From contig JANWIC010000014.1 of NCBI GenBank assembly GCA_025450075.1, positions 1-48,250 on the forward strand: a stretch of 48,250 bases of DNA, given 5' to 3'. The position numbers were made by a program, and so were the translations under genes. This DNA comes from Patescibacteria group bacterium (GTDB lineage: Bacteria; Patescibacteriota; Dojkabacteria; JAKAPS01). Position 1 is the first letter of the stretch. The number at the start of each line of letters is the position of its first letter. Of the stretch, positions 1 to 48,250 are shown piece by piece. Below the pieces are notes generated by a model. That model saw nothing but the letters and a program-made list of their open reading frames with translations. It was not told the DNA's origin and did no database searches.

Positions 1-807
1 CTTGGTCTTTTAATTATTGACGAAGAGCAGCGATTCGGAGTTGGGCAAAAAGAAAAGCTTAAAGGGCTTCGAATAGACGCCAATATCCTTTCTATGTCTG
101 CAACACCTATTCCACGAACCCTTCATATGGCTTTGTCGGGAGCTAAAGATATTAGTGTAATTAATACTGCCCCAAAAGGCAGAGTACCGATTAAAACGCA
201 TTTAGTGGAGCGTGATTGGGATAAGATAAAGGAGATTATTGAATCTGAAGTAAAGGATGGAAGACAGGTATACTTTGTCCACAATAGGGTAGCAACCATT
301 ATACATACAAAACAAAAACTTCAGGATATGATGCCGAATATTCGCTTTATTGAGGGCCATGGACAAATGATCTCATCAAAGCTGGAAAGCGTTATTGAGC
401 AGTTTAGGGCGCATCAATATGATGTCTTGATAGCAAGCACCATTATTGAAAATGGCATAGATATCCCGAACGTGAATACCATCATTATCAACAATGCACA
501 AAAATTCGGACTCTCACAGCTCTATCAATTACGAGGGAGGGTTGGGAGGTCTGATGTGCAATCCTATTGCTATCTTATCTTTCCTGAAAACTATGTGCTG
601 GAAGGTCAGGCAAGACAGAGACTTTATGCAATTATGAATACCCAAGATCTCGGGTCAGGCTTTTCTATCGCCGTCAAAGACCTTGAAATCAGGGGAGCAG
701 GTAACTTCCTAGGTAGAGAACAACACGGCAATATCTCTGCTGTAGGATTTGAACTCTTTACGAAACTTCTCTCAACCGAGATTGCCCGGATGAAGGGGGA
801 GTTGTAA
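1..807 (+). CDS. mfd: Transcription-repair coupling factor Mfd, C-terminal part (5' end outside window)
   Basis: Mfd is a superfamily 2 translocase that removes stalled RNA polymerase and recruits UvrA to the lesion. The frame is open from base 1. It shows the DEEQRFGV Walker B motif, SATPIPRT (motif III), GQVYFVHN-like QVYFVHN, ENGIDIPNVNT, QLRGRVGR (motif VI), and then IRGAGNFLG and VGFELF, which separate Mfd from RecG. The protein stops only about 10 residues after VGFELF, so the roughly 150-residue C-terminal D7 domain of typical Mfd is missing. The next gene, on the opposite strand, ends 5 bases downstream. Identification is firm. Whether the loss of D7 is ancestral or caused by the neighbouring gene cannot be seen here. 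Confidence 0.93.
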   Translation, partial: LGLLIIDEEQRFGVGQKEKLKGLRIDANILSMSATPIPRTLHMALSGAKDISVINTAPKGRVPIKTHLVERDWDKIKEIIESEVKDGRQVYFVHNRVATIIHTKQKLQDMMPNIRFIEGHGQMISSKLESVIEQFRAHQYDVLIASTIIENGIDIPNVNTIIINNAQKFGLSQLYQLRGRVGRSDVQSYCYLIFPENYVLEGQARQRLYAIMNTQDLGSGFSIAVKDLEIRGAGNFLGREQHGNISAVGFELFTKLLSTEIARMKGEL

Positions 808-812
808 ATTTT

Positions 813-2417
813 CTATTTCAGTAGCCATTCTGGAAATAAATCATCTGCATTAACGAGTCTTTCTTCAATTATATATTTTACTTCAATCTCCGGATTCTTT
901 CTAGAGCTTTCTAATTTTTGTCTTTCAATCTCTGCAAGTCGGATAGCAGGGATTAGTGGCTTATATACGGTTAGAACAGGAATATAATCAATTCCGCCTC
1001 TTTGATTTTGTACAGTTGCTTCTATGGTAAAGAGGAGAGAAAAACATTCCTCCGTAACTTTCTCTTCTGAATCAAGCGGTATCTTAGTTGTTGTTGTACA
1101 TTGAGTTAACCTAAGCCCAGGAAGAGTTAAGATTTGATGTTGTATTCCCTGATATTGATCAATAGCATCAGGACTTCTAAATTCATTTTGTAAACGTCTT
1201 TGTTCAGATAGCATTGCATTTATTATAGGAAATAGTCTTTCCTGCCCTACACCCCAAGGAACAGCATCAGACGATATATCCCATCCATCGTCCTTAGCAA
1301 AAACTTCATGTGGTAACCATTGTTGATTTCTGCAAAGAAGATCTTTTCTTCTTAAAACCTTTAGTGCATCAATAAAAAGATCTAATGTTAATATCTTATG
1401 ATTATATCGAATTTCTTCCATTACTTTAACAAATACACCAAAATTTCTTCTGACTTCTGGAATTGCATCTACAGAAATACAGTAAGCTTTATAAAGTGCA
1501 CTAATAATTTCTTCTTCTTCGTCAATAAATTCTTGTTCAGTACTATGTGATTTTCCTTTTATAATGTTAGAATGATCACTAAAATTTCTAAGTAATTGTA
1601 TATTATTTATACTAGAGCCGTCTCTACCGCTATCGAGTAGGGCATCAATTAATAAATCTCGTATAATTATACCCTTATTTCTTTTATCAGATGGCTTAAC
1701 TGTAGTGATATAATCACATCTAGTTTGTAATATAAGCCATTGAATTGCTATTTCTCTATCTGTGATGTTTAGCCGGCCATTTGAATATCTAGCAGGATAA
1801 TCAGCTGACCCACCATTATTTGCTAAATACATTTCATGGATAAATTGGCGAAATCTATCGGGTTTTTGCATGTCTTCAATCAGGTGGGCAAAGGCTGCTT
1901 TAGAAATTCTTAAATTGTGTAATTGAAGCTCATCCAATACACATATTAATACCTGGATTCCTTTTTGAGCTAACTCGGTATCATAAATTCTTTCAGAAAA
2001 ATCTAATTCTCTTTGTCTGCTAACATGATGCCCAACATTATTTTGTCTGGTTTTTCCTGAAGATATTAAAGGATTTGTGATTGCTCTTAGTAATTCAGAA
2101 TAGCGATTGGGTTTAGAGAATAATCTCACTGGTGATATATCACGAGGACGGTATGTAATTCTATTTGTTCCATCTGGAATATTAACCTTTGATTTTCCGT
2201 TTTTGATTAAAACCATTTCAGTTGCAAGTGAATGGAGTGCTTTAACCATTTTTCTTACATTTCCTTTTTTATAATCAATTCTAAGACCTTCAAGCTCTGG
2301 TGGATTATACTCGCTATTAGAGGGAAGTACTACCGAAATTAATGTTTCTTGTTCTAGAGGAGGCGTATTTATAGCAGATTCTTCTTGATCCTCTCTAATT
2401 AATGTATTTATTGCCAT
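813..2417 (-). CDS. Hypothetical protein, 534 aa
   Basis: I do not recognise this family. The protein is soluble-looking, with no signal peptide or membrane segment. It has a polar, Glu-rich N-terminus (MAINTLIREDQEES), a basic stretch around residues 50-100, and a C-terminal part rich in IE/EIE and Lys-Arg residues. It ends 5 bases from the mfd stop, tail to tail. A -10-like TATAAT lies on the minus strand at 2448-2453, about 30 nt before the ATG. Its base composition is visibly more AT-rich than mfd. It sits between mfd and the conserved dnaX cluster, so it may be an inserted accessory gene; that is inference. The single long uninterrupted frame makes it a real gene. Confidence 0.8.
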   Translation of the reverse strand: MAINTLIREDQEESAINTPPLEQETLISVVLPSNSEYNPPELEGLRIDYKKGNVRKMVKALHSLATEMVLIKNGKSKVNIPDGTNRITYRPRDISPVRLFSKPNRYSELLRAITNPLISSGKTRQNNVGHHVSRQRELDFSERIYDTELAQKGIQVLICVLDELQLHNLRISKAAFAHLIEDMQKPDRFRQFIHEMYLANNGGSADYPARYSNGRLNITDREIAIQWLILQTRCDYITTVKPSDKRNKGIIIRDLLIDALLDSGRDGSSINNIQLLRNFSDHSNIIKGKSHSTEQEFIDEEEEIISALYKAYCISVDAIPEVRRNFGVFVKVMEEIRYNHKILTLDLFIDALKVLRRKDLLCRNQQWLPHEVFAKDDGWDISSDAVPWGVGQERLFPIINAMLSEQRRLQNEFRSPDAIDQYQGIQHQILTLPGLRLTQCTTTTKIPLDSEEKVTEECFSLLFTIEATVQNQRGGIDYIPVLTVYKPLIPAIRLAEIERQKLESSRKNPEIEVKYIIEERLVNADDLFPEWLLK

Positions 2418-2447
2418 ATTTTGTATTTTATATAGTGTCGGGCAGAT

Positions 2448-2453
2448 ATTATA
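2448..2453 (-). promoter_or_regulatory. Candidate -10 box of the 534-aa gene
   Basis: Reading on the minus strand, TATAAT is followed by TCTGCC and about 30 nt later by the ATG at 2417. A similar TATAAT-CTGCC arrangement precedes the glycosyltransferase gene at 46487. No convincing -35 box is visible. Confidence 0.4.
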
Positions 2454-2525
2454 CTACGCTATGGGCTTTAAGGCAATACTATGAGTTTTCGATAGGCCCA
2501 TAGGGGAAAGGTGTATAATGGAGGT

Positions 2526-2645
2526 ATGTGGATCATATTGTTTGGCATATCTCAAGTAATTGAAGCCTTATTACTGGGTATACTTTTGTATGTATTTATG
2601 AAGAAGAAAAGAAAGAAAAAAGGGCGTGATAACAAGAAAGATTAA
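2526..2645 (+). CDS. Small single-span membrane protein, 39 aa
   Basis: A short frame starting MWIILFGISQV has one hydrophobic segment (about residues 2-24) followed by a very basic tail (MKKKRKKKGRDNKKD). This is the look of a small inner-membrane protein with the tail in the cytoplasm. A perfect TATAAT at 2514-2519 is 6 nt before the ATG, so the transcript would begin at or next to the start codon. The GGAGG at 2520-2524 is too close to the ATG to act as a ribosome binding site. The function is unknown. The gene is too short to be certain from sequence alone, but the promoter position and the protein pattern agree. Confidence 0.5.
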   Translation: MWIILFGISQVIEALLLGILLYVFMKKKRKKKGRDNKKD

Positions 2646-2704
2646 TATTCCACCTTCCAGTTATTTCATTATTCCCTCCCTTTGTAAAACAGGGCATTTG
2701 GATA

Positions 2705-2710
2705 TATAAT
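2705..2710 (+). promoter_or_regulatory. Candidate -10 box for the dnaX cluster
   Basis: TATAAT lies 24 nt before the dnaX ATG at 2735. It would give a leader of roughly 17 nt with no Shine-Dalgarno sequence. No clear -35 box is seen. Confidence 0.45.
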
Positions 2711-2734
2711 AATTTCATCTCAATTTTGTATCCC

Positions 2735-4297
2735 ATGGTGTTATACAGGAAATTCAGACCGACTACATTTGCTTCTGTTAAAGGCCAAACTGTTATCACT
2801 ACTGTATTAAAATCAGCAATAGTCCATAAAAAGATATCTCATGCATATTTGTTTACCGGAACTCGTGGGGTGGGGAAGACAAGCACTGCACGAATATTTG
2901 CTAAGGCCATAAACTGTTTAGAACCGAAGGATGGCGAACCATGTAATGCATGTGAAAGCTGCAAGTCATTTAATGATGGAAGCAATGTAGATTTAATGGA
3001 GATTGATGCTGCGTCTAATAGGGGTATTGATGATATTAGAGAGATAAAAGAGAAAGTAAACTTTGCGCCGACTATGTCTATATACAAAGTGTACATCATA
3101 GATGAGGTGCATATGCTTACTAAAGATGCTTTCAATGCATTGTTAAAAACACTTGAAGAACCTCCGGCAAAAGTAGTTTTCATTTTGGCTACAACAGAAA
3201 TATACAAAGTTCCTTTAACTATAATTTCACGATGTCAGCGGTTTGATTTTAAAAATGCTGAACAGGATGATTTGAAAAAACTATTAAAAGAGATTTGCAA
3301 AAAAGAAAAGATTGTCATAGATGATGAGAGTATACAACTCATAACAGAACTTGGAGAAGGGAGTTTCCGTGATTCTTTATCAATCCTTGAAAAACTATCA
3401 TCAGGAGATGAAGAAATTACTTATGATAATGCGCTTAAATCTCTTGGCATTCCAGATTTGCGTCTTCTTACAAATATCATTACTGCAATCGTTGCGGGGG
3501 ATATTGGAAAAGCATTTGTATCTCTTCGTGAGGCAATTGGCTCGGGTATAGATATCTATCAGATTAACAAGAATATGCTTTCCTATCTTGAAAAGCAGCT
3601 TGTTTTACAAGCGCAGCATGAATCAGGTGACTCGTTGTTATCTCTGCATGATACCCTCATGTTTATTAAAGAATTTTTGAAAGCAGAAGAGAGTTTGAAA
3701 TACAGCGTTGTTCCCTCTGTAGTTGTTGAAGCGGCAATTGCTTCACTTTGTACTCATTATGCAACACTGCATCCTGACATACAACCGGAGATTGTTGTAC
3801 AAAAAAAGCAAACAAAAAAAATTGTGAAGGAAGAGAAACTGGAAAAAATAGAGAAAGTGGAAGAAAAGAATAAAGAAGAAGAAATAGTTCCGGAAGCAGG
3901 TGGATCCGAAGTCCAGCTTGCAATGGATGATATAATGAAAGGGTGGGGAAAAGTGATTGCAAAGCTTATGCCATTCAATCACCATCTCAGTTCATTTCTT
4001 TCAAAATCTAAACCTGTCAGGATAGAAGATTCCTATCTCATTCTTGAGGTAAAGTATTCTTTCCATAAGGATAGGATTGAAGAAACAAAGAGTAGACAGG
4101 CAATAGCCGGTGTATTTGCGAATATATACGGGGTGAAACTGTTGCCCAAATGTATCGTGAATGCAAAACTTGTAGTCTCTGAAGGAATTGAAAAAAAACC
4201 ACAAATACAGGATAATATGAAAGAGGATATCAAACCTTCCAAAGAAGCTGACGCCGAAATTCTGAAGGAAGCATTGAAAATCTTCGAAATGGAATAA
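2735..4297 (+). CDS. dnaX: DNA polymerase III subunit gamma/tau
   Basis: DnaX is the ATPase of the clamp loader that places the sliding clamp on DNA. Visible elements are VLYRKFRP at the start, Walker A GTRGVGKTS at residues 42-50, the zinc-binding Cys cluster (CLEP..CNACESC) near 65-80, Walker B DEVHML, SRC at sensor 1, and a charged linker rich in Lys/Glu around 355-390 before the C-terminal domain. At 520 aa it is of tau length. I chose the ATG at 2735 because the longer frame begins at a TTG three codons earlier and MVLYRKFRP is the usual start. It leads the conserved dnaX-ybaB-recR cluster. The linker contains an A AAA AAG heptamer in frame, which could allow a short gamma form. Confidence 0.95.
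   Translation: MVLYRKFRPTTFASVKGQTVITTVLKSAIVHKKISHAYLFTGTRGVGKTSTARIFAKAINCLEPKDGEPCNACESCKSFNDGSNVDLMEIDAASNRGIDDIREIKEKVNFAPTMSIYKVYIIDEVHMLTKDAFNALLKTLEEPPAKVVFILATTEIYKVPLTIISRCQRFDFKNAEQDDLKKLLKEICKKEKIVIDDESIQLITELGEGSFRDSLSILEKLSSGDEEITYDNALKSLGIPDLRLLTNIITAIVAGDIGKAFVSLREAIGSGIDIYQINKNMLSYLEKQLVLQAQHESGDSLLSLHDTLMFIKEFLKAEESLKYSVVPSVVVEAAIASLCTHYATLHPDIQPEIVVQKKQTKKIVKEEKLEKIEKVEEKNKEEEIVPEAGGSEVQLAMDDIMKGWGKVIAKLMPFNHHLSSFLSKSKPVRIEDSYLILEVKYSFHKDRIEETKSRQAIAGVFANIYGVKLLPKCIVNAKLVVSEGIEKKPQIQDNMKEDIKPSKEADAEILKEALKIFEME
3802..3821 (+). other. Possible frameshift/slippage site inside dnaX
   Basis: In the linker, codons CAA AAA AAG contain the heptamer A AAA AAG in the correct phase (3802-3808), followed by a run of eight A (3814-3821). 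A -1 shift would read 21 further codons and stop at a TAA, giving a gamma-like protein without the C-terminal tau domain. E. coli dnaX uses the same heptamer, and Thermus dnaX uses a long A run. I see no clear Shine-Dalgarno-like stimulator before it. Confidence 0.35.
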
Positions 4298-4319
4298 TAT
4301 ATTTTAACCTAAAAAAGAT

Positions 4320-4634
4320 ATGAATAATCCCTTATCAATGGCAAAAGATCTGATGCAGCTTCAAAAAGAGGCAAAGGATATGGAAAAGAAAATGAAAGTA
4401 CAGCGATTCCGTGGGAAATCAAAGAAAGAGATTGTTGAAATCGTTATTGATGGGACACAATCAATAGTTGACATGTCTATAGATGATATTCTCATGAGAC
4501 CTGATGCAAAAGATTCTCTAGTTAATAATATCCGGGAAGCATTTGCTGATGCACAAAAAAATGCCCAAAAGGCCATGGCATCATCTCTTGATATGGATAA
4601 AATCAAATCAATGTTGGGAGGATTATCAAAGTGA
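4320..4634 (+). CDS. ybaB: YbaB/EbfC family nucleoid-associated protein
   Basis: This is a small dimeric DNA-binding protein of the YbaB/EbfC family, 104 aa, the usual length. The N-terminal Met/Lys/Glu-rich helix (LMQLQKEAKDMEKKM), the central beta segment (KEIVEIVIDGTQSI) and the C-terminal amphipathic helix ending in MLGGLSK fit the family. It lies 22 nt after dnaX and 3 nt before recR, the standard order in many bacteria. No Shine-Dalgarno sequence precedes the ATG. Its role with recR is thought to be in recombination or replication repair but is not fixed by sequence. Confidence 0.88.
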   Translation: MNNPLSMAKDLMQLQKEAKDMEKKMKVQRFRGKSKKEIVEIVIDGTQSIVDMSIDDILMRPDAKDSLVNNIREAFADAQKNAQKAMASSLDMDKIKSMLGGLSK

Positions 4635-4637
4635 TAG

Positions 4638-5267
4638 ATGAGTATTGTACTAGCAAAACCTGTAAAAGATTTAATAGAGGAATTTGAAAAATTGCCAGGA
4701 ATCGGTCCCAAATCTGCTGCCCGCATAGCATACTATTTTCTGAATGCTCCTGAACAAAGAGCTGAAAGACTTGCAGAAAATCTCATTAAAGTAAAAAAGC
4801 AAATCGTAAATTGTGATATATGCTTTAACCTGACGGACAAGAAAGTATGCGATATTTGCGCTGACCCTGAAAGATCTCCTTACCAGATATGTGTTGTTGA
4901 AGAGCCTCTTGATGTTATTGCAATTGAAAACAGCAATGTCTTCAAAGGTGTATACCATGTTTTGGGCGGGGTTATCTCTCCTCTTGCAGGAGTAGGTCCG
5001 GAAGATTTGCGGATTGAACAATTAAAATCACGCATAAAAGAACTTGAGAATAAAGATCCGGATATATCATTTGAGCTTATTATAGCAACGAATCCTACCA
5101 TGGAAGGTGAGGCTACATCAATGTATATTCTTGACTATTTAAAGGATATTAAAAACATTACCATTTCCCGGCTTGCCAGAGGTCTTCCTACAGGAGCTGA
5201 TATAGAGTATGCTGACTATATGACACTCAAGAAGAGTATCGAAAATAGAATACATATGCGTGATTAA
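4638..5267 (+). CDS. recR: Recombination mediator protein RecR
   Basis: RecR works with RecO (and RecF) to load RecA on gapped DNA. The protein, 209 aa, has the helix-hairpin-helix LPGIGPKSAARIAY near residues 14-28, the four-Cys zinc finger (CDIC..CDIC) near 56-73, and a Toprim domain starting ICVVEEPLDVIAIE. It is the third gene of the dnaX-ybaB-recR cluster. The cysS ATG begins 1 nt after the recR stop, so the two are likely translationally coupled. Confidence 0.95.
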   Translation: MSIVLAKPVKDLIEEFEKLPGIGPKSAARIAYYFLNAPEQRAERLAENLIKVKKQIVNCDICFNLTDKKVCDICADPERSPYQICVVEEPLDVIAIENSNVFKGVYHVLGGVISPLAGVGPEDLRIEQLKSRIKELENKDPDISFELIIATNPTMEGEATSMYILDYLKDIKNITISRLARGLPTGADIEYADYMTLKKSIENRIHMRD

Positions 5268-5268
5268 C

Positions 5269-6732
5269 ATGAAACTATACAATACCTTTGGAAGAAAACT
5301 TATTGATTTTACCCCGATACATGAGGGTGAAGTTCGTATGTATAATTGTGGACCTACTGTCTATGACTATCCGCATATCGGCAACTGGAGAACATTTACT
5401 CTTGCGGATATTCTCAAGCGAGTATTGCTGTTTCGAGGGTACAAAGTAATGCAGGTCATGAATATTACCGATGTAGGGCATCTGGTATCTGATGAGGATG
5501 AAGGTGAGGATAAATTAGAAAAAGGAGCAAAGAGAGAAAAAAAGACTGTATGGGAAGTTGCCCAATATTATATCGATGATTTTTTGGCATCACGGGAAAT
5601 ACTCCATATTTTACCTCCTGATGCCTTAACAAGAGCAACAGATAACATCCCTGAGCAGATAGCAATGATCGAGAAGATCATAACGAATGGGTATGCATAT
5701 GTCACAAAAGAAGCGGTATATTTTGATGTTGATGCTTATCAACGTGACTTCAAAGACTATACATCGTTATCTGGCCAAAAATTGGAAGATCAGAAGGTAG
5801 GTGTAAGGGATGGAGTTGTCGTCGATAAAGAAAAAAAACATCCATATGATTTCAGGCTCTGGCAATTAGATGATCCAGACCACCAAATGCTTTGGGATAG
5901 TCCATGGGGGAAAGGTTACCCCGGTTGGCATATCGAATGTAGTGCAATGTCCACTAAGTTTCTGGGACAGCCATTTGATATCCATACAGGCGGAGTGGAC
6001 CATATTCCTGTTCACCATTCAGATGAGATAGCACAAGCTCAAGCGGCGAATAGAACAAAATTTGTGAACGTTTGGATGCATGGAGAATTCCTGACAATTG
6101 AAGGAGGAAGAATGGGAAAGAGTTTAGGTAATTATTTCACGGTACAAGATATTGAGAAAATGGTTCAAGATAAATTAGGATACAGCACACCTAATGCGGC
6201 TTTAAGTTTACGATATTTGTATTTAACCAGTCATTACAGAAACAAACTGGATTTCTCACAGGATTCACTTATTGCCTCATTCTTTGCACTTTTTGATATA
6301 TATAAGGCGTTTGGAGATTTGTATCTTATGCATAAAGATGAACTTAATAACTATGATGTAGCAAATCATGTTGCTGATCCTGATCTTAAATCGGATTATC
6401 AGCAAAGACTCATTGATGCAAGTGATAATGATTTGGATACATCACGCATGATTGCAGATCTTAATCTCCTTATCGCTGATTCATCAATTCTAACTTTAGA
6501 AAAGGCAAAACAGATGCTTGAGTATGATAAAATATTAGGATTTGGGATGTTGGCAAATGCCCAAAACCACATTTTCAATTATACAAATGAACAGGAATTT
6601 ACTATGCAAGAGAGAAAAGCGGCTCGAGAGAACAGAGATTATGCAGCATCAGATACGATAAGGGAAAAATTAGAAAAAACAGGAATCGAAGTACTTGATC
6701 GAAAAGAACGTAGCATATATTATCGTCGATAA
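5269..6732 (+). CDS. cysS: Cysteine-tRNA ligase
   Basis: This class I synthetase charges tRNA-Cys. Cys27 (YNCGPTVYD) is a zinc ligand and HIGN at 36-39 is the HIGH motif. WHIECSAMS and GGVDHIPVHH carry the other zinc and substrate residues. The KMSKS loop reads RMGKSLGN, a mild variant of KMSKSLGN. Length is 487 aa, slightly long. I chose the ATG at 5269; a GTG three codons upstream overlaps recR and is less likely. The stop overlaps the start of cca by one base (TAATG), which suggests coupling. Confidence 0.95.
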   Translation: MKLYNTFGRKLIDFTPIHEGEVRMYNCGPTVYDYPHIGNWRTFTLADILKRVLLFRGYKVMQVMNITDVGHLVSDEDEGEDKLEKGAKREKKTVWEVAQYYIDDFLASREILHILPPDALTRATDNIPEQIAMIEKIITNGYAYVTKEAVYFDVDAYQRDFKDYTSLSGQKLEDQKVGVRDGVVVDKEKKHPYDFRLWQLDDPDHQMLWDSPWGKGYPGWHIECSAMSTKFLGQPFDIHTGGVDHIPVHHSDEIAQAQAANRTKFVNVWMHGEFLTIEGGRMGKSLGNYFTVQDIEKMVQDKLGYSTPNAALSLRYLYLTSHYRNKLDFSQDSLIASFFALFDIYKAFGDLYLMHKDELNNYDVANHVADPDLKSDYQQRLIDASDNDLDTSRMIADLNLLIADSSILTLEKAKQMLEYDKILGFGMLANAQNHIFNYTNEQEFTMQERKAARENRDYAASDTIREKLEKTGIEVLDRKERSIYYRR

Positions 6733-8135
6733 TGACATCAGATATATTACTTACACAGTTTTATTCTCTTGTACCTCAGCCGGTATTTGATATTGCACAT
6801 ATTCTGTACGAAAACGGGTATAGTGCCTATCTTGTTGGAGGATCAGTAAGAGACATTCTACTTGGAAAAATACCCCATGATTTTGATATTGCAACAGATG
6901 CTATACCTGAGAAACTATTGTTTTTGTTTCCACGATCTATTGAAGTAGGAGCAAAATTTGGGACGGTTATTGTTTTATCTTCACGACTTGGCTTAAGCGA
7001 TACTACTGAGCAAGAAGAAGAATACCAGGTGACGACATTTCGAAAAGACAGCCAATATGTAAATGGAAGATGGCCAGAACATGTTGATTTTTCTAAAACG
7101 ATTGATGAAGACCTGGCAAGAAGAGATTTTACCATTAATGCAATAGCAGTAAATCTTGTTCCTCTTCTTGATAAAAACAAAGAAGGAAACTTAGATGCAT
7201 ATATTGTTGATCCATATAAAGGAAGAGAGGATTTAGAAAAACAAGTTCTTAAAGCTGTCGGAGACCCAATTGAGCGAATGAAAGAAGATGGATTACGTGC
7301 ATTGCGGGCATGCCGGCTTGCCGCGAAATTGGAATTTCGAATTGAAGATGAAACATTTGATGCAATTCAAAAATCAGCAAGTATAACAGCTCAACTTTCT
7401 ATGGAACGTGTAAGAGATGAATTGATAAAAACGCTAGAAGCCTCATCCCCAAGTATTGGCCTCGACCTCATGAGAAGGGCTGGCCTACTTCACTTTTTCA
7501 TTCCTGAACTTCTTGAAGGAGTAGGTATGGAACAAAATGAATTTCACGAGCATGATGTATATACGCATCTTTTACGAACTTGTGATATTGCACCAGTAGA
7601 AATTCGTCTTGCAGCACTTTTGCATGATATCGGCAAATCAAGAACGAAAGATGGAGGACATTTTTATGGCCATGAAGAAGTTGGAGCATTGATGGTTGAA
7701 GAAATTCTGCAACGATTGAAGTTTCCAAATGCAATTATAGTACATATTACGAAACTTATCCGCCTACATATGTTCAATTATCTTCCAGACTGGAGTGATG
7801 CTGCAGTTAGACGTTTCCTGCAAAAAGTAGGGGATGAAAAAACATTGAAAGATCTTTTTTTACTTCGAATTGCAGATGCTGTTGCCAATCCAAAATCTGC
7901 TTATGATCCGCAAAACCTACGCGATCTTGAATTGCGAATTGCTAAAGTAGTTGAGGAAGATAATGCATTACATATAAAGGATTTGAAGGTTAACGGAGAT
8001 GATATTCGCAAAATGGGTGTTCCTACTGGTCCAAAGATAGGGGAGATTCTTGAATTACTTCTTGATAAAGTGATTGAAGACCCATCATTAAACAATCGTG
8101 ATTCTCTTTTGCAACTTGCGAAAAAGATGCTTTAA
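6732..8135 (+). CDS. cca: CCA tRNA nucleotidyltransferase / poly(A) polymerase family, with HD domain
   Basis: The N-terminal nucleotidyltransferase core has YLVGGSVRDILLG and the metal-binding DFDIAT. RRDFTINAIA and the RNA-binding region follow. An HD-type motif, LLHDIGK, lies near residues 298-304. Length is 467 aa. The enzyme adds the 3' CCA to tRNAs; this is needed here because the tRNA-Leu at 31110 has no encoded CCA. A poly(A) polymerase role cannot be excluded from sequence. The gene is last in the plus-strand run, and its TAA shares the palindrome TTAA with the stop of the convergent glycosyltransferase gene. Confidence 0.9.
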   Translation: MTSDILLTQFYSLVPQPVFDIAHILYENGYSAYLVGGSVRDILLGKIPHDFDIATDAIPEKLLFLFPRSIEVGAKFGTVIVLSSRLGLSDTTEQEEEYQVTTFRKDSQYVNGRWPEHVDFSKTIDEDLARRDFTINAIAVNLVPLLDKNKEGNLDAYIVDPYKGREDLEKQVLKAVGDPIERMKEDGLRALRACRLAAKLEFRIEDETFDAIQKSASITAQLSMERVRDELIKTLEASSPSIGLDLMRRAGLLHFFIPELLEGVGMEQNEFHEHDVYTHLLRTCDIAPVEIRLAALLHDIGKSRTKDGGHFYGHEEVGALMVEEILQRLKFPNAIIVHITKLIRLHMFNYLPDWSDAAVRRFLQKVGDEKTLKDLFLLRIADAVANPKSAYDPQNLRDLELRIAKVVEEDNALHIKDLKVNGDDIRKMGVPTGPKIGEILELLLDKVIEDPSLNNRDSLLQLAKKML

Positions 8136-9601
8136 TCCTGTGCTTTTTCCGTAACCACATATTGAATAGGTTTTCCGATTATGAGGCGAGTTTGTGCTTC
8201 AAGTGCAGGAATACCTGAGAAAAGAATACTGACAAACGGAAAACTTATCCATTGCAGCAAAGAAAATCCTCTTCTGAAATATGACCATTCAGCAGGCTTT
8301 TTAGGTGCAAACAGCGCTTCAATATAGAAGACGGAAAGCATCAATACGGTTGTTGCAGTAAGTATCTTACTAATAATTGCAGGAAGGGAATAGGAAAGAA
8401 TATTTCGGGAAAATGCCGGATTAAGAGCGGAAGGAAGAGAAAGACCAAAAAACAAAATAAATGGGGTGAGGGCCCATTCAAATGATTTCCTAATTTGTTG
8501 GGAAATATATAATACTTTAAGGGAGAACGGAATCTTTTTGTTCTTACTAATATTAGGAAGAGAGTAACTGATCTCAGAAGCACCCCATGCCCATCTGCGA
8601 ATCTGTACATATTGTTCTTTAAGGCTTCTGATATATCCTTTAGCCTTTACTGCATCAAGGGAAATTGGAATGTAGAGATGGACAATTTTAAGATCTTTTC
8701 CATAATACATAATTGTTTCCCAAAATATCCTTTCATCTTCTGGAATAATATCAGGTGACCAGTAATTAACTTTATGGAGCGTATCAAGACATAAAGCATA
8801 GATAGCAAAGTTTTGTGACCGGTGGGGTTTAAGTGCAATGCCAAGCTGCCATTGGATTGAAAATGTTGCAATCATTCTTGAGATAAAAGAAACCTGCCAA
8901 ATGTTGTTGAAAAACATCAGGAGCGGTTGGTAGATTCTCTTTTCTCTATCAGGCTCAGTAAGAAAACAATACGTTAATCGGGCCATATACTGAGCATGTT
9001 GTCTTCCATCAGAGTCACAAGAGGTTACTAATACATGCTTCGGATCAATCTCATGCTCCATTATATATTTATAAAGCTCCTGAGCAGCATAATTTTCGTT
9101 TGATGCTTTTCCGATAATTTCACCAGCCACGATTCGATGTCTTGTAATGATGATATCTAAAAAGTGTTCTTTGAATTCTTCTTTAAGTTGTTGCGCAATC
9201 TCATATCCCTTTTCCAGTCTTTCTTCCGTAGCAAGAAGCAATAGTTTTCTTTCTTTCGGATAATTACCATCTACAATGCATTGGATAGTAGGACGCAAAA
9301 CTTCAATACCTTCATTAGCATAAGGAATCATTATCGCTTGATAAATATCATGCCAATCTATGTCCTCATGCAATTTATCCAGCTCTTCTATCCAATTTGT
9401 ATCCATGACACGTTTCACTTTTCTGGATGAAATCATCATAAGGATAACAAGGCTGATTGCCTCGTATACGAAATATATGCAGTAAAAGACAACAATATAT
9501 GCTACAGCAATAGGGGCAATAAAAGACATCAGGATCATGATAAGGACAAATCCCCATGTAATCAGACCGGGAATCATTTCCACTAAACGCTTGTTAGTCA
9601 T
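8132..9601 (-). CDS. Membrane-bound family 2-type glycosyltransferase
   Basis: The protein, 489 aa, has two hydrophobic segments at residues 13-55, a cytoplasmic glycosyltransferase domain, and several membrane spans after residue 370. Catalytic signatures are visible: SCDSDGRQH (DxD), EDERIFW (the acidic ED pair) and QIRRW, matching the QxxRW of processive GT2 enzymes. The acceptor and sugar are unknown; a role in cell-envelope polysaccharide is inferred. It is convergent with cca (4-base overlap) and divergent from the beta-CASP gene. Confidence 0.75.
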   Translation of the reverse strand: MTNKRLVEMIPGLITWGFVLIMILMSFIAPIAVAYIVVFYCIYFVYEAISLVILMMISSRKVKRVMDTNWIEELDKLHEDIDWHDIYQAIMIPYANEGIEVLRPTIQCIVDGNYPKERKLLLLATEERLEKGYEIAQQLKEEFKEHFLDIIITRHRIVAGEIIGKASNENYAAQELYKYIMEHEIDPKHVLVTSCDSDGRQHAQYMARLTYCFLTEPDREKRIYQPLLMFFNNIWQVSFISRMIATFSIQWQLGIALKPHRSQNFAIYALCLDTLHKVNYWSPDIIPEDERIFWETIMYYGKDLKIVHLYIPISLDAVKAKGYIRSLKEQYVQIRRWAWGASEISYSLPNISKNKKIPFSLKVLYISQQIRKSFEWALTPFILFFGLSLPSALNPAFSRNILSYSLPAIISKILTATTVLMLSVFYIEALFAPKKPAEWSYFRRGFSLLQWISFPFVSILFSGIPALEAQTRLIIGKPIQYVVTEKAQD

Positions 9602-9756
9602 GAAATATCAGTAATATACGGCATTATTGTATCTTAAAGTAGCTCATATGCCAAGTAGATTCAATTTCCTATCCCTTTACATTTCTTCAAAAGAGTGGTA
9701 AAAATTATGTCACTTGCTTTTCTATGAGCAAATTAGTTAGAATTACATAATATTTG

Positions 9757-11157
9757 ATGAATTTAGAAAAAAAAATTATGATATCGATTAGATTTTTAGG
9801 AGCTGATAGGGAAGTTACTGGTTCATGTTACTTACTGGATTACGATGGTTTTAAAGTTGTAGTGGACTGCGGACTATACCAGGGCGATGATGAACTTGAA
9901 AAACGAAATTCCCAAGATTTCCTTTTTGATCCGCAAGATGTGAATGCTTTGCTCCTGACACATGCGCATCTTGACCACTGTGGACTTATTCCAAAACTTG
10001 TGAAACATGGTTTTCGGGGTAAAATATTCCTTACACAACCGACTCGCGACATTTTTGAAATAACGGCATATGATACTGCAAAAATTCAAAAAGAGGATGC
10101 AATGCGTGATCCGCAATCACAAATAATCTACAATGCCGGAGATGTCGTTAATTCTTTGGCAAAATGTGTAACTGTAAAGTTTAATGAGAAAATGAAGATG
10201 ACGGATAATTTCTTTGTCACCTTCAAACATGCCGGTCATATTCTTGGCTCAGCATACCTGTATATGGAAATTGAGGATAAGAAGATTTTATTCTCAGGTG
10301 ATTTGGGGCATAAAGGCCAAAGCATTATTAAACCAGTTGATTACAGCGAAGATGTAGATTATTTAATTATTGAATCAACCTATGGAAATCGTGTCCATAA
10401 GCCTAAAGCTGAAAGCGAACAGGAATTAATCGACACGGTAAATGATACAGTGAAAAACCAGGGGAATATTATTATTCCTTCGTTTGCAATTGAACGTACG
10501 CAAGAGCTGATATATAACTTTAAGGATTTTATCAAAGAAGGAAGAATGACACCGGTCAATGTATACATAGACAGTCCGATGGCTGGAAAAGTGACACAGG
10601 TATTTTCCAAATATGTGAACGAGTACAATAATGAAGCGAAGGATATCGTACTCAAAGGAGATAACCCTTTCTATTTTGAACAACTGAAATTTATTCAGGA
10701 TGCAAAGCGATCAAAGCGAATAGCATCTCGTAACATTGGAAAAAACAAAAAAGGGGAAAGTATTGTCGTAATTGCAGGCTCAGGAATGTGTACCGGTGGA
10801 AGAATCCTAACCTATCTTATGCGAAATCTTCCGTTATCACGATCTTCAGTCATATTTGCTGGATACCAGGCAGAAGGAACACTTGGTCGTGAGATTGTCG
10901 ATGGAGAAAAAGAAGTATATATCTATGGGAAAAAAGTCTCAGTTAGGGCAAATATTGTCACATTAGGAGGTTTTTCTGCACATGGGGACAAAGTTGATTT
11001 ACTTGATTTCATCTCTAATATGCAAAAGAAACCAAAAAAGGTATTTGTTTGTCATGGAGATGAACAAATTTCACTTGAATTTGCCGATACTGTTAAATCA
11101 ACTTTTGGCATAGAAGCAATTGTTCCTTACTATAACTCACAGGAAGTCCTTGAATAA
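9757..11157 (+). CDS. Beta-CASP metallo-beta-lactamase ribonuclease
   Basis: Motifs of the MBL/beta-CASP nucleases appear in order: HAHLDHCG (zinc site), HAGHILGSAY, SGDLG, ESTYGNR, then the beta-CASP SGMCTGGR, GFSAHGD and VCHGD. Such enzymes process or degrade RNA. The protein is closer in layout to the bacterial/archaeal CPSF-like group without KH domains than to RNase J; that is inference. The ATG at 9757 gives 466 aa. An in-frame ATG at 9778 (MISIRFLGA) is an equally good start by homology. No Shine-Dalgarno sequence is present before either. Confidence 0.88.
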   Translation: MNLEKKIMISIRFLGADREVTGSCYLLDYDGFKVVVDCGLYQGDDELEKRNSQDFLFDPQDVNALLLTHAHLDHCGLIPKLVKHGFRGKIFLTQPTRDIFEITAYDTAKIQKEDAMRDPQSQIIYNAGDVVNSLAKCVTVKFNEKMKMTDNFFVTFKHAGHILGSAYLYMEIEDKKILFSGDLGHKGQSIIKPVDYSEDVDYLIIESTYGNRVHKPKAESEQELIDTVNDTVKNQGNIIIPSFAIERTQELIYNFKDFIKEGRMTPVNVYIDSPMAGKVTQVFSKYVNEYNNEAKDIVLKGDNPFYFEQLKFIQDAKRSKRIASRNIGKNKKGESIVVIAGSGMCTGGRILTYLMRNLPLSRSSVIFAGYQAEGTLGREIVDGEKEVYIYGKKVSVRANIVTLGGFSAHGDKVDLLDFISNMQKKPKKVFVCHGDEQISLEFADTVKSTFGIEAIVPYYNSQEVLE

Positions 11158-11195
11158 AGGATGGGAAGATTGGTATAGTAGTACTAATCTTGCAC

Positions 11196-12281
11196 ATGAG
11201 AAATATCTTAATTCTTTACGTTCATACTGATGAGGCACATGCTGCTTATGCGCAAGCTATCTATTCACTTCTCGATCCCGCCAAATTCAATGTAGAAATT
11301 TGTGATGAAATAGGGTTTAATCATTTCCTCCGAAGTGCTCCCAAAAAATATGGTACGTTGCTTGCACATCCACTTTTACGAGAATCTGCGTACTCATTAA
11401 GTAATATATCGATGGTTAGTTCTAAAATTAAACATGGAATTCGTCAAGCTACACGTACCCATTACTCAGATTTTGAAAAATATATTCCGGATTTTATACT
11501 TTCTGTACACCCTTTAACAAATATGATTGCAAGTGAATGTGGACAGCAAATGCACATACAATCAGGCATTTGTATATTTCCTCCATTTAAAGTGCATCAA
11601 TTATGGAGAAGTCCGGTTAATCATGTCATTGTACCGTTCCAAGAGACGGCTGATATTTGCAAAAAGATGGGACTTCCGGCTACTCCACTTACTTATCCTG
11701 TCAGGAAATGGCTATTATCACCTGATGTCCATATTGCAGATGCTTTTGCCTCACTTAATCTTCCGCAACAATATACCGTCCTTTTATCTGTTGGAGGTGA
11801 AAAGATAGCTAAAAAGGATATTTATTCTGTAATGAAAAAACTTGAAAGAAAGGCAAACCTTCTTATCTTTTGCGGAGATTTTGAAGATATAAAGAATGAA
11901 CTAGAGAAAGATCAGATAATTACTCAAAACCCGCATGTTAGAATACTTGGCCATACAGAAAATATTAGGGATATATTACTTATCAGTAACATTCATCTTA
12001 TGAGATCCGAAGCTAATTTTTTCTATGAAACGATGGCAACAAATACAATCCCGTATTTTTATACGATTGCAAGGTGTCAAGATAAACCGATTGCAAATTT
12101 ACTCATGCAAAAGCAACTTGGCGAATACGGGCCGATTGATCAGCTTTTAAACAAACTGATCCTTTCAGAGGATCAGTTAGCATTATTTAGAGAAAGGATC
12201 AGAAAATATCTTGAAGAAATTCATTTGTATACTGAAGAATCTCTGTTTAATAATTTCTTTTCCTCAATTTTTCCTACCTAA
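11196..12281 (+). CDS. Putative GT-B fold glycosyltransferase (MurG/MGDG-synthase-like)
   Basis: The 361-aa protein begins with a Rossmann-like strand (MRNILILYVHTD) and has PDFILSVHP, as in the N-domain of diacylglycerol glucosyltransferases. The C-domain has VLLSVGGEKIAKKDI, a nucleotide-sugar-like VRILGHTENIRDIL, and a SEANFFYETMATNTIPYF segment where GT28 enzymes bind the UDP-sugar. No membrane span is seen. The start is the ATG at 11196; the TTG at 11190 is two codons upstream. A TATAGT at 11174-11179 may be its -10 box. Substrate unknown. It overlaps glyA by 4 bases tail to tail. Confidence 0.5.
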   Translation: MRNILILYVHTDEAHAAYAQAIYSLLDPAKFNVEICDEIGFNHFLRSAPKKYGTLLAHPLLRESAYSLSNISMVSSKIKHGIRQATRTHYSDFEKYIPDFILSVHPLTNMIASECGQQMHIQSGICIFPPFKVHQLWRSPVNHVIVPFQETADICKKMGLPATPLTYPVRKWLLSPDVHIADAFASLNLPQQYTVLLSVGGEKIAKKDIYSVMKKLERKANLLIFCGDFEDIKNELEKDQIITQNPHVRILGHTENIRDILLISNIHLMRSEANFFYETMATNTIPYFYTIARCQDKPIANLLMQKQLGEYGPIDQLLNKLILSEDQLALFRERIRKYLEEIHLYTEESLFNNFFSSIFPT

Positions 12282-13618
12282 TCAATTCCTGGAATAGGGA
12301 AGCGGGATGAAAATTCTTTCACATCCAGTCTGATTCCCTGCAATACTTTATCTTTAGCAATCTCTTCTTTAAATCTTATTCTTAGGTCTTTATGTTCTTT
12401 CGTAAGTTTTGATTGAATATATCCATACCCTTTAATACAAGTGATTACCTGATGCATAAAGGATGCGATTGTTTCCATTTCATTTTCTTTCATTCCTCTT
12501 GTTGTAACGGCAGGAGTTCCAAGTCGAATTCCTGAAGGGAAGTATGGTGAGTTTGGATCAGCAGGAATCGTATTTTTATTCACGGTAATATTTGCTGCCT
12601 CAAGTGCTTTTTCAACATACCAGCCATTCATGTTATCAGGAAGAAAATTCATTCTCATGAGATGGTTTTGTGTTCCGCCACCAACAAGTGAGTAACCATA
12701 GGAAAGAAGTTTATATGCAAGAACATGGGCATTCGTTACAATCTGTTTTCCATACTCCTTAAAATCATCACGAGATGCTTCTTCCAGTGCAACTGCAATT
12801 GCCGCCGTCACATTATTATGCGGTCCCCCCTGCAGGCCAGGGAAAATAGCGGATTCAATTTTTTTTGCAAGATCCGGATCTTTATCAATACCTGATTGGG
12901 TTACCATGACAATACCTCCTCGAGGGCCTCGAAGCGTCTTATGAGTGGTGGATGTAACAATGTGGGCATATGGGACTGGACTTGGATGTACTCCTGCTAT
13001 GATAAGCCCGGCGACATGGGCAATATCAGCTGCAAAATATGCACCAACACTATCTGCAATTTGTCTAAATCTCTCATAATCAAAAAGCTTTTCATATGCA
13101 GTTGCTCCACACCATATTAATTTTGGCTTATGTTTTTTTACTAGTTTTTCTATCTGATCATAATCAATATCTCCTTCAGGAGTATTGCCATATTGGAGGC
13201 TATGAAAAAATTTTCCAGTTACTGAAACTTTCCATCCGTGTGTTAAGTGGCCGCCATCAAGCAGGGAATGTCCCATGATCGAGTCACCAGGCTGACAAAG
13301 AGCTGCATACACGCTAAAATTTGCTGGAGAGCCTGAATATGGTTGTACATTTGCATATGGGACATGGAATAGGTCTTGTGCACGTTTTTGTGCAAGAATT
13401 TCCACATCATCAATATACATATTTCCTCCATAATATCGTCTTTTAGGAAATCCTTCAGAATATTTATCTGTCATAATGGATCCAAGGGCTTCAAGCACTG
13501 CAACACCTGCATAATTTTCAGAAGGGATAAGTTCAATACCTGTTTTTTGTCTTTCTTCTTCATCCTTTATCGCTTTGTATACGAGAGGATCCGTTTTTTG
13601 GATTGCTGAATAGTTCAT
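12278..13618 (-). CDS. glyA: Serine hydroxymethyltransferase
   Basis: This PLP enzyme interconverts serine and glycine and charges tetrahydrofolate with a one-carbon unit. The protein is 446 aa, with IELIPSENY near residue 30, the substrate loop YYGGNMYID, and the PLP lysine in STTHKTLRGPRGG. The C-terminal SGIRLGTPAVTTRGM is also typical. It is monocistronic on the minus strand. Its stop overlaps the end of the convergent putative glycosyltransferase gene. No neighbour of one-carbon metabolism is seen. Confidence 0.95.
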   Translation of the reverse strand: MNYSAIQKTDPLVYKAIKDEEERQKTGIELIPSENYAGVAVLEALGSIMTDKYSEGFPKRRYYGGNMYIDDVEILAQKRAQDLFHVPYANVQPYSGSPANFSVYAALCQPGDSIMGHSLLDGGHLTHGWKVSVTGKFFHSLQYGNTPEGDIDYDQIEKLVKKHKPKLIWCGATAYEKLFDYERFRQIADSVGAYFAADIAHVAGLIIAGVHPSPVPYAHIVTSTTHKTLRGPRGGIVMVTQSGIDKDPDLAKKIESAIFPGLQGGPHNNVTAAIAVALEEASRDDFKEYGKQIVTNAHVLAYKLLSYGYSLVGGGTQNHLMRMNFLPDNMNGWYVEKALEAANITVNKNTIPADPNSPYFPSGIRLGTPAVTTRGMKENEMETIASFMHQVITCIKGYGYIQSKLTKEHKDLRIRFKEEIAKDKVLQGIRLDVKEFSSRFPIPGID

Positions 13619-13762
13619 TGGATAGTGAAATAATATAATATATCGGGTTGTAGGGATATGTTATATCATGTGCATGTAAGCTAATATTTGTATTATATCA
13701 TTTTCTTTCGTTATTCCCAAAAAGAGTTCTTCTGGTGTATAGTGTTTGAGTTAAGAAAAAGT

Positions 13763-15259
13763 ATGTCATTCACACTCACTGCTAAAAAACTTGATCTTTC
13801 ATCAGGCGGGGAATATGTTGTCCTTTTACACGAAGATACTGCAGAAAACTTTGGTGTACACCCGGGAGATCACATCATCCTCTCAAAAGAAAAAAATCAT
13901 GAATTTTTATGTGTCGTCAATACAACAAAAGACGATGTGAATTCAAAGCATATTGGTCTATATGAAGAAGTCGCACAAAAATATGATATTGATTCAGGTG
14001 ATCCAATATTAATAACTTTAAGTACAACGCCATTAAGCGTCGAATATATAAGGAAGAAGATTAAAAAACATGAGTTAAATTATGAGGAAATTGAAGAGAT
14101 ACTCAAGGATATTGTATCAGGAAAGTTAGGAGTAATTGAAAAAACATACTTTCTTTCAACAATATATAACCCTGGATACAATGATGAAGAATTATACTCT
14201 TTGACAAAAGCAATGGCTGCGACAGGGGAAATTCTTCACTTTGATGGCATCGTTGCTGATAAACACTCAATTGGTGGGGTCGCAGGGAAGGGAATTACTC
14301 CTCTTGTAGTAGCAATTGTTTCCTCTTTCGGGGTTACTATGCCAAATACTTCGACCAGATCTATCACAACACCAGCTGGAACTACCGATATACTTGAAAC
14401 TGCAATGAAAGTAAACTTCACGACAAAAGAAGTGAAAGATATGATTGAAAAGAACCATAGTTGTATGGTGTGGGGAGGGGGATTAAATATTGCTCCTGCT
14501 GATGATGAATTAATTCGGATAGAACGTCCTTTAGGGATTGAATCTTTTGATAAGTTTCTGGTGAGTATTATTGCAAAAAAGATTGCAACGGGAGTAAACA
14601 AGCTTGTATTGGATATTCCAATGGGAGAAGGAACTAAAATTTCAAACCCGGAAGATGCTAAGGTCTTAGGTGATAAATTCGTAACCCTAGGGGCAAAATT
14701 CGGAATCGATATTCAAGTCCATACTCGAGAAGTAAAAGGAATTGACGGAAATGCAATTGGACCTGTTCTTGAAATGCGCGAGGTATTATATATTTTCGAA
14801 AACAGTCCTGAAAAATCAAAACAATTAGAACAGGAAGCAATTCTATTAGCAGGCATGCTTCTTGAAATGTGTAGTATTGCATCAGTTGGAAATGGTTATC
14901 AAATGGCACAAGAATCACTTTCCAATGGTAATGCATTAACCGCTTTTAAACGAATTTCACAAATACAAGGAGGGAGGGAAGATATCCATTCATCCCAATT
15001 CGTTCCTGCACAGCATTCACTTCGCTTTATGGCATCGATTGAGGGAAGAATTAACGGAATAAAGAATAAGGATATGATTGCTCTTGCAAGGATACTTGGC
15101 TGCCCTCTTGATAAAGCTGCCGGGATATATTTGCACAAGACGATAGGGGATCAGGCAGTAAAAGGTCAACCGATGTTTTCCATATATGCAAGTAATGAAG
15201 AACGTCTTCAACTCGGACTTACCTATATACAATCCCACAATCTTTTTGAGATAGTATAA
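13763..15259 (+). CDS. AMP phosphorylase (archaeal-type thymidine phosphorylase family)
   Basis: In archaea this enzyme splits AMP with phosphate to adenine and ribose-1,5-bisphosphate, feeding type III RuBisCO; several CPR genomes carry the same route. The N-terminal extension (about residues 1-85) before the phosphorylase core is typical of the AMP form. The core has DKHSIGGVAGKGITP and STRSITTPAGTTD, matching SSRAIT-type AMP phosphorylases rather than the SSRAL-type thymidine enzymes. Length is 498 aa. I start at the ATG at 13763; a longer frame has 25 extra residues with no family match. A -10-like TATAGT lies at 13738-13743. The RuBisCO and R15P isomerase genes are not in this window. 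Confidence 0.85.
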   Translation: MSFTLTAKKLDLSSGGEYVVLLHEDTAENFGVHPGDHIILSKEKNHEFLCVVNTTKDDVNSKHIGLYEEVAQKYDIDSGDPILITLSTTPLSVEYIRKKIKKHELNYEEIEEILKDIVSGKLGVIEKTYFLSTIYNPGYNDEELYSLTKAMAATGEILHFDGIVADKHSIGGVAGKGITPLVVAIVSSFGVTMPNTSTRSITTPAGTTDILETAMKVNFTTKEVKDMIEKNHSCMVWGGGLNIAPADDELIRIERPLGIESFDKFLVSIIAKKIATGVNKLVLDIPMGEGTKISNPEDAKVLGDKFVTLGAKFGIDIQVHTREVKGIDGNAIGPVLEMREVLYIFENSPEKSKQLEQEAILLAGMLLEMCSIASVGNGYQMAQESLSNGNALTAFKRISQIQGGREDIHSSQFVPAQHSLRFMASIEGRINGIKNKDMIALARILGCPLDKAAGIYLHKTIGDQAVKGQPMFSIYASNEERLQLGLTYIQSHNLFEIV

Positions 15260-15336
15260 ATAAGATAGGAATCGATACTTATGGGGGTTTAATCTAAAAT
15301 AATGACATAAACCCTGTGCAAATTTCAAAAATATAG

Positions 15337-15342
15337 TATAAT
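15337..15342 (+). promoter_or_regulatory. Candidate -10 box of ychF
   Basis: TATAAT lies 20 nt before the ychF ATG. The expected leader is about 13-14 nt, without a Shine-Dalgarno sequence. Confidence 0.45.
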
Positions 15343-15362
15343 TACGAAATCATTTTACATCT

Positions 15363-16418
15363 ATGTCTTTATCAGTAGGTATTGTAGGGCTTCCGAATGT
15401 CGGAAAATCGACAATTTTTAATGCCTTAACAAAAAGTAGTGTACCTGCGGAAAACTATCCGTTTTGTACAATTGATCCTAATGTTGGTATTGTTCCTGTT
15501 CCCGACAAAAGGTTAGAAGTCCTTGACGGTATGGTCCATTCTAAACGAATTGTGCCAGCTGTTGTCCAGTTTGTTGATATTGCTGGTCTTGTAAAGGGAG
15601 CTGCAGAAGGGGAAGGATTAGGAAATCAATTTTTAAACCATATTCGAGAAGTTGATGCTATTGTCCATATCCTTCGTGTTTTTGATGATAAGAATGTTAC
15701 ACATGTAGAAGGCCGGGTAGATCCTCTTGAAGATCTAAGCATAATTCATACAGAAATTGGATTAAAAGATTTGGATGTATTGCAAAAGTTAATCAATAAC
15801 GAAGAAAAGAAAATAAAGGCGGGAGATAAGGATGCAGTCCGTAGATTGGATATTTTCAAACGTGTTTTTGAAGATTTAAGCACGGGAAATTTTGATCATA
15901 TTGCCGTTTCTGAAGAAGAAAAGGATATCATCAAAGACGCCAACCTTCTATTCCTAAAGCCTAGGCTTTATGTATTGAATGTATCAGATGAGCAACTAAA
16001 TCAGGAATTTGATTTACCTTTTCCATATATTAAGATATCTGCAAAGTTTGAAGCAGAACTTGCTTCACTTCCTGAAGATGAGAAGGAAGAATTTCTTGCA
16101 ATGGCTGGTATAAAGCAATCAGGACTGGAAGTTCTTGCTAAAGCTGCATATGAAACCTTAAACCTCATAAATTTCTTTACTGCGGGAGAAATGGAAGTAC
16201 GATCATGGACAATAAAGACGGGGACGAAGGCTCCACAAGCTGCCGGTGTCATTCATACCGATTTTATGAACAAGTTCATAAGATTAGAAGTTGTTGCCTA
16301 TGATGATTATGTCTCTTCAGGAGGTTGGAATGAAGCAAAAGAAAAAGGTTTACTTCGTTCAGAAGGAAAAGATTATACTGTATTGGATGGGGATATTGTT
16401 ATCGTACGGCATTCATAG
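15363..16418 (+). CDS. ychF: Ribosome-binding ATPase YchF (Obg family)
   Basis: The protein, 351 aa, opens with the P-loop GLPNVGKST at residues 8-16 and the switch region FCTIDPNVGIVPVPD, which is diagnostic for YchF/OLA1. DIAGLVKGAAEGEGLGNQFL gives the G3 motif; the C-terminal TGS domain ends around TVLDGDIVIVRHS. YchF hydrolyses ATP and binds ribosomes. Its last 20 bases overlap the 3' end of the convergent 6-phosphogluconolactonase-like gene. Confidence 0.95.
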   Translation: MSLSVGIVGLPNVGKSTIFNALTKSSVPAENYPFCTIDPNVGIVPVPDKRLEVLDGMVHSKRIVPAVVQFVDIAGLVKGAAEGEGLGNQFLNHIREVDAIVHILRVFDDKNVTHVEGRVDPLEDLSIIHTEIGLKDLDVLQKLINNEEKKIKAGDKDAVRRLDIFKRVFEDLSTGNFDHIAVSEEEKDIIKDANLLFLKPRLYVLNVSDEQLNQEFDLPFPYIKISAKFEAELASLPEDEKEEFLAMAGIKQSGLEVLAKAAYETLNLINFFTAGEMEVRSWTIKTGTKAPQAAGVIHTDFMNKFIRLEVVAYDDYVSSGGWNEAKEKGLLRSEGKDYTVLDGDIVIVRHS

Positions 16419-17124
16419 AACAATCCGTATATATTCTGACATCCTTCATTTTATGAATCACACTAAATGGAACAGTATGCAGTTTAAACCTTTTGCTGAC
16501 TGCTTCTTGAAGCTTTTGTTCTTTTTCTTTTCCTATTATATAGCAAAAAGCATGGTCGATTTTTGTTAAAAAGGAAATAGTCGTACTTATTCGGTATCGA
16601 AATTCATTTTTTCCAAAGGCATCATAATAGACTGCAAATTTTTCCGGATCCATAAATAGTTTGTCAAAATCAAATGTACTTTCCGGGAAGGGAAGTATAC
16701 CTGAAGTATGACCATCGGGTCCCATCCCTAAAACTGAAACAATGTGCATTTTTTGTCGGATACATTTGTGAAGAAAAAGATCAAATTCATTGGCACAAGT
16801 CTTCCCATCTGAAGAGAAATCTGCGACACGATAAGATTTAGATCCTTTTTCAGTGCAAAATTTGTAAAAAGAAGTGGCTTCCAATTGACCAAAATTTGCC
16901 TGCTCTGGATCATATCTCTCATCTATAACACTGAGTGTTAAGCCCTCAAAAGCAAACGAATCAGGTAAAAATGGGATAATCTTATCATAAAGCTGAAAAG
17001 CCGATCCGCCTGAAGCAAGAAAAAGGACATCTCCTTTTGCATGGATAAGGGAGGAAGCAATATCAGCAGCAGCTTTTTGGGAAAGATTCTGTGTGGTACC
17101 GAAACTATTATATAGATGAATCAT
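16399..17124 (-). CDS. pgl: 6-phosphogluconolactonase-like protein (glucosamine-6-phosphate isomerase superfamily)
   Basis: The protein, 241 aa, has LFLASGGSAFQLY, the DERYDP segment, NFGQLEAT, and LGMGPDGHTSGILP, the signature of 6-phosphogluconolactonase/glucosamine-6-phosphate deaminase folds. DERYDP and PDGHTSGILP favour the lactonase of the oxidative pentose phosphate pathway, but no zwf or gnd is nearby. The family also contains deaminases, so the exact substrate is uncertain. It is convergent with ychF and divergent from the rpsF operon. Confidence 0.72.
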   Translation of the reverse strand: MIHLYNSFGTTQNLSQKAAADIASSLIHAKGDVLFLASGGSAFQLYDKIIPFLPDSFAFEGLTLSVIDERYDPEQANFGQLEATSFYKFCTEKGSKSYRVADFSSDGKTCANEFDLFLHKCIRQKMHIVSVLGMGPDGHTSGILPFPESTFDFDKLFMDPEKFAVYYDAFGKNEFRYRISTTISFLTKIDHAFCYIIGKEKEQKLQEAVSKRFKLHTVPFSVIHKMKDVRIYTDCSMNAVR

Positions 17125-17225
17125 ATCCCTATTATATGGAATATTCGTGAAAATGCAAAAGGATGGCTAAATGTATCTTATTAAGGCTGTAGTTTACCCT
17201 GAAGTTTCTAAATCTTTGATTAGTG

Positions 17226-17254
17226 TTGAATTTTTCTTCTTAGTATGATATATT
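17226..17254 (+). promoter_or_regulatory. Promoter of the rpsF-ssb-rpsR operon
   Basis: TTGAAT (17226-17231) and TATATT (17249-17254) are separated by 17 nt. The start codon of rpsF is at 17297, so the leader would be about 35 nt. S18:S6 regulatory leader structure was not found by eye. Confidence 0.5.
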
Positions 17255-17296
17255 CTCTTTACTTAATACTACGTAATTTATTGTAGAAAACTGAAC

Positions 17297-17644
17297 ATGG
17301 CAAAACGAGATACAAAAGACCTCAGGAAGTATGAAATGATGGTCGTCATTAAAGCCTCTTTACCTGATACCCAAAAAAAACAAGCCCTAAAAAAGATTAC
17401 AGACCAATTGGTAACTCTTGGTGGATCTATTGAAGAAGAGCAAGTATGGGGAAAACGCCATCTTGCCTTTCCGATAAAGAAACAACAGGAAGGCTATTAT
17501 GTTGTATATAATCTCTTTATGAGACCTGAACAAGCAGCTGAATTTAATCGGCTTTTGAATATCGATTCAGATGTGTTACGATTCATTATTCGAAATGTGG
17601 ATGCATTTGAAAAGATAACCATGCATACTGAACAATCGAAATAA
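17297..17644 (+). CDS. rpsF: 30S ribosomal protein bS6
   Basis: bS6 binds the central domain of 16S rRNA together with bS18. The 115-aa sequence has the family pattern YEMMVVIKASL near the start, then a long helix (KQALKKITDQL), GGSIEEEQVWGKRHLAFPI and the strand GYYVVYNLFM, ending in a VLRFIIRN segment. It is the first gene of the rpsF-ssb-rpsR operon, with 20 nt to ssb. No Shine-Dalgarno sequence is present before the ATG. Confidence 0.95.
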   Translation: MAKRDTKDLRKYEMMVVIKASLPDTQKKQALKKITDQLVTLGGSIEEEQVWGKRHLAFPIKKQQEGYYVVYNLFMRPEQAAEFNRLLNIDSDVLRFIIRNVDAFEKITMHTEQSK

Positions 17645-17664
17645 CTTTATATTATCTTACACAT

Positions 17665-18117
17665 ATGGCGTCACGATCGTTAAACAAAGTAATGTTAATA
17701 GGAAATCTGACACGAGATCCTGAATTAAAATACACACCAAATGGAGCAGCAGTTGCAACTTTTGGTATTGCTACAAATAGTTCATGGAAGGATCCTGAAG
17801 GAAAAGTACAAGAAATTACAGAATATCACAATATTGTTTGTTGGAATAAGTTGGCAGAAATATGCTCTCAACTTCTTAAGGTAGGCTCAAAGGTATATGT
17901 TGAAGGAGAATTAAGAACAAGAACATGGGAAGATGAAAAAGGAAAGCATTATAGAACAGAAATTAAAATTTCGGACATGATGCTTTTAGCAAATGGAAGT
18001 GCAAAAAGTACTTCATCAGATATGGGAAACTCCAATACATCAGCAGATGAAGTTCCTACATCAAAATTTACTGAAGATGATGACGACAAGATTAGCGTAG
18101 ATGATTTACCATTCTAA
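17665..18117 (+). CDS. ssb: Single-stranded DNA-binding protein
   Basis: The N-terminal OB fold (about residues 1-110) starts SLNKVMLIGNLTRDPELKYT and includes YHNIVCWNKLAEI and GSKVYVEGELRTRTWED. A flexible linker leads to the acidic tip DDDDKISVDDLPF, the usual docking site for SSB partners such as RecO and PriA. Length is 150 aa. It sits between rpsF and rpsR as in most bacteria, 3 nt before rpsR. Confidence 0.96.
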   Translation: MASRSLNKVMLIGNLTRDPELKYTPNGAAVATFGIATNSSWKDPEGKVQEITEYHNIVCWNKLAEICSQLLKVGSKVYVEGELRTRTWEDEKGKHYRTEIKISDMMLLANGSAKSTSSDMGNSNTSADEVPTSKFTEDDDDKISVDDLPF

Positions 18118-18120
18118 TTT

Positions 18121-18372
18121 ATGGCAGCACCAAAGAAACAACAAAAGAAAAAAGTACGAATAAATAAGAATCTTCGATGCCAATTGTGTATTGAAGGTAT
18201 TAGTGAAGTATCATATAAAGATACCTACAGGATATCTAAATTCTTGTCACGAAGGGGTAAAATTATTCCACGTATCCGAACAGGAACGTGTGCTCGACAC
18301 CAAAATCAAATAGCAAATGCAGTAAAAAATGCTCGATATATGGCATTATTACCATATACGAACAATATATAA
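18121..18372 (+). CDS. rpsR: 30S ribosomal protein bS18
   Basis: This 83-aa basic protein has the bS18 core YKDTYRISKFLSRRGKIIP..RTGTCARHQNQIANAVKNARYMALLPY. The Cys residues in LRCQLC and the TCARH segment could bind zinc, a C+ form; this is inference. It closes the operon. The usual fourth gene, rplI (bL9), is missing: a terminator follows at once. Confidence 0.95.
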   Translation: MAAPKKQQKKKVRINKNLRCQLCIEGISEVSYKDTYRISKFLSRRGKIIPRIRTGTCARHQNQIANAVKNARYMALLPYTNNI

Positions 18373-18384
18373 TTTGCAAAAAAG

Positions 18385-18437
18385 AAAGATAACAACTATT
18401 ATTAATGTGTAACAGACGGTAATTGTTATCTTTTTTT
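18385..18437 (+). terminator. Rho-independent-like terminator after rpsR
   Basis: AAAGATAACAA (18385-18395) pairs with TTGTTATCTTT (18423-18433) across a 27-nt loop and is followed by four more T. The outer A/T tracts can extend the stem. The next gene starts at 18443, only 6 nt after it, so it may either read through or use its own promoter. Confidence 0.6.
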
Positions 18438-18442
18438 GCTGT

Positions 18443-19570
18443 ATGAATGATGTGCCCCAGGAAAATTTAGTCTTTGTCATTGTAGAAACATTCCACATTA
18501 AAGCATTTCATTTTCACCAAGAAATTCTTGGGAAAAAGGATAGCTTCCTTTTGTCTGATAGCTATTCTTGCACAACACCTCTCTTTTGGAAAAAAGATGT
18601 TCGAGTAAGAGAAACAGTTCTCAATGGAGTATTGGATGAAATGGTTCAAAAATTCCAGCTTGCAAAGCAGGAATTCCAATTTTGCATCATCACTTTTGAC
18701 CCATCTCTTGCAGATATACAGATCAAATATTCGAACAAACTCTATATATCGGCAAAAAAAGATTACGAATTAGTCCCATATTTCGCCTCTTCATATTTCA
18801 ATGCGTTTTCTCTAGCCTATACCAGTCTCAACTACTATTCCCTTATGTGTGTAGATAATCAGGGAAGTGACTATGAAGTCGAATGGGGCAGTTGGGGAGA
18901 GATTGCAAAACATATTCGGCGAACAGGCCATAAAGATTTGAATATGTGGTTGAATAATCTGATACGGCCTGTGATGGCTTCTGAATCATTTTTCCTTTCA
19001 GGAATTGCCGGATTCATGATGCAAGATGCACAATTAACACTACTTACAAACGAAGCTGAAGAATATACATTCGTAGCGGGCGGTGAGCTCTTTTCATGGC
19101 TGCACGATCCTGTTGATGTCCTATTCCCATTTCTTGTTGGAATTGTGAAGCCTCATTCCTTTATGAGTATCTATCATGATAATTCGAATGTATTATCCAT
19201 GACTCGTGCCTTAAAAGATGTCTCATTAAAACTATTGGAACAAACAACTGGTCGATTTGTTACCCATGTGGGAGAAATCATATCCATAAAAAGCAAAAAG
19301 AAATTCAATATTACCAGCCTCATAGGAAGAATTGTCATTAAGGATAATGAAGGAATACGAACATTGTATCCTGTTCCAGAAGATGTGATGCTTGTAAGAC
19401 TTCATGGGCTTGCACATGTTATCCTTGATCTTCATTTTCCATTTTATGTGGATTTTGGAAGAAGGGAATTCAAAGCACGAGATCTTCTCGTTATTGATAC
19501 ACGAACAGAAGACCGTCAAAACAGTTCAAGTTTTTCCGGGTGGTATGATAGAATTAAAAAAGAAGTATGA
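18443..19570 (+). CDS. Hypothetical protein, 375 aa, first of a coupled trio
   Basis: I do not recognise the family. No signal peptide or convincing membrane span is visible. The N-terminal half is a mixed alpha/beta sequence with several Phe/Tyr-rich strands (NLVFVIVETFHIKAFHFH). The C-terminal 100 residues look like a beta-rich domain (VGEIISIKSKKKFNI, GRIVIKDNEGIRTLYPVP, ending RDLLVIDTRTED). Its TGA overlaps the next ATG (ATGA), and that gene in turn overlaps the S41 protease gene, so the three probably make one mRNA and act together. The ATG is just after the rpsR terminator and has no Shine-Dalgarno sequence. Confidence 0.8.
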   Translation: MNDVPQENLVFVIVETFHIKAFHFHQEILGKKDSFLLSDSYSCTTPLFWKKDVRVRETVLNGVLDEMVQKFQLAKQEFQFCIITFDPSLADIQIKYSNKLYISAKKDYELVPYFASSYFNAFSLAYTSLNYYSLMCVDNQGSDYEVEWGSWGEIAKHIRRTGHKDLNMWLNNLIRPVMASESFFLSGIAGFMMQDAQLTLLTNEAEEYTFVAGGELFSWLHDPVDVLFPFLVGIVKPHSFMSIYHDNSNVLSMTRALKDVSLKLLEQTTGRFVTHVGEIISIKSKKKFNITSLIGRIVIKDNEGIRTLYPVPEDVMLVRLHGLAHVILDLHFPFYVDFGRREFKARDLLVIDTRTEDRQNSSSFSGWYDRIKKEV

Positions 19571-20565
19571 TATATATAAAAAAGCTTAAAATCATCAACA
19601 ATTACCACGTCTCTTTGGATATTGCATCAAATGGAGTCCATGAAAGCGAGGTATATATAAAACCTGGAGATAATATAAATCCTCTTGATGTCCTTTCTCT
19701 TTTGTATAGAAGCGAAGAAAGTATTGAATTTGATTTATGTGAAGAACTTGAAATTAAATCTTTGAAATCTCCTGAGGATATCAAAAATTACATAACAGTC
19801 CTAGATGGGCAACTGGTTGCAAAAGGAAAAATTGTTGCGCATAAGTCATCTCTTGGCTATGAAAATATTATTAAGTCTCCTTATGAGGGCATTGTTTCTC
19901 TTGAAATTGGAGATAAACCCAAACTTGTCATTCAATCAACTCCGATAGAAATTAAGTTAAGGGCTATGGCAAAGGGAAAGATCGTTTCTGTTGATATTCA
20001 TAACCTGATCATTGAAACAAATGTTATCAGAATTTTGCCTTCTTTTATGGTGGGAAAGTCACTTTTTGCTGAAACATGTGTGATAAAAAATGTTGAAGAT
20101 ATTAACCTTGCCGTAAAGGGGAAAGTAGTATATATACCTGGAGAAATTACTTCGGAATTGGCAACAAAATCAAAAGGGGCAGGTGCTGCAGGTATCATCG
20201 GAATATCCGCTGATCATATGGTTCTTGATTGCGCTGACGAATTCTTTACTGTTGTATCTCTAGAAGGGTTTGGGTATATAGAACAAAAAATTTATGATAA
20301 AATAGAACAGTCAGACAGTTATCTTGTATATATTGATCTCCAAAAAGGAGAAATTCTTTTTGCTACACCTCTTTCTATTGAAGATTTAAAAGAAGCGTAT
20401 GTCAAAGAAAGTGTTTTCAATGATACTGTGCAGCTATATGATGAACGTGCCTACGCACGAATAGGAAAGATTAAACGCATCGAAGAAGAAACGTACGATA
20501 TTGCATTGGATGAAGAAGAACAACTATCTATCGATAAGAATAATATAATTGGCCTACTACTGTAA
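19567..20565 (+). CDS. Hypothetical protein with a lipoyl/biotinyl-like hairpin, 332 aa
   Basis: Family not recognised. Residues about 78-125 (VAKGKIVAHKSSLGYENI then KSPYEGIVSLEIGD) resemble the barrel-sandwich fold of lipoyl/biotinyl and membrane-fusion proteins, but without a modified lysine in a typical MKM context, so a structural role is likelier. A later glycine-rich stretch (SKGAGAAGIIGIS) precedes a second beta-rich half ending in SIDKNNIIGLLL. No membrane span. It overlaps the previous gene by 4 bases and shares one base with the S41 protease start (TAATG), which points to a joint function with both. Confidence 0.75.
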   Translation: MIYIKKLKIINNYHVSLDIASNGVHESEVYIKPGDNINPLDVLSLLYRSEESIEFDLCEELEIKSLKSPEDIKNYITVLDGQLVAKGKIVAHKSSLGYENIIKSPYEGIVSLEIGDKPKLVIQSTPIEIKLRAMAKGKIVSVDIHNLIIETNVIRILPSFMVGKSLFAETCVIKNVEDINLAVKGKVVYIPGEITSELATKSKGAGAAGIIGISADHMVLDCADEFFTVVSLEGFGYIEQKIYDKIEQSDSYLVYIDLQKGEILFATPLSIEDLKEAYVKESVFNDTVQLYDERAYARIGKIKRIEEETYDIALDEEEQLSIDKNNIIGLLL

Positions 20566-21797
20566 TGGAGGATATTCCACAACGAAATGAAATCCGGGGA
20601 AATGCATTTCGATATGCAAATCGTGCGGGTATAGCCATCCTCATATTTGCTGCCGGGATATTTGCTGGACAGCTCCCAACCATACAGGCATTTCTAGGCA
20701 ATCCCAACCCTCATTTACCCCAAGTAGCGAATGCAAACTTATACAATGAAGTGTGGGATCTTGTCCATTCAGATTTTTTCATTAAAAACGTGAACAATTC
20801 TGATCTTTTCTATTCTTCAATTAAAGGCATGGTTGCAAGCCTGAACGATCCTGCCACGCTCTATTTATCACCAAGTGATGAGAAAGCTTTTGAACAAGAG
20901 ACTTCCGGTAATACATTTGCAGGAATTGGGGTAGAACTTGGATACAAAAACAGTAAAATTATTGTAGAGAGAATCCTTAATGGTCCGGCAACAAATACCA
21001 ACCTCCGAGTAGGTGATATAATTGCAAGTGTCGATGGGAAAAGTACTGAGGGGATAGATATATCTACCGTAACTAATGAGATTCGTGGACAGGAAGGAAG
21101 CACAGTGACACTTGGTATCATTGACCTTAATGCTAATTCTGAAAATCTTTCTATTAAAAGACAATCAATTCATATTGCTGGTATGTATATACAACAAACA
21201 ACTGATCCAAATGGGAAAAAGACTGATGAGCTGGTTATTTCCAGATTTACGGAAGATACTCCAGCTGATTGGGAAAGCGAATGGGACACAATGGTAAAAA
21301 ATATTATTGCAGACAAGCCTGATAACGTGGTAATTGACCTACGAGATAATCCAGGAGGCTTTTTTGATGCTGCAATATATGCTTTGGCGGATTTCTTACC
21401 TAAGAATACCCTGGCTGCTATGCAACAGGATAGGAATGGACAAAAGATTCGCTACTATACCCAAACTGATCCTAGACTTTCAAATATGCCGTTAACAGTT
21501 CTTGTGAATGGTAACACTGCATCAGCTGCTGAAATATTCTCCGGAGCTCTCCAGCATTACAAACGCGCAAGTATTGTCGGAACTAATACCTATGGCAAAG
21601 GAACTGCACAAGAGGTATATTCTTTCAGTGATGGATCATCCCTTCACTTAACAACTGATCATTGGTTATTGCCATCAGGTAGATGGATTCAAAAAAGCGA
21701 CCCTATCAAACCGGATTATCAGGTCGATTTCACGAATAACGACTATTTACAAGGAAATGACCCGCAACTTATTAAAGCAATCAGTTTGGTTCAATAA
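20565..21797 (+). CDS. C-terminal processing peptidase, S41 family
   Basis: The 410-aa protein has an N-terminal membrane anchor (about 20-40, GIAILIFAAGIFAGQL), then the S41 N-domain, a PDZ domain (IGVELGYKNSKIIVERIL..GDIIASVDGKST), and the protease core. The Ser-Lys dyad is Ser320 in GNTASAAEIFSG and Lys345 in TYGKGTAQ, spaced 25 residues as in the tail-specific proteases. It should act outside the membrane on C-termini of envelope proteins. It is third in a coupled trio with two unknown genes. Its 3' end overlaps convergent prmC by 17 bases. Confidence 0.9.
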   Translation: MEDIPQRNEIRGNAFRYANRAGIAILIFAAGIFAGQLPTIQAFLGNPNPHLPQVANANLYNEVWDLVHSDFFIKNVNNSDLFYSSIKGMVASLNDPATLYLSPSDEKAFEQETSGNTFAGIGVELGYKNSKIIVERILNGPATNTNLRVGDIIASVDGKSTEGIDISTVTNEIRGQEGSTVTLGIIDLNANSENLSIKRQSIHIAGMYIQQTTDPNGKKTDELVISRFTEDTPADWESEWDTMVKNIIADKPDNVVIDLRDNPGGFFDAAIYALADFLPKNTLAAMQQDRNGQKIRYYTQTDPRLSNMPLTVLVNGNTASAAEIFSGALQHYKRASIVGTNTYGKGTAQEVYSFSDGSSLHLTTDHWLLPSGRWIQKSDPIKPDYQVDFTNNDYLQGNDPQLIKAISLVQ

Positions 21798-22647
21798 TTA
21801 AGTACCTATCACAACCAAAAAGATCTTTTTCTACTTTTACAGCTTTATTAGGATAGATTGATTTCGCTTCTTTTCTAAGGATCATACCTTGATCTTCTCC
21901 TATCTCAATAATAATGAGAGATTCATCAGCCATATGTTTTTTTGCCTCTCTAAGAAGATCCAGGACCATCTCATAGCCATTCAGTCCTCCATCAAGTGCA
22001 AGGTGAGGTTCGTAGTCTTTGACACTTGAATCCAGCTTAGAGATCCGGGGGTGGGGAATATAAGGTGGATTGCTAACGAGCACATTTATTCCTCTCACGA
22101 GTTCGTCAGGAAAATTTTTAAACAGATTTGAGGGAAGAATGTGTATGAAATCACTCTCGCCGAGGAGGTTTTGTACATTGGTTGTACACAACTGTAGAGC
22201 TTCAGGAGATATATCACTCAAGATAAGGGAGTGAGGACATGATACGTATTTTGAAATAGAGATTCCAATACATCCGCAGCCACAACACATATCACATATA
22301 GAAAGGTTTGAAAGCTTTTTTTGCCATATGAAGTGCAAGGTTTTTTCAACCAGCATCTCTGTTTCTGGTCTTGGGATCAAGACCCTCTCATCAACCTGAA
22401 ACGTATCTTTGTAAAAATAGGCATGGTTGGTGAGGTAGGGTATTGGAGTTCCAGCTTTTGCCTTGGATATAAGAGTAAAGATTTTATCCAAATCTAACTT
22501 ACAGATGTGCAATGTGTCATCACTCAACAACTCATGGATGTCTCGTCCAAGGACGTATTCAACAATCGGAAAGTAGTCAGGTGTAAGTTGTGGAAAAAAA
22601 TCAACGAGCATGACGATTGTACTCTTGGATACTTGAGACAATGTCAT
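21781..22647 (-). CDS. prmC: Peptide chain release factor N5-glutamine methyltransferase
   Basis: PrmC methylates the Gln of the GGQ motif in release factors. The protein has an N-terminal helical domain, [18 protein letters not shown] and [14 protein letters not shown] (the release-factor contact region), the SAM-binding [15 protein letters not shown], and the catalytic NPPY in [10 protein letters not shown]. At 288 aa from the ATG at 22647 it is of normal length; the ATG at 22611 is an alternative start. It follows prfA directly with an overlap, so the methylase and its substrate are co-expressed. Confidence 0.93.
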
Positions 22648-23653
22648 CCAGATTCCCTGTAAGAATTTCTGGCAAATTGTGCCATGAAACTTTGATCCTA
22701 TGGTCTGTTACCCGATCTTGTTGAAAATTATAGGTACGGATCTTTTCTGACCTGTCCCCTTTGCCAATTTGGTTTTTACGAAGATCACCTCTTTCATCAT
22801 CTCTTTTTTGCTTTTCAATATCATAAAGCCTTGACTTTAGAACAATAATTGCCTGTTCACGATTTTGAATTTGAGATTTACTGTCCTGACATGTTACAAC
22901 AATACCACTTGGGATGTGTGTTACACGAACTGCACTATCTGTTGTGTTTACACTTTGACCACCAGGCCCGGATGCTCTAAATACATCAATACGTAAATCC
23001 TGTTGGCGAATCTCAATATTAATATCCTTTACTTCAGGTAGGACTGCTACAGAAACAGTTGATGTATGAATCCGTCCTGAACTTTCAGTTACAGGGATTC
23101 GCTGGACACGATGTACACCACTTTCAAATTTAAATAATCCGAAAGCTCCCTCTCCTTCAATTTTGAAAATAACTTCTTTATATCCCTTTAAACTTGAGTA
23201 GGCAGTATCGAGATTCGTTATCCGGAAGCCTTTTTTTGTGGCATATGCTGTATACATTTTGTATAGATCAAAGGCGAACAGACTTGCTTCATCTCCACCA
23301 GCACCAGCACGGATTTCAATTATCGCATTATTTTGATCTTCTTCATTTGCTGGATTAGTTAATTCATCAAGATGGTTTTGTGCATCATCAATAGTTGCCT
23401 GAACTTTCCCTAAATCATCTTTTGCAAGAGATTTTAAGTCAGGAGATGTGCCAGGATCATTCAGCATTTGGGACAGATCATTATATTCTGCAGCTTTTTT
23501 CTGGATAGCCTGGTAGGTATCAAGAATAGCTGTGAGTTTATTCAGCTCTTTGTAAGCATCAGAAAGATGGGATGAGTCAATTTTCCCGTTGGTAATCTGT
23601 TCAGAAAGTTCGGAAAAGCGTGTTTGATAGGTTGAAATCTGTTCTTGGTCCAC
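22601..23653 (-). CDS. prfA: Peptide chain release factor 1
   Basis: RF1 reads UAA and UAG. The sequence has the codon-recognition tripeptide PVT in [13 protein letters not shown] (PxT, the RF1 type, not the SPF of RF2) and the catalytic GGQ in [13 protein letters not shown]. Length is 350 aa. The start codon is GTG at 23653. It lies 12 nt after the rpmE stop and overlaps prmC, the widespread rpmE-prfA-prmC order. Confidence 0.95.
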
Positions 23654-23665
23654 AATTATATGGGA

Positions 23666-23983
23666 TTATCCTTGTACAGATTTTAACATATCTCGAAGTG
23701 TTAGTGGGCGATCTGCCTTTACTTCGCTTACTCTGTTTGATTTTCTTTGCTTTACAGCCTTTACTTGTGAATTCTTCTGAGCAGCCGTTTGCTGTCGTCT
23801 TTCAAAGTCCTTTACTTTATTTGCTGTATCAACAATTTTTTGCTCTCCAGTATAGAAAGGATGACAGTGTGAGCAAAGATCAACTTTAAATTTGTCGCTA
23901 GTTGATGCAATTTCAAACTTCGTCTTACATGTTGAACAAGTTACTGTTACTGTATTTACTTGTGGGTGTATTCCTTGTTTCAT
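23666..23983 (-). CDS. rpmE: 50S ribosomal protein bL31, with C-terminal extension
   Basis: The core (MKQGIHPQVNTVTVTCSTC) has the zinc ligands Cys16, Cys19, Cys37 and Cys40 (CSTC, CSHC), and the conserved HPFYTGEQ. bL31 helps bridge the ribosomal subunits. The protein is 105 aa, about 35 longer than usual, because of a basic tail (RRQQTAAQKNS and further) ending RPLTLRDMLKSVQG, which may be a lineage-specific extension. It is first in the rpmE-prfA-prmC operon. Confidence 0.93.
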   Translation of the reverse strand: MKQGIHPQVNTVTVTCSTCKTKFEIASTSDKFKVDLCSHCHPFYTGEQKIVDTANKVKDFERRQQTAAQKNSQVKAVKQRKSNRVSEVKADRPLTLRDMLKSVQG

Positions 23984-24346
23984 AATCTTACATTAAGTCC
24001 ATTGGATTATATCAACAAAAGATGGTATTTTGCAAGCTAAATTTGGAGAAAAATGCAAAATATGAGGGGAAGGGGGTTGTGTCGGTTTAATTAGAGTTTA
24101 TAGTAAGTTTTACGATAGGAATTGGGTGATAAAAGGTTGAATTATATAAATCAAATTAATTGTTCTTTCGGCTTCTGTTCATCTAATCCCAGCAATTGAT
24201 GTTGTTATAGTTTAAAGAATGGCGGATATAGAATTGCTTGAAGGATATATAGAAGAAACTGAACTACAAGGTGGAACTTATGGAAATGATTCCCAATTTT
24301 AAAAATATTCTCACATCTGGTACAATAGGCTCATTATTCTAGAAAT
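23984..24346. other. Intergenic stretch between rpmE and the 116-aa gene
   Basis: This is 363 bases without a clear gene. It holds the rpmE promoter at the left. A G-rich patch lies at about 24066-24083. On the plus strand a 27-codon frame (24219-24302, MADIELLEGYIEE...) starts 7 nt after a TATAGT (24206-24211); it could be a tiny leaderless gene but is too short to support as a gene. No tRNA, hairpin terminator or repeat was recognised. Confidence 0.5.
24006..24011 (-). promoter_or_regulatory. Candidate -10 box of rpmE-prfA-prmC
   Basis: TATAAT on the minus strand is 22 nt before the rpmE ATG, giving a short leader. No clear -35 box was seen. Confidence 0.45.
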
Positions 24347-24697
24347 ATGGATCAGATTAAAGAAATTATAACTGTTTTTCAAAAAAAATTATTAAGTCTA
24401 GGTTTTAGTGATGAACAAATGGCAACGATACTTTATGAAATAATCCTCATTGCAAGCGCAAAGCTTTCTGAAGCAGATCTTACATTCCTTACTCCTGAAG
24501 AATTAGAATTTGTTTCAAATAAGGATCTTTTAGAACTTTCTCCTGAACAGCTTGGTGATATCACTATGAGCTCGGCAAACCTTTCTCGATATCTTGAGAT
24601 TTATTCTGATAAATTAAAAGATGCAATTAGAGAATTTGATGGCATTGTTGATGATGTCCGAAAAGAAGAATTAGAGGCAACACATCCTCAAGAATAA
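24347..24697 (+). CDS. Hypothetical protein, 116 aa, upstream of hisS
   Basis: An acidic, helix-rich small protein with no membrane span and no motif that I recognise (MDQIKEIITVFQKK; Leu/Glu-rich throughout; LTFLTPEELEF and LLELSPEQLGD look like a repeated TPEEL/SPEQL turn-helix unit). The ATG lies 6 nt after TATTCT, so the message may be leaderless. It ends 5 nt before hisS and is probably co-transcribed with it. The TPEEL/SPEQL helices are general helix caps and do not identify a function. Confidence 0.7.
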   Translation: MDQIKEIITVFQKKLLSLGFSDEQMATILYEIILIASAKLSEADLTFLTPEELEFVSNKDLLELSPEQLGDITMSSANLSRYLEIYSDKLKDAIREFDGIVDDVRKEELEATHPQE

Positions 24698-24702
24698 CAG
24701 AA

Positions 24703-25914
24703 ATGGAAACAAAAATAGAACCAAAATTACTCAAAGGATTTAGAGACTTTTCACCTCAACAAATGTTGAAGCGAAATTATGTGATCCAAAAAGTCCGTGA
24801 TGTGATGGAATCATATGGCTTTGACCCTTTAGAAGTTCCAACACTTGAATATCAACAGATTTTAACTGGAAACATTGGAGCTGATGAAAAGCTTATCTTC
24901 CATTTTGTCGATGATGGTGGAAGAGAAGTAGCAATGCGATATGATCAAACTGTGGGTGCATGCCGATATATTGCTATGAACTATCACAATCTTGCGATGC
25001 CATTTAAAAGATATCAAGTACAGAATGTCTTTAGGGCTGAAAATACACAGAAGGGAAGATATCGAGAATTTTTACAAATGGATGCTGATATATTCGGAGT
25101 AGATGAGGTAGGTGCAGATTGTGAAATGATTCTCTTAACAGGTGATATATACAAACATCTTGGCTTTACTGATTTTATAATCTATGTGTCTGATAGGGCG
25201 CTTTTAAAAGATATTTCGTATGAAGTGCTTGTAACTATTGATAAGTTGGATAAAATTGGAAAAGAGGGTGTGATTAGTGAAATTAAAGAAAAGGGATATC
25301 AAGATGCAGCAAATATAGTTGAACGAGTACTTTCTCTTGAACCAAATGAGCGTATTCAGGCAATACTGGATCGAGCAAATGATGCTGGATTTGGAGAACA
25401 TGTTGTCTTTGATCCTTCTATCATGAGATCTTTTTCTTACTCAACCGGCACGATATGGGAAGTGAAAGTAGATGGATATGGCAGTTCGCTTCTCGGAGGT
25501 GAGCGATTTGATAGTCTTGTCTCACGTTTTTCAAATCTGCAGGTTCCGGGGGTAGGATTTGGGCTAGGATTTGACCGTACCATCGAAGCAATGGAGGTAA
25601 AAGGATTACTCCAGACACCGCAAACTAACTCTCAGGCAATGATTACACTTTTTAACAATGGGTATATGAAAACTTATCTAGATTATGCAACTCGGCTTAG
25701 AAATGCAGGGGTTCATACTGAAATTTATCCAGTTGAGGAAAAATTGGGGAAACAGTTTAAATATGCAGATAGAAAAGGTATTCGATTTGTTTTAACAATT
25801 GGTGATGAAGAAATGGAAAAAGAAGTAGTAAAGCTTAAAAATATGCAAACAACAAAAGAGCAGGTTATCCCTTTTGAAGTGGCAGTCGATGTTATTAAAC
25901 AAGTTTATGAATAA
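24703..25914 (+). CDS. hisS: Histidine-tRNA ligase
   Basis: Class II synthetase of 403 aa. Motif 2 is FRAENTQKGRYREFLQMDADIFG, here cited by its parts FRAE and GRYREF; MRYDQT precedes it, and motif 3 is GVGFGLGFDR. The histidine-binding loop reads LLGGERFDSLV, a variant of the usual LGGGGRYDGLV. The C-terminal anticodon-binding domain (about 315-403) is present. It is coupled upstream to the 116-aa gene, and its end overlaps the start of the following membrane protein. Confidence 0.93.
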   Translation: METKIEPKLLKGFRDFSPQQMLKRNYVIQKVRDVMESYGFDPLEVPTLEYQQILTGNIGADEKLIFHFVDDGGREVAMRYDQTVGACRYIAMNYHNLAMPFKRYQVQNVFRAENTQKGRYREFLQMDADIFGVDEVGADCEMILLTGDIYKHLGFTDFIIYVSDRALLKDISYEVLVTIDKLDKIGKEGVISEIKEKGYQDAANIVERVLSLEPNERIQAILDRANDAGFGEHVVFDPSIMRSFSYSTGTIWEVKVDGYGSSLLGGERFDSLVSRFSNLQVPGVGFGLGFDRTIEAMEVKGLLQTPQTNSQAMITLFNNGYMKTYLDYATRLRNAGVHTEIYPVEEKLGKQFKYADRKGIRFVLTIGDEEMEKEVVKLKNMQTTKEQVIPFEVAVDVIKQVYE

Positions 25915-26302
25915 GCGATGGTTTTTGAAATTTCTCGTGCTGGCTATAATTGCAAAGTTCATTTTTGCAAGTCTTGTTACCACGTTAATCATTGCTTTTA
26001 TCCTTGGCCTTAGAAAAGATGATAATCTTCCTTTAAAAGGCTTCATTATTGGTATCCTTTTTGGAATTGAAGCAGGAATACTTTCCTTTATCTCAACAGC
26101 ATTTCCGGGAGTTTCTGTATGGTTACATATTGTTCGTTCAATTAATATTCCGATTGCAGATCCATTCTCATTTGCAGCTATGCAATTTATTGCATTTGGA
26201 TACATTATGGTATTCGAAATTCTTTTTACACTATTAATCATTCGAATAGCTTCTTTATTTGCAGATGCATTACAACAAAAACATGTCAATATTCAATGGT
26301 AG
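25907..26302 (+). CDS. Small membrane protein, 131 aa
   Basis: Unknown family. The protein has three to four hydrophobic segments (about residues 7-33, 44-66, 85-120) separated by short charged loops (GLRKDDNLPLK). The start is the ATG at 25907, which overlaps the last 8 bases of hisS; a longer frame starting at 25874 lies wholly within hisS and is unlikely. It is probably translated with hisS. Function unknown. Confidence 0.7.
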   Translation: MNKRWFLKFLVLAIIAKFIFASLVTTLIIAFILGLRKDDNLPLKGFIIGILFGIEAGILSFISTAFPGVSVWLHIVRSINIPIADPFSFAAMQFIAFGYIMVFEILFTLLIIRIASLFADALQQKHVNIQW

Positions 26303-26350
26303 ATTCATACCGCCATTATATTGACGACTTTTTTTTCTTTTTGTGAATCT

Positions 26351-26358
26351 GATATAAT
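26351..26358 (+). promoter_or_regulatory. Extended -10 promoter of the MBL hydrolase gene
   Basis: TGATATAAT-type extended -10 (TG one base before TATAAT, 26353-26358) lies 24 nt before the ATG at 26383. No good -35 is needed for this promoter type and none is seen at the right distance. Confidence 0.5.
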
Positions 26359-26382
26359 TAAAAGCATTACGCTTAAACACCT

Positions 26383-27021
26383 ATGACAATAACATATTTA
26401 GGGCACGCTTCATTCAAGATTAAAGGTAAGGATGTAACAATTGTTATTGACCCGTACGATGATTCCTCAACAGGAAAAAAATTTCCAAAGCAGACTGATG
26501 CAGACATATTGCTTATGACACATAATCATCCTGACCACCATAATAGAGAAGGTGTATCTGAAACAGCTTTTGTCATTGATGGACCTGGAGAATATGATGT
26601 CAAAGATGTGCCTATTGAAGGAATATTTTCTTACCATGATAAAAAAAATGGGGAAGAACGAGGTATGAATACTATGTATGTGATTGATCTGGAAGGTGTA
26701 AAAATATTGCATGTGGGGGATTTGGGAACGACATTAAGTGAGGAACAACTTGAAAAAATAGGGAATATCCATATTCTAATGATTCCTGTAGGAGGAAAAT
26801 ATACTATTGATGCCCATGATGCTGCAAAAGTCATTTCTGAAATTGAACCTTCTACGGTTATCCCAATGCATTATGGAAATGACAAACTTGGACTTGATAG
26901 TGTAGATACATTTCTCAAAGAAATGGGAGTAGAGAAGGAAATTGTCAAATCATTAAAAGTTACAAAAGACGACTTTTCGGATGAATCCGAAGGAAGCAAA
27001 GTCATAGTAATGGAAAGCTAA
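26383..27021 (+). CDS. MBL-fold metal-dependent hydrolase (UlaG/UPF0173-like)
   Basis: The 212-aa protein has the compact MBL pattern: YLGHASFKI at the start, VIDPY, THNHPDHHN (the HxHxDH zinc site), HVGDLG, MIPVGG, and the final metal ligand in VIPMHYG. This matches the small UlaG-like/UPF0173 branch. The substrate is not known. It precedes an M16 peptidase gene by 9 nt and is probably co-transcribed with it. Confidence 0.88.
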   Translation: MTITYLGHASFKIKGKDVTIVIDPYDDSSTGKKFPKQTDADILLMTHNHPDHHNREGVSETAFVIDGPGEYDVKDVPIEGIFSYHDKKNGEERGMNTMYVIDLEGVKILHVGDLGTTLSEEQLEKIGNIHILMIPVGGKYTIDAHDAAKVISEIEPSTVIPMHYGNDKLGLDSVDTFLKEMGVEKEIVKSLKVTKDDFSDESEGSKVIVMES

Positions 27022-27030
27022 TAATTTTTC

Positions 27031-28371
27031 ATGTATACATTCATCCAATTAGAAAATGGAATAAAGATAGGCCTGTTTAAAATGGAAGGCGTGAAATCGG
27101 TTGCCCTGAAGGCAATGCTCGCAGCAGGACCTGTTATTGAAAGCGAAGAGAATAACGGAGCATCTCATTTCATTGAACATATAGTATTAGATGGCACGAA
27201 AAGCTATCCAACAAAACTTGATTTTGCAAATACATTAGAAGAACTTGGGGTCTCGTATGGGGGATATACCTCAACACAAGAAATGGGATTTGAATTTGAT
27301 GTTCCTTATACGAATATTAAGCAAACCCTTGCTATCTTACGTGAAATTCTTTTTGAACCGTTATTCACAGATGATGTAATAGAAAAAGAGAGAAAGGTAA
27401 TTCTTGAGGAAATGATAGACAGGAATAACTCACCTGAGTTTCAGTTCTATTGCAAAATGATGCAGCAACGGTTTAATCAACATAACCATCCGTTAACTAG
27501 AAAAGTTATTGGAACAAAAGAAATAATTGAAACAATTCCCAAAAAAGATCTCTTAGCCCTTTATCATCAAATTTTTGTCCCTTCAAATATATACATGTGT
27601 TTGGTAGGGAATATGGATACTGATGATCTTATTGCATATATTAAGGATATATTTGGCTCATATGCACATGCACATAATGTTGAGAGACCTGTATTTTCAA
27701 ATTCTGAAGAATCATCTTATCTTGTTTCTGCACTTGAGGATGAAAAGCTAAGTAATGTCTATTCAGCAATTACTTTTCCAAGCTATTCTCGTGAAGTTTC
27801 TACAAAGACAGAACTTTCCATGAGGATTTTTAAAACTATGTTTGCAGGACTTCGAACCAGCCGATTATTCCAAGATGTTCGAGAAAAAGAAGGATTAGTG
27901 TATAACATTGCATCCGATTGGGATCCTTCGTGGGGAAGCGGAATATTTAGTATATCTTTTGAATCAGATTATCCCAATATTGATAGGATTATGGAAATCG
28001 TATTCAGGGATATAAGGCAAATACAAGATGAAGGATTTCGTGATGAGGAACTCCATCATATGAAAAACTATTTGAATAACAGAACCCTTCTTTCATTTTC
28101 AAGCCCATGGAATATTAATGCCTGGATTTTGGATTACTTATTTGATGGGGAAGAGATACTTTTCCCTGAAAATCTGATTGAAATTGGGAATCAGATTGGG
28201 CATGAGGATATTAATAGGGTAATTCAAGATACATTTGATTTTAAAGCAATGAATGTATTTATGATGGGGAAGCTTGGTGATTACGATATTCAAAAAACTA
28301 TGAAAAAACTCGGATTTGAGAAAATTAAAACACAGAAACTTATTGCAAAAAACCCTAGTATCACAAAATAA
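27031..28371 (+). CDS. M16 family zinc peptidase (first copy)
   Basis: The protein is 446 aa in the two-domain M16B layout. The inverted zinc motif HFIEH is at residues 46-50, with the distal Glu in VILEEMIDR about 75 residues later. The second half has QDVREKEGLVYNI, the usual substrate-binding Arg/Tyr segment. Both halves are present, so it should be active as a self-dimer. No signal peptide is seen, so it is cytoplasmic. A second M16 gene lies at 32581; the two are similar in layout but diverged. Confidence 0.9.
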   Translation: MYTFIQLENGIKIGLFKMEGVKSVALKAMLAAGPVIESEENNGASHFIEHIVLDGTKSYPTKLDFANTLEELGVSYGGYTSTQEMGFEFDVPYTNIKQTLAILREILFEPLFTDDVIEKERKVILEEMIDRNNSPEFQFYCKMMQQRFNQHNHPLTRKVIGTKEIIETIPKKDLLALYHQIFVPSNIYMCLVGNMDTDDLIAYIKDIFGSYAHAHNVERPVFSNSEESSYLVSALEDEKLSNVYSAITFPSYSREVSTKTELSMRIFKTMFAGLRTSRLFQDVREKEGLVYNIASDWDPSWGSGIFSISFESDYPNIDRIMEIVFRDIRQIQDEGFRDEELHHMKNYLNNRTLLSFSSPWNINAWILDYLFDGEEILFPENLIEIGNQIGHEDINRVIQDTFDFKAMNVFMMGKLGDYDIQKTMKKLGFEKIKTQKLIAKNPSITK

Positions 28372-28527
28372 CTTTCAATAAATAGGATAGTTTGAATTTA
28401 GACGAGATTATGGATTGAAGGATAAATGGATAAAGAAAATCTTCTCTACATCTCATCAGCAAATATTTGATAACTCATATCTGATCTGCAAATCAGTTTC
28501 CATTTTCTATTTGTTGTGCTTTGGGTA

Positions 28528-28533
28528 TATAAT
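28528..28533 (+). promoter_or_regulatory. Candidate -10 box of dnaB
   Basis: TATAAT lies 22 nt before the dnaB ATG at 28556, after 184 bases with no gene (28372-28555), in which I see only a weak CTGAT/ATCAG hairpin. Confidence 0.45.
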
Positions 28534-28555
28534 ACTAACATAACCGGGTATAGCC

Positions 28556-30391
28556 ATGGCAGAACGTATTCCACCACAAAATCTTGATGCAGAGAAGTCT
28601 GTATTAGGTGCAATTTTGTTGGATAAAAATGCAGTTATTGAAGTTGCACAGTTTCTTAAACCCGAATTTTTTTATAGCCCAATACATGGCTTTATCTTTG
28701 AATCTGTTCTTGATTTGTTTTCCAAAGGAGAACCGATCGATATCCTTACTATCTCAAATAATTTAAAGAAAAAGAAAAGACTTGAAAAAATTGGTGGTGC
28801 AGTTTATTTAACTGAACTTGCCGAATCTGTCCCGACATCTTCCAATGCAGAATATTATGGCCTTATTGTAAAACAAGCATATGTCCGTCGATCACTCATC
28901 AGTGTTTCTGGAGAAATTAATGAATTAGGGTTTAATGAAAATCTTGAAATTGAAGAAATCATCGATGAAGCTGAAAAGAGACTTTTTCAAGTTGCAAATG
29001 ACGGAAAGACAGCAGATTTTGTTCATATTAAAGACTTGTTAAAAGAAGCGTATGAACGTGCTGAAGAGCTAGAGAAGAAAAAAGATCAATGGAGAGGAAT
29101 TCCTACAGGATTTCTAGAAATAGATAAAATTTTAGGTGGATTACAAGAATCTAACCTTATCATTATTGCTGCCCGTCCATCTGTTGGAAAAAGCTCCTTT
29201 GCACTTGATATTGCAAGACATGCAACACTGAAAGAAAACAAAGCAGTAGGAATATTCTCACTTGAAATGTCAAATCTTGAATTAACCGATAGGCTTATTG
29301 CATCACAGGTTGGAATGAATCTTTGGGATTACCGTATGGGACATATAAAAGAAGAACAAATGGAAATTTTAGGAGATGTCATGGGCCAACTATCTGAAAT
29401 TGATTTATACTTGGACGATACTCCCGGACAAACAATTATGGAGATCAGAACAAAGGCAAGAAGGCTTAGCATGGAAAAAAAGCTTGATTTAATCATTGTA
29501 GATTATCTTCAGCTAATTGCATCAGGAAGAAATATTGATAATCGTGTGCAGGAAGTAGGAGAGATATCAAAGGCATTAAAAAATCTAGCAAGAGAATTAC
29601 GAATTCCGGTTGTCGCACTTTCACAGCTTTCTCGAGCAGTTGAAACAAGAACATCAAAAACTCCGCAATTATCAGATCTTCGGGAATCTGGTTGCCTGAG
29701 AGGAGATACCATTATCCAGGATATAAAAACAAAGCAAAACTACTCGATAGCCTCTCTTGTTGGAAAAGCAGAACCAATTACAGTTTATGCAATGAATGAA
29801 CAAAAGCAGATTGTTCCAGCAGAAATGGAGAAAGTGTTTTCAAGCGGGATTAAAGATATATACCGTCTCACAACGGTTAAAGGAAGAGTAATTGATGCAT
29901 CTGCAAATCATCCGTTCTTTAAGAAAATCCATGGATGGACTAAATTAGAAAAATTGGAAAAAGGTGATAAGATTGCCGTCCTTTGCAATAAGGGGGAAGG
30001 AGTATATCAAGCCAAAGTTACTCGCTTTAAGCAGTCTGGTGAATCCGATAATTCCATTGCATATAATACAACAATACAAAATGAAATGTGGGAAGTTGGT
30101 TGGGATGAAATTGTATCGATCGAATATGTTTCAACAGAAGAAGTATTTGATGCAACTGTCCCTGCACACCATAATTTCGTTGCCAATACTATTATTGTCC
30201 ATAATAGTATTGAACAGGATGCGGATGTTGTCTTGTTTTTAAGCCGTCCAGAAAAAGATGACCCTGAAGCTGCAGGAAAGACTGTCGAAACAGCTGATAT
30301 AACAGTAGCAAAACACAGAAACGGACCGACCGGAAGCGCAAAGTTAGCTTTTGTTCGTGCTCAAGCAAAATTTGCAGATATTGCCTCCTAA
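28556..30391 (+). CDS. dnaB: Replicative DNA helicase DnaB, interrupted by a mini-intein
   Basis: DnaB is the ring helicase at the replication fork. The N-terminal domain starts IPPQNLDAEKSVLGAILLD. The RecA-like core has Walker A ARPSVGKSS (about 206-214), Walker B LIIVDYLQLI and the DnaB-specific LSDLRESG. Translation then runs into an intein (residues 380-550) and returns at SIEQDADVVLFLSRPEKDD. The exteins total 440 aa, normal for DnaB, and splice in frame. The precursor is 611 aa. The final part of the helicase (KHRNGPTG, the arginine finger region) is intact. Confidence 0.96.
   Translation: MAERIPPQNLDAEKSVLGAILLDKNAVIEVAQFLKPEFFYSPIHGFIFESVLDLFSKGEPIDILTISNNLKKKKRLEKIGGAVYLTELAESVPTSSNAEYYGLIVKQAYVRRSLISVSGEINELGFNENLEIEEIIDEAEKRLFQVANDGKTADFVHIKDLLKEAYERAEELEKKKDQWRGIPTGFLEIDKILGGLQESNLIIIAARPSVGKSSFALDIARHATLKENKAVGIFSLEMSNLELTDRLIASQVGMNLWDYRMGHIKEEQMEILGDVMGQLSEIDLYLDDTPGQTIMEIRTKARRLSMEKKLDLIIVDYLQLIASGRNIDNRVQEVGEISKALKNLARELRIPVVALSQLSRAVETRTSKTPQLSDLRESGCLRGDTIIQDIKTKQNYSIASLVGKAEPITVYAMNEQKQIVPAEMEKVFSSGIKDIYRLTTVKGRVIDASANHPFFKKIHGWTKLEKLEKGDKIAVLCNKGEGVYQAKVTRFKQSGESDNSIAYNTTIQNEMWEVGWDEIVSIEYVSTEEVFDATVPAHHNFVANTIIVHNSIEQDADVVLFLSRPEKDDPEAAGKTVETADITVAKHRNGPTGSAKLAFVRAQAKFADIAS
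29693..30205 (+). mobile_element. Mini-intein in DnaB (DnaB-b site)
   Basis: The intein has 171 residues, Cys1 to Asn, with Ser as the first C-extein residue. Block A is CLRGDTII, block B is DASANHPFF with the conserved His, block F is EVFDATVPAHHNFVAN and block G is IIVHN. No LAGLIDADG endonuclease domain fits in the length, so it is a mini-intein that can splice but not home. The insertion point, between LRESG and SIEQDAD, is the same as in the Synechocystis DnaB intein. The surrounding DNA shows no other sign of mobility. Confidence 0.95.
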
Positions 30392-30394
30392 TTT

Positions 30395-31057
30395 ATGGTA
30401 CTAACATTTTTTTCCATTATTCTTATTAACCTGTTCTTGTCACTTGATAACATTATTCCTATTCTTTTTCTTGTAGACACGTTAAAGAAAAAATCCAGTA
30501 GAACTATTGCTCTTTTTATTGGACTGCTCGTTGGTGCACTTTTAAGATTTGTTCTTCTCATTTTTGCATCTTCTGTTTTTCGATTCGGAAATGTCATATA
30601 TATCTTTTGCGGTATTCTTCTCATATATATTGGACTGAAAGGTCTAATTGGAAAAGAGATGCATGAAAAAAAGCAAAATGATTTATCTCAAAATCTTTTA
30701 GCAGTTATCTTTTCAATTTCATTAATTGATCTAAGTTTGTCTCTAGATAATGTTGCTGCACTTATTGCTATTACTAGGGACGCAACAATTCTTGGACTTG
30801 CAGTAGTTACTTCAGTCTTGATTCTTTTCTGCTTAAGTTTTTCCATTAATGTATTATTACAACATATGAAAGGACTCGATATTGCTGCATATATCGCTAT
30901 CCTATTCCTGGCGTTTAAATTTTTAACATTCCCATTTGGAGTAAATATATCAACTACACTTACTTCAACAACCATCGTCTTGATTTGTATCGCGACGGTG
31001 AGTTTCATGTATATGAAGGGTTTTCGAAAAAGTGTACAGCAAAAGCACATTGCCTAG
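30395..31057 (+). CDS. TerC-family integral membrane protein
   Basis: The 220-aa protein has about seven membrane spans. It carries the paired acidic motif INLFLSLDN (residues 11-19) and IDLSLSLDN (about 110-118), the internal repeat typical of the TerC/YjbE/YkoY group, thought to export manganese. It starts 3 nt after the dnaB stop. No conserved cytoplasmic domain follows, so it is the short form. Metal specificity is inference. Confidence 0.72.
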   Translation: MVLTFFSIILINLFLSLDNIIPILFLVDTLKKKSSRTIALFIGLLVGALLRFVLLIFASSVFRFGNVIYIFCGILLIYIGLKGLIGKEMHEKKQNDLSQNLLAVIFSISLIDLSLSLDNVAALIAITRDATILGLAVVTSVLILFCLSFSINVLLQHMKGLDIAAYIAILFLAFKFLTFPFGVNISTTLTSTTIVLICIATVSFMYMKGFRKSVQQKHIA

Positions 31058-31072
31058 CTGTTACAATTTTCC

Positions 31073-31101
31073 TTGACACAAAGCCTAATATACGGTATAA
31101 G
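31073..31101 (+). promoter_or_regulatory. Strong promoter of tRNA-Leu
   Basis: A consensus TTGACA (31073-31078) and TATAAG (31096-31101) are spaced by 17 nt. Transcription would start about 8 nt later, at or next to the first base of tRNA-Leu (31110), leaving almost no 5' leader. It is the best -35/-10 pair in the window. Confidence 0.75.
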
Positions 31102-31109
31102 TGGCATAT

Positions 31110-31195
31110 GCCAGAATGGCGGAATTGGCAGACGCACAGGACTCAAAATCCTGCGAGGGTAATACCTCGTGAGAGTTCGACCCTCTCTTCTGGCA
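31110..31195 (+). tRNA. tRNA-Leu(CAA)
   Basis: A complete class II tRNA. The acceptor arm GCCAGAA (31110-31116) pairs perfectly with TTCTGGC (31188-31194), with discriminator A at 31195. The anticodon loop CTCAAAA between CAGGA and TCCTG gives anticodon CAA (UUG, leucine). A long variable arm and a GAGAG/CTCTC T-arm with TTCGACC loop are present. No CCA is encoded; the cca gene at 6732 would supply it. It precedes efp by about 40 nt on the same strand. Confidence 0.97.
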
Positions 31196-31235
31196 ATTTT
31201 CAAATTGATTACATAATTTATTCATAATACTAGCA

Positions 31236-31784
31236 ATGCTATTACCAACTGACCTCAAAAACAACACAGTCTTTAAGATGGACGGACAAACATATATTGT
31301 AGTTAAATATGAACATGTAACCCAGGGTAGAGGAGGAGCCACAATTAAAGTGAGAGTAAGGAATATAAAGACAGGAGCAGTTGTTGAGAAAGGCTTTAAC
31401 GGTAATGACAAAGTAGAAGAGGCAGATATTGCAAAGGCAAGTTATCAGTATCTTTATGCTGATGGTGATAATGCATACTTCATGAATATTGCTGATTTTG
31501 AGCAAATAGCTCTTCCATTAACTGAAGATATAAAGTATCTAAAAGAAGGAGAAAAGGTGATTGTTGTAAGTGTGGATGGTGCTCCTGCATATTTTGAACT
31601 TCCAAAAACCGTAGAACTCACAATAACATATACTGAACCAGGATTTAAAGGAAATACTGTTAACAATCCGATGAAGAGAGCTACGCTTGAGACAGGATTA
31701 GAAATCCAGGTTCCCATGTTTATTAATATTGGAGATAAAATTAAGGTGAATACCGATACCGGAGATTACCAAAGTAGGGTATAA
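31236..31784 (+). CDS. efp: Elongation factor P, with Arg at the modified position
   Basis: EF-P relieves ribosome stalling at polyproline stretches. The 182-aa protein has the three-domain layout and the C-terminal IGDKIKVNTDTGDYQSRV. In the tip loop the sequence is VTQGRGGA, where E. coli has VKPGKGQA: Arg32 sits at the lysine that is normally beta-lysylated, and Pro is replaced by Gln. Arginine at this place is rhamnosylated by EarP in some Proteobacteria; no earP or epm gene is nearby. It follows tRNA-Leu and precedes a membrane zinc-ribbon gene. Confidence 0.95.
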   Translation: MLLPTDLKNNTVFKMDGQTYIVVKYEHVTQGRGGATIKVRVRNIKTGAVVEKGFNGNDKVEEADIAKASYQYLYADGDNAYFMNIADFEQIALPLTEDIKYLKEGEKVIVVSVDGAPAYFELPKTVELTITYTEPGFKGNTVNNPMKRATLETGLEIQVPMFINIGDKIKVNTDTGDYQSRV

Positions 31785-31819
31785 CCGGATAACAAAAAAT
31801 TAACTGCCCATCATTATTT

Positions 31820-31831
31820 TATACTGTTCTT
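31820..31831 (+). promoter_or_regulatory. -10 box placed for a leaderless transcript
   Basis: TATACT (31820-31825) is followed by 6 nt and then by the ATG at 31832. With the usual 6-7 nt from -10 to transcription start, the first base of the mRNA would be the A of the ATG. Confidence 0.45.
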
Positions 31832-32584
31832 ATGCTATCAACCGTCATATTATCTATTGTCACATTCTTACAAAATCTTAAATTTGAATATATCTATACA
31901 GGCGTGGCAATTTATGTTGGAATGTTGTGGATTTTTTATGCTGTTTGGCTTTGGCATGATACAAAAAAGAGATTTTCTTCAGAGACTCTTCGTACATCTG
32001 TTTGGTTTCTAACAACGATAACCTTTTTCCTTGGACTGATACTCTACCTAGTTGCACGCCCTGCAAAAAAAGATGACGATGATAGCTGGGTTAGTTTAGA
32101 ACGATCCTACTTGGTCTATGAAACCTATGGAATGGGAGATTGTACTTGCGGAGAACATCTCCGACCTGAGTTTCTTAATTGCCCTACATGTGGACACCAG
32201 CTTCGGGAGAAATGCAGTAACTGTGAACAGATTGTTGATGTTTCATGGAAGAGATGTCCATTTTGTAATACCGTTCGAATTGAAGAGCTTGAAGAAGAAC
32301 AAGTATTTTCTAAGCCATCATTTCCCATATATATGTGGAAAAATCTTTTACTTGGTATTTCTGCAGCCAGGAGTTGGATGATGAAAGATGCGAGAATCAG
32401 CCTTAAAAAGGCAAAAAAGATTGAGAAGAACATGCGTAAGCAATACATAAATATGAAGAAAAAGACAGTGAGCAAAACTCAAAAATCAACTAAAAAAACA
32501 ATTTCGAATAAATCCCCAATAGTCTCGACAGTAAAAAAGCTGCTTTTTGTTGAAGAAAAAGTCACTTCTAAAAAGAACGTATGA
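31832..32584 (+). CDS. Membrane protein with double zinc ribbon, 250 aa
   Basis: Two N-terminal membrane spans (about residues 17-43 and 55-75) are followed by a soluble part with paired Cys knuckles: CTCGEH, CPTCG, CSNCE and CPFCN, the pattern of double zinc ribbons. A basic Lys-rich tail (about 190-250) follows, suggesting nucleic-acid or membrane-surface binding. Family function unknown. It overlaps the next M16 peptidase gene by four bases (ATGA) and is probably coupled to it. Confidence 0.8.
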   Translation: MLSTVILSIVTFLQNLKFEYIYTGVAIYVGMLWIFYAVWLWHDTKKRFSSETLRTSVWFLTTITFFLGLILYLVARPAKKDDDDSWVSLERSYLVYETYGMGDCTCGEHLRPEFLNCPTCGHQLREKCSNCEQIVDVSWKRCPFCNTVRIEELEEEQVFSKPSFPIYMWKNLLLGISAARSWMMKDARISLKKAKKIEKNMRKQYINMKKKTVSKTQKSTKKTISNKSPIVSTVKKLLFVEEKVTSKKNV

Positions 32585-33882
32585 AAATACTAAGAGATAC
32601 TTTAGCTAATGGTGCCAAACTGGTCCTGTCAGATTTGCGGGATTCAAATAGTCTTACCCTTTTTATCCTCATTCAATCTGGAACAAGAGAAGAAAAAATT
32701 CCGGGACTTGCTCATTTTATTGAGCATGCAGTATTCAAAGGCACGAAAAAGCGACCAAGTGCATCGGTAATAAATAATGAGATTGAACGGGTTGGAGGAT
32801 ATATGAATGCAGCTACTAGCCAGGAGTTTACTGAATATTATATTAAGATTCCAAACGAATTTTATGAAAAAGCATTTTCAATCTTAAGCGATATTCTTGT
32901 TGATGCAACTTTTGATGAAGCAGAACTCGAAAAGGAAAAAGATGTGATTATTGAAGAGATCAATATGTATGATGATATGCCAATCCGAAGTGTATCGGAC
33001 ACATTCTATTCATTAGTTTGGCCTCAAAGCTATTTAGGCCGTTCAATTTTGGGAACACCTGAAACAGTAAAAAGTGTTACTCGTCAAGATATTCTTGATT
33101 ATGTCTACACAAACTACACACCTTCCAATATGATTATATCTATAGCAGGAAACTTAGCTGATAAAAGGATAGAACAAGCTGCATATGAATACTTTGGACA
33201 TTTCGAACAAAAGAATGAGAAAATTGAGACTGCAAAAACAACACATATTTCAGAAGCTGTACCAGAAAATATTGCAATCGTTGCAGATGATGAGGTTTCA
33301 ATACGATTTGAGAAGAAAAATGTCCGTCAAGCTCATTTTTGCTTTGGAATTGAAAGCTTATCATATAAAGATGAAAGACAGCATGCACTCGATGTGGCAA
33401 GTTCACTGCTTGCTGAGGGATCAGGTTCATATTTATGGCAAAAAGTGCGTGAAGAATTAGGAGCTTCCTATTACCTAAACTCTGAAATTGATGCATTTGC
33501 ACAAACAGGAATCTGGTATATTCATGCAGGAGTAGACAAAGATAAGCTTGTTGATGTCATTCAAATTATTAAAGCTGGAATACAAAAACTAAAAGCCGCA
33601 TCATTTAATACGGATGAACTGGTGAGAGCAAAAGAATACCTTAAAGGGGATTTGGTAATGAATTTAGAAGGGTCAGAAGAGATTGCACGAAATAACGCTC
33701 ATGAAATCCTGGAACATAATATAATCATTCCACTTGAGGAAGAAAAAGTTCTTATCGATGCGGTAAATCTTGATGAGGTACATAATATAATAAATAACTT
33801 GTATAGTAATCGAATATATTTCAATATTTTGACAAAACAAGCAGATATTCATACACTAAAGGAAGTAGTTCATCTGTCTTGA
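32581..33882 (+). CDS. M16 family zinc peptidase (second copy)
   Basis: The protein is 433 aa and carries HFIEH at residues 45-49 with the distal Glu in VIIEEINMYDDM, and QKVREELGASYYL in the C-terminal half. It is closest in layout to the bacterial processing-peptidase-like group. No signal peptide. It is coupled to the zinc-ribbon membrane protein and lies 1 base before a multi-span membrane protein, so these may act at the membrane. Catalytic residues are complete. Confidence 0.9.
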   Translation: MKILRDTLANGAKLVLSDLRDSNSLTLFILIQSGTREEKIPGLAHFIEHAVFKGTKKRPSASVINNEIERVGGYMNAATSQEFTEYYIKIPNEFYEKAFSILSDILVDATFDEAELEKEKDVIIEEINMYDDMPIRSVSDTFYSLVWPQSYLGRSILGTPETVKSVTRQDILDYVYTNYTPSNMIISIAGNLADKRIEQAAYEYFGHFEQKNEKIETAKTTHISEAVPENIAIVADDEVSIRFEKKNVRQAHFCFGIESLSYKDERQHALDVASSLLAEGSGSYLWQKVREELGASYYLNSEIDAFAQTGIWYIHAGVDKDKLVDVIQIIKAGIQKLKAASFNTDELVRAKEYLKGDLVMNLEGSEEIARNNAHEILEHNIIIPLEEEKVLIDAVNLDEVHNIINNLYSNRIYFNILTKQADIHTLKEVVHLS

Positions 33883-33883
33883 T

Positions 33884-34576
33884 TTGATTGCGAATATTGT
33901 AAAACTTCTTCTTATTTTCCTCGTGCAATCGGCAATATTTATGTGGGTCCTCAAAAAAGATAATGAAGACTCAATTTTCATTTGGGATCTCTATTTAGGA
34001 ACAAACATTGTTGCGGCAATTATAACTGCTGGAGTGGGGAGCAACTCAGGGATATATTTCCCGGTTTATGTCTTATCCCTTCTTGGTATATATTACATTG
34101 CATATACATGTTTTATGTCAGAAAAGAACCTGGCAAAACTCATGCATTATGTAGGAATTAATATCCTTACACTTTTTGGGTTTCATCTTTTGTTTTCATT
34201 TCAATTCTCTTTAGCATATTTTCTCTTCATACTTTCTTCTATCTATCTCATCTATTACCTCTATTATTGTAATAAAGGATATATGGGAATCTATGTTATT
34301 CCACTACTATATTATCTTTCTCTATTTATCGATAATATACCATTCACGAACGATGCCTTAGCATTGTTTGTCCATTCCATACAACGAAATATCTATATGT
34401 ATGATCATTTCGTCATTTTGATACTTTTCATTTTCCTGATATATTCTGAAATACGGTTTAACAGATTTATTTTCTTCAAGCAAAGTGACGAAAGTAATCA
34501 ATATGAAAAAATTTTGAGATATCGTGTAAGAAGTAGTGATAATACTACTTTTCAATCACCCAAAGTTACTATATAA
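33884..34576 (+). CDS. Multi-span membrane protein, 230 aa
   Basis: Unknown family. About seven hydrophobic segments run from the start to residue 190; the C-terminal tail is polar (QSDESNQYEKILRYRVR). The start is a TTG at 33884, 1 base after the M16 stop; the next ATG is at residue 21 and would cut the first span. The gene is in the same run as the zinc-ribbon and M16 genes. No catalytic motif is visible. Confidence 0.65.
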   Translation: MIANIVKLLLIFLVQSAIFMWVLKKDNEDSIFIWDLYLGTNIVAAIITAGVGSNSGIYFPVYVLSLLGIYYIAYTCFMSEKNLAKLMHYVGINILTLFGFHLLFSFQFSLAYFLFILSSIYLIYYLYYCNKGYMGIYVIPLLYYLSLFIDNIPFTNDALALFVHSIQRNIYMYDHFVILILFIFLIYSEIRFNRFIFFKQSDESNQYEKILRYRVRSSDNTTFQSPKVTI

Positions 34577-34577
34577 T
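34572..34577 (+). promoter_or_regulatory. Candidate -10 box of the dksA-like gene
   Basis: TATAAT lies 22 nt before the ATG at 34600. It overlaps the stop of the previous gene. Confidence 0.4.
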
Positions 34578-34599
34578 ACAAACACATTAACAAGTCACC

Positions 34600-34977
34600 A
34601 TGAAGCTATTTTTAAAAGATATAATCCATAAAAATAAGCAGGAGTTAGAAAAAGAACAGGAAAGGGTAGAGCGGGAAATTAAAAATCTTGAAGAAAGTAA
34701 TGAAGCCCAATACAAGTATAACAGTTTGCAGGAAGTAGAGATTGAATCTCGTGCTGAAGATGCAGAGATTCAAGAAAGTAATATTTCAATTCGCAATACG
34801 TTGGTCGAACATCTCGCTCAGGTGAAACATGCTTTAAGCAGAATTAGAAAGAATAAATACGGTTATTGTGTCCGCTGCAAAAATCCCATTTCACCTCAAA
34901 GACTTGCTGCAAATCCTGCAACTATATATTGTCTAGAATGCGCTGAATTCATAGAAAGAGAAAATGAAGCGGCTTGA
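34600..34977 (+). CDS. DksA/TraR family C4 zinc-finger protein
   Basis: The 125-aa protein has a long coiled-coil N-terminal half rich in Glu/Lys, then YGYCVRCKNPISPQRLAANPATIYCLECAEF, whose Cys pairs (CVRC, CLEC) bind zinc. DksA-type proteins bind the RNA polymerase secondary channel and tune transcription. The two Asp residues at the E. coli DksA tip are not clearly present, so the regulatory output is uncertain. It overlaps the next gene by 14 bases. Confidence 0.85.
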   Translation: MKLFLKDIIHKNKQELEKEQERVEREIKNLEESNEAQYKYNSLQEVEIESRAEDAEIQESNISIRNTLVEHLAQVKHALSRIRKNKYGYCVRCKNPISPQRLAANPATIYCLECAEFIERENEAA

Positions 34978-35887
34978 TGTCCTTGTTTCTAAGAAATATG
35001 CAATATCACGATCATTTTCATCCTCGTTAATAAAGAAGGGGAAAGTTCAATTTAGAGGAGACGCGCTTTTAGAACCTGATAAAAAACTTAGTGAATTATC
35101 AGTTGACCAGATATATATTTCAGATGACGATCTTGTCAGGGAGGAAGTTCCTACCTGGATAGAAGCGGAAGAAATACCTTTTCATTGTCTTTATGAAGAT
35201 GCACATGTTTTAGTAATAGACAAAGAAATTGGTATGAGTGTGCATACATCCGCATCTGAGCATCATCATACAGTCCTTAATGGCCTTATATGGCGATATA
35301 TTGACCTGGAAGAAAGATTCAAAGGGTTTCGTCCCGGAATTGTCCATCGATTGGATAAACAAACATCAGGAGTACTCATTATTGCTAAAGATAGGCCAAC
35401 CCAGGAAATGCTTGCATCACAGTTTAAAAATAGGGAAGTATATAAAGAGTACTGGGCAATTGTGACTGGTGTAATTGATATAGATGTAACAATTGATAAA
35501 GCAATTTCCAGGAATAAAGCAGATAGAAAAAAGATGGGGATATATGATAACGGCAGGTCTGCTCTTACCTTTGTTTATCCCCAAGGAATATACAGTGACC
35601 AGAAGGAGAAATACACTTTACTTAAACTCGTTCCTAAAACCGGAAGAACGCATCAACTTAGGGTGCATCTTAAATCGATTGGTCATCCAATCATTGGTGA
35701 TACAATTTATGGGGGAAAGAGTTATGAAAGGCTCATGCTTCAAGCAAAGATCCTTCGGATTCGAATTCCTGAAAAAGGAGAAATGGAATTTATTTCACAA
35801 CTTGATCCTTCATTCGACGCATTTTTAGCACCACTACATCATACTGCTCTTGATGAAAAAACGAAAAGTAAAGCGGGTACATTCTGA
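34964..35887 (+). CDS. RluA-family 23S rRNA pseudouridine synthase (RluD-like)
   Basis: The protein, 307 aa, begins with an S4 RNA-binding domain (RLDVLVSKKYAISRSFSSSLIKKGKV) and has the pseudouridine synthase motif GIVHRLDKQTSGVL with catalytic Asp131. TGRTHQLRVHLKSIGHPIIGD is the second signature. Target rRNA position (like RluD) is inferred. It overlaps both neighbours. In many bacteria lspA precedes rluD; here a DksA-like gene does. Confidence 0.9.
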   Translation: MKRLDVLVSKKYAISRSFSSSLIKKGKVQFRGDALLEPDKKLSELSVDQIYISDDDLVREEVPTWIEAEEIPFHCLYEDAHVLVIDKEIGMSVHTSASEHHHTVLNGLIWRYIDLEERFKGFRPGIVHRLDKQTSGVLIIAKDRPTQEMLASQFKNREVYKEYWAIVTGVIDIDVTIDKAISRNKADRKKMGIYDNGRSALTFVYPQGIYSDQKEKYTLLKLVPKTGRTHQLRVHLKSIGHPIIGDTIYGGKSYERLMLQAKILRIRIPEKGEMEFISQLDPSFDAFLAPLHHTALDEKTKSKAGTF

Positions 35888-36869
35888 GAAAAAACCGCAT
35901 TATGGCATACGAAGGATTGTTTTTGGAATCATCTGCCTTGCAATCGGAAGTATCGTTTTATTTGCTGCAATTTCAATAAATTCAGCTGCTTCTAATCTAC
36001 TTACAATAAAAATTCATAGGTTAGATAATTCTACTCTCAATTGGAATAAAGATTGGGCATTGACACTCTTGACTGGAACAATAGATTCTAGAAATATTCT
36101 TTCAAAACTCTCCATTATATCTTTTGATAAGAATCAAATAAATTCCGTTTCTCTTCCGGAAGGAATGAGTATGATATATAACAATAATCCGGAAAATATA
36201 GATGCATCTTTTGCTCTGGCCTCACTTCAGAATAGTAGCACTGCCATGAATCATTTAGAAGAAGTAATACAACAAAATACTTTTCTGCATATTGACGGTT
36301 ATTTCTTTGTCAGGAAAGATACACAAAACCCCTTTATTAATATATCCAATCCTTCACACGCTGTAAGGGGGGTAAATACTCTCTGGATTATCGGTAATAC
36401 TGGAACAATTAATGAATTTTTAAGTCAGGATGTGTATTCCAACGTTCCGGTTCAAACCCTTTATACTCTTGCATCTGCGCTTTCTTCCGGGGAAAAAATA
36501 GTAACTTACCAAATTTCAAATTCTGACACAAATCTGCAAAATTTTTATTCGGATATTTCACAAAATTTTTCTGATACTTATTTAACTGATGAACATGCAA
36601 GGATTAGTATATATAACGGGAGCGGGAAGGCAGGAAAAGCTGATTTCCTCTCTCAAATTTTAAAAGCAGAAGGAGAAGTTATCGACTATACCGGGACTGC
36701 AAACAATTCAGTTACACAAACAACTATCTACACCGCAACTCCAGGAAATTTTCCTGATACCATAAAGAAGCTGCAACAGATATTTCATGCAAAAGTAGTC
36801 AATCATCAATATTCTCTTACTTCTGACATTTCCATTGTATTGGGATCTGATGTATTAAGTGTCTTTTAG
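35853..36869 (+). CDS. Membrane-anchored protein with LytR C-terminal domain
   Basis: After a basic N-terminus (KKRKVKRVHSEKKPHYGIRR) there is one membrane span (about 24-46, FGIICLAIGSIVLFAAIS), then an extracellular part. The middle part resembles the LytR-CpsA-Psr fold only loosely. The last ~85 residues (ISIYNGSGKAGKADFLSQIL to the SIVLGSD end) match the LytR_C domain, which starts with the VYNGSG-like turn. The LCP catalytic Arg/Asp motifs are not evident, so it may lack phosphotransferase activity. Start: ATG at 35853 inside the end of the pseudouridine synthase gene. Confidence 0.7.
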   Translation: MKKRKVKRVHSEKKPHYGIRRIVFGIICLAIGSIVLFAAISINSAASNLLTIKIHRLDNSTLNWNKDWALTLLTGTIDSRNILSKLSIISFDKNQINSVSLPEGMSMIYNNNPENIDASFALASLQNSSTAMNHLEEVIQQNTFLHIDGYFFVRKDTQNPFINISNPSHAVRGVNTLWIIGNTGTINEFLSQDVYSNVPVQTLYTLASALSSGEKIVTYQISNSDTNLQNFYSDISQNFSDTYLTDEHARISIYNGSGKAGKADFLSQILKAEGEVIDYTGTANNSVTQTTIYTATPGNFPDTIKKLQQIFHAKVVNHQYSLTSDISIVLGSDVLSVF

Positions 36870-36928
36870 AAATTGCCTTGCTTTTCTGTTTGGTGTAAAA
36901 TCATTTCGCTGTATGTTATTGTTTACAC

Positions 36929-37744
36929 ATGTCCGGACATTCAAAATGGTCACAAATAAAGAGACAAAAAGGCCTTAATGATCTGAAAAAAGGTCAGATA
37001 TATACAAAGATCGCCAAACAGATTGTTATGACTACAAAACAGGGTGGGGGAGACCCAAATACTAATTTCTCCCTCCGTATGGCTATAAACAAGGCGAAAT
37101 CTGTAAATATGCCTTCAGATAGTGTCGAAAAAGCAATTAAAAAGGGATTAGGTGAAGACAAAAATGCGAACTTAATAGAAAATGTTACATATGAGGCTTA
37201 TGGTATCAATGGCGCAACTTTTCTCATAGATGCACTTACGGATAATAGGAATAGAACTGCAGCAGATGTCAGAATGATTGTTGAAAAAAATGGTGGAAGG
37301 ATAGTCGAGTCAGGAAGCATATCCTGGCAATATGATATTCTTGGCCTTATCACCCTTACATCCCAAACTGAAGAAGAAAAACAAGCAGAAATTCACAGAA
37401 AATGGAATGATACAACAACGATTCGTAAAGTACCAACTGGCCTATCTGTAATTGAAGAATTTGAACTGCAGTGTATTGATATTGCTGGTGTGAAGGATTT
37501 CATAAGTGAGAAAGAAGGAGAAGTATATACAATTTCAATATATACTCAAATGGATAAGTTAGATGCTGTAAGAAAAAGTATTGAGTTTTTAGGATATGAT
37601 GTTGAGCAGGCTGAAATAATAAAAAAGGCGCAAACTGAAATATCTCTTGAAGAAAATGACATTGAAAGAAATCAAAAATTGATGGATGCGATAGAGGAAT
37701 ATGATGATGTTGATACTATTTGGACAAATGTTACCAACTTATGA
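36929..37744 (+). CDS. yebC: YebC/PmpR family regulator or translation factor
   Basis: The 271-aa protein opens with MSGHSKWSQIKRQKG, the family start, then KGQIYTKIAKQIV and GGGDPNTNFSLRMAINKAKS. It is longer than usual (about 240-250). YebC proteins have been described both as transcription regulators and as factors relieving ribosome stalling on prolines. It lies directly before ruvC (stop and start overlap as ATGA), the common yebC-ruvC order. Confidence 0.93.
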   Translation: MSGHSKWSQIKRQKGLNDLKKGQIYTKIAKQIVMTTKQGGGDPNTNFSLRMAINKAKSVNMPSDSVEKAIKKGLGEDKNANLIENVTYEAYGINGATFLIDALTDNRNRTAADVRMIVEKNGGRIVESGSISWQYDILGLITLTSQTEEEKQAEIHRKWNDTTTIRKVPTGLSVIEEFELQCIDIAGVKDFISEKEGEVYTISIYTQMDKLDAVRKSIEFLGYDVEQAEIIKKAQTEISLEENDIERNQKLMDAIEEYDDVDTIWTNVTNL

Positions 37745-38223
37745 GAATTCTTGGGATAGATCCTGGAACTGCAACAATGGGATGGGGAGTAATTGACTGT
37801 AAAAAATCAGTATCCAAATTGGTTGAATATGGTGCTATATTAACAAAATCAACAGACCAAATGCCTCTTCGGCTTGAACAGATTCACGATTCTCTTCATG
37901 ATATAATCCGGATGTATAAGCCTGACCATTGTGCAGTTGAAGAACTTTTTTTCAATAATAACGCGAAAACTGCTATCACAGTAGGGCAGGCGAGGGGAGT
38001 GGCTCTTCTTGTTGCACAACAAGAACAAGTAAAGATATATGAATATACACCTCTTGAAGTGAAAAACGCATTATCAGGGTATGGAAGAGCTCAAAAGTCA
38101 CAGATACAAAGTCTTGTAAAAATGATGCTGAAAATGGATGAGATACCAAAACCTGATGATGCAGCTGATGCACTTGCCATTGCTATTGCACACACACAAT
38201 ATGAATCGCAGGCAATGCGATAG
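37741..38223 (+). CDS. ruvC: Holliday junction endonuclease RuvC
   Basis: RuvC cuts Holliday junctions. The 160-aa protein starts MRILGIDPGTATMGWG, with catalytic Asp7. The second acidic residue is in AVEELFF, and the last acidic pair is in PDDAADALAIAIAH. I chose the ATG at 37741, which overlaps the yebC TGA; a TTG seven codons earlier lies within yebC. Confidence 0.95.
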   Translation: MRILGIDPGTATMGWGVIDCKKSVSKLVEYGAILTKSTDQMPLRLEQIHDSLHDIIRMYKPDHCAVEELFFNNNAKTAITVGQARGVALLVAQQEQVKIYEYTPLEVKNALSGYGRAQKSQIQSLVKMMLKMDEIPKPDDAADALAIAIAHTQYESQAMR

Positions 38224-38232
38224 CATATTTAT

Positions 38233-38240
38233 GATATAAT
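38233..38240 (+). promoter_or_regulatory. Extended -10 promoter before ruvA
   Basis: TGATATAAT (TG at 38232-38233, TATAAT at 38235-38240) lies 21 nt before the ruvA ATG. It could give ruvAB a promoter separate from yebC-ruvC. Confidence 0.45.
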
Positions 38241-38261
38241 TAAAGGGTATTAATACAGTAT

Positions 38262-38846
38262 ATGATAGGATTATTGCAAGGTATTCTCTTTTTTAAAAAC
38301 GACTCTAATATCATTGTGATGGTTAATGGAGTAGGGTACAAGGTTGAGGCGGTAGCAAAGCTCCTAACCTTTAATGAAGGAGATGAGATTCTTGTGTATG
38401 TGTATACCCATGTTCGGGAAGATGCAATCAAGTTATTCGGATTTTCCTCTGAAGAAGAATTAAAAGCTTTTGAGATGCTTTTAACAGTCTCAGGTATTGG
38501 ACCAAAAGGTGCTATGTCTATCATTTCTGTATTAGGAGTTTCCAGTTTGTATGCGGCGATTGTAAATGAAGATCCTAAAGTGTTTAAAGCTGTATCGGGT
38601 ATAGGAACGAAAAATGCAGAAAAAATTATTATTGAACTCAAAAACAAAATCAAAAAGGATGAAAGGATCCAGATAACCCAGGAAACATCTATCCCGGCAT
38701 TACAACATAGAGAAGAACTTGAAGAAGCATTGATTACTCTTGGCTACTCAATAGCCGAAATAAAAAATGTTATGCTACAAGTGGAATATTCTGAAAAACT
38801 TCCTGAAATGGTTCGTCATGCATTACAATTACTTAATCGAGTATAA
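38262..38846 (+). CDS. ruvA: Holliday junction branch migration protein RuvA
   Basis: RuvA recognises four-way junctions. The protein, 194 aa, has the N-terminal OB fold ([19 protein letters not shown].. YVYTHVRED), then helix-hairpin-helix motifs around [13 protein letters not shown] and [17 protein letters not shown], and a C-terminal domain ([17 protein letters not shown]) that contacts RuvB. ruvB begins 5 nt after its stop. Confidence 0.95.
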
Positions 38847-38851
38847 CAAAG

Positions 38852-39904
38852 ATGGCAACAGATAAGAAAAGAATTGTTTCACCCGATTCTGTAGAAGGTG
38901 AAGATGAAGAAAAAAATATACGTCCCCGCACATTTAAAGAACTTATCGGAAGAGAAAAGGAGATCGAAAGTCTTTCCATTCTCATTAATGCAGCCAGTCA
39001 AAGAGGGGATAGTGTAGACCATATACTCTTTCATGGTCCTCCAGGACTTGGAAAAACAAGTCTTGCTCATGTTGTGGCAAATGAAATGAATGCAGCGATT
39101 CGGGTTACATCAGGACCTGCTATTGAACGTGCAGGAGATTTAGCATCTATTCTTTCAAATCTCAATGAAGGAGATATTTTATTCATTGATGAAATTCATC
39201 GAATGAATAAAGTTGTTGAAGAGGTACTCTATCCGGCTATGGAAGATTTTGCTTTGGATATTGTTATTGGAAAAGGACCAAGCGCAAAAACACTCCGAAT
39301 TGATCTTCCTCATTTTACAATCATTGGAGCAACAACCCGTGTGGGCCTATTAGGTGCTCCGTTGCGGGATCGATTTGGAGCAATTTACAGACTTGACTAT
39401 TATACTCCTAAAGATCTTGAAGAAATTATTAAACGTAGCGCCCATATATTTAGTGCACCAGTTGAAGATCAAGCTGCAAAAGAAATTGCACTTCGAAGCC
39501 GTGGAACTGCGAGAATAGCAAACAGATTATTGAAGCGAGTTAGAGATTATGCCCAAGTAAAAGGGGATGGAAATATTTCATTAAAATCCGCTAAAGAAGC
39601 TTTAGATATGTATGAAGTAGATAAAATGGGATTGGATGAACTTGACCGTAAAATCCTTCATGCTATTATTGATAAGTATAATGGTGGTCCGGTAGGTCTC
39701 TCAACAATTGCAGCATCGGTATCTGAAGAGATAGATACCATCGTTGAAGTGTATGAACCATATTTATTAAAGATTGGATTTTTACAACGGACTCCAAGAG
39801 GAAGGGTAGCAACAAAGCATGCATATGAACATTTAGGAATTGAATATATAGTAAAAGAAATGCCGCATCCACTTTTTACCGATACAGAAGATGAAAAAGT
39901 TTAA
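38852..39904 (+). CDS. ruvB: Holliday junction branch migration ATPase RuvB
   Basis: RuvB drives branch migration. The 350-aa protein has the N-terminal [12 protein letters not shown], Walker A GPPGLGKT at residues 62-69, Walker [10 protein letters not shown], sensor IIGATTRVG, the arginine finger in APLRDRFG, and the winged-helix C-terminal [13 protein letters not shown]. Its end overlaps the start of the next membrane protein by 14 bases. Confidence 0.96.
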
Positions 39905-40703
39905 AGTATTAGCGCTGGCTTTTATTGCAACATGTATCACATGTATTGTTATTACTTCCAGCCTTTCATTATCTCTATTAGCCATCTCTATATTCCTCCT
40001 TTTCTATTTGGGAACAATGTGGGTACTTGATTTTGATCTTTCTTTTGCTGGATATGTTACCAACCTATTATTCCCAAGTCTTATCTTAACAACAATTACA
40101 GTTGCTATTGCAATATATGTCCCAAGATACAGCTATCTTTTTCCAGCAGGAGCTGATTTTTTCTCCTATTTCCTACTAATTATCTTCATCCTTGGTTTTA
40201 GTTCTTATGCATTGATTATCTCCATGAATATTTTTAATGTATCACGCTACAAACGACTTCCTTTATTGCAGGCAGCACAAACTGTGATCTATGTCTTTTC
40301 ATTTGCAGGTGGATATTTGTTACTAAATCTTATCCATCATTTCTATTCATCAACCTGGTTTATCTTACTTCCGTTATATCTATTAACCTCAGGATACCTG
40401 TTTTTTATAAACAATTGGAGTATAAAACTAGGGAATAAGGAAAACCTTATCTATTCACTTCTCGGGATGTTTATTATCTTTCAGATATCGGTTGTCCTTC
40501 TTTTCTTCCCCTTAATCTATTATATCTATCCGCTTGCGATAACACTTTGTATATATATCTTTAATGGGATATTGATTCATGCTCACAAAAGAATATCTCT
40601 CAGGCGTGCAGCATATGAATATCTAACACTTGGTATTATCATGGTGACTATTATCTTTCTCACCTCACATTGGGGAATTGCGGGGAATATTATCGGGCTG
40701 TAG
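39891..40703 (+). CDS. Multi-span membrane protein, 270 aa
   Basis: Unknown family; about eight hydrophobic segments cover nearly the whole length, with short charged loops ([23 protein letters not shown]). It starts inside ruvB and so is translated from the same message. It has no catalytic motif that I can identify. Its end overlaps the convergent 158-aa gene by 14 bases. Confidence 0.75.
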
Positions 40704-41166
40704 ATTGTTGATTGTTCCGAATGAGGTTATTTCCCCGATGAACTACCAAGGCAAGAATTGCACGAGCATGTCTAGGCTCTATATTACCATGGTTTATGAA
40801 ATAGGGGAGACCAATATTTGGAAGCGTTCTTTGTACCAGTCTAACAAAGCGTCTATCTTCTTCTAGTTTTTCATGGCCAAATTCTCTATGAATAGAATGC
40901 ACTTCATCATAAACTGGTTTTAAATATTTTTCATATTCTAAAGGATGTGTTTGAAAAATATACCATGCTATTTCCGGATGGACTCCAATAAGTTCGTCAT
41001 CCCCATCAAGATGTACAACAGTGTAGTGTCCGTGGCAATGACCCATTGTGGTAGCATCAACATGAGGTCCGTATTCAAAAGTTCCTCGAATTGGGCCAGT
41101 AATACTTACTGGTAGAGTATTTTCTGAAAAATGTGATTCTATTAAGAAAGAATGGTCTTGAATCAT
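40690..41166 (-). CDS. Hypothetical protein, 158 aa
   Basis: Unknown family. The sequence is rich in His (GHCHGHYTVVHLDGDDE), with a polar N-terminus and a C-terminal helix (PRHARAILALVVHRGNNLI). No membrane span. It is the first minus-strand gene of the right half and is 17 nt downstream of the 135-aa gene. The segment around YTVVHLDGDD and the C-terminal helix have a similar feel to the 135-aa gene, so the two may be distant paralogues. Confidence 0.65.
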   Translation of the reverse strand: MIQDHSFLIESHFSENTLPVSITGPIRGTFEYGPHVDATTMGHCHGHYTVVHLDGDDELIGVHPEIAWYIFQTHPLEYEKYLKPVYDEVHSIHREFGHEKLEEDRRFVRLVQRTLPNIGLPYFINHGNIEPRHARAILALVVHRGNNLIRNNQQSTAR

Positions 41167-41183
41167 GATCGTAATTCTTTATA

Positions 41184-41591
41184 TCAAATTACTTGTGATT
41201 TACGATGAGCTAGTAGCATCAGGAGCGCAATCCTTTGTTCTAATGAAATGTGCAATTGTGATGTGTCATACCCACAATGCCTTAATAACCTCTCTGAACA
41301 GTCGCGGAGTGTACCTTCATCATTTCTTCCTTGGATAGCTAGACTAAGAAGTAGGCCTAATTGTCCATTGAATGCAATACGCTCAATGCTATGTATTGCA
41401 TTATACACTTCTCCTTGGATTGGGATTTCAATTGGTGTCCCATCGATGTTAACAAAACCAACGATGACCGCATCATTATCAATATTGCTTATTCCATGCT
41501 GAATATATCCTGTTCGAAACATAATCACCTCTTCTTTTGGGCCGTTATAGCCTTGTGGATGTAAATCTGAGTGACCGTCACCGTATGCCAT
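41184..41591 (-). CDS. Hypothetical protein, 135 aa
   Basis: Unknown family. The N-terminus (MAYGDGHSDLHPQG) is polar; the middle is a beta-rich part (EVIMFRTGYIQHGI, AVIVGFVNIDGTPIEIPIQGEVYNAI), and the C-terminus is helical (LEQRIALLMLLAHRKS). A TATAAT on the minus strand at 41617-41622 lies 25 nt before the ATG. It is probably transcribed with the 158-aa gene. Confidence 0.65.
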   Translation of the reverse strand: MAYGDGHSDLHPQGYNGPKEEVIMFRTGYIQHGISNIDNDAVIVGFVNIDGTPIEIPIQGEVYNAIHSIERIAFNGQLGLLLSLAIQGRNDEGTLRDCSERLLRHCGYDTSQLHISLEQRIALLMLLAHRKSQVI

Positions 41592-41760
41592 GATTTATAT
41601 TGCTAAAGTATTCAGCATTATAGCATTTATTATGAATTTTCTCAATAATGCTGGGCTAGAATTTTGTATCGGGGTATAGCTATGTTCGCTTTTAATGCAA
41701 AAGAAGGGGGATCGCAGCTGATTTTCTGGCCTTCAATTTATTCCATCTTATCTTGCTTAA

Positions 41761-42576
41761 TTATTCTACTTCTTGTATATATTGTGCAAGAGAGTAGAGA
41801 ATAAGCTGAAGTAGATGTGATCTTACATTACCTTTAATAGTACCATAAAAATCAGGGAAGATATTTGGTGTAATTTCTATTTCTCTATCTTTCTCATGAA
41901 TTAAATCTGGCGAGATTTGGTTTCTCATTTCATCTGGAAGATAGAACCCTAAATGTTTCCCATATAGAACATTTGTGTTTCTTAAGATTGAGTAATAGAA
42001 AAGCCCGACTTCCTTACATTCTTCTTCAACGGATAACTTATCATATCGGTTGATCAAAAATTGTTTCCGTTCTTTCGAAGAAAGCTTGTCGTACTCATCT
42101 TTTCGTACACTTACCAATCTATAGTTTTTCAGTAAATGCAGTGAGGAGAGGTTATTGAAAAAATGAATAAAACTATTACGAACACCATACGTATCAATAT
42201 ATTGTTGCTTAAGCTCTTTAAACCCAGGGTAGGTAAGGGAATCAAACCCTTGACGAATCATTTCTTCTCCAAGCCAAGTGTCAAAGTTCATCCTTCCATG
42301 TCTATACTCTTTAGGCGCTGCAAGGCTGTCTATGAGGTTTAAAAGAATATAAAACTGGGTAGAGGTAGTTGGTATCCAATATTCAAACAACTCCTTATTT
42401 ACAAGCTCTTCAAGCCGCATTTCAAAGGAAAGACGAATATAGATGTCTTTTATCCTATTTATGTCTGACCTTTGTAATATGATCTCCCATTTCTTGTTAT
42501 ATGTGGCTTTATCAATAGTTAAAAATTCCTTTAATAAAGTGAAGGAGTTATCACGAATATCTTGTTCATTCAACAT
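41761..42576 (-). CDS. Hypothetical protein, 271 aa
   Basis: Unknown family. A soluble, charged, helix-rich protein (NKKWEIILQRSDINRIKDIYIRLSF; KLSSKERKQFLINRYDKLSVEEECKEVG). It has no membrane span or motif that I recognise; a HEPN-like helical fold is possible but not supported by an RxxxxH motif. It is preceded on the minus strand by TACAAT (42642-42647), 65 nt before the ATG. It sits between the His-rich pair and the long non-coding region. Confidence 0.65.
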   Translation of the reverse strand: MLNEQDIRDNSFTLLKEFLTIDKATYNKKWEIILQRSDINRIKDIYIRLSFEMRLEELVNKELFEYWIPTTSTQFYILLNLIDSLAAPKEYRHGRMNFDTWLGEEMIRQGFDSLTYPGFKELKQQYIDTYGVRNSFIHFFNNLSSLHLLKNYRLVSVRKDEYDKLSSKERKQFLINRYDKLSVEEECKEVGLFYYSILRNTNVLYGKHLGFYLPDEMRNQISPDLIHEKDREIEITPNIFPDFYGTIKGNVRSHLLQLILYSLAQYIQEVE

Positions 42577-42806
42577 TAAGTAGTATCAATAAAGTAGTCC
42601 TGATGGCCAGTAATTGATGTAACAACGAGGTTACTTAGCAAATTGTAGCATTAGAAATTAAAAGATATCAACAAAACAATGATTGTATTGTAAGTAAAAA
42701 ATAATTTAGATGTAGGAAAAAGTGGGGAATAGGGGGTACATTACAAATCCTATAGTGGCTTATAGAAAAACTATAGGCCTATCATCCGTATCATGAGAGT
42801 GCTAAT

Positions 42807-42825
42807 TGTGGATAAGTGTGGATAA
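42807..42825 (-). promoter_or_regulatory. Two tandem DnaA boxes
   Basis: TGTGGATAA, the exact reverse complement of the consensus TTATCCACA, occurs at 42807-42815 and again at 42817-42825, ten bases apart, as part of a GTGGATAAGT direct repeat. One such 9-mer could be chance; two in phase are unlikely to be. Confidence 0.6.
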
Positions 42826-42906
42826 GTCAAGAATAGGTAAAGCTAAAATAATTGGATATATTGAGTAAACTAATGAGTAAATGTTTCAAATTTATCTGTT
42901 ATTAAG

Positions 42907-42936
42907 CCAAGAGAGAGGAGGTATCCTCTCTCTTGG
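42907..42936. other. 13-bp perfect hairpin with 4-nt loop
   Basis: CCAAGAGAGAGGA (42907-42919) pairs perfectly with TCCTCTCTCTTGG (42924-42936) across GGTA. No T tract follows on either strand, so a classical terminator is not supported. Confidence 0.7.
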
Positions 42937-42964
42937 TAGACAGCTATAAAACAGACTTAAATTG

Positions 42965-43042
42965 AACCGAGTATAATCACCCTTATACTCGGTTATGGGG
43001 AAGAAAAACTAGAGAGGGGCAGCCTTGACACTTTCCATAACC
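42965..43042. other. Two competing stems
   Basis: AACCGAGTATAA (42965-42976) pairs with TTATACTCGGTT (42983-42994), a 12-bp stem with a 6-nt loop. Immediately after, GGTTATGG (42991-42998) pairs with CCATAACC (43035-43042). The two share bases 42991-42994, so they cannot fully form together. This is the arrangement of alternative RNA structures. Confidence 0.55.
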
Positions 43043-43397
43043 AAAACAAAAAATGAAAAATAAATCTTTTATATCTTTTTATTTCCAATAAATAACTTTT
43101 ATAATTCTTATATTTCCCTTATATTTGCAACATATTATTATCTATTCTTCCTGTGACTTAGATTTTTACAAGTCTTGTATGTAGTACAATATTCCTTTTA
43201 AAATGACTAGGCTTCCCCTATTCATGGGTATTTTCGGGGGAGTCAAGAGTCTGGAAATCAAAATTGCTATAAATCTCTATTTTGAGGTTATTTTGGGGTA
43301 TCCAAACACTACTTAAGAACACAAAGGCCTTTAAAACGCATTCTAGGGCCTTGAGGGTATTAAGGCTGACATGACAGCTAAATGAAGTAGCGGTGAT

Positions 43398-43763
43398 TTA
43401 TGAATTTGTGATATTCGTTAAATGAAATGCATGTACATACAAAATCTCGCTTTTTGCAGCATTTTGTACATCTTCAATATATGATTCAAATCGAAGTCTA
43501 TCCCATCTATCGTTGTACGCAGGATTTATAGCCCTAGCATTATTAACCCTTTGATCAAATACATCGATAACTAGCTTAATTGGAACTAGGGGTCCGGGAT
43601 TTGATGTTTCCCACTCATATAGCGATTCCTCTATTTTTTGTGCATCAAATCCGCCTTCATCCAACCATCCTTTAAATTTCTTTCTTTCATCTAACCATTG
43701 CTGGCCTAATTCTCTGAAGTGAATTTCATTAGGAGTTTCACTTTCATTAAATCCTTCTGTCAT
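43398..43763 (-). CDS. Hypothetical protein, 121 aa
   Basis: Unknown family. An acidic, helix-rich soluble protein (MTEGFNESETPNEIHFRELGQQWLDERKK) with several Trp residues (QQWLDE, KGWLDE, YEWETS). A TATACT on the minus strand (43792-43797) lies 28 nt before the ATG; the same promoter word and spacing occurs before the next gene to the right, so the two may be controlled together. Its length and complete frame support a real gene. Confidence 0.55.
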   Translation of the reverse strand: MTEGFNESETPNEIHFRELGQQWLDERKKFKGWLDEGGFDAQKIEESLYEWETSNPGPLVPIKLVIDVFDQRVNNARAINPAYNDRWDRLRFESYIEDVQNAAKSEILYVHAFHLTNITNS

Positions 43764-43785
43764 GAGTAGAAATGAATAATGTATT

Positions 43786-43798
43786 CTGGGAAGTATAG
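43786..43798 (-). promoter_or_regulatory. Shared promoter/leader element, copy 1
   Basis: On the minus strand CTATACTTCCCAG, containing TATACT as the -10 box, stands 28 nt before the ATG at 43763. An identical 13-mer lies at 44221-44233 at the same distance from the ATG at 44198. Beyond the 13-mer, the two leaders share scattered bases. Confidence 0.6.
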
Positions 43799-43899
43799 CT
43801 ATTTATGTATACAAATGCAATTATATCTATGTTTTCTTGTATTATGAAGGTAAATATACATACATCACAGATAGAATACGTTTGCAAAACACTGTAGTT

Positions 43900-43960
43900 A
43901 TAAAGAATAAAGTAGGGTAGATTGTGATTTTGCTCCTCTCTCCCCTACTTTATTCTTTAT
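43900..43960. terminator. 18-bp inverted repeat after the 78-aa gene
   Basis: ATAAAGAATAAAGTAGGG (43900-43917) and its perfect complement (43943-43960) are separated by 25 nt. The right arm ends 1 nt before the stop of the minus-strand 78-aa gene, so it can fold in that transcript as a terminator or 3' stabiliser. It has no long T tract of its own. Confidence 0.55.
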
Positions 43961-43961
43961 T

Positions 43962-44198
43962 CTAACTGTGGCGATTATGTGGAGATCTTGGATTTGATAC
44001 TCTTTTATTTAATCCTTCAAGTAAATTTATAACTGTCTGTGTATCTTCTATTTGCTGATCAGTATCTGGATTTTTAGGTTGATTTAAAAGTTCTTGAAGT
44101 CTACTATTTGCGTCAGACAATTTCCCAAATCGATCTGAAGTATTTGCAAAGAAATCTTCAGGGGCAGCAATTTCCGGTAGTAATTCTTCACTTTCCAT
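43962..44198 (-). CDS. Hypothetical protein, 78 aa
   Basis: A small acidic protein, with likely helices (SDANSRLQELLNQPKNPDTDQ; TQTVINLLEGLNKR) and a basic, Pro/Asn-rich end (SNPRSPHNRHS). No membrane span and no family match known to me. It has its own promoter copy (see 44221-44233) and a strong inverted repeat just downstream. It might be a short helical adaptor or a small regulator; both are guesses. Confidence 0.5.
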   Translation of the reverse strand: MESEELLPEIAAPEDFFANTSDRFGKLSDANSRLQELLNQPKNPDTDQQIEDTQTVINLLEGLNKRVSNPRSPHNRHS

Positions 44199-44220
44199 AT
44201 GAATTTATATGATGTAATTA

Positions 44221-44233
44221 CTGGGAAGTATAG
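44221..44233 (-). promoter_or_regulatory. Shared promoter/leader element, copy 2
   Basis: CTATACTTCCCAG on the minus strand, identical to the element at 43786-43798, with 28 nt between the TATACT and the ATG at 44198. Two exact 13-mers at the same spacing in one kb point to a common regulator or a recent duplication of the upstream region. Confidence 0.6.
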
Positions 44234-44236
44234 TCC

Positions 44237-44599
44237 TTAAAATGACTGAAAGCAAACAGGCGGAATATAGCTGAATATATAAGCAAACACATTAAATATT
44301 AAATTTTTACACCAATCCTGAACTTTACTTAATCCTTTTGGAAATGGTTTATCTTTAAGGAAGTTATTTCTTCTCACCTGCCATTTTTGCATTGTTTCAG
44401 AATTAGGTTTAGTTATATGGTAAGGAGGATAATTTCTTATAATATAAGCCCATTGAACTATCTACCATTCTTCATCAAGAGTAAAGCCTGTTATACCTAA
44501 AAACGGGATCGCAAATGACGATAAGAAATATTTTAGCCTTCTCAATTCTTTTACTACTTTATCTTCGTAGAGTTTGTATAACTTGCAAATACTGCAAAC
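44237..44599 (-). pseudogene. Decayed reading frame with one in-frame TAG
   Basis: On the minus strand a frame that overlaps the end of the sortase gene reads ...IPFLGITGFTLDEEW, a TAG at 44462-44464, then IVQWAYIIRNYPPYHITKPN and on to a TAA at 44237-44239 (74 further codons). The frame is protein-like (Trp, aromatic and basic residues in blocks) but has no ATG, so it is more likely a remnant than a working gene. It also fills the gap of 355 bases between the sortase and the 78-aa gene, where nothing else was seen apart from the promoter copy. Confidence 0.3.
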
Positions 44600-45177
44600 C
44601 TATTCTGGCTGAACCATCCATCACAAGTAAAGAGTGTAAGCATTGGCTTTGTTGTAGGAGCCATAATCTGGATATCCGTTGGGGGAACTACTTGTGTCTT
44701 TTGTACGGTATATGTGAATTGGTATGAAGCCGTATAAAGGGTAATAACATCACCGGATTTTAAAAGATGGATATTATGAAATACAGTATCCAAATCATGT
44801 CCGAATATAACAGTATTACCTGAAATTGGATTTGGCATAGAAGTGCCATAAGCAAAGTTGGCAAGTGTTGGAGATATTGGCCATGAGCCATTTGTTGCCT
44901 CTTTGGATTCAGTGACAAGCAGATCAATTTGGCTATTTGGAATTACGATATGTATCGGTTCTGATAGCGAAATTTGTAAATGATCCGCCTCTGTCTTTAG
45001 AGCCTTATTAAACTGTTGTACCTTGCTATTTGATGCAAGAACAGTAGTAGATGTAGTCCTTTGAGATGCGATTGCATCGAGGAATGAGGGAACGTTGAAC
45101 CATGAATAAACATGGTAAGCTACTACTGTTCCGGCAATTATAAATGCAATTGATGCAATTAGTTTTTCTTTGACCAT
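44554..45177 (-). CDS. Sortase (class D/E-like transpeptidase)
   Basis: Sortases cut proteins at LPxT-type signals and attach them to the cell surface. The 207-aa protein has an N-terminal membrane anchor (about 5-25), then the sortase barrel with His127 in VIFGHDLD, Cys185 in LTLFTCDGW and Arg193 in SQNRFAVFA, the complete catalytic triad. Class is uncertain; TLFTC resembles class D/E. Its start overlaps the end of the 75-aa gene upstream by 19 bases, and that gene ends in a sorting signal. A GT2 gene precedes both. Confidence 0.9.
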   Translation of the reverse strand: MVKEKLIASIAFIIAGTVVAYHVYSWFNVPSFLDAIASQRTTSTTVLASNSKVQQFNKALKTEADHLQISLSEPIHIVIPNSQIDLLVTESKEATNGSWPISPTLANFAYGTSMPNPISGNTVIFGHDLDTVFHNIHLLKSGDVITLYTASYQFTYTVQKTQVVPPTDIQIMAPTTKPMLTLFTCDGWFSQNRFAVFASYTNSTKIK

Positions 45178-45386
45178 TTCTTTGAAGCTTTTTCAAAGAT
45201 AAAATAAGCAGCAGTCCAAACAACAAATGCACTTAAAACTGCAAGTGCCAGTGTTGTTACACTGATTGTGCCTATAAATGGCAATCGGCTTGTTTGTGGC
45301 AGTGTGCCTGTTGAAGCTCCGAGAACAACGCCGGTAACGGATGCTCCTAATACTTTACCCGTTGGGGTAGCTATTGGATTGTACAT
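45159..45386 (-). CDS. Minimal sortase substrate with LPQTS sorting signal, 75 aa
   Basis: LPQTS is at residues 29-33, followed by a hydrophobic span (about 40-64, ISVTTLALAVLSAFVVW...) and a basic tail (EKASKKWSKKN): the three parts of a sorting signal. The N-terminal 28 residues (MYNPIATPTGKVLGASVTGV...) are short and repeat VLGAS twice (12-16, 21-25), with no classical signal peptide. If cut after Thr32, only a 32-residue peptide would be anchored. The N-terminus could reach the outside by N-out insertion of the span. It starts 21 nt after the GT2 gene and overlaps the sortase. Alternative: leftover 3' end of a larger surface gene. Confidence 0.7.
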   Translation of the reverse strand: MYNPIATPTGKVLGASVTGVVLGASTGTLPQTSRLPFIGTISVTTLALAVLSAFVVWTAAYFIFEKASKKWSKKN

Positions 45387-45407
45387 AATTGTGTACGATA
45401 AAATAAA

Positions 45408-46487
45408 TTACGATGATTGAATTGCATATCTAGAATTTTCCCAGCTCGTTCTTTTTAATGGAAACTTACGTAATACCAAAACTTCAAATCCGGATTTAAG
45501 GAATATAAAAACATTCAATAATCTCAAAAAATAGATTAAGGGAAATATTGCAATTATTTCCGGCCTTTTTTTTGAAATACTTGTATAACTACAAAGGATG
45601 ACCATAGTTACAATATCTGCAAGAAACAAATATGAAAGTACATTCGCATTTCTCTTTATAACGCTTAGAGAGATTAGAGCTGCTAGTTCTGCTGTAAAAA
45701 TCAAGCTATCGAGTGTGAAGTATAAAATTAATAAATCGGTTTTTTTAGGTGGAAATGATAATCGCTTTTTAGCAACTTGATACCATCCTCTATACCATCT
45801 GTTAATCTGTTTTAAATATACTTTCAAGTTTAAGGGTTCTTGTGTCCATACAATCATTTTTGGTTCATATACAATCTTTCCTTTGAATTTTTCATGCATT
45901 TCAAGTGTCATATCATAATCTTCAACCAGCGTGTTATTCTTAAATCCTGTTTCATCTATCATAGCCAGATATTTTGTATTAAAGCATGATGCACATCCCG
46001 GAAGAATCAATACAAGATTTAGATATCCCTCTACCCGTTTATACAGATCTTGTCCGAATCCGTATTCAAATGCACGATAATGGGAGATCCATCTTGCTTT
46101 CATTGTTTTTACTTGTCCTGCAATTGCCATTAGGTCTTTATGCTTCCTATTCTTTTTGATTGATATTCGTAATTGTTTCTTGAAATCTGGGTTAAAGATT
46201 GTATCTGCATCGGTAATTGTTACCCAGGTGTAGTTCTCGAAAAGATGAAATTCTTTCATACCTCGTTTTAAAGCTTCTCCCTTCCCTATCCCCTCATCAT
46301 TTGTCAAAACATTGCTTTTTAAGTAATTCGTTGCAATTTCAGCCGTTTTATCATTAGAGCCGTCATTCACGACATAGACATCTCTATATGAAAAACCAGC
46401 TTTCTTAGCGGACTTTATGGTATGTTCAATAACAAGCTCTTCATTGTGGGCGGGAATGAGGAGTGCAATAAGATGTTTTCGCATCAT
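45408..46487 (-). CDS. Membrane glycosyltransferase, GT2 family (processive type)
   Basis: The 359-aa protein starts LIALLIPAHNEELVIEHTIKS and has DGSNDKT, TDADT (DxD), EDYDMTLEMHEK and QINRW (QxxRW), as in PgaC/BcsA-like enzymes, followed by three or four membrane spans (about 250-340). It should polymerise or extend an envelope sugar. Sugar and acceptor unknown. It leads the run GT2, LPQTS peptide, sortase, with 21 nt to the peptide gene. A TATAAT-CTGCC promoter lies upstream of its start. Confidence 0.82.
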   Translation of the reverse strand: MMRKHLIALLIPAHNEELVIEHTIKSAKKAGFSYRDVYVVNDGSNDKTAEIATNYLKSNVLTNDEGIGKGEALKRGMKEFHLFENYTWVTITDADTIFNPDFKKQLRISIKKNRKHKDLMAIAGQVKTMKARWISHYRAFEYGFGQDLYKRVEGYLNLVLILPGCASCFNTKYLAMIDETGFKNNTLVEDYDMTLEMHEKFKGKIVYEPKMIVWTQEPLNLKVYLKQINRWYRGWYQVAKKRLSFPPKKTDLLILYFTLDSLIFTAELAALISLSVIKRNANVLSYLFLADIVTMVILCSYTSISKKRPEIIAIFPLIYFLRLLNVFIFLKSGFEVLVLRKFPLKRTSWENSRYAIQSS

Positions 46488-46580
46488 GCGTCAAATTAAA
46501 TATTATTATAGGACAGCGGCAGATTATACCTCTTAGGTGGTAGAAAGTCAATTAATATTGTTGCGGAAACGATAGTAGGA

Positions 46581-47363
46581 TTAGTGTGGTGAGTTGTCTT
46601 TTATCTTATAAAAACGTATTAAAAATGCAATTTTAAAAAATTCAAAAATATCTCTTATATAATATTTATTTGCTCCAACTTTACTTTTACCAAACTTACG
46701 TTCATTAAATGTTATGGGGTATTCAATTCCTTTTGCGCCTGCTTTAAGAACGGTAGATAGTAATGATAATTGAAATGAGTATCCGATTGCATGAATGTCT
46801 TTAATTCTTTTATCAAGAAGATTTTTTACACGTATCACTCTATATCCTGAGGTACAATCTTTAATGTCATAGATACCAGCAATATATCGTGCAAGAAAAT
46901 TTGCTGCTTTACTGTTAAATACACGAAATCTTCCCCACTCTTCTGGATAGGAACCTCCTTTGATATATCTTGACCCAATAACAAGATCGTATCCTTGTTC
47001 GATTTTTTTTAACATAGAAGGAAGAATGGATGGATTATGTTGTAAATCTGCATCCATCATGACAATAATATCTGCGTGCAGTTTTTTTGTTGCATATATC
47101 ATGCCTCGTTTATATGCCTCACCTAATCCTTGCTTCTTTCCATGGATAAGATAGATATGATCATATTTCTTTTGTTTTTCTTTCACAACACGAGCTGTTC
47201 CATCGGGAGAATTATCATCTACAATAAGCTGCAATAGAGTGTAAGGCTGAAGCTTCCCTTTAAGCCTTGCAATCTTATCGATAAGAATAGAGATGTTTTC
47301 TCTTTCATTATATGTAGGATTGATGATAACAATTTTCTTTGGAAATTTATCTATGTCCTTCAT
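46581..47363 (-). CDS. Polyprenol-phosphate mannose synthase-like glycosyltransferase
   Basis: This GT2 enzyme (260 aa from the ATG at 47363) has the DPM1 layout: INPTYNERENI, LLIVDDNSPDGT-type DDNSPDGTA, MMDADLQHNP, VIGSRYIKGGSYPEEWG, CTSGYRVI and ITFNERKFGKSKVG. Such enzymes charge a polyprenyl phosphate with mannose or another hexose for later transfer outside the membrane. There is no C-terminal GtrA-like membrane domain. A TTG four codons earlier (47375) is an alternative start. It overlaps the end of the following (upstream) hypothetical gene by 17 nt. Confidence 0.85.
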   Translation of the reverse strand: MKDIDKFPKKIVIINPTYNERENISILIDKIARLKGKLQPYTLLQLIVDDNSPDGTARVVKEKQKKYDHIYLIHGKKQGLGEAYKRGMIYATKKLHADIIVMMDADLQHNPSILPSMLKKIEQGYDLVIGSRYIKGGSYPEEWGRFRVFNSKAANFLARYIAGIYDIKDCTSGYRVIRVKNLLDKRIKDIHAIGYSFQLSLLSTVLKAGAKGIEYPITFNERKFGKSKVGANKYYIRDIFEFFKIAFLIRFYKIKDNSPH

Positions 47364-48250
47364 TATTTGGATCAATTTTCATTTTAAAGTTAGTTACAAC
47401 GATTGCAAGAGTACTAAGCTTATCAGCAAGTATACCTATTTCATCTTCATTCAAATTATATAGTGAAATTTTTATCAATATGGATTGTAAAAATTGATAA
47501 TAGATCGGATTATGTTGCTCAAGTGCATCCAATCCATCACTTATAAGTTGCTCATCTTCCGTTTTAAAATTCTTCAAATTTCGGTATATCATACTAGGGT
47601 CAAATTGCTCACCGGTATTTATTACTTGAGCATATCTCATATCTGCAAGGATAAGAATTGCAATTAAATCCTGTGAATATTGCTCAAGTATAGCTTTAAA
47701 AATGGTTCTATGTTGAGGATCAATGTTATCTTCATTATAAGCAAAAAGAAATCTTTGAAATGGCCCATGATGTTTAGGATTTATACGCAGTACTTCTATT
47801 GCTTTCCTATTTGCCACTTCATAACCTTCTTTTTTTTCTATATATTCTTCTAAAATATCTATACCTACTATCGGGGTGCCGATTGTTGAATACAGTATTG
47901 TTTGTTCATTCAACCTAGTCTGGCGGTACAATGCGTAGAAAAATATTCCTATGATAGTATTAAGAGCTGTTTGTGCATTTTCATTAAAAAATTCCATTTT
48001 GTTTGCAATACGCATTGCTAATAGAGGGTTGTATTTTTGAAGTTGCAATAGCCCATTATTCGCTAGTAGGGTAATTATGTATTCTCCCTCATCGTTCGTT
48101 CGTGATAAAGCTTGTTCAATTATATGTTTAATCTCAGGGGGGATAGCCGGAAGTCCAGGTACTGCCATACCATCATTTATAGTGGTTTGGCCATCAAGAA
48201 TTCTTTGCCTGTCCAGGCTATATGCAGTTGCAACCAAAATTCCATAAAGA
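47347..48250 (-). CDS. Hypothetical protein, at least 296 aa (5' end may lie outside the window)
   Basis: Unknown family. The sequence is helical and soluble (IKHIIEQALSRTNDEGEYIITLLANNGLLQLQ; NEQTILYSTIGTPIVGIDILEEYIEKKEGYEVANRKAIEV). The frame stays open to the window edge, and the only inside start is a TTG at 48237 with no ATG nearby, so the true start may be beyond 48250. It overlaps the DPM1-like gene at its 3' end and is likely in the same operon. It has no motif I can name. Confidence 0.65.
   Translation of the reverse strand, partial: LYGILVATAYSLDRQRILDGQTTINDGMAVPGLPAIPPEIKHIIEQALSRTNDEGEYIITLLANNGLLQLQKYNPLLAMRIANKMEFFNENAQTALNTIIGIFFYALYRQTRLNEQTILYSTIGTPIVGIDILEEYIEKKEGYEVANRKAIEVLRINPKHHGPFQRFLFAYNEDNIDPQHRTIFKAILEQYSQDLIAILILADMRYAQVINTGEQFDPSMIYRNLKNFKTEDEQLISDGLDALEQHNPIYYQFLQSILIKISLYNLNEDEIGILADKLSTLAIVVTNFKMKIDPNNEGHR

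Follow-up and report, generated by a model that had tools for sequence, protein, structure and literature searches.

A microprotein family resembling bare sorting signals, encoded beside GT2 glycosyltransferase and sortase genes in CPR bacteria

Results

Three genes in one run on a Patescibacteria contig

The stretch of DNA analysed here (the window, 48,250 nucleotides) spans a complete contig from a 1.11 Mb genome that encodes four sortases, that of a Patescibacteria group bacterium. It carries three minus-strand genes, for a GT2 glycosyltransferase, a 75-residue microprotein and a sortase, and we find that their coordinates and lengths, as well as the 21-nt gap between the first two and the 19-nt overlap between the last two, all match those given in an earlier note made from the sequence (Table 1). 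A second GT2 gene is possibly in one transcription unit with the three, and it did not recur as a neighbour in the other loci viewed.

The full microprotein reads MYNPIATPTGKVLGASVTGVVLGASTGT-LPQTS-RLPFIGTISVTTLALAVLSAFVVWTAAYFIF-EKASKKWSKKN. The C-terminal LPxT motif, hydrophobic segment and basic tail that characterise LPXTG-anchored proteins are all present, and the N-terminal Sec signal peptide of such proteins is absent. The earlier note had already claimed that there is no signal peptide, and the reading frame bears this out: the TAA that ends the GT2 gene is in frame with the 75-aa ORF, eight codons before its ATG, with no other start between, so that a longer N-terminus is impossible without stop readthrough. 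Cleavage after the Thr of LPQTS (residues 29-33) would release a 32-residue peptide, which fits the product proposed in that note. No clear Shine-Dalgarno sequence precedes the ORF, and its translation may rely on coupling to the GT2 gene. The microprotein matches no curated family above its cut-off, including the sorting-signal models TIGR01167 and PF00746.

Elsewhere in the window we observe a DnaB helicase gene (28556-30391, plus strand) with an intein splicing domain (PF14890, 68 bits) within the C-terminal domain of the helicase, and two large minus-strand ORFs of 534 aa (813-2417) and 489 aa (8132-9601) with no Pfam match at E 0.001.

Table 1. Features of the locus, with positions in the window
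Feature	Position	Strand	Basis
GT2 glycosyltransferase, PgaC/IcaA-like, 359 aa	45408..46487	-	PF13641 E 4e-21; TIGR03937; motifs
Microprotein, 75 aa: N-terminal peptide, sorting signal, putative transmembrane segment, basic tail	45159..45386	-	sequence; profile of relatives
N-terminal peptide MYNPIATPTGKVLGASVTGVVLGASTGT, 28 residues, Tyr at position 2, one Lys, no acidic residues	45303..45386	-	sequence; family pattern
Tyr codon of the N-terminal peptide	45381-45383	-	
Sortase motif LPQTS, residues 29-33	45288..45302	-	sequence; L, P and T near-invariant in 25 relatives
Hydrophobic segment TISVTTLALAVLSAFVVWTAAYFIF, limits approximate	45195..45269	-	sequence; VWxxxY-type pattern common to small proteins paired with the same GT2 type
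Basic tail EKASKKWSKKN	45162..45194	-	sequence
Sortase, partner type, 207 aa, N-terminal membrane anchor	44554..45177	-	PF04203 73.4 bits; tree; fold
Catalytic His127 codon of the sortase	44797..44799	-	invariant in partner-sortase alignment
Catalytic Cys185 codon of the sortase	44623..44625	-	invariant in partner-sortase alignment
Catalytic Arg193 codon of the sortase	44599..44601	-	invariant in partner-sortase alignment
Second GT2, polyprenyl-phosphate sugar transferase-like	46581..47375	-	PF00535 E 1.9e-26

The sortase and its relatives

The window sortase is a PF04203 enzyme (cut-off 26.6 bits) with one N-terminal helix. It also passes the general sortase model TIGR01076 (41.1 against a cut-off of 39.35) and passes none of the models for sortase classes C, D, E and F (best 30-52 bits against cut-offs of 140-166). 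The three residues previously named as catalytic are invariant across an alignment with eight partner sortases, and the predicted model has the sortase fold (Foldseek matches 5hu4, E 6.5e-11, 5cuw, 4d70 and others, probability 1.00).

Its best matches come from other classes of the phylum (E down to 3e-31), and in several of them a small LPxT ORF directly adjoins the sortase. The proposal that the sortase has a conserved small partner holds in part: a tiny partner lies beside sortase and GT2 genes in many CPR genomes, but none adjoins several of the closest sortases (L046, L049, L050, L051 and L053), and within the class of the window genome, where sortases are frequent (65 of 86 genomes), none was found at any further sortase locus that we inspected. 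When 39 related genomes were searched with the 75-aa protein alone, no convincing match was found outside its own genome, and a scan of the named genomes with the sortase as a single protein gave no match; because profiles later succeeded, we regard these two failures as limits of short or single queries.

In a tree of 77 sortases, most of the Saccharibacteria partner sortases fall in one group (28 entries, two of them not labelled as partners; support 100/98), and the window sortase belongs to another, together with partner sortases from other CPR families (8 entries, three not labelled as partners; 96/92). The partner label corresponds to five changes on this tree, which therefore does not demonstrate a single origin. 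The other three sortases of the window genome cluster with sortases of their own class, apart from the window sortase. The same genome encodes at least one ordinary long LPNTA protein (L192, 348 aa), other LPxT proteins having been sought there with TIGR01167 only.

Extent and coding status of the microprotein family

We collected 50 distinct small proteins of 36-75 aa from Saccharibacteria and several other CPR lineages, a large family for which we found no earlier description. Their neighbours are a GT2 and a sortase gene in 32 cases, a GT2 gene only in 14, a sortase gene only in 2 and neither in 2, so that 48 of the 50 adjoin at least one of the two, the others lying at contig ends; these counts are lower bounds, as many loci span only 1.5 kb on each side, and they are biased towards such neighbours because some of the 50 were retrieved through searches for the GT2 or the sortase. 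The 29 loci retrieved by a search with the small-protein profile are free of this bias; all are standalone ORFs, and 27 have a GT2 and/or sortase neighbour, with the two exceptions at contig ends.

A GT2 profile search of the named genomes returned 43 loci, many of them from Candidatus Saccharibacteria. The small protein is found near the GT2 gene in 16 of 19 Saccharibacterial loci (the 19 include L154, titled only 'bacterium', and L157 was counted after inspection), as well as in BroJett034, in a Berkelbacterium and in a bacterium that carries no lineage name, and it is absent from all Acidobacterial and other control loci of this search. Using a strict small-protein pattern, we observe a match within 2.5 kb of the GT2 gene in 18 of 27 CPR loci, compared with none in 180 kb of outer flanks of the same loci and none near GT2 in 16 loci classed as non-CPR controls, indicating that the arrangement exceeds chance. 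The search with only the small-protein profile, which supplied the 29 loci above, covered 295 genomes from the class to which G214 belongs and gave matches at E <= 1e-4 in 40 genomes and 38 of 129 genera; some of the weaker matches are ends of long proteins.

The coding status of the family was examined in relatives, no close relative of the window ORF having been found. The pair L154 and L160 differs at 20 nucleotides over 52 codons with a single residue changed (dN 0.009, dS 0.655), and the other pairs with computable dS give dN/dS of about 0.12 to 0.36. A Shine-Dalgarno sequence stands at the expected distance before most starts of family members, and these relatives begin at the position where the window ORF begins. 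A chance ORF is ruled out by the selection seen in relatives together with the background counts. Long CPR surface proteins have a similar VLGA...LPxTG terminus, and the earlier note had considered that homologues might prove to be the 3' ends of longer genes; for the family this objection fails, given the standalone starts with their Shine-Dalgarno sequences. The VLGAS segment to which it had drawn attention recurs as a VLGA-like segment in many members.

Anatomy of the small proteins

Family members share a near-uncharged N-terminal peptide, an LPxTG-like motif, one predicted transmembrane segment and a basic tail, with no signal peptide. The L, P and T of the motif are near-invariant among the 25 members aligned, and some members carry LPKAG, LPVAG or LPVMG, in which the usual Thr is missing and the membrane segment is retained. 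At lenient E-values, TIGR01167 matches 13 and PF00746 9 of the 25. The N-terminal peptide of the 50 members is 3-33 residues long (median 19), is rich in Gly, Ala, Val and Thr, and has on average 0.46 basic and 0.28 acidic residues; by the positive-inside rule, a neutral N-terminus and a basic tail would fit an N-out, C-in topology. Pilin-like polymerisation through Lys was set aside, as Lys makes up 1.8% of the residues of this peptide. Apart from a Tyr, which 40 of the 50 members have at one of positions 2-4, the peptide is variable. This count favours Tyr in that any start giving Tyr was scored where there were several candidate Met; 33 members have a single candidate Met that already shows Tyr. 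One may speculate that this Tyr serves glycan attachment or insertion.

In L156-L158, conservation is much stronger in the membrane segment and tail than in the N-terminal peptide. Of 27 small proteins paired with the window GT2 type, 10 show a membrane pattern containing W, against 0 of 19 paired with the other type (Fisher p 0.003, for a pattern picked after viewing the sequences and with relatedness ignored).

Forms of only 36-38 aa occur in three lineages (MYQLPSTGPS..., MYTLPKAGPS... and MYTLPVAGPS...). They directly adjoin a GT2 gene in L129 (2543-2659, minus strand), L132 (1390-1500, plus strand) and L134 (2462-2578, minus strand), follow the scheme MYxLPx[TA]GPS...IH plus a membrane segment, and have just three residues ahead of the motif, with Ala replacing Thr in two of them (LPKAG, LPVAG). 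In L171, a 46-aa ORF (7320-7460, plus strand; MALAGPQIGGVSLIIHVLVVIFFKV...) begins right behind the GT2 gene and looks like a further diverged GPS..IH microprotein.

Glycosyltransferase and deacetylase partners

The window GT2 has C-terminal hydrophobic segments and the D, DAD, ED and QxxRW motifs of processive synthases, which are invariant in the GT2 alignment. The window-type GT2s share the D, DxD, QxxRW pattern, which suggests that these enzymes would be processive. The score of the window GT2 against TIGR03937 (PgaC_IcaA) is 79.6 bits, under the cut-off of 422.3, and that against TIGR03111 (XrtG-associated GT2) is 44 bits, far under the cut-off of 364. Two GT2 types are found in the clusters, the window type and one only weakly similar to it. 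In wider stretches, we observe a recurring cluster of GT2, small LPxT protein and sortase, often with a PF01522 polysaccharide deacetylase, in variable gene order. The deacetylase is present in the clusters of L075, L080, L083 and L086, with a CBM_4_9 carbohydrate-binding signal in three of the four. The window genome encodes a single polysaccharide deacetylase, and since this sole copy lies on another contig, the deacetylase was rejected as part of the window operon.

Additional observations concern gene structure. L074 encodes a 434-aa sortase (6030-7334, minus strand) whose first ~120 residues are GT2-like (E 1e-8) without the acidic catalytic motifs, possibly a decayed GT2 fused to a sortase; Pfam detects the sortase domain only. 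A GT2-sortase fusion in L078 is unsupported (GT2 similarity E 0.017). In L104, the GT2 gene (1747-3027, plus strand) beside a 71-aa LPITG protein is broken into one ORF of 251 aa and another of 173 aa, reflecting a frameshift or an assembly error.

Discussion

The locus can be compared with several known systems. Gram-positive sortase loci with a dedicated LPXTG substrate share with it the sortase fold, the His-Cys-Arg triad, the LPxT motif with membrane segment and basic tail, and gene adjacency, whereas the CPR substrate, at 36-75 aa, lacks both a signal peptide and a folded domain and is associated with a polysaccharide synthase. Conceptually nearest is the exosortase/PEP-CTERM system, in which a C-terminal sorting signal is combined with a processing enzyme encoded near exopolysaccharide genes, and polysaccharide deacetylase is among the correlated families (PMC1569441). 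However, EpsH/exosortase has at least eight membrane helices and is non-homologous to the PF04203 sortase of the window, and PEP-CTERM proteins generally have signal peptides (PMC1569441). The XrtG-associated GT2 family, judged from its name, likewise places a GT2 next to a sorting transpeptidase, but the window GT2 scores far below its cut-off and the window enzyme is a true sortase rather than an exosortase.

In Ica/Pga systems, the poly-N-acetylglucosamine synthase IcaA/PgaC works with a small membrane subunit, IcaD/PgaD, and a deacetylase. As in these systems, a processive-type GT2 is clustered in several relatives with a small membrane protein and with a deacetylase, which in the window genome lies on another contig. 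In contrast, the CPR small protein would have one membrane segment plus a sorting signal, a sortase is present, and the GT2 is below the PgaC/IcaA cut-off; no IcaD/PgaD family was among the Pfam/NCBIfam matches of 25 small-protein members. In the literature, which our search covered in part, we found no publication describing a GT2/microprotein/sortase module, a sortase with an LPXTG microprotein, or a sortase linked with aminosugars and transpeptidation, a weak negative in each case. Sortases are described in more than half of CPR genomes (family fam000526), and the passage on this family mentions no small substrate or polysaccharide module (PMC6744442).

We favour, at a probability of about one half, a reading in which GT2, small protein and sortase form the core of a CPR surface-polysaccharide module and the small protein is its membrane microprotein, processed by the sortase. 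The GT2 would make and extrude a polymer, on which an exported deacetylase, sometimes with a carbohydrate-binding domain, would act in many lineages. The small protein would be a minimal sortase substrate. Its near-uncharged N-terminus, having no signal peptide, would probably cross the membrane through YidC-type insertion, and its basic tail would remain inside so that LPxT faces outward. The partner sortase would then cut after the Thr and join the N-terminal peptide of 7-37 residues to an amine outside. Regarding the acceptor and the job of the peptide, we hypothesise that the peptide covalently links the envelope to the polymer or to the synthase of that polymer, as an adaptor. In favour of the reading are the association of the genes, the coding status of relatives, the conserved motif, the matches of relatives to sorting-signal models, the deacetylase in several clusters, the grouping of the window sortase with partner sortases and the low charge of the N-terminal peptides, whereas topology, processivity and cleavage are deduced from sequence. 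Against it stand the lack of an adjacent deacetylase in the window, the motifs without Thr and the missing adjacent sortase in some members, those sortases of the window's own tree group that have no small neighbour, and a window ORF with neither a clear Shine-Dalgarno sequence nor a close relative in which selection could be gauged. In a more specific and rather doubtful version, the sortase would build a peptide-polysaccharide conjugate, either by joining the peptide to free amines of the polymer exposed by the deacetylase, or by fixing to the envelope a glycopeptide whose polymer sits on the conserved N-terminal Tyr; we know of no precedent for either linkage.

The strongest rival, unlikely on balance but to be taken seriously, is that the small protein serves the GT2 as a transmembrane subunit, in a role like that of IcaD/PgaD, the LPxTG-like stretch being a sortase docking site or a remnant. 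Retention with GT2 and no adjacent sortase in 14 of 50 members, the persistence of the membrane segment in the LPKAG, LPVAG and LPVMG members, the conservation of segment and tail over the peptide in L156-L158 and the restriction of the W pattern to one GT2 type all point this way. However, a plain GT2 subunit needs neither a near-invariant L, P and T across 25 members nor a sortase nearby in 34 of 50, and the W pattern was chosen post hoc and tested blind to relatedness. Alternatively, the sortase may attach an ordinary peptide to peptidoglycan as a hydrophobic or adhesive coat, the link to polysaccharide genes being merely regulatory. The sorting signal does resemble that of long CPR surface proteins, and sortases are known to attach their substrates to lipid II, yet synthase adjacency is retained across two GT2 types and shifting gene orders, and the released peptide would have just 7 residues in some members, which makes this improbable. 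We give still less credence to a role as regulator or pseudo-substrate, in which the small protein would keep the sortase occupied until a different substrate or the polymer arrives; the tight sortase pairing and the 19-nt gene overlap in the window would suit it, but not the members with a GT2 and without an adjacent sortase. Finally, the frame continuing from the GT2 stop codon in the window and the terminus common to long proteins could suggest that the small gene is an artefact, either an ORF arisen by chance or a 3' fragment of a gene for a large surface protein. This is already contradicted for the family by purifying selection and conserved Shine-Dalgarno starts in relatives, by 50 members in the same context and by the empty 180 kb of CPR flanks, and we consider it scarcely tenable.

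Three findings go beyond the earlier note: a deacetylase often joins the cluster as a fourth component, the N-terminal peptide carries a Tyr, and there are forms of 36-38 aa. Little is known of how the surface is built and anchored in CPR bacteria, many of which are thought to live on other microbes, and genes of this size are readily overlooked in annotation. The microprotein is nearly a bare sorting signal, and provides a short, easily synthesised substrate for learning what CPR sortases do. Overall, the retention of a microprotein family with a polysaccharide synthase in Saccharibacteria and other CPR points to a surface-glycan system that these lineages have in common, and the presence of such a tiny substrate beside polysaccharide and sortase genes suggests an undescribed coupling of a peptide to surface-sugar assembly.
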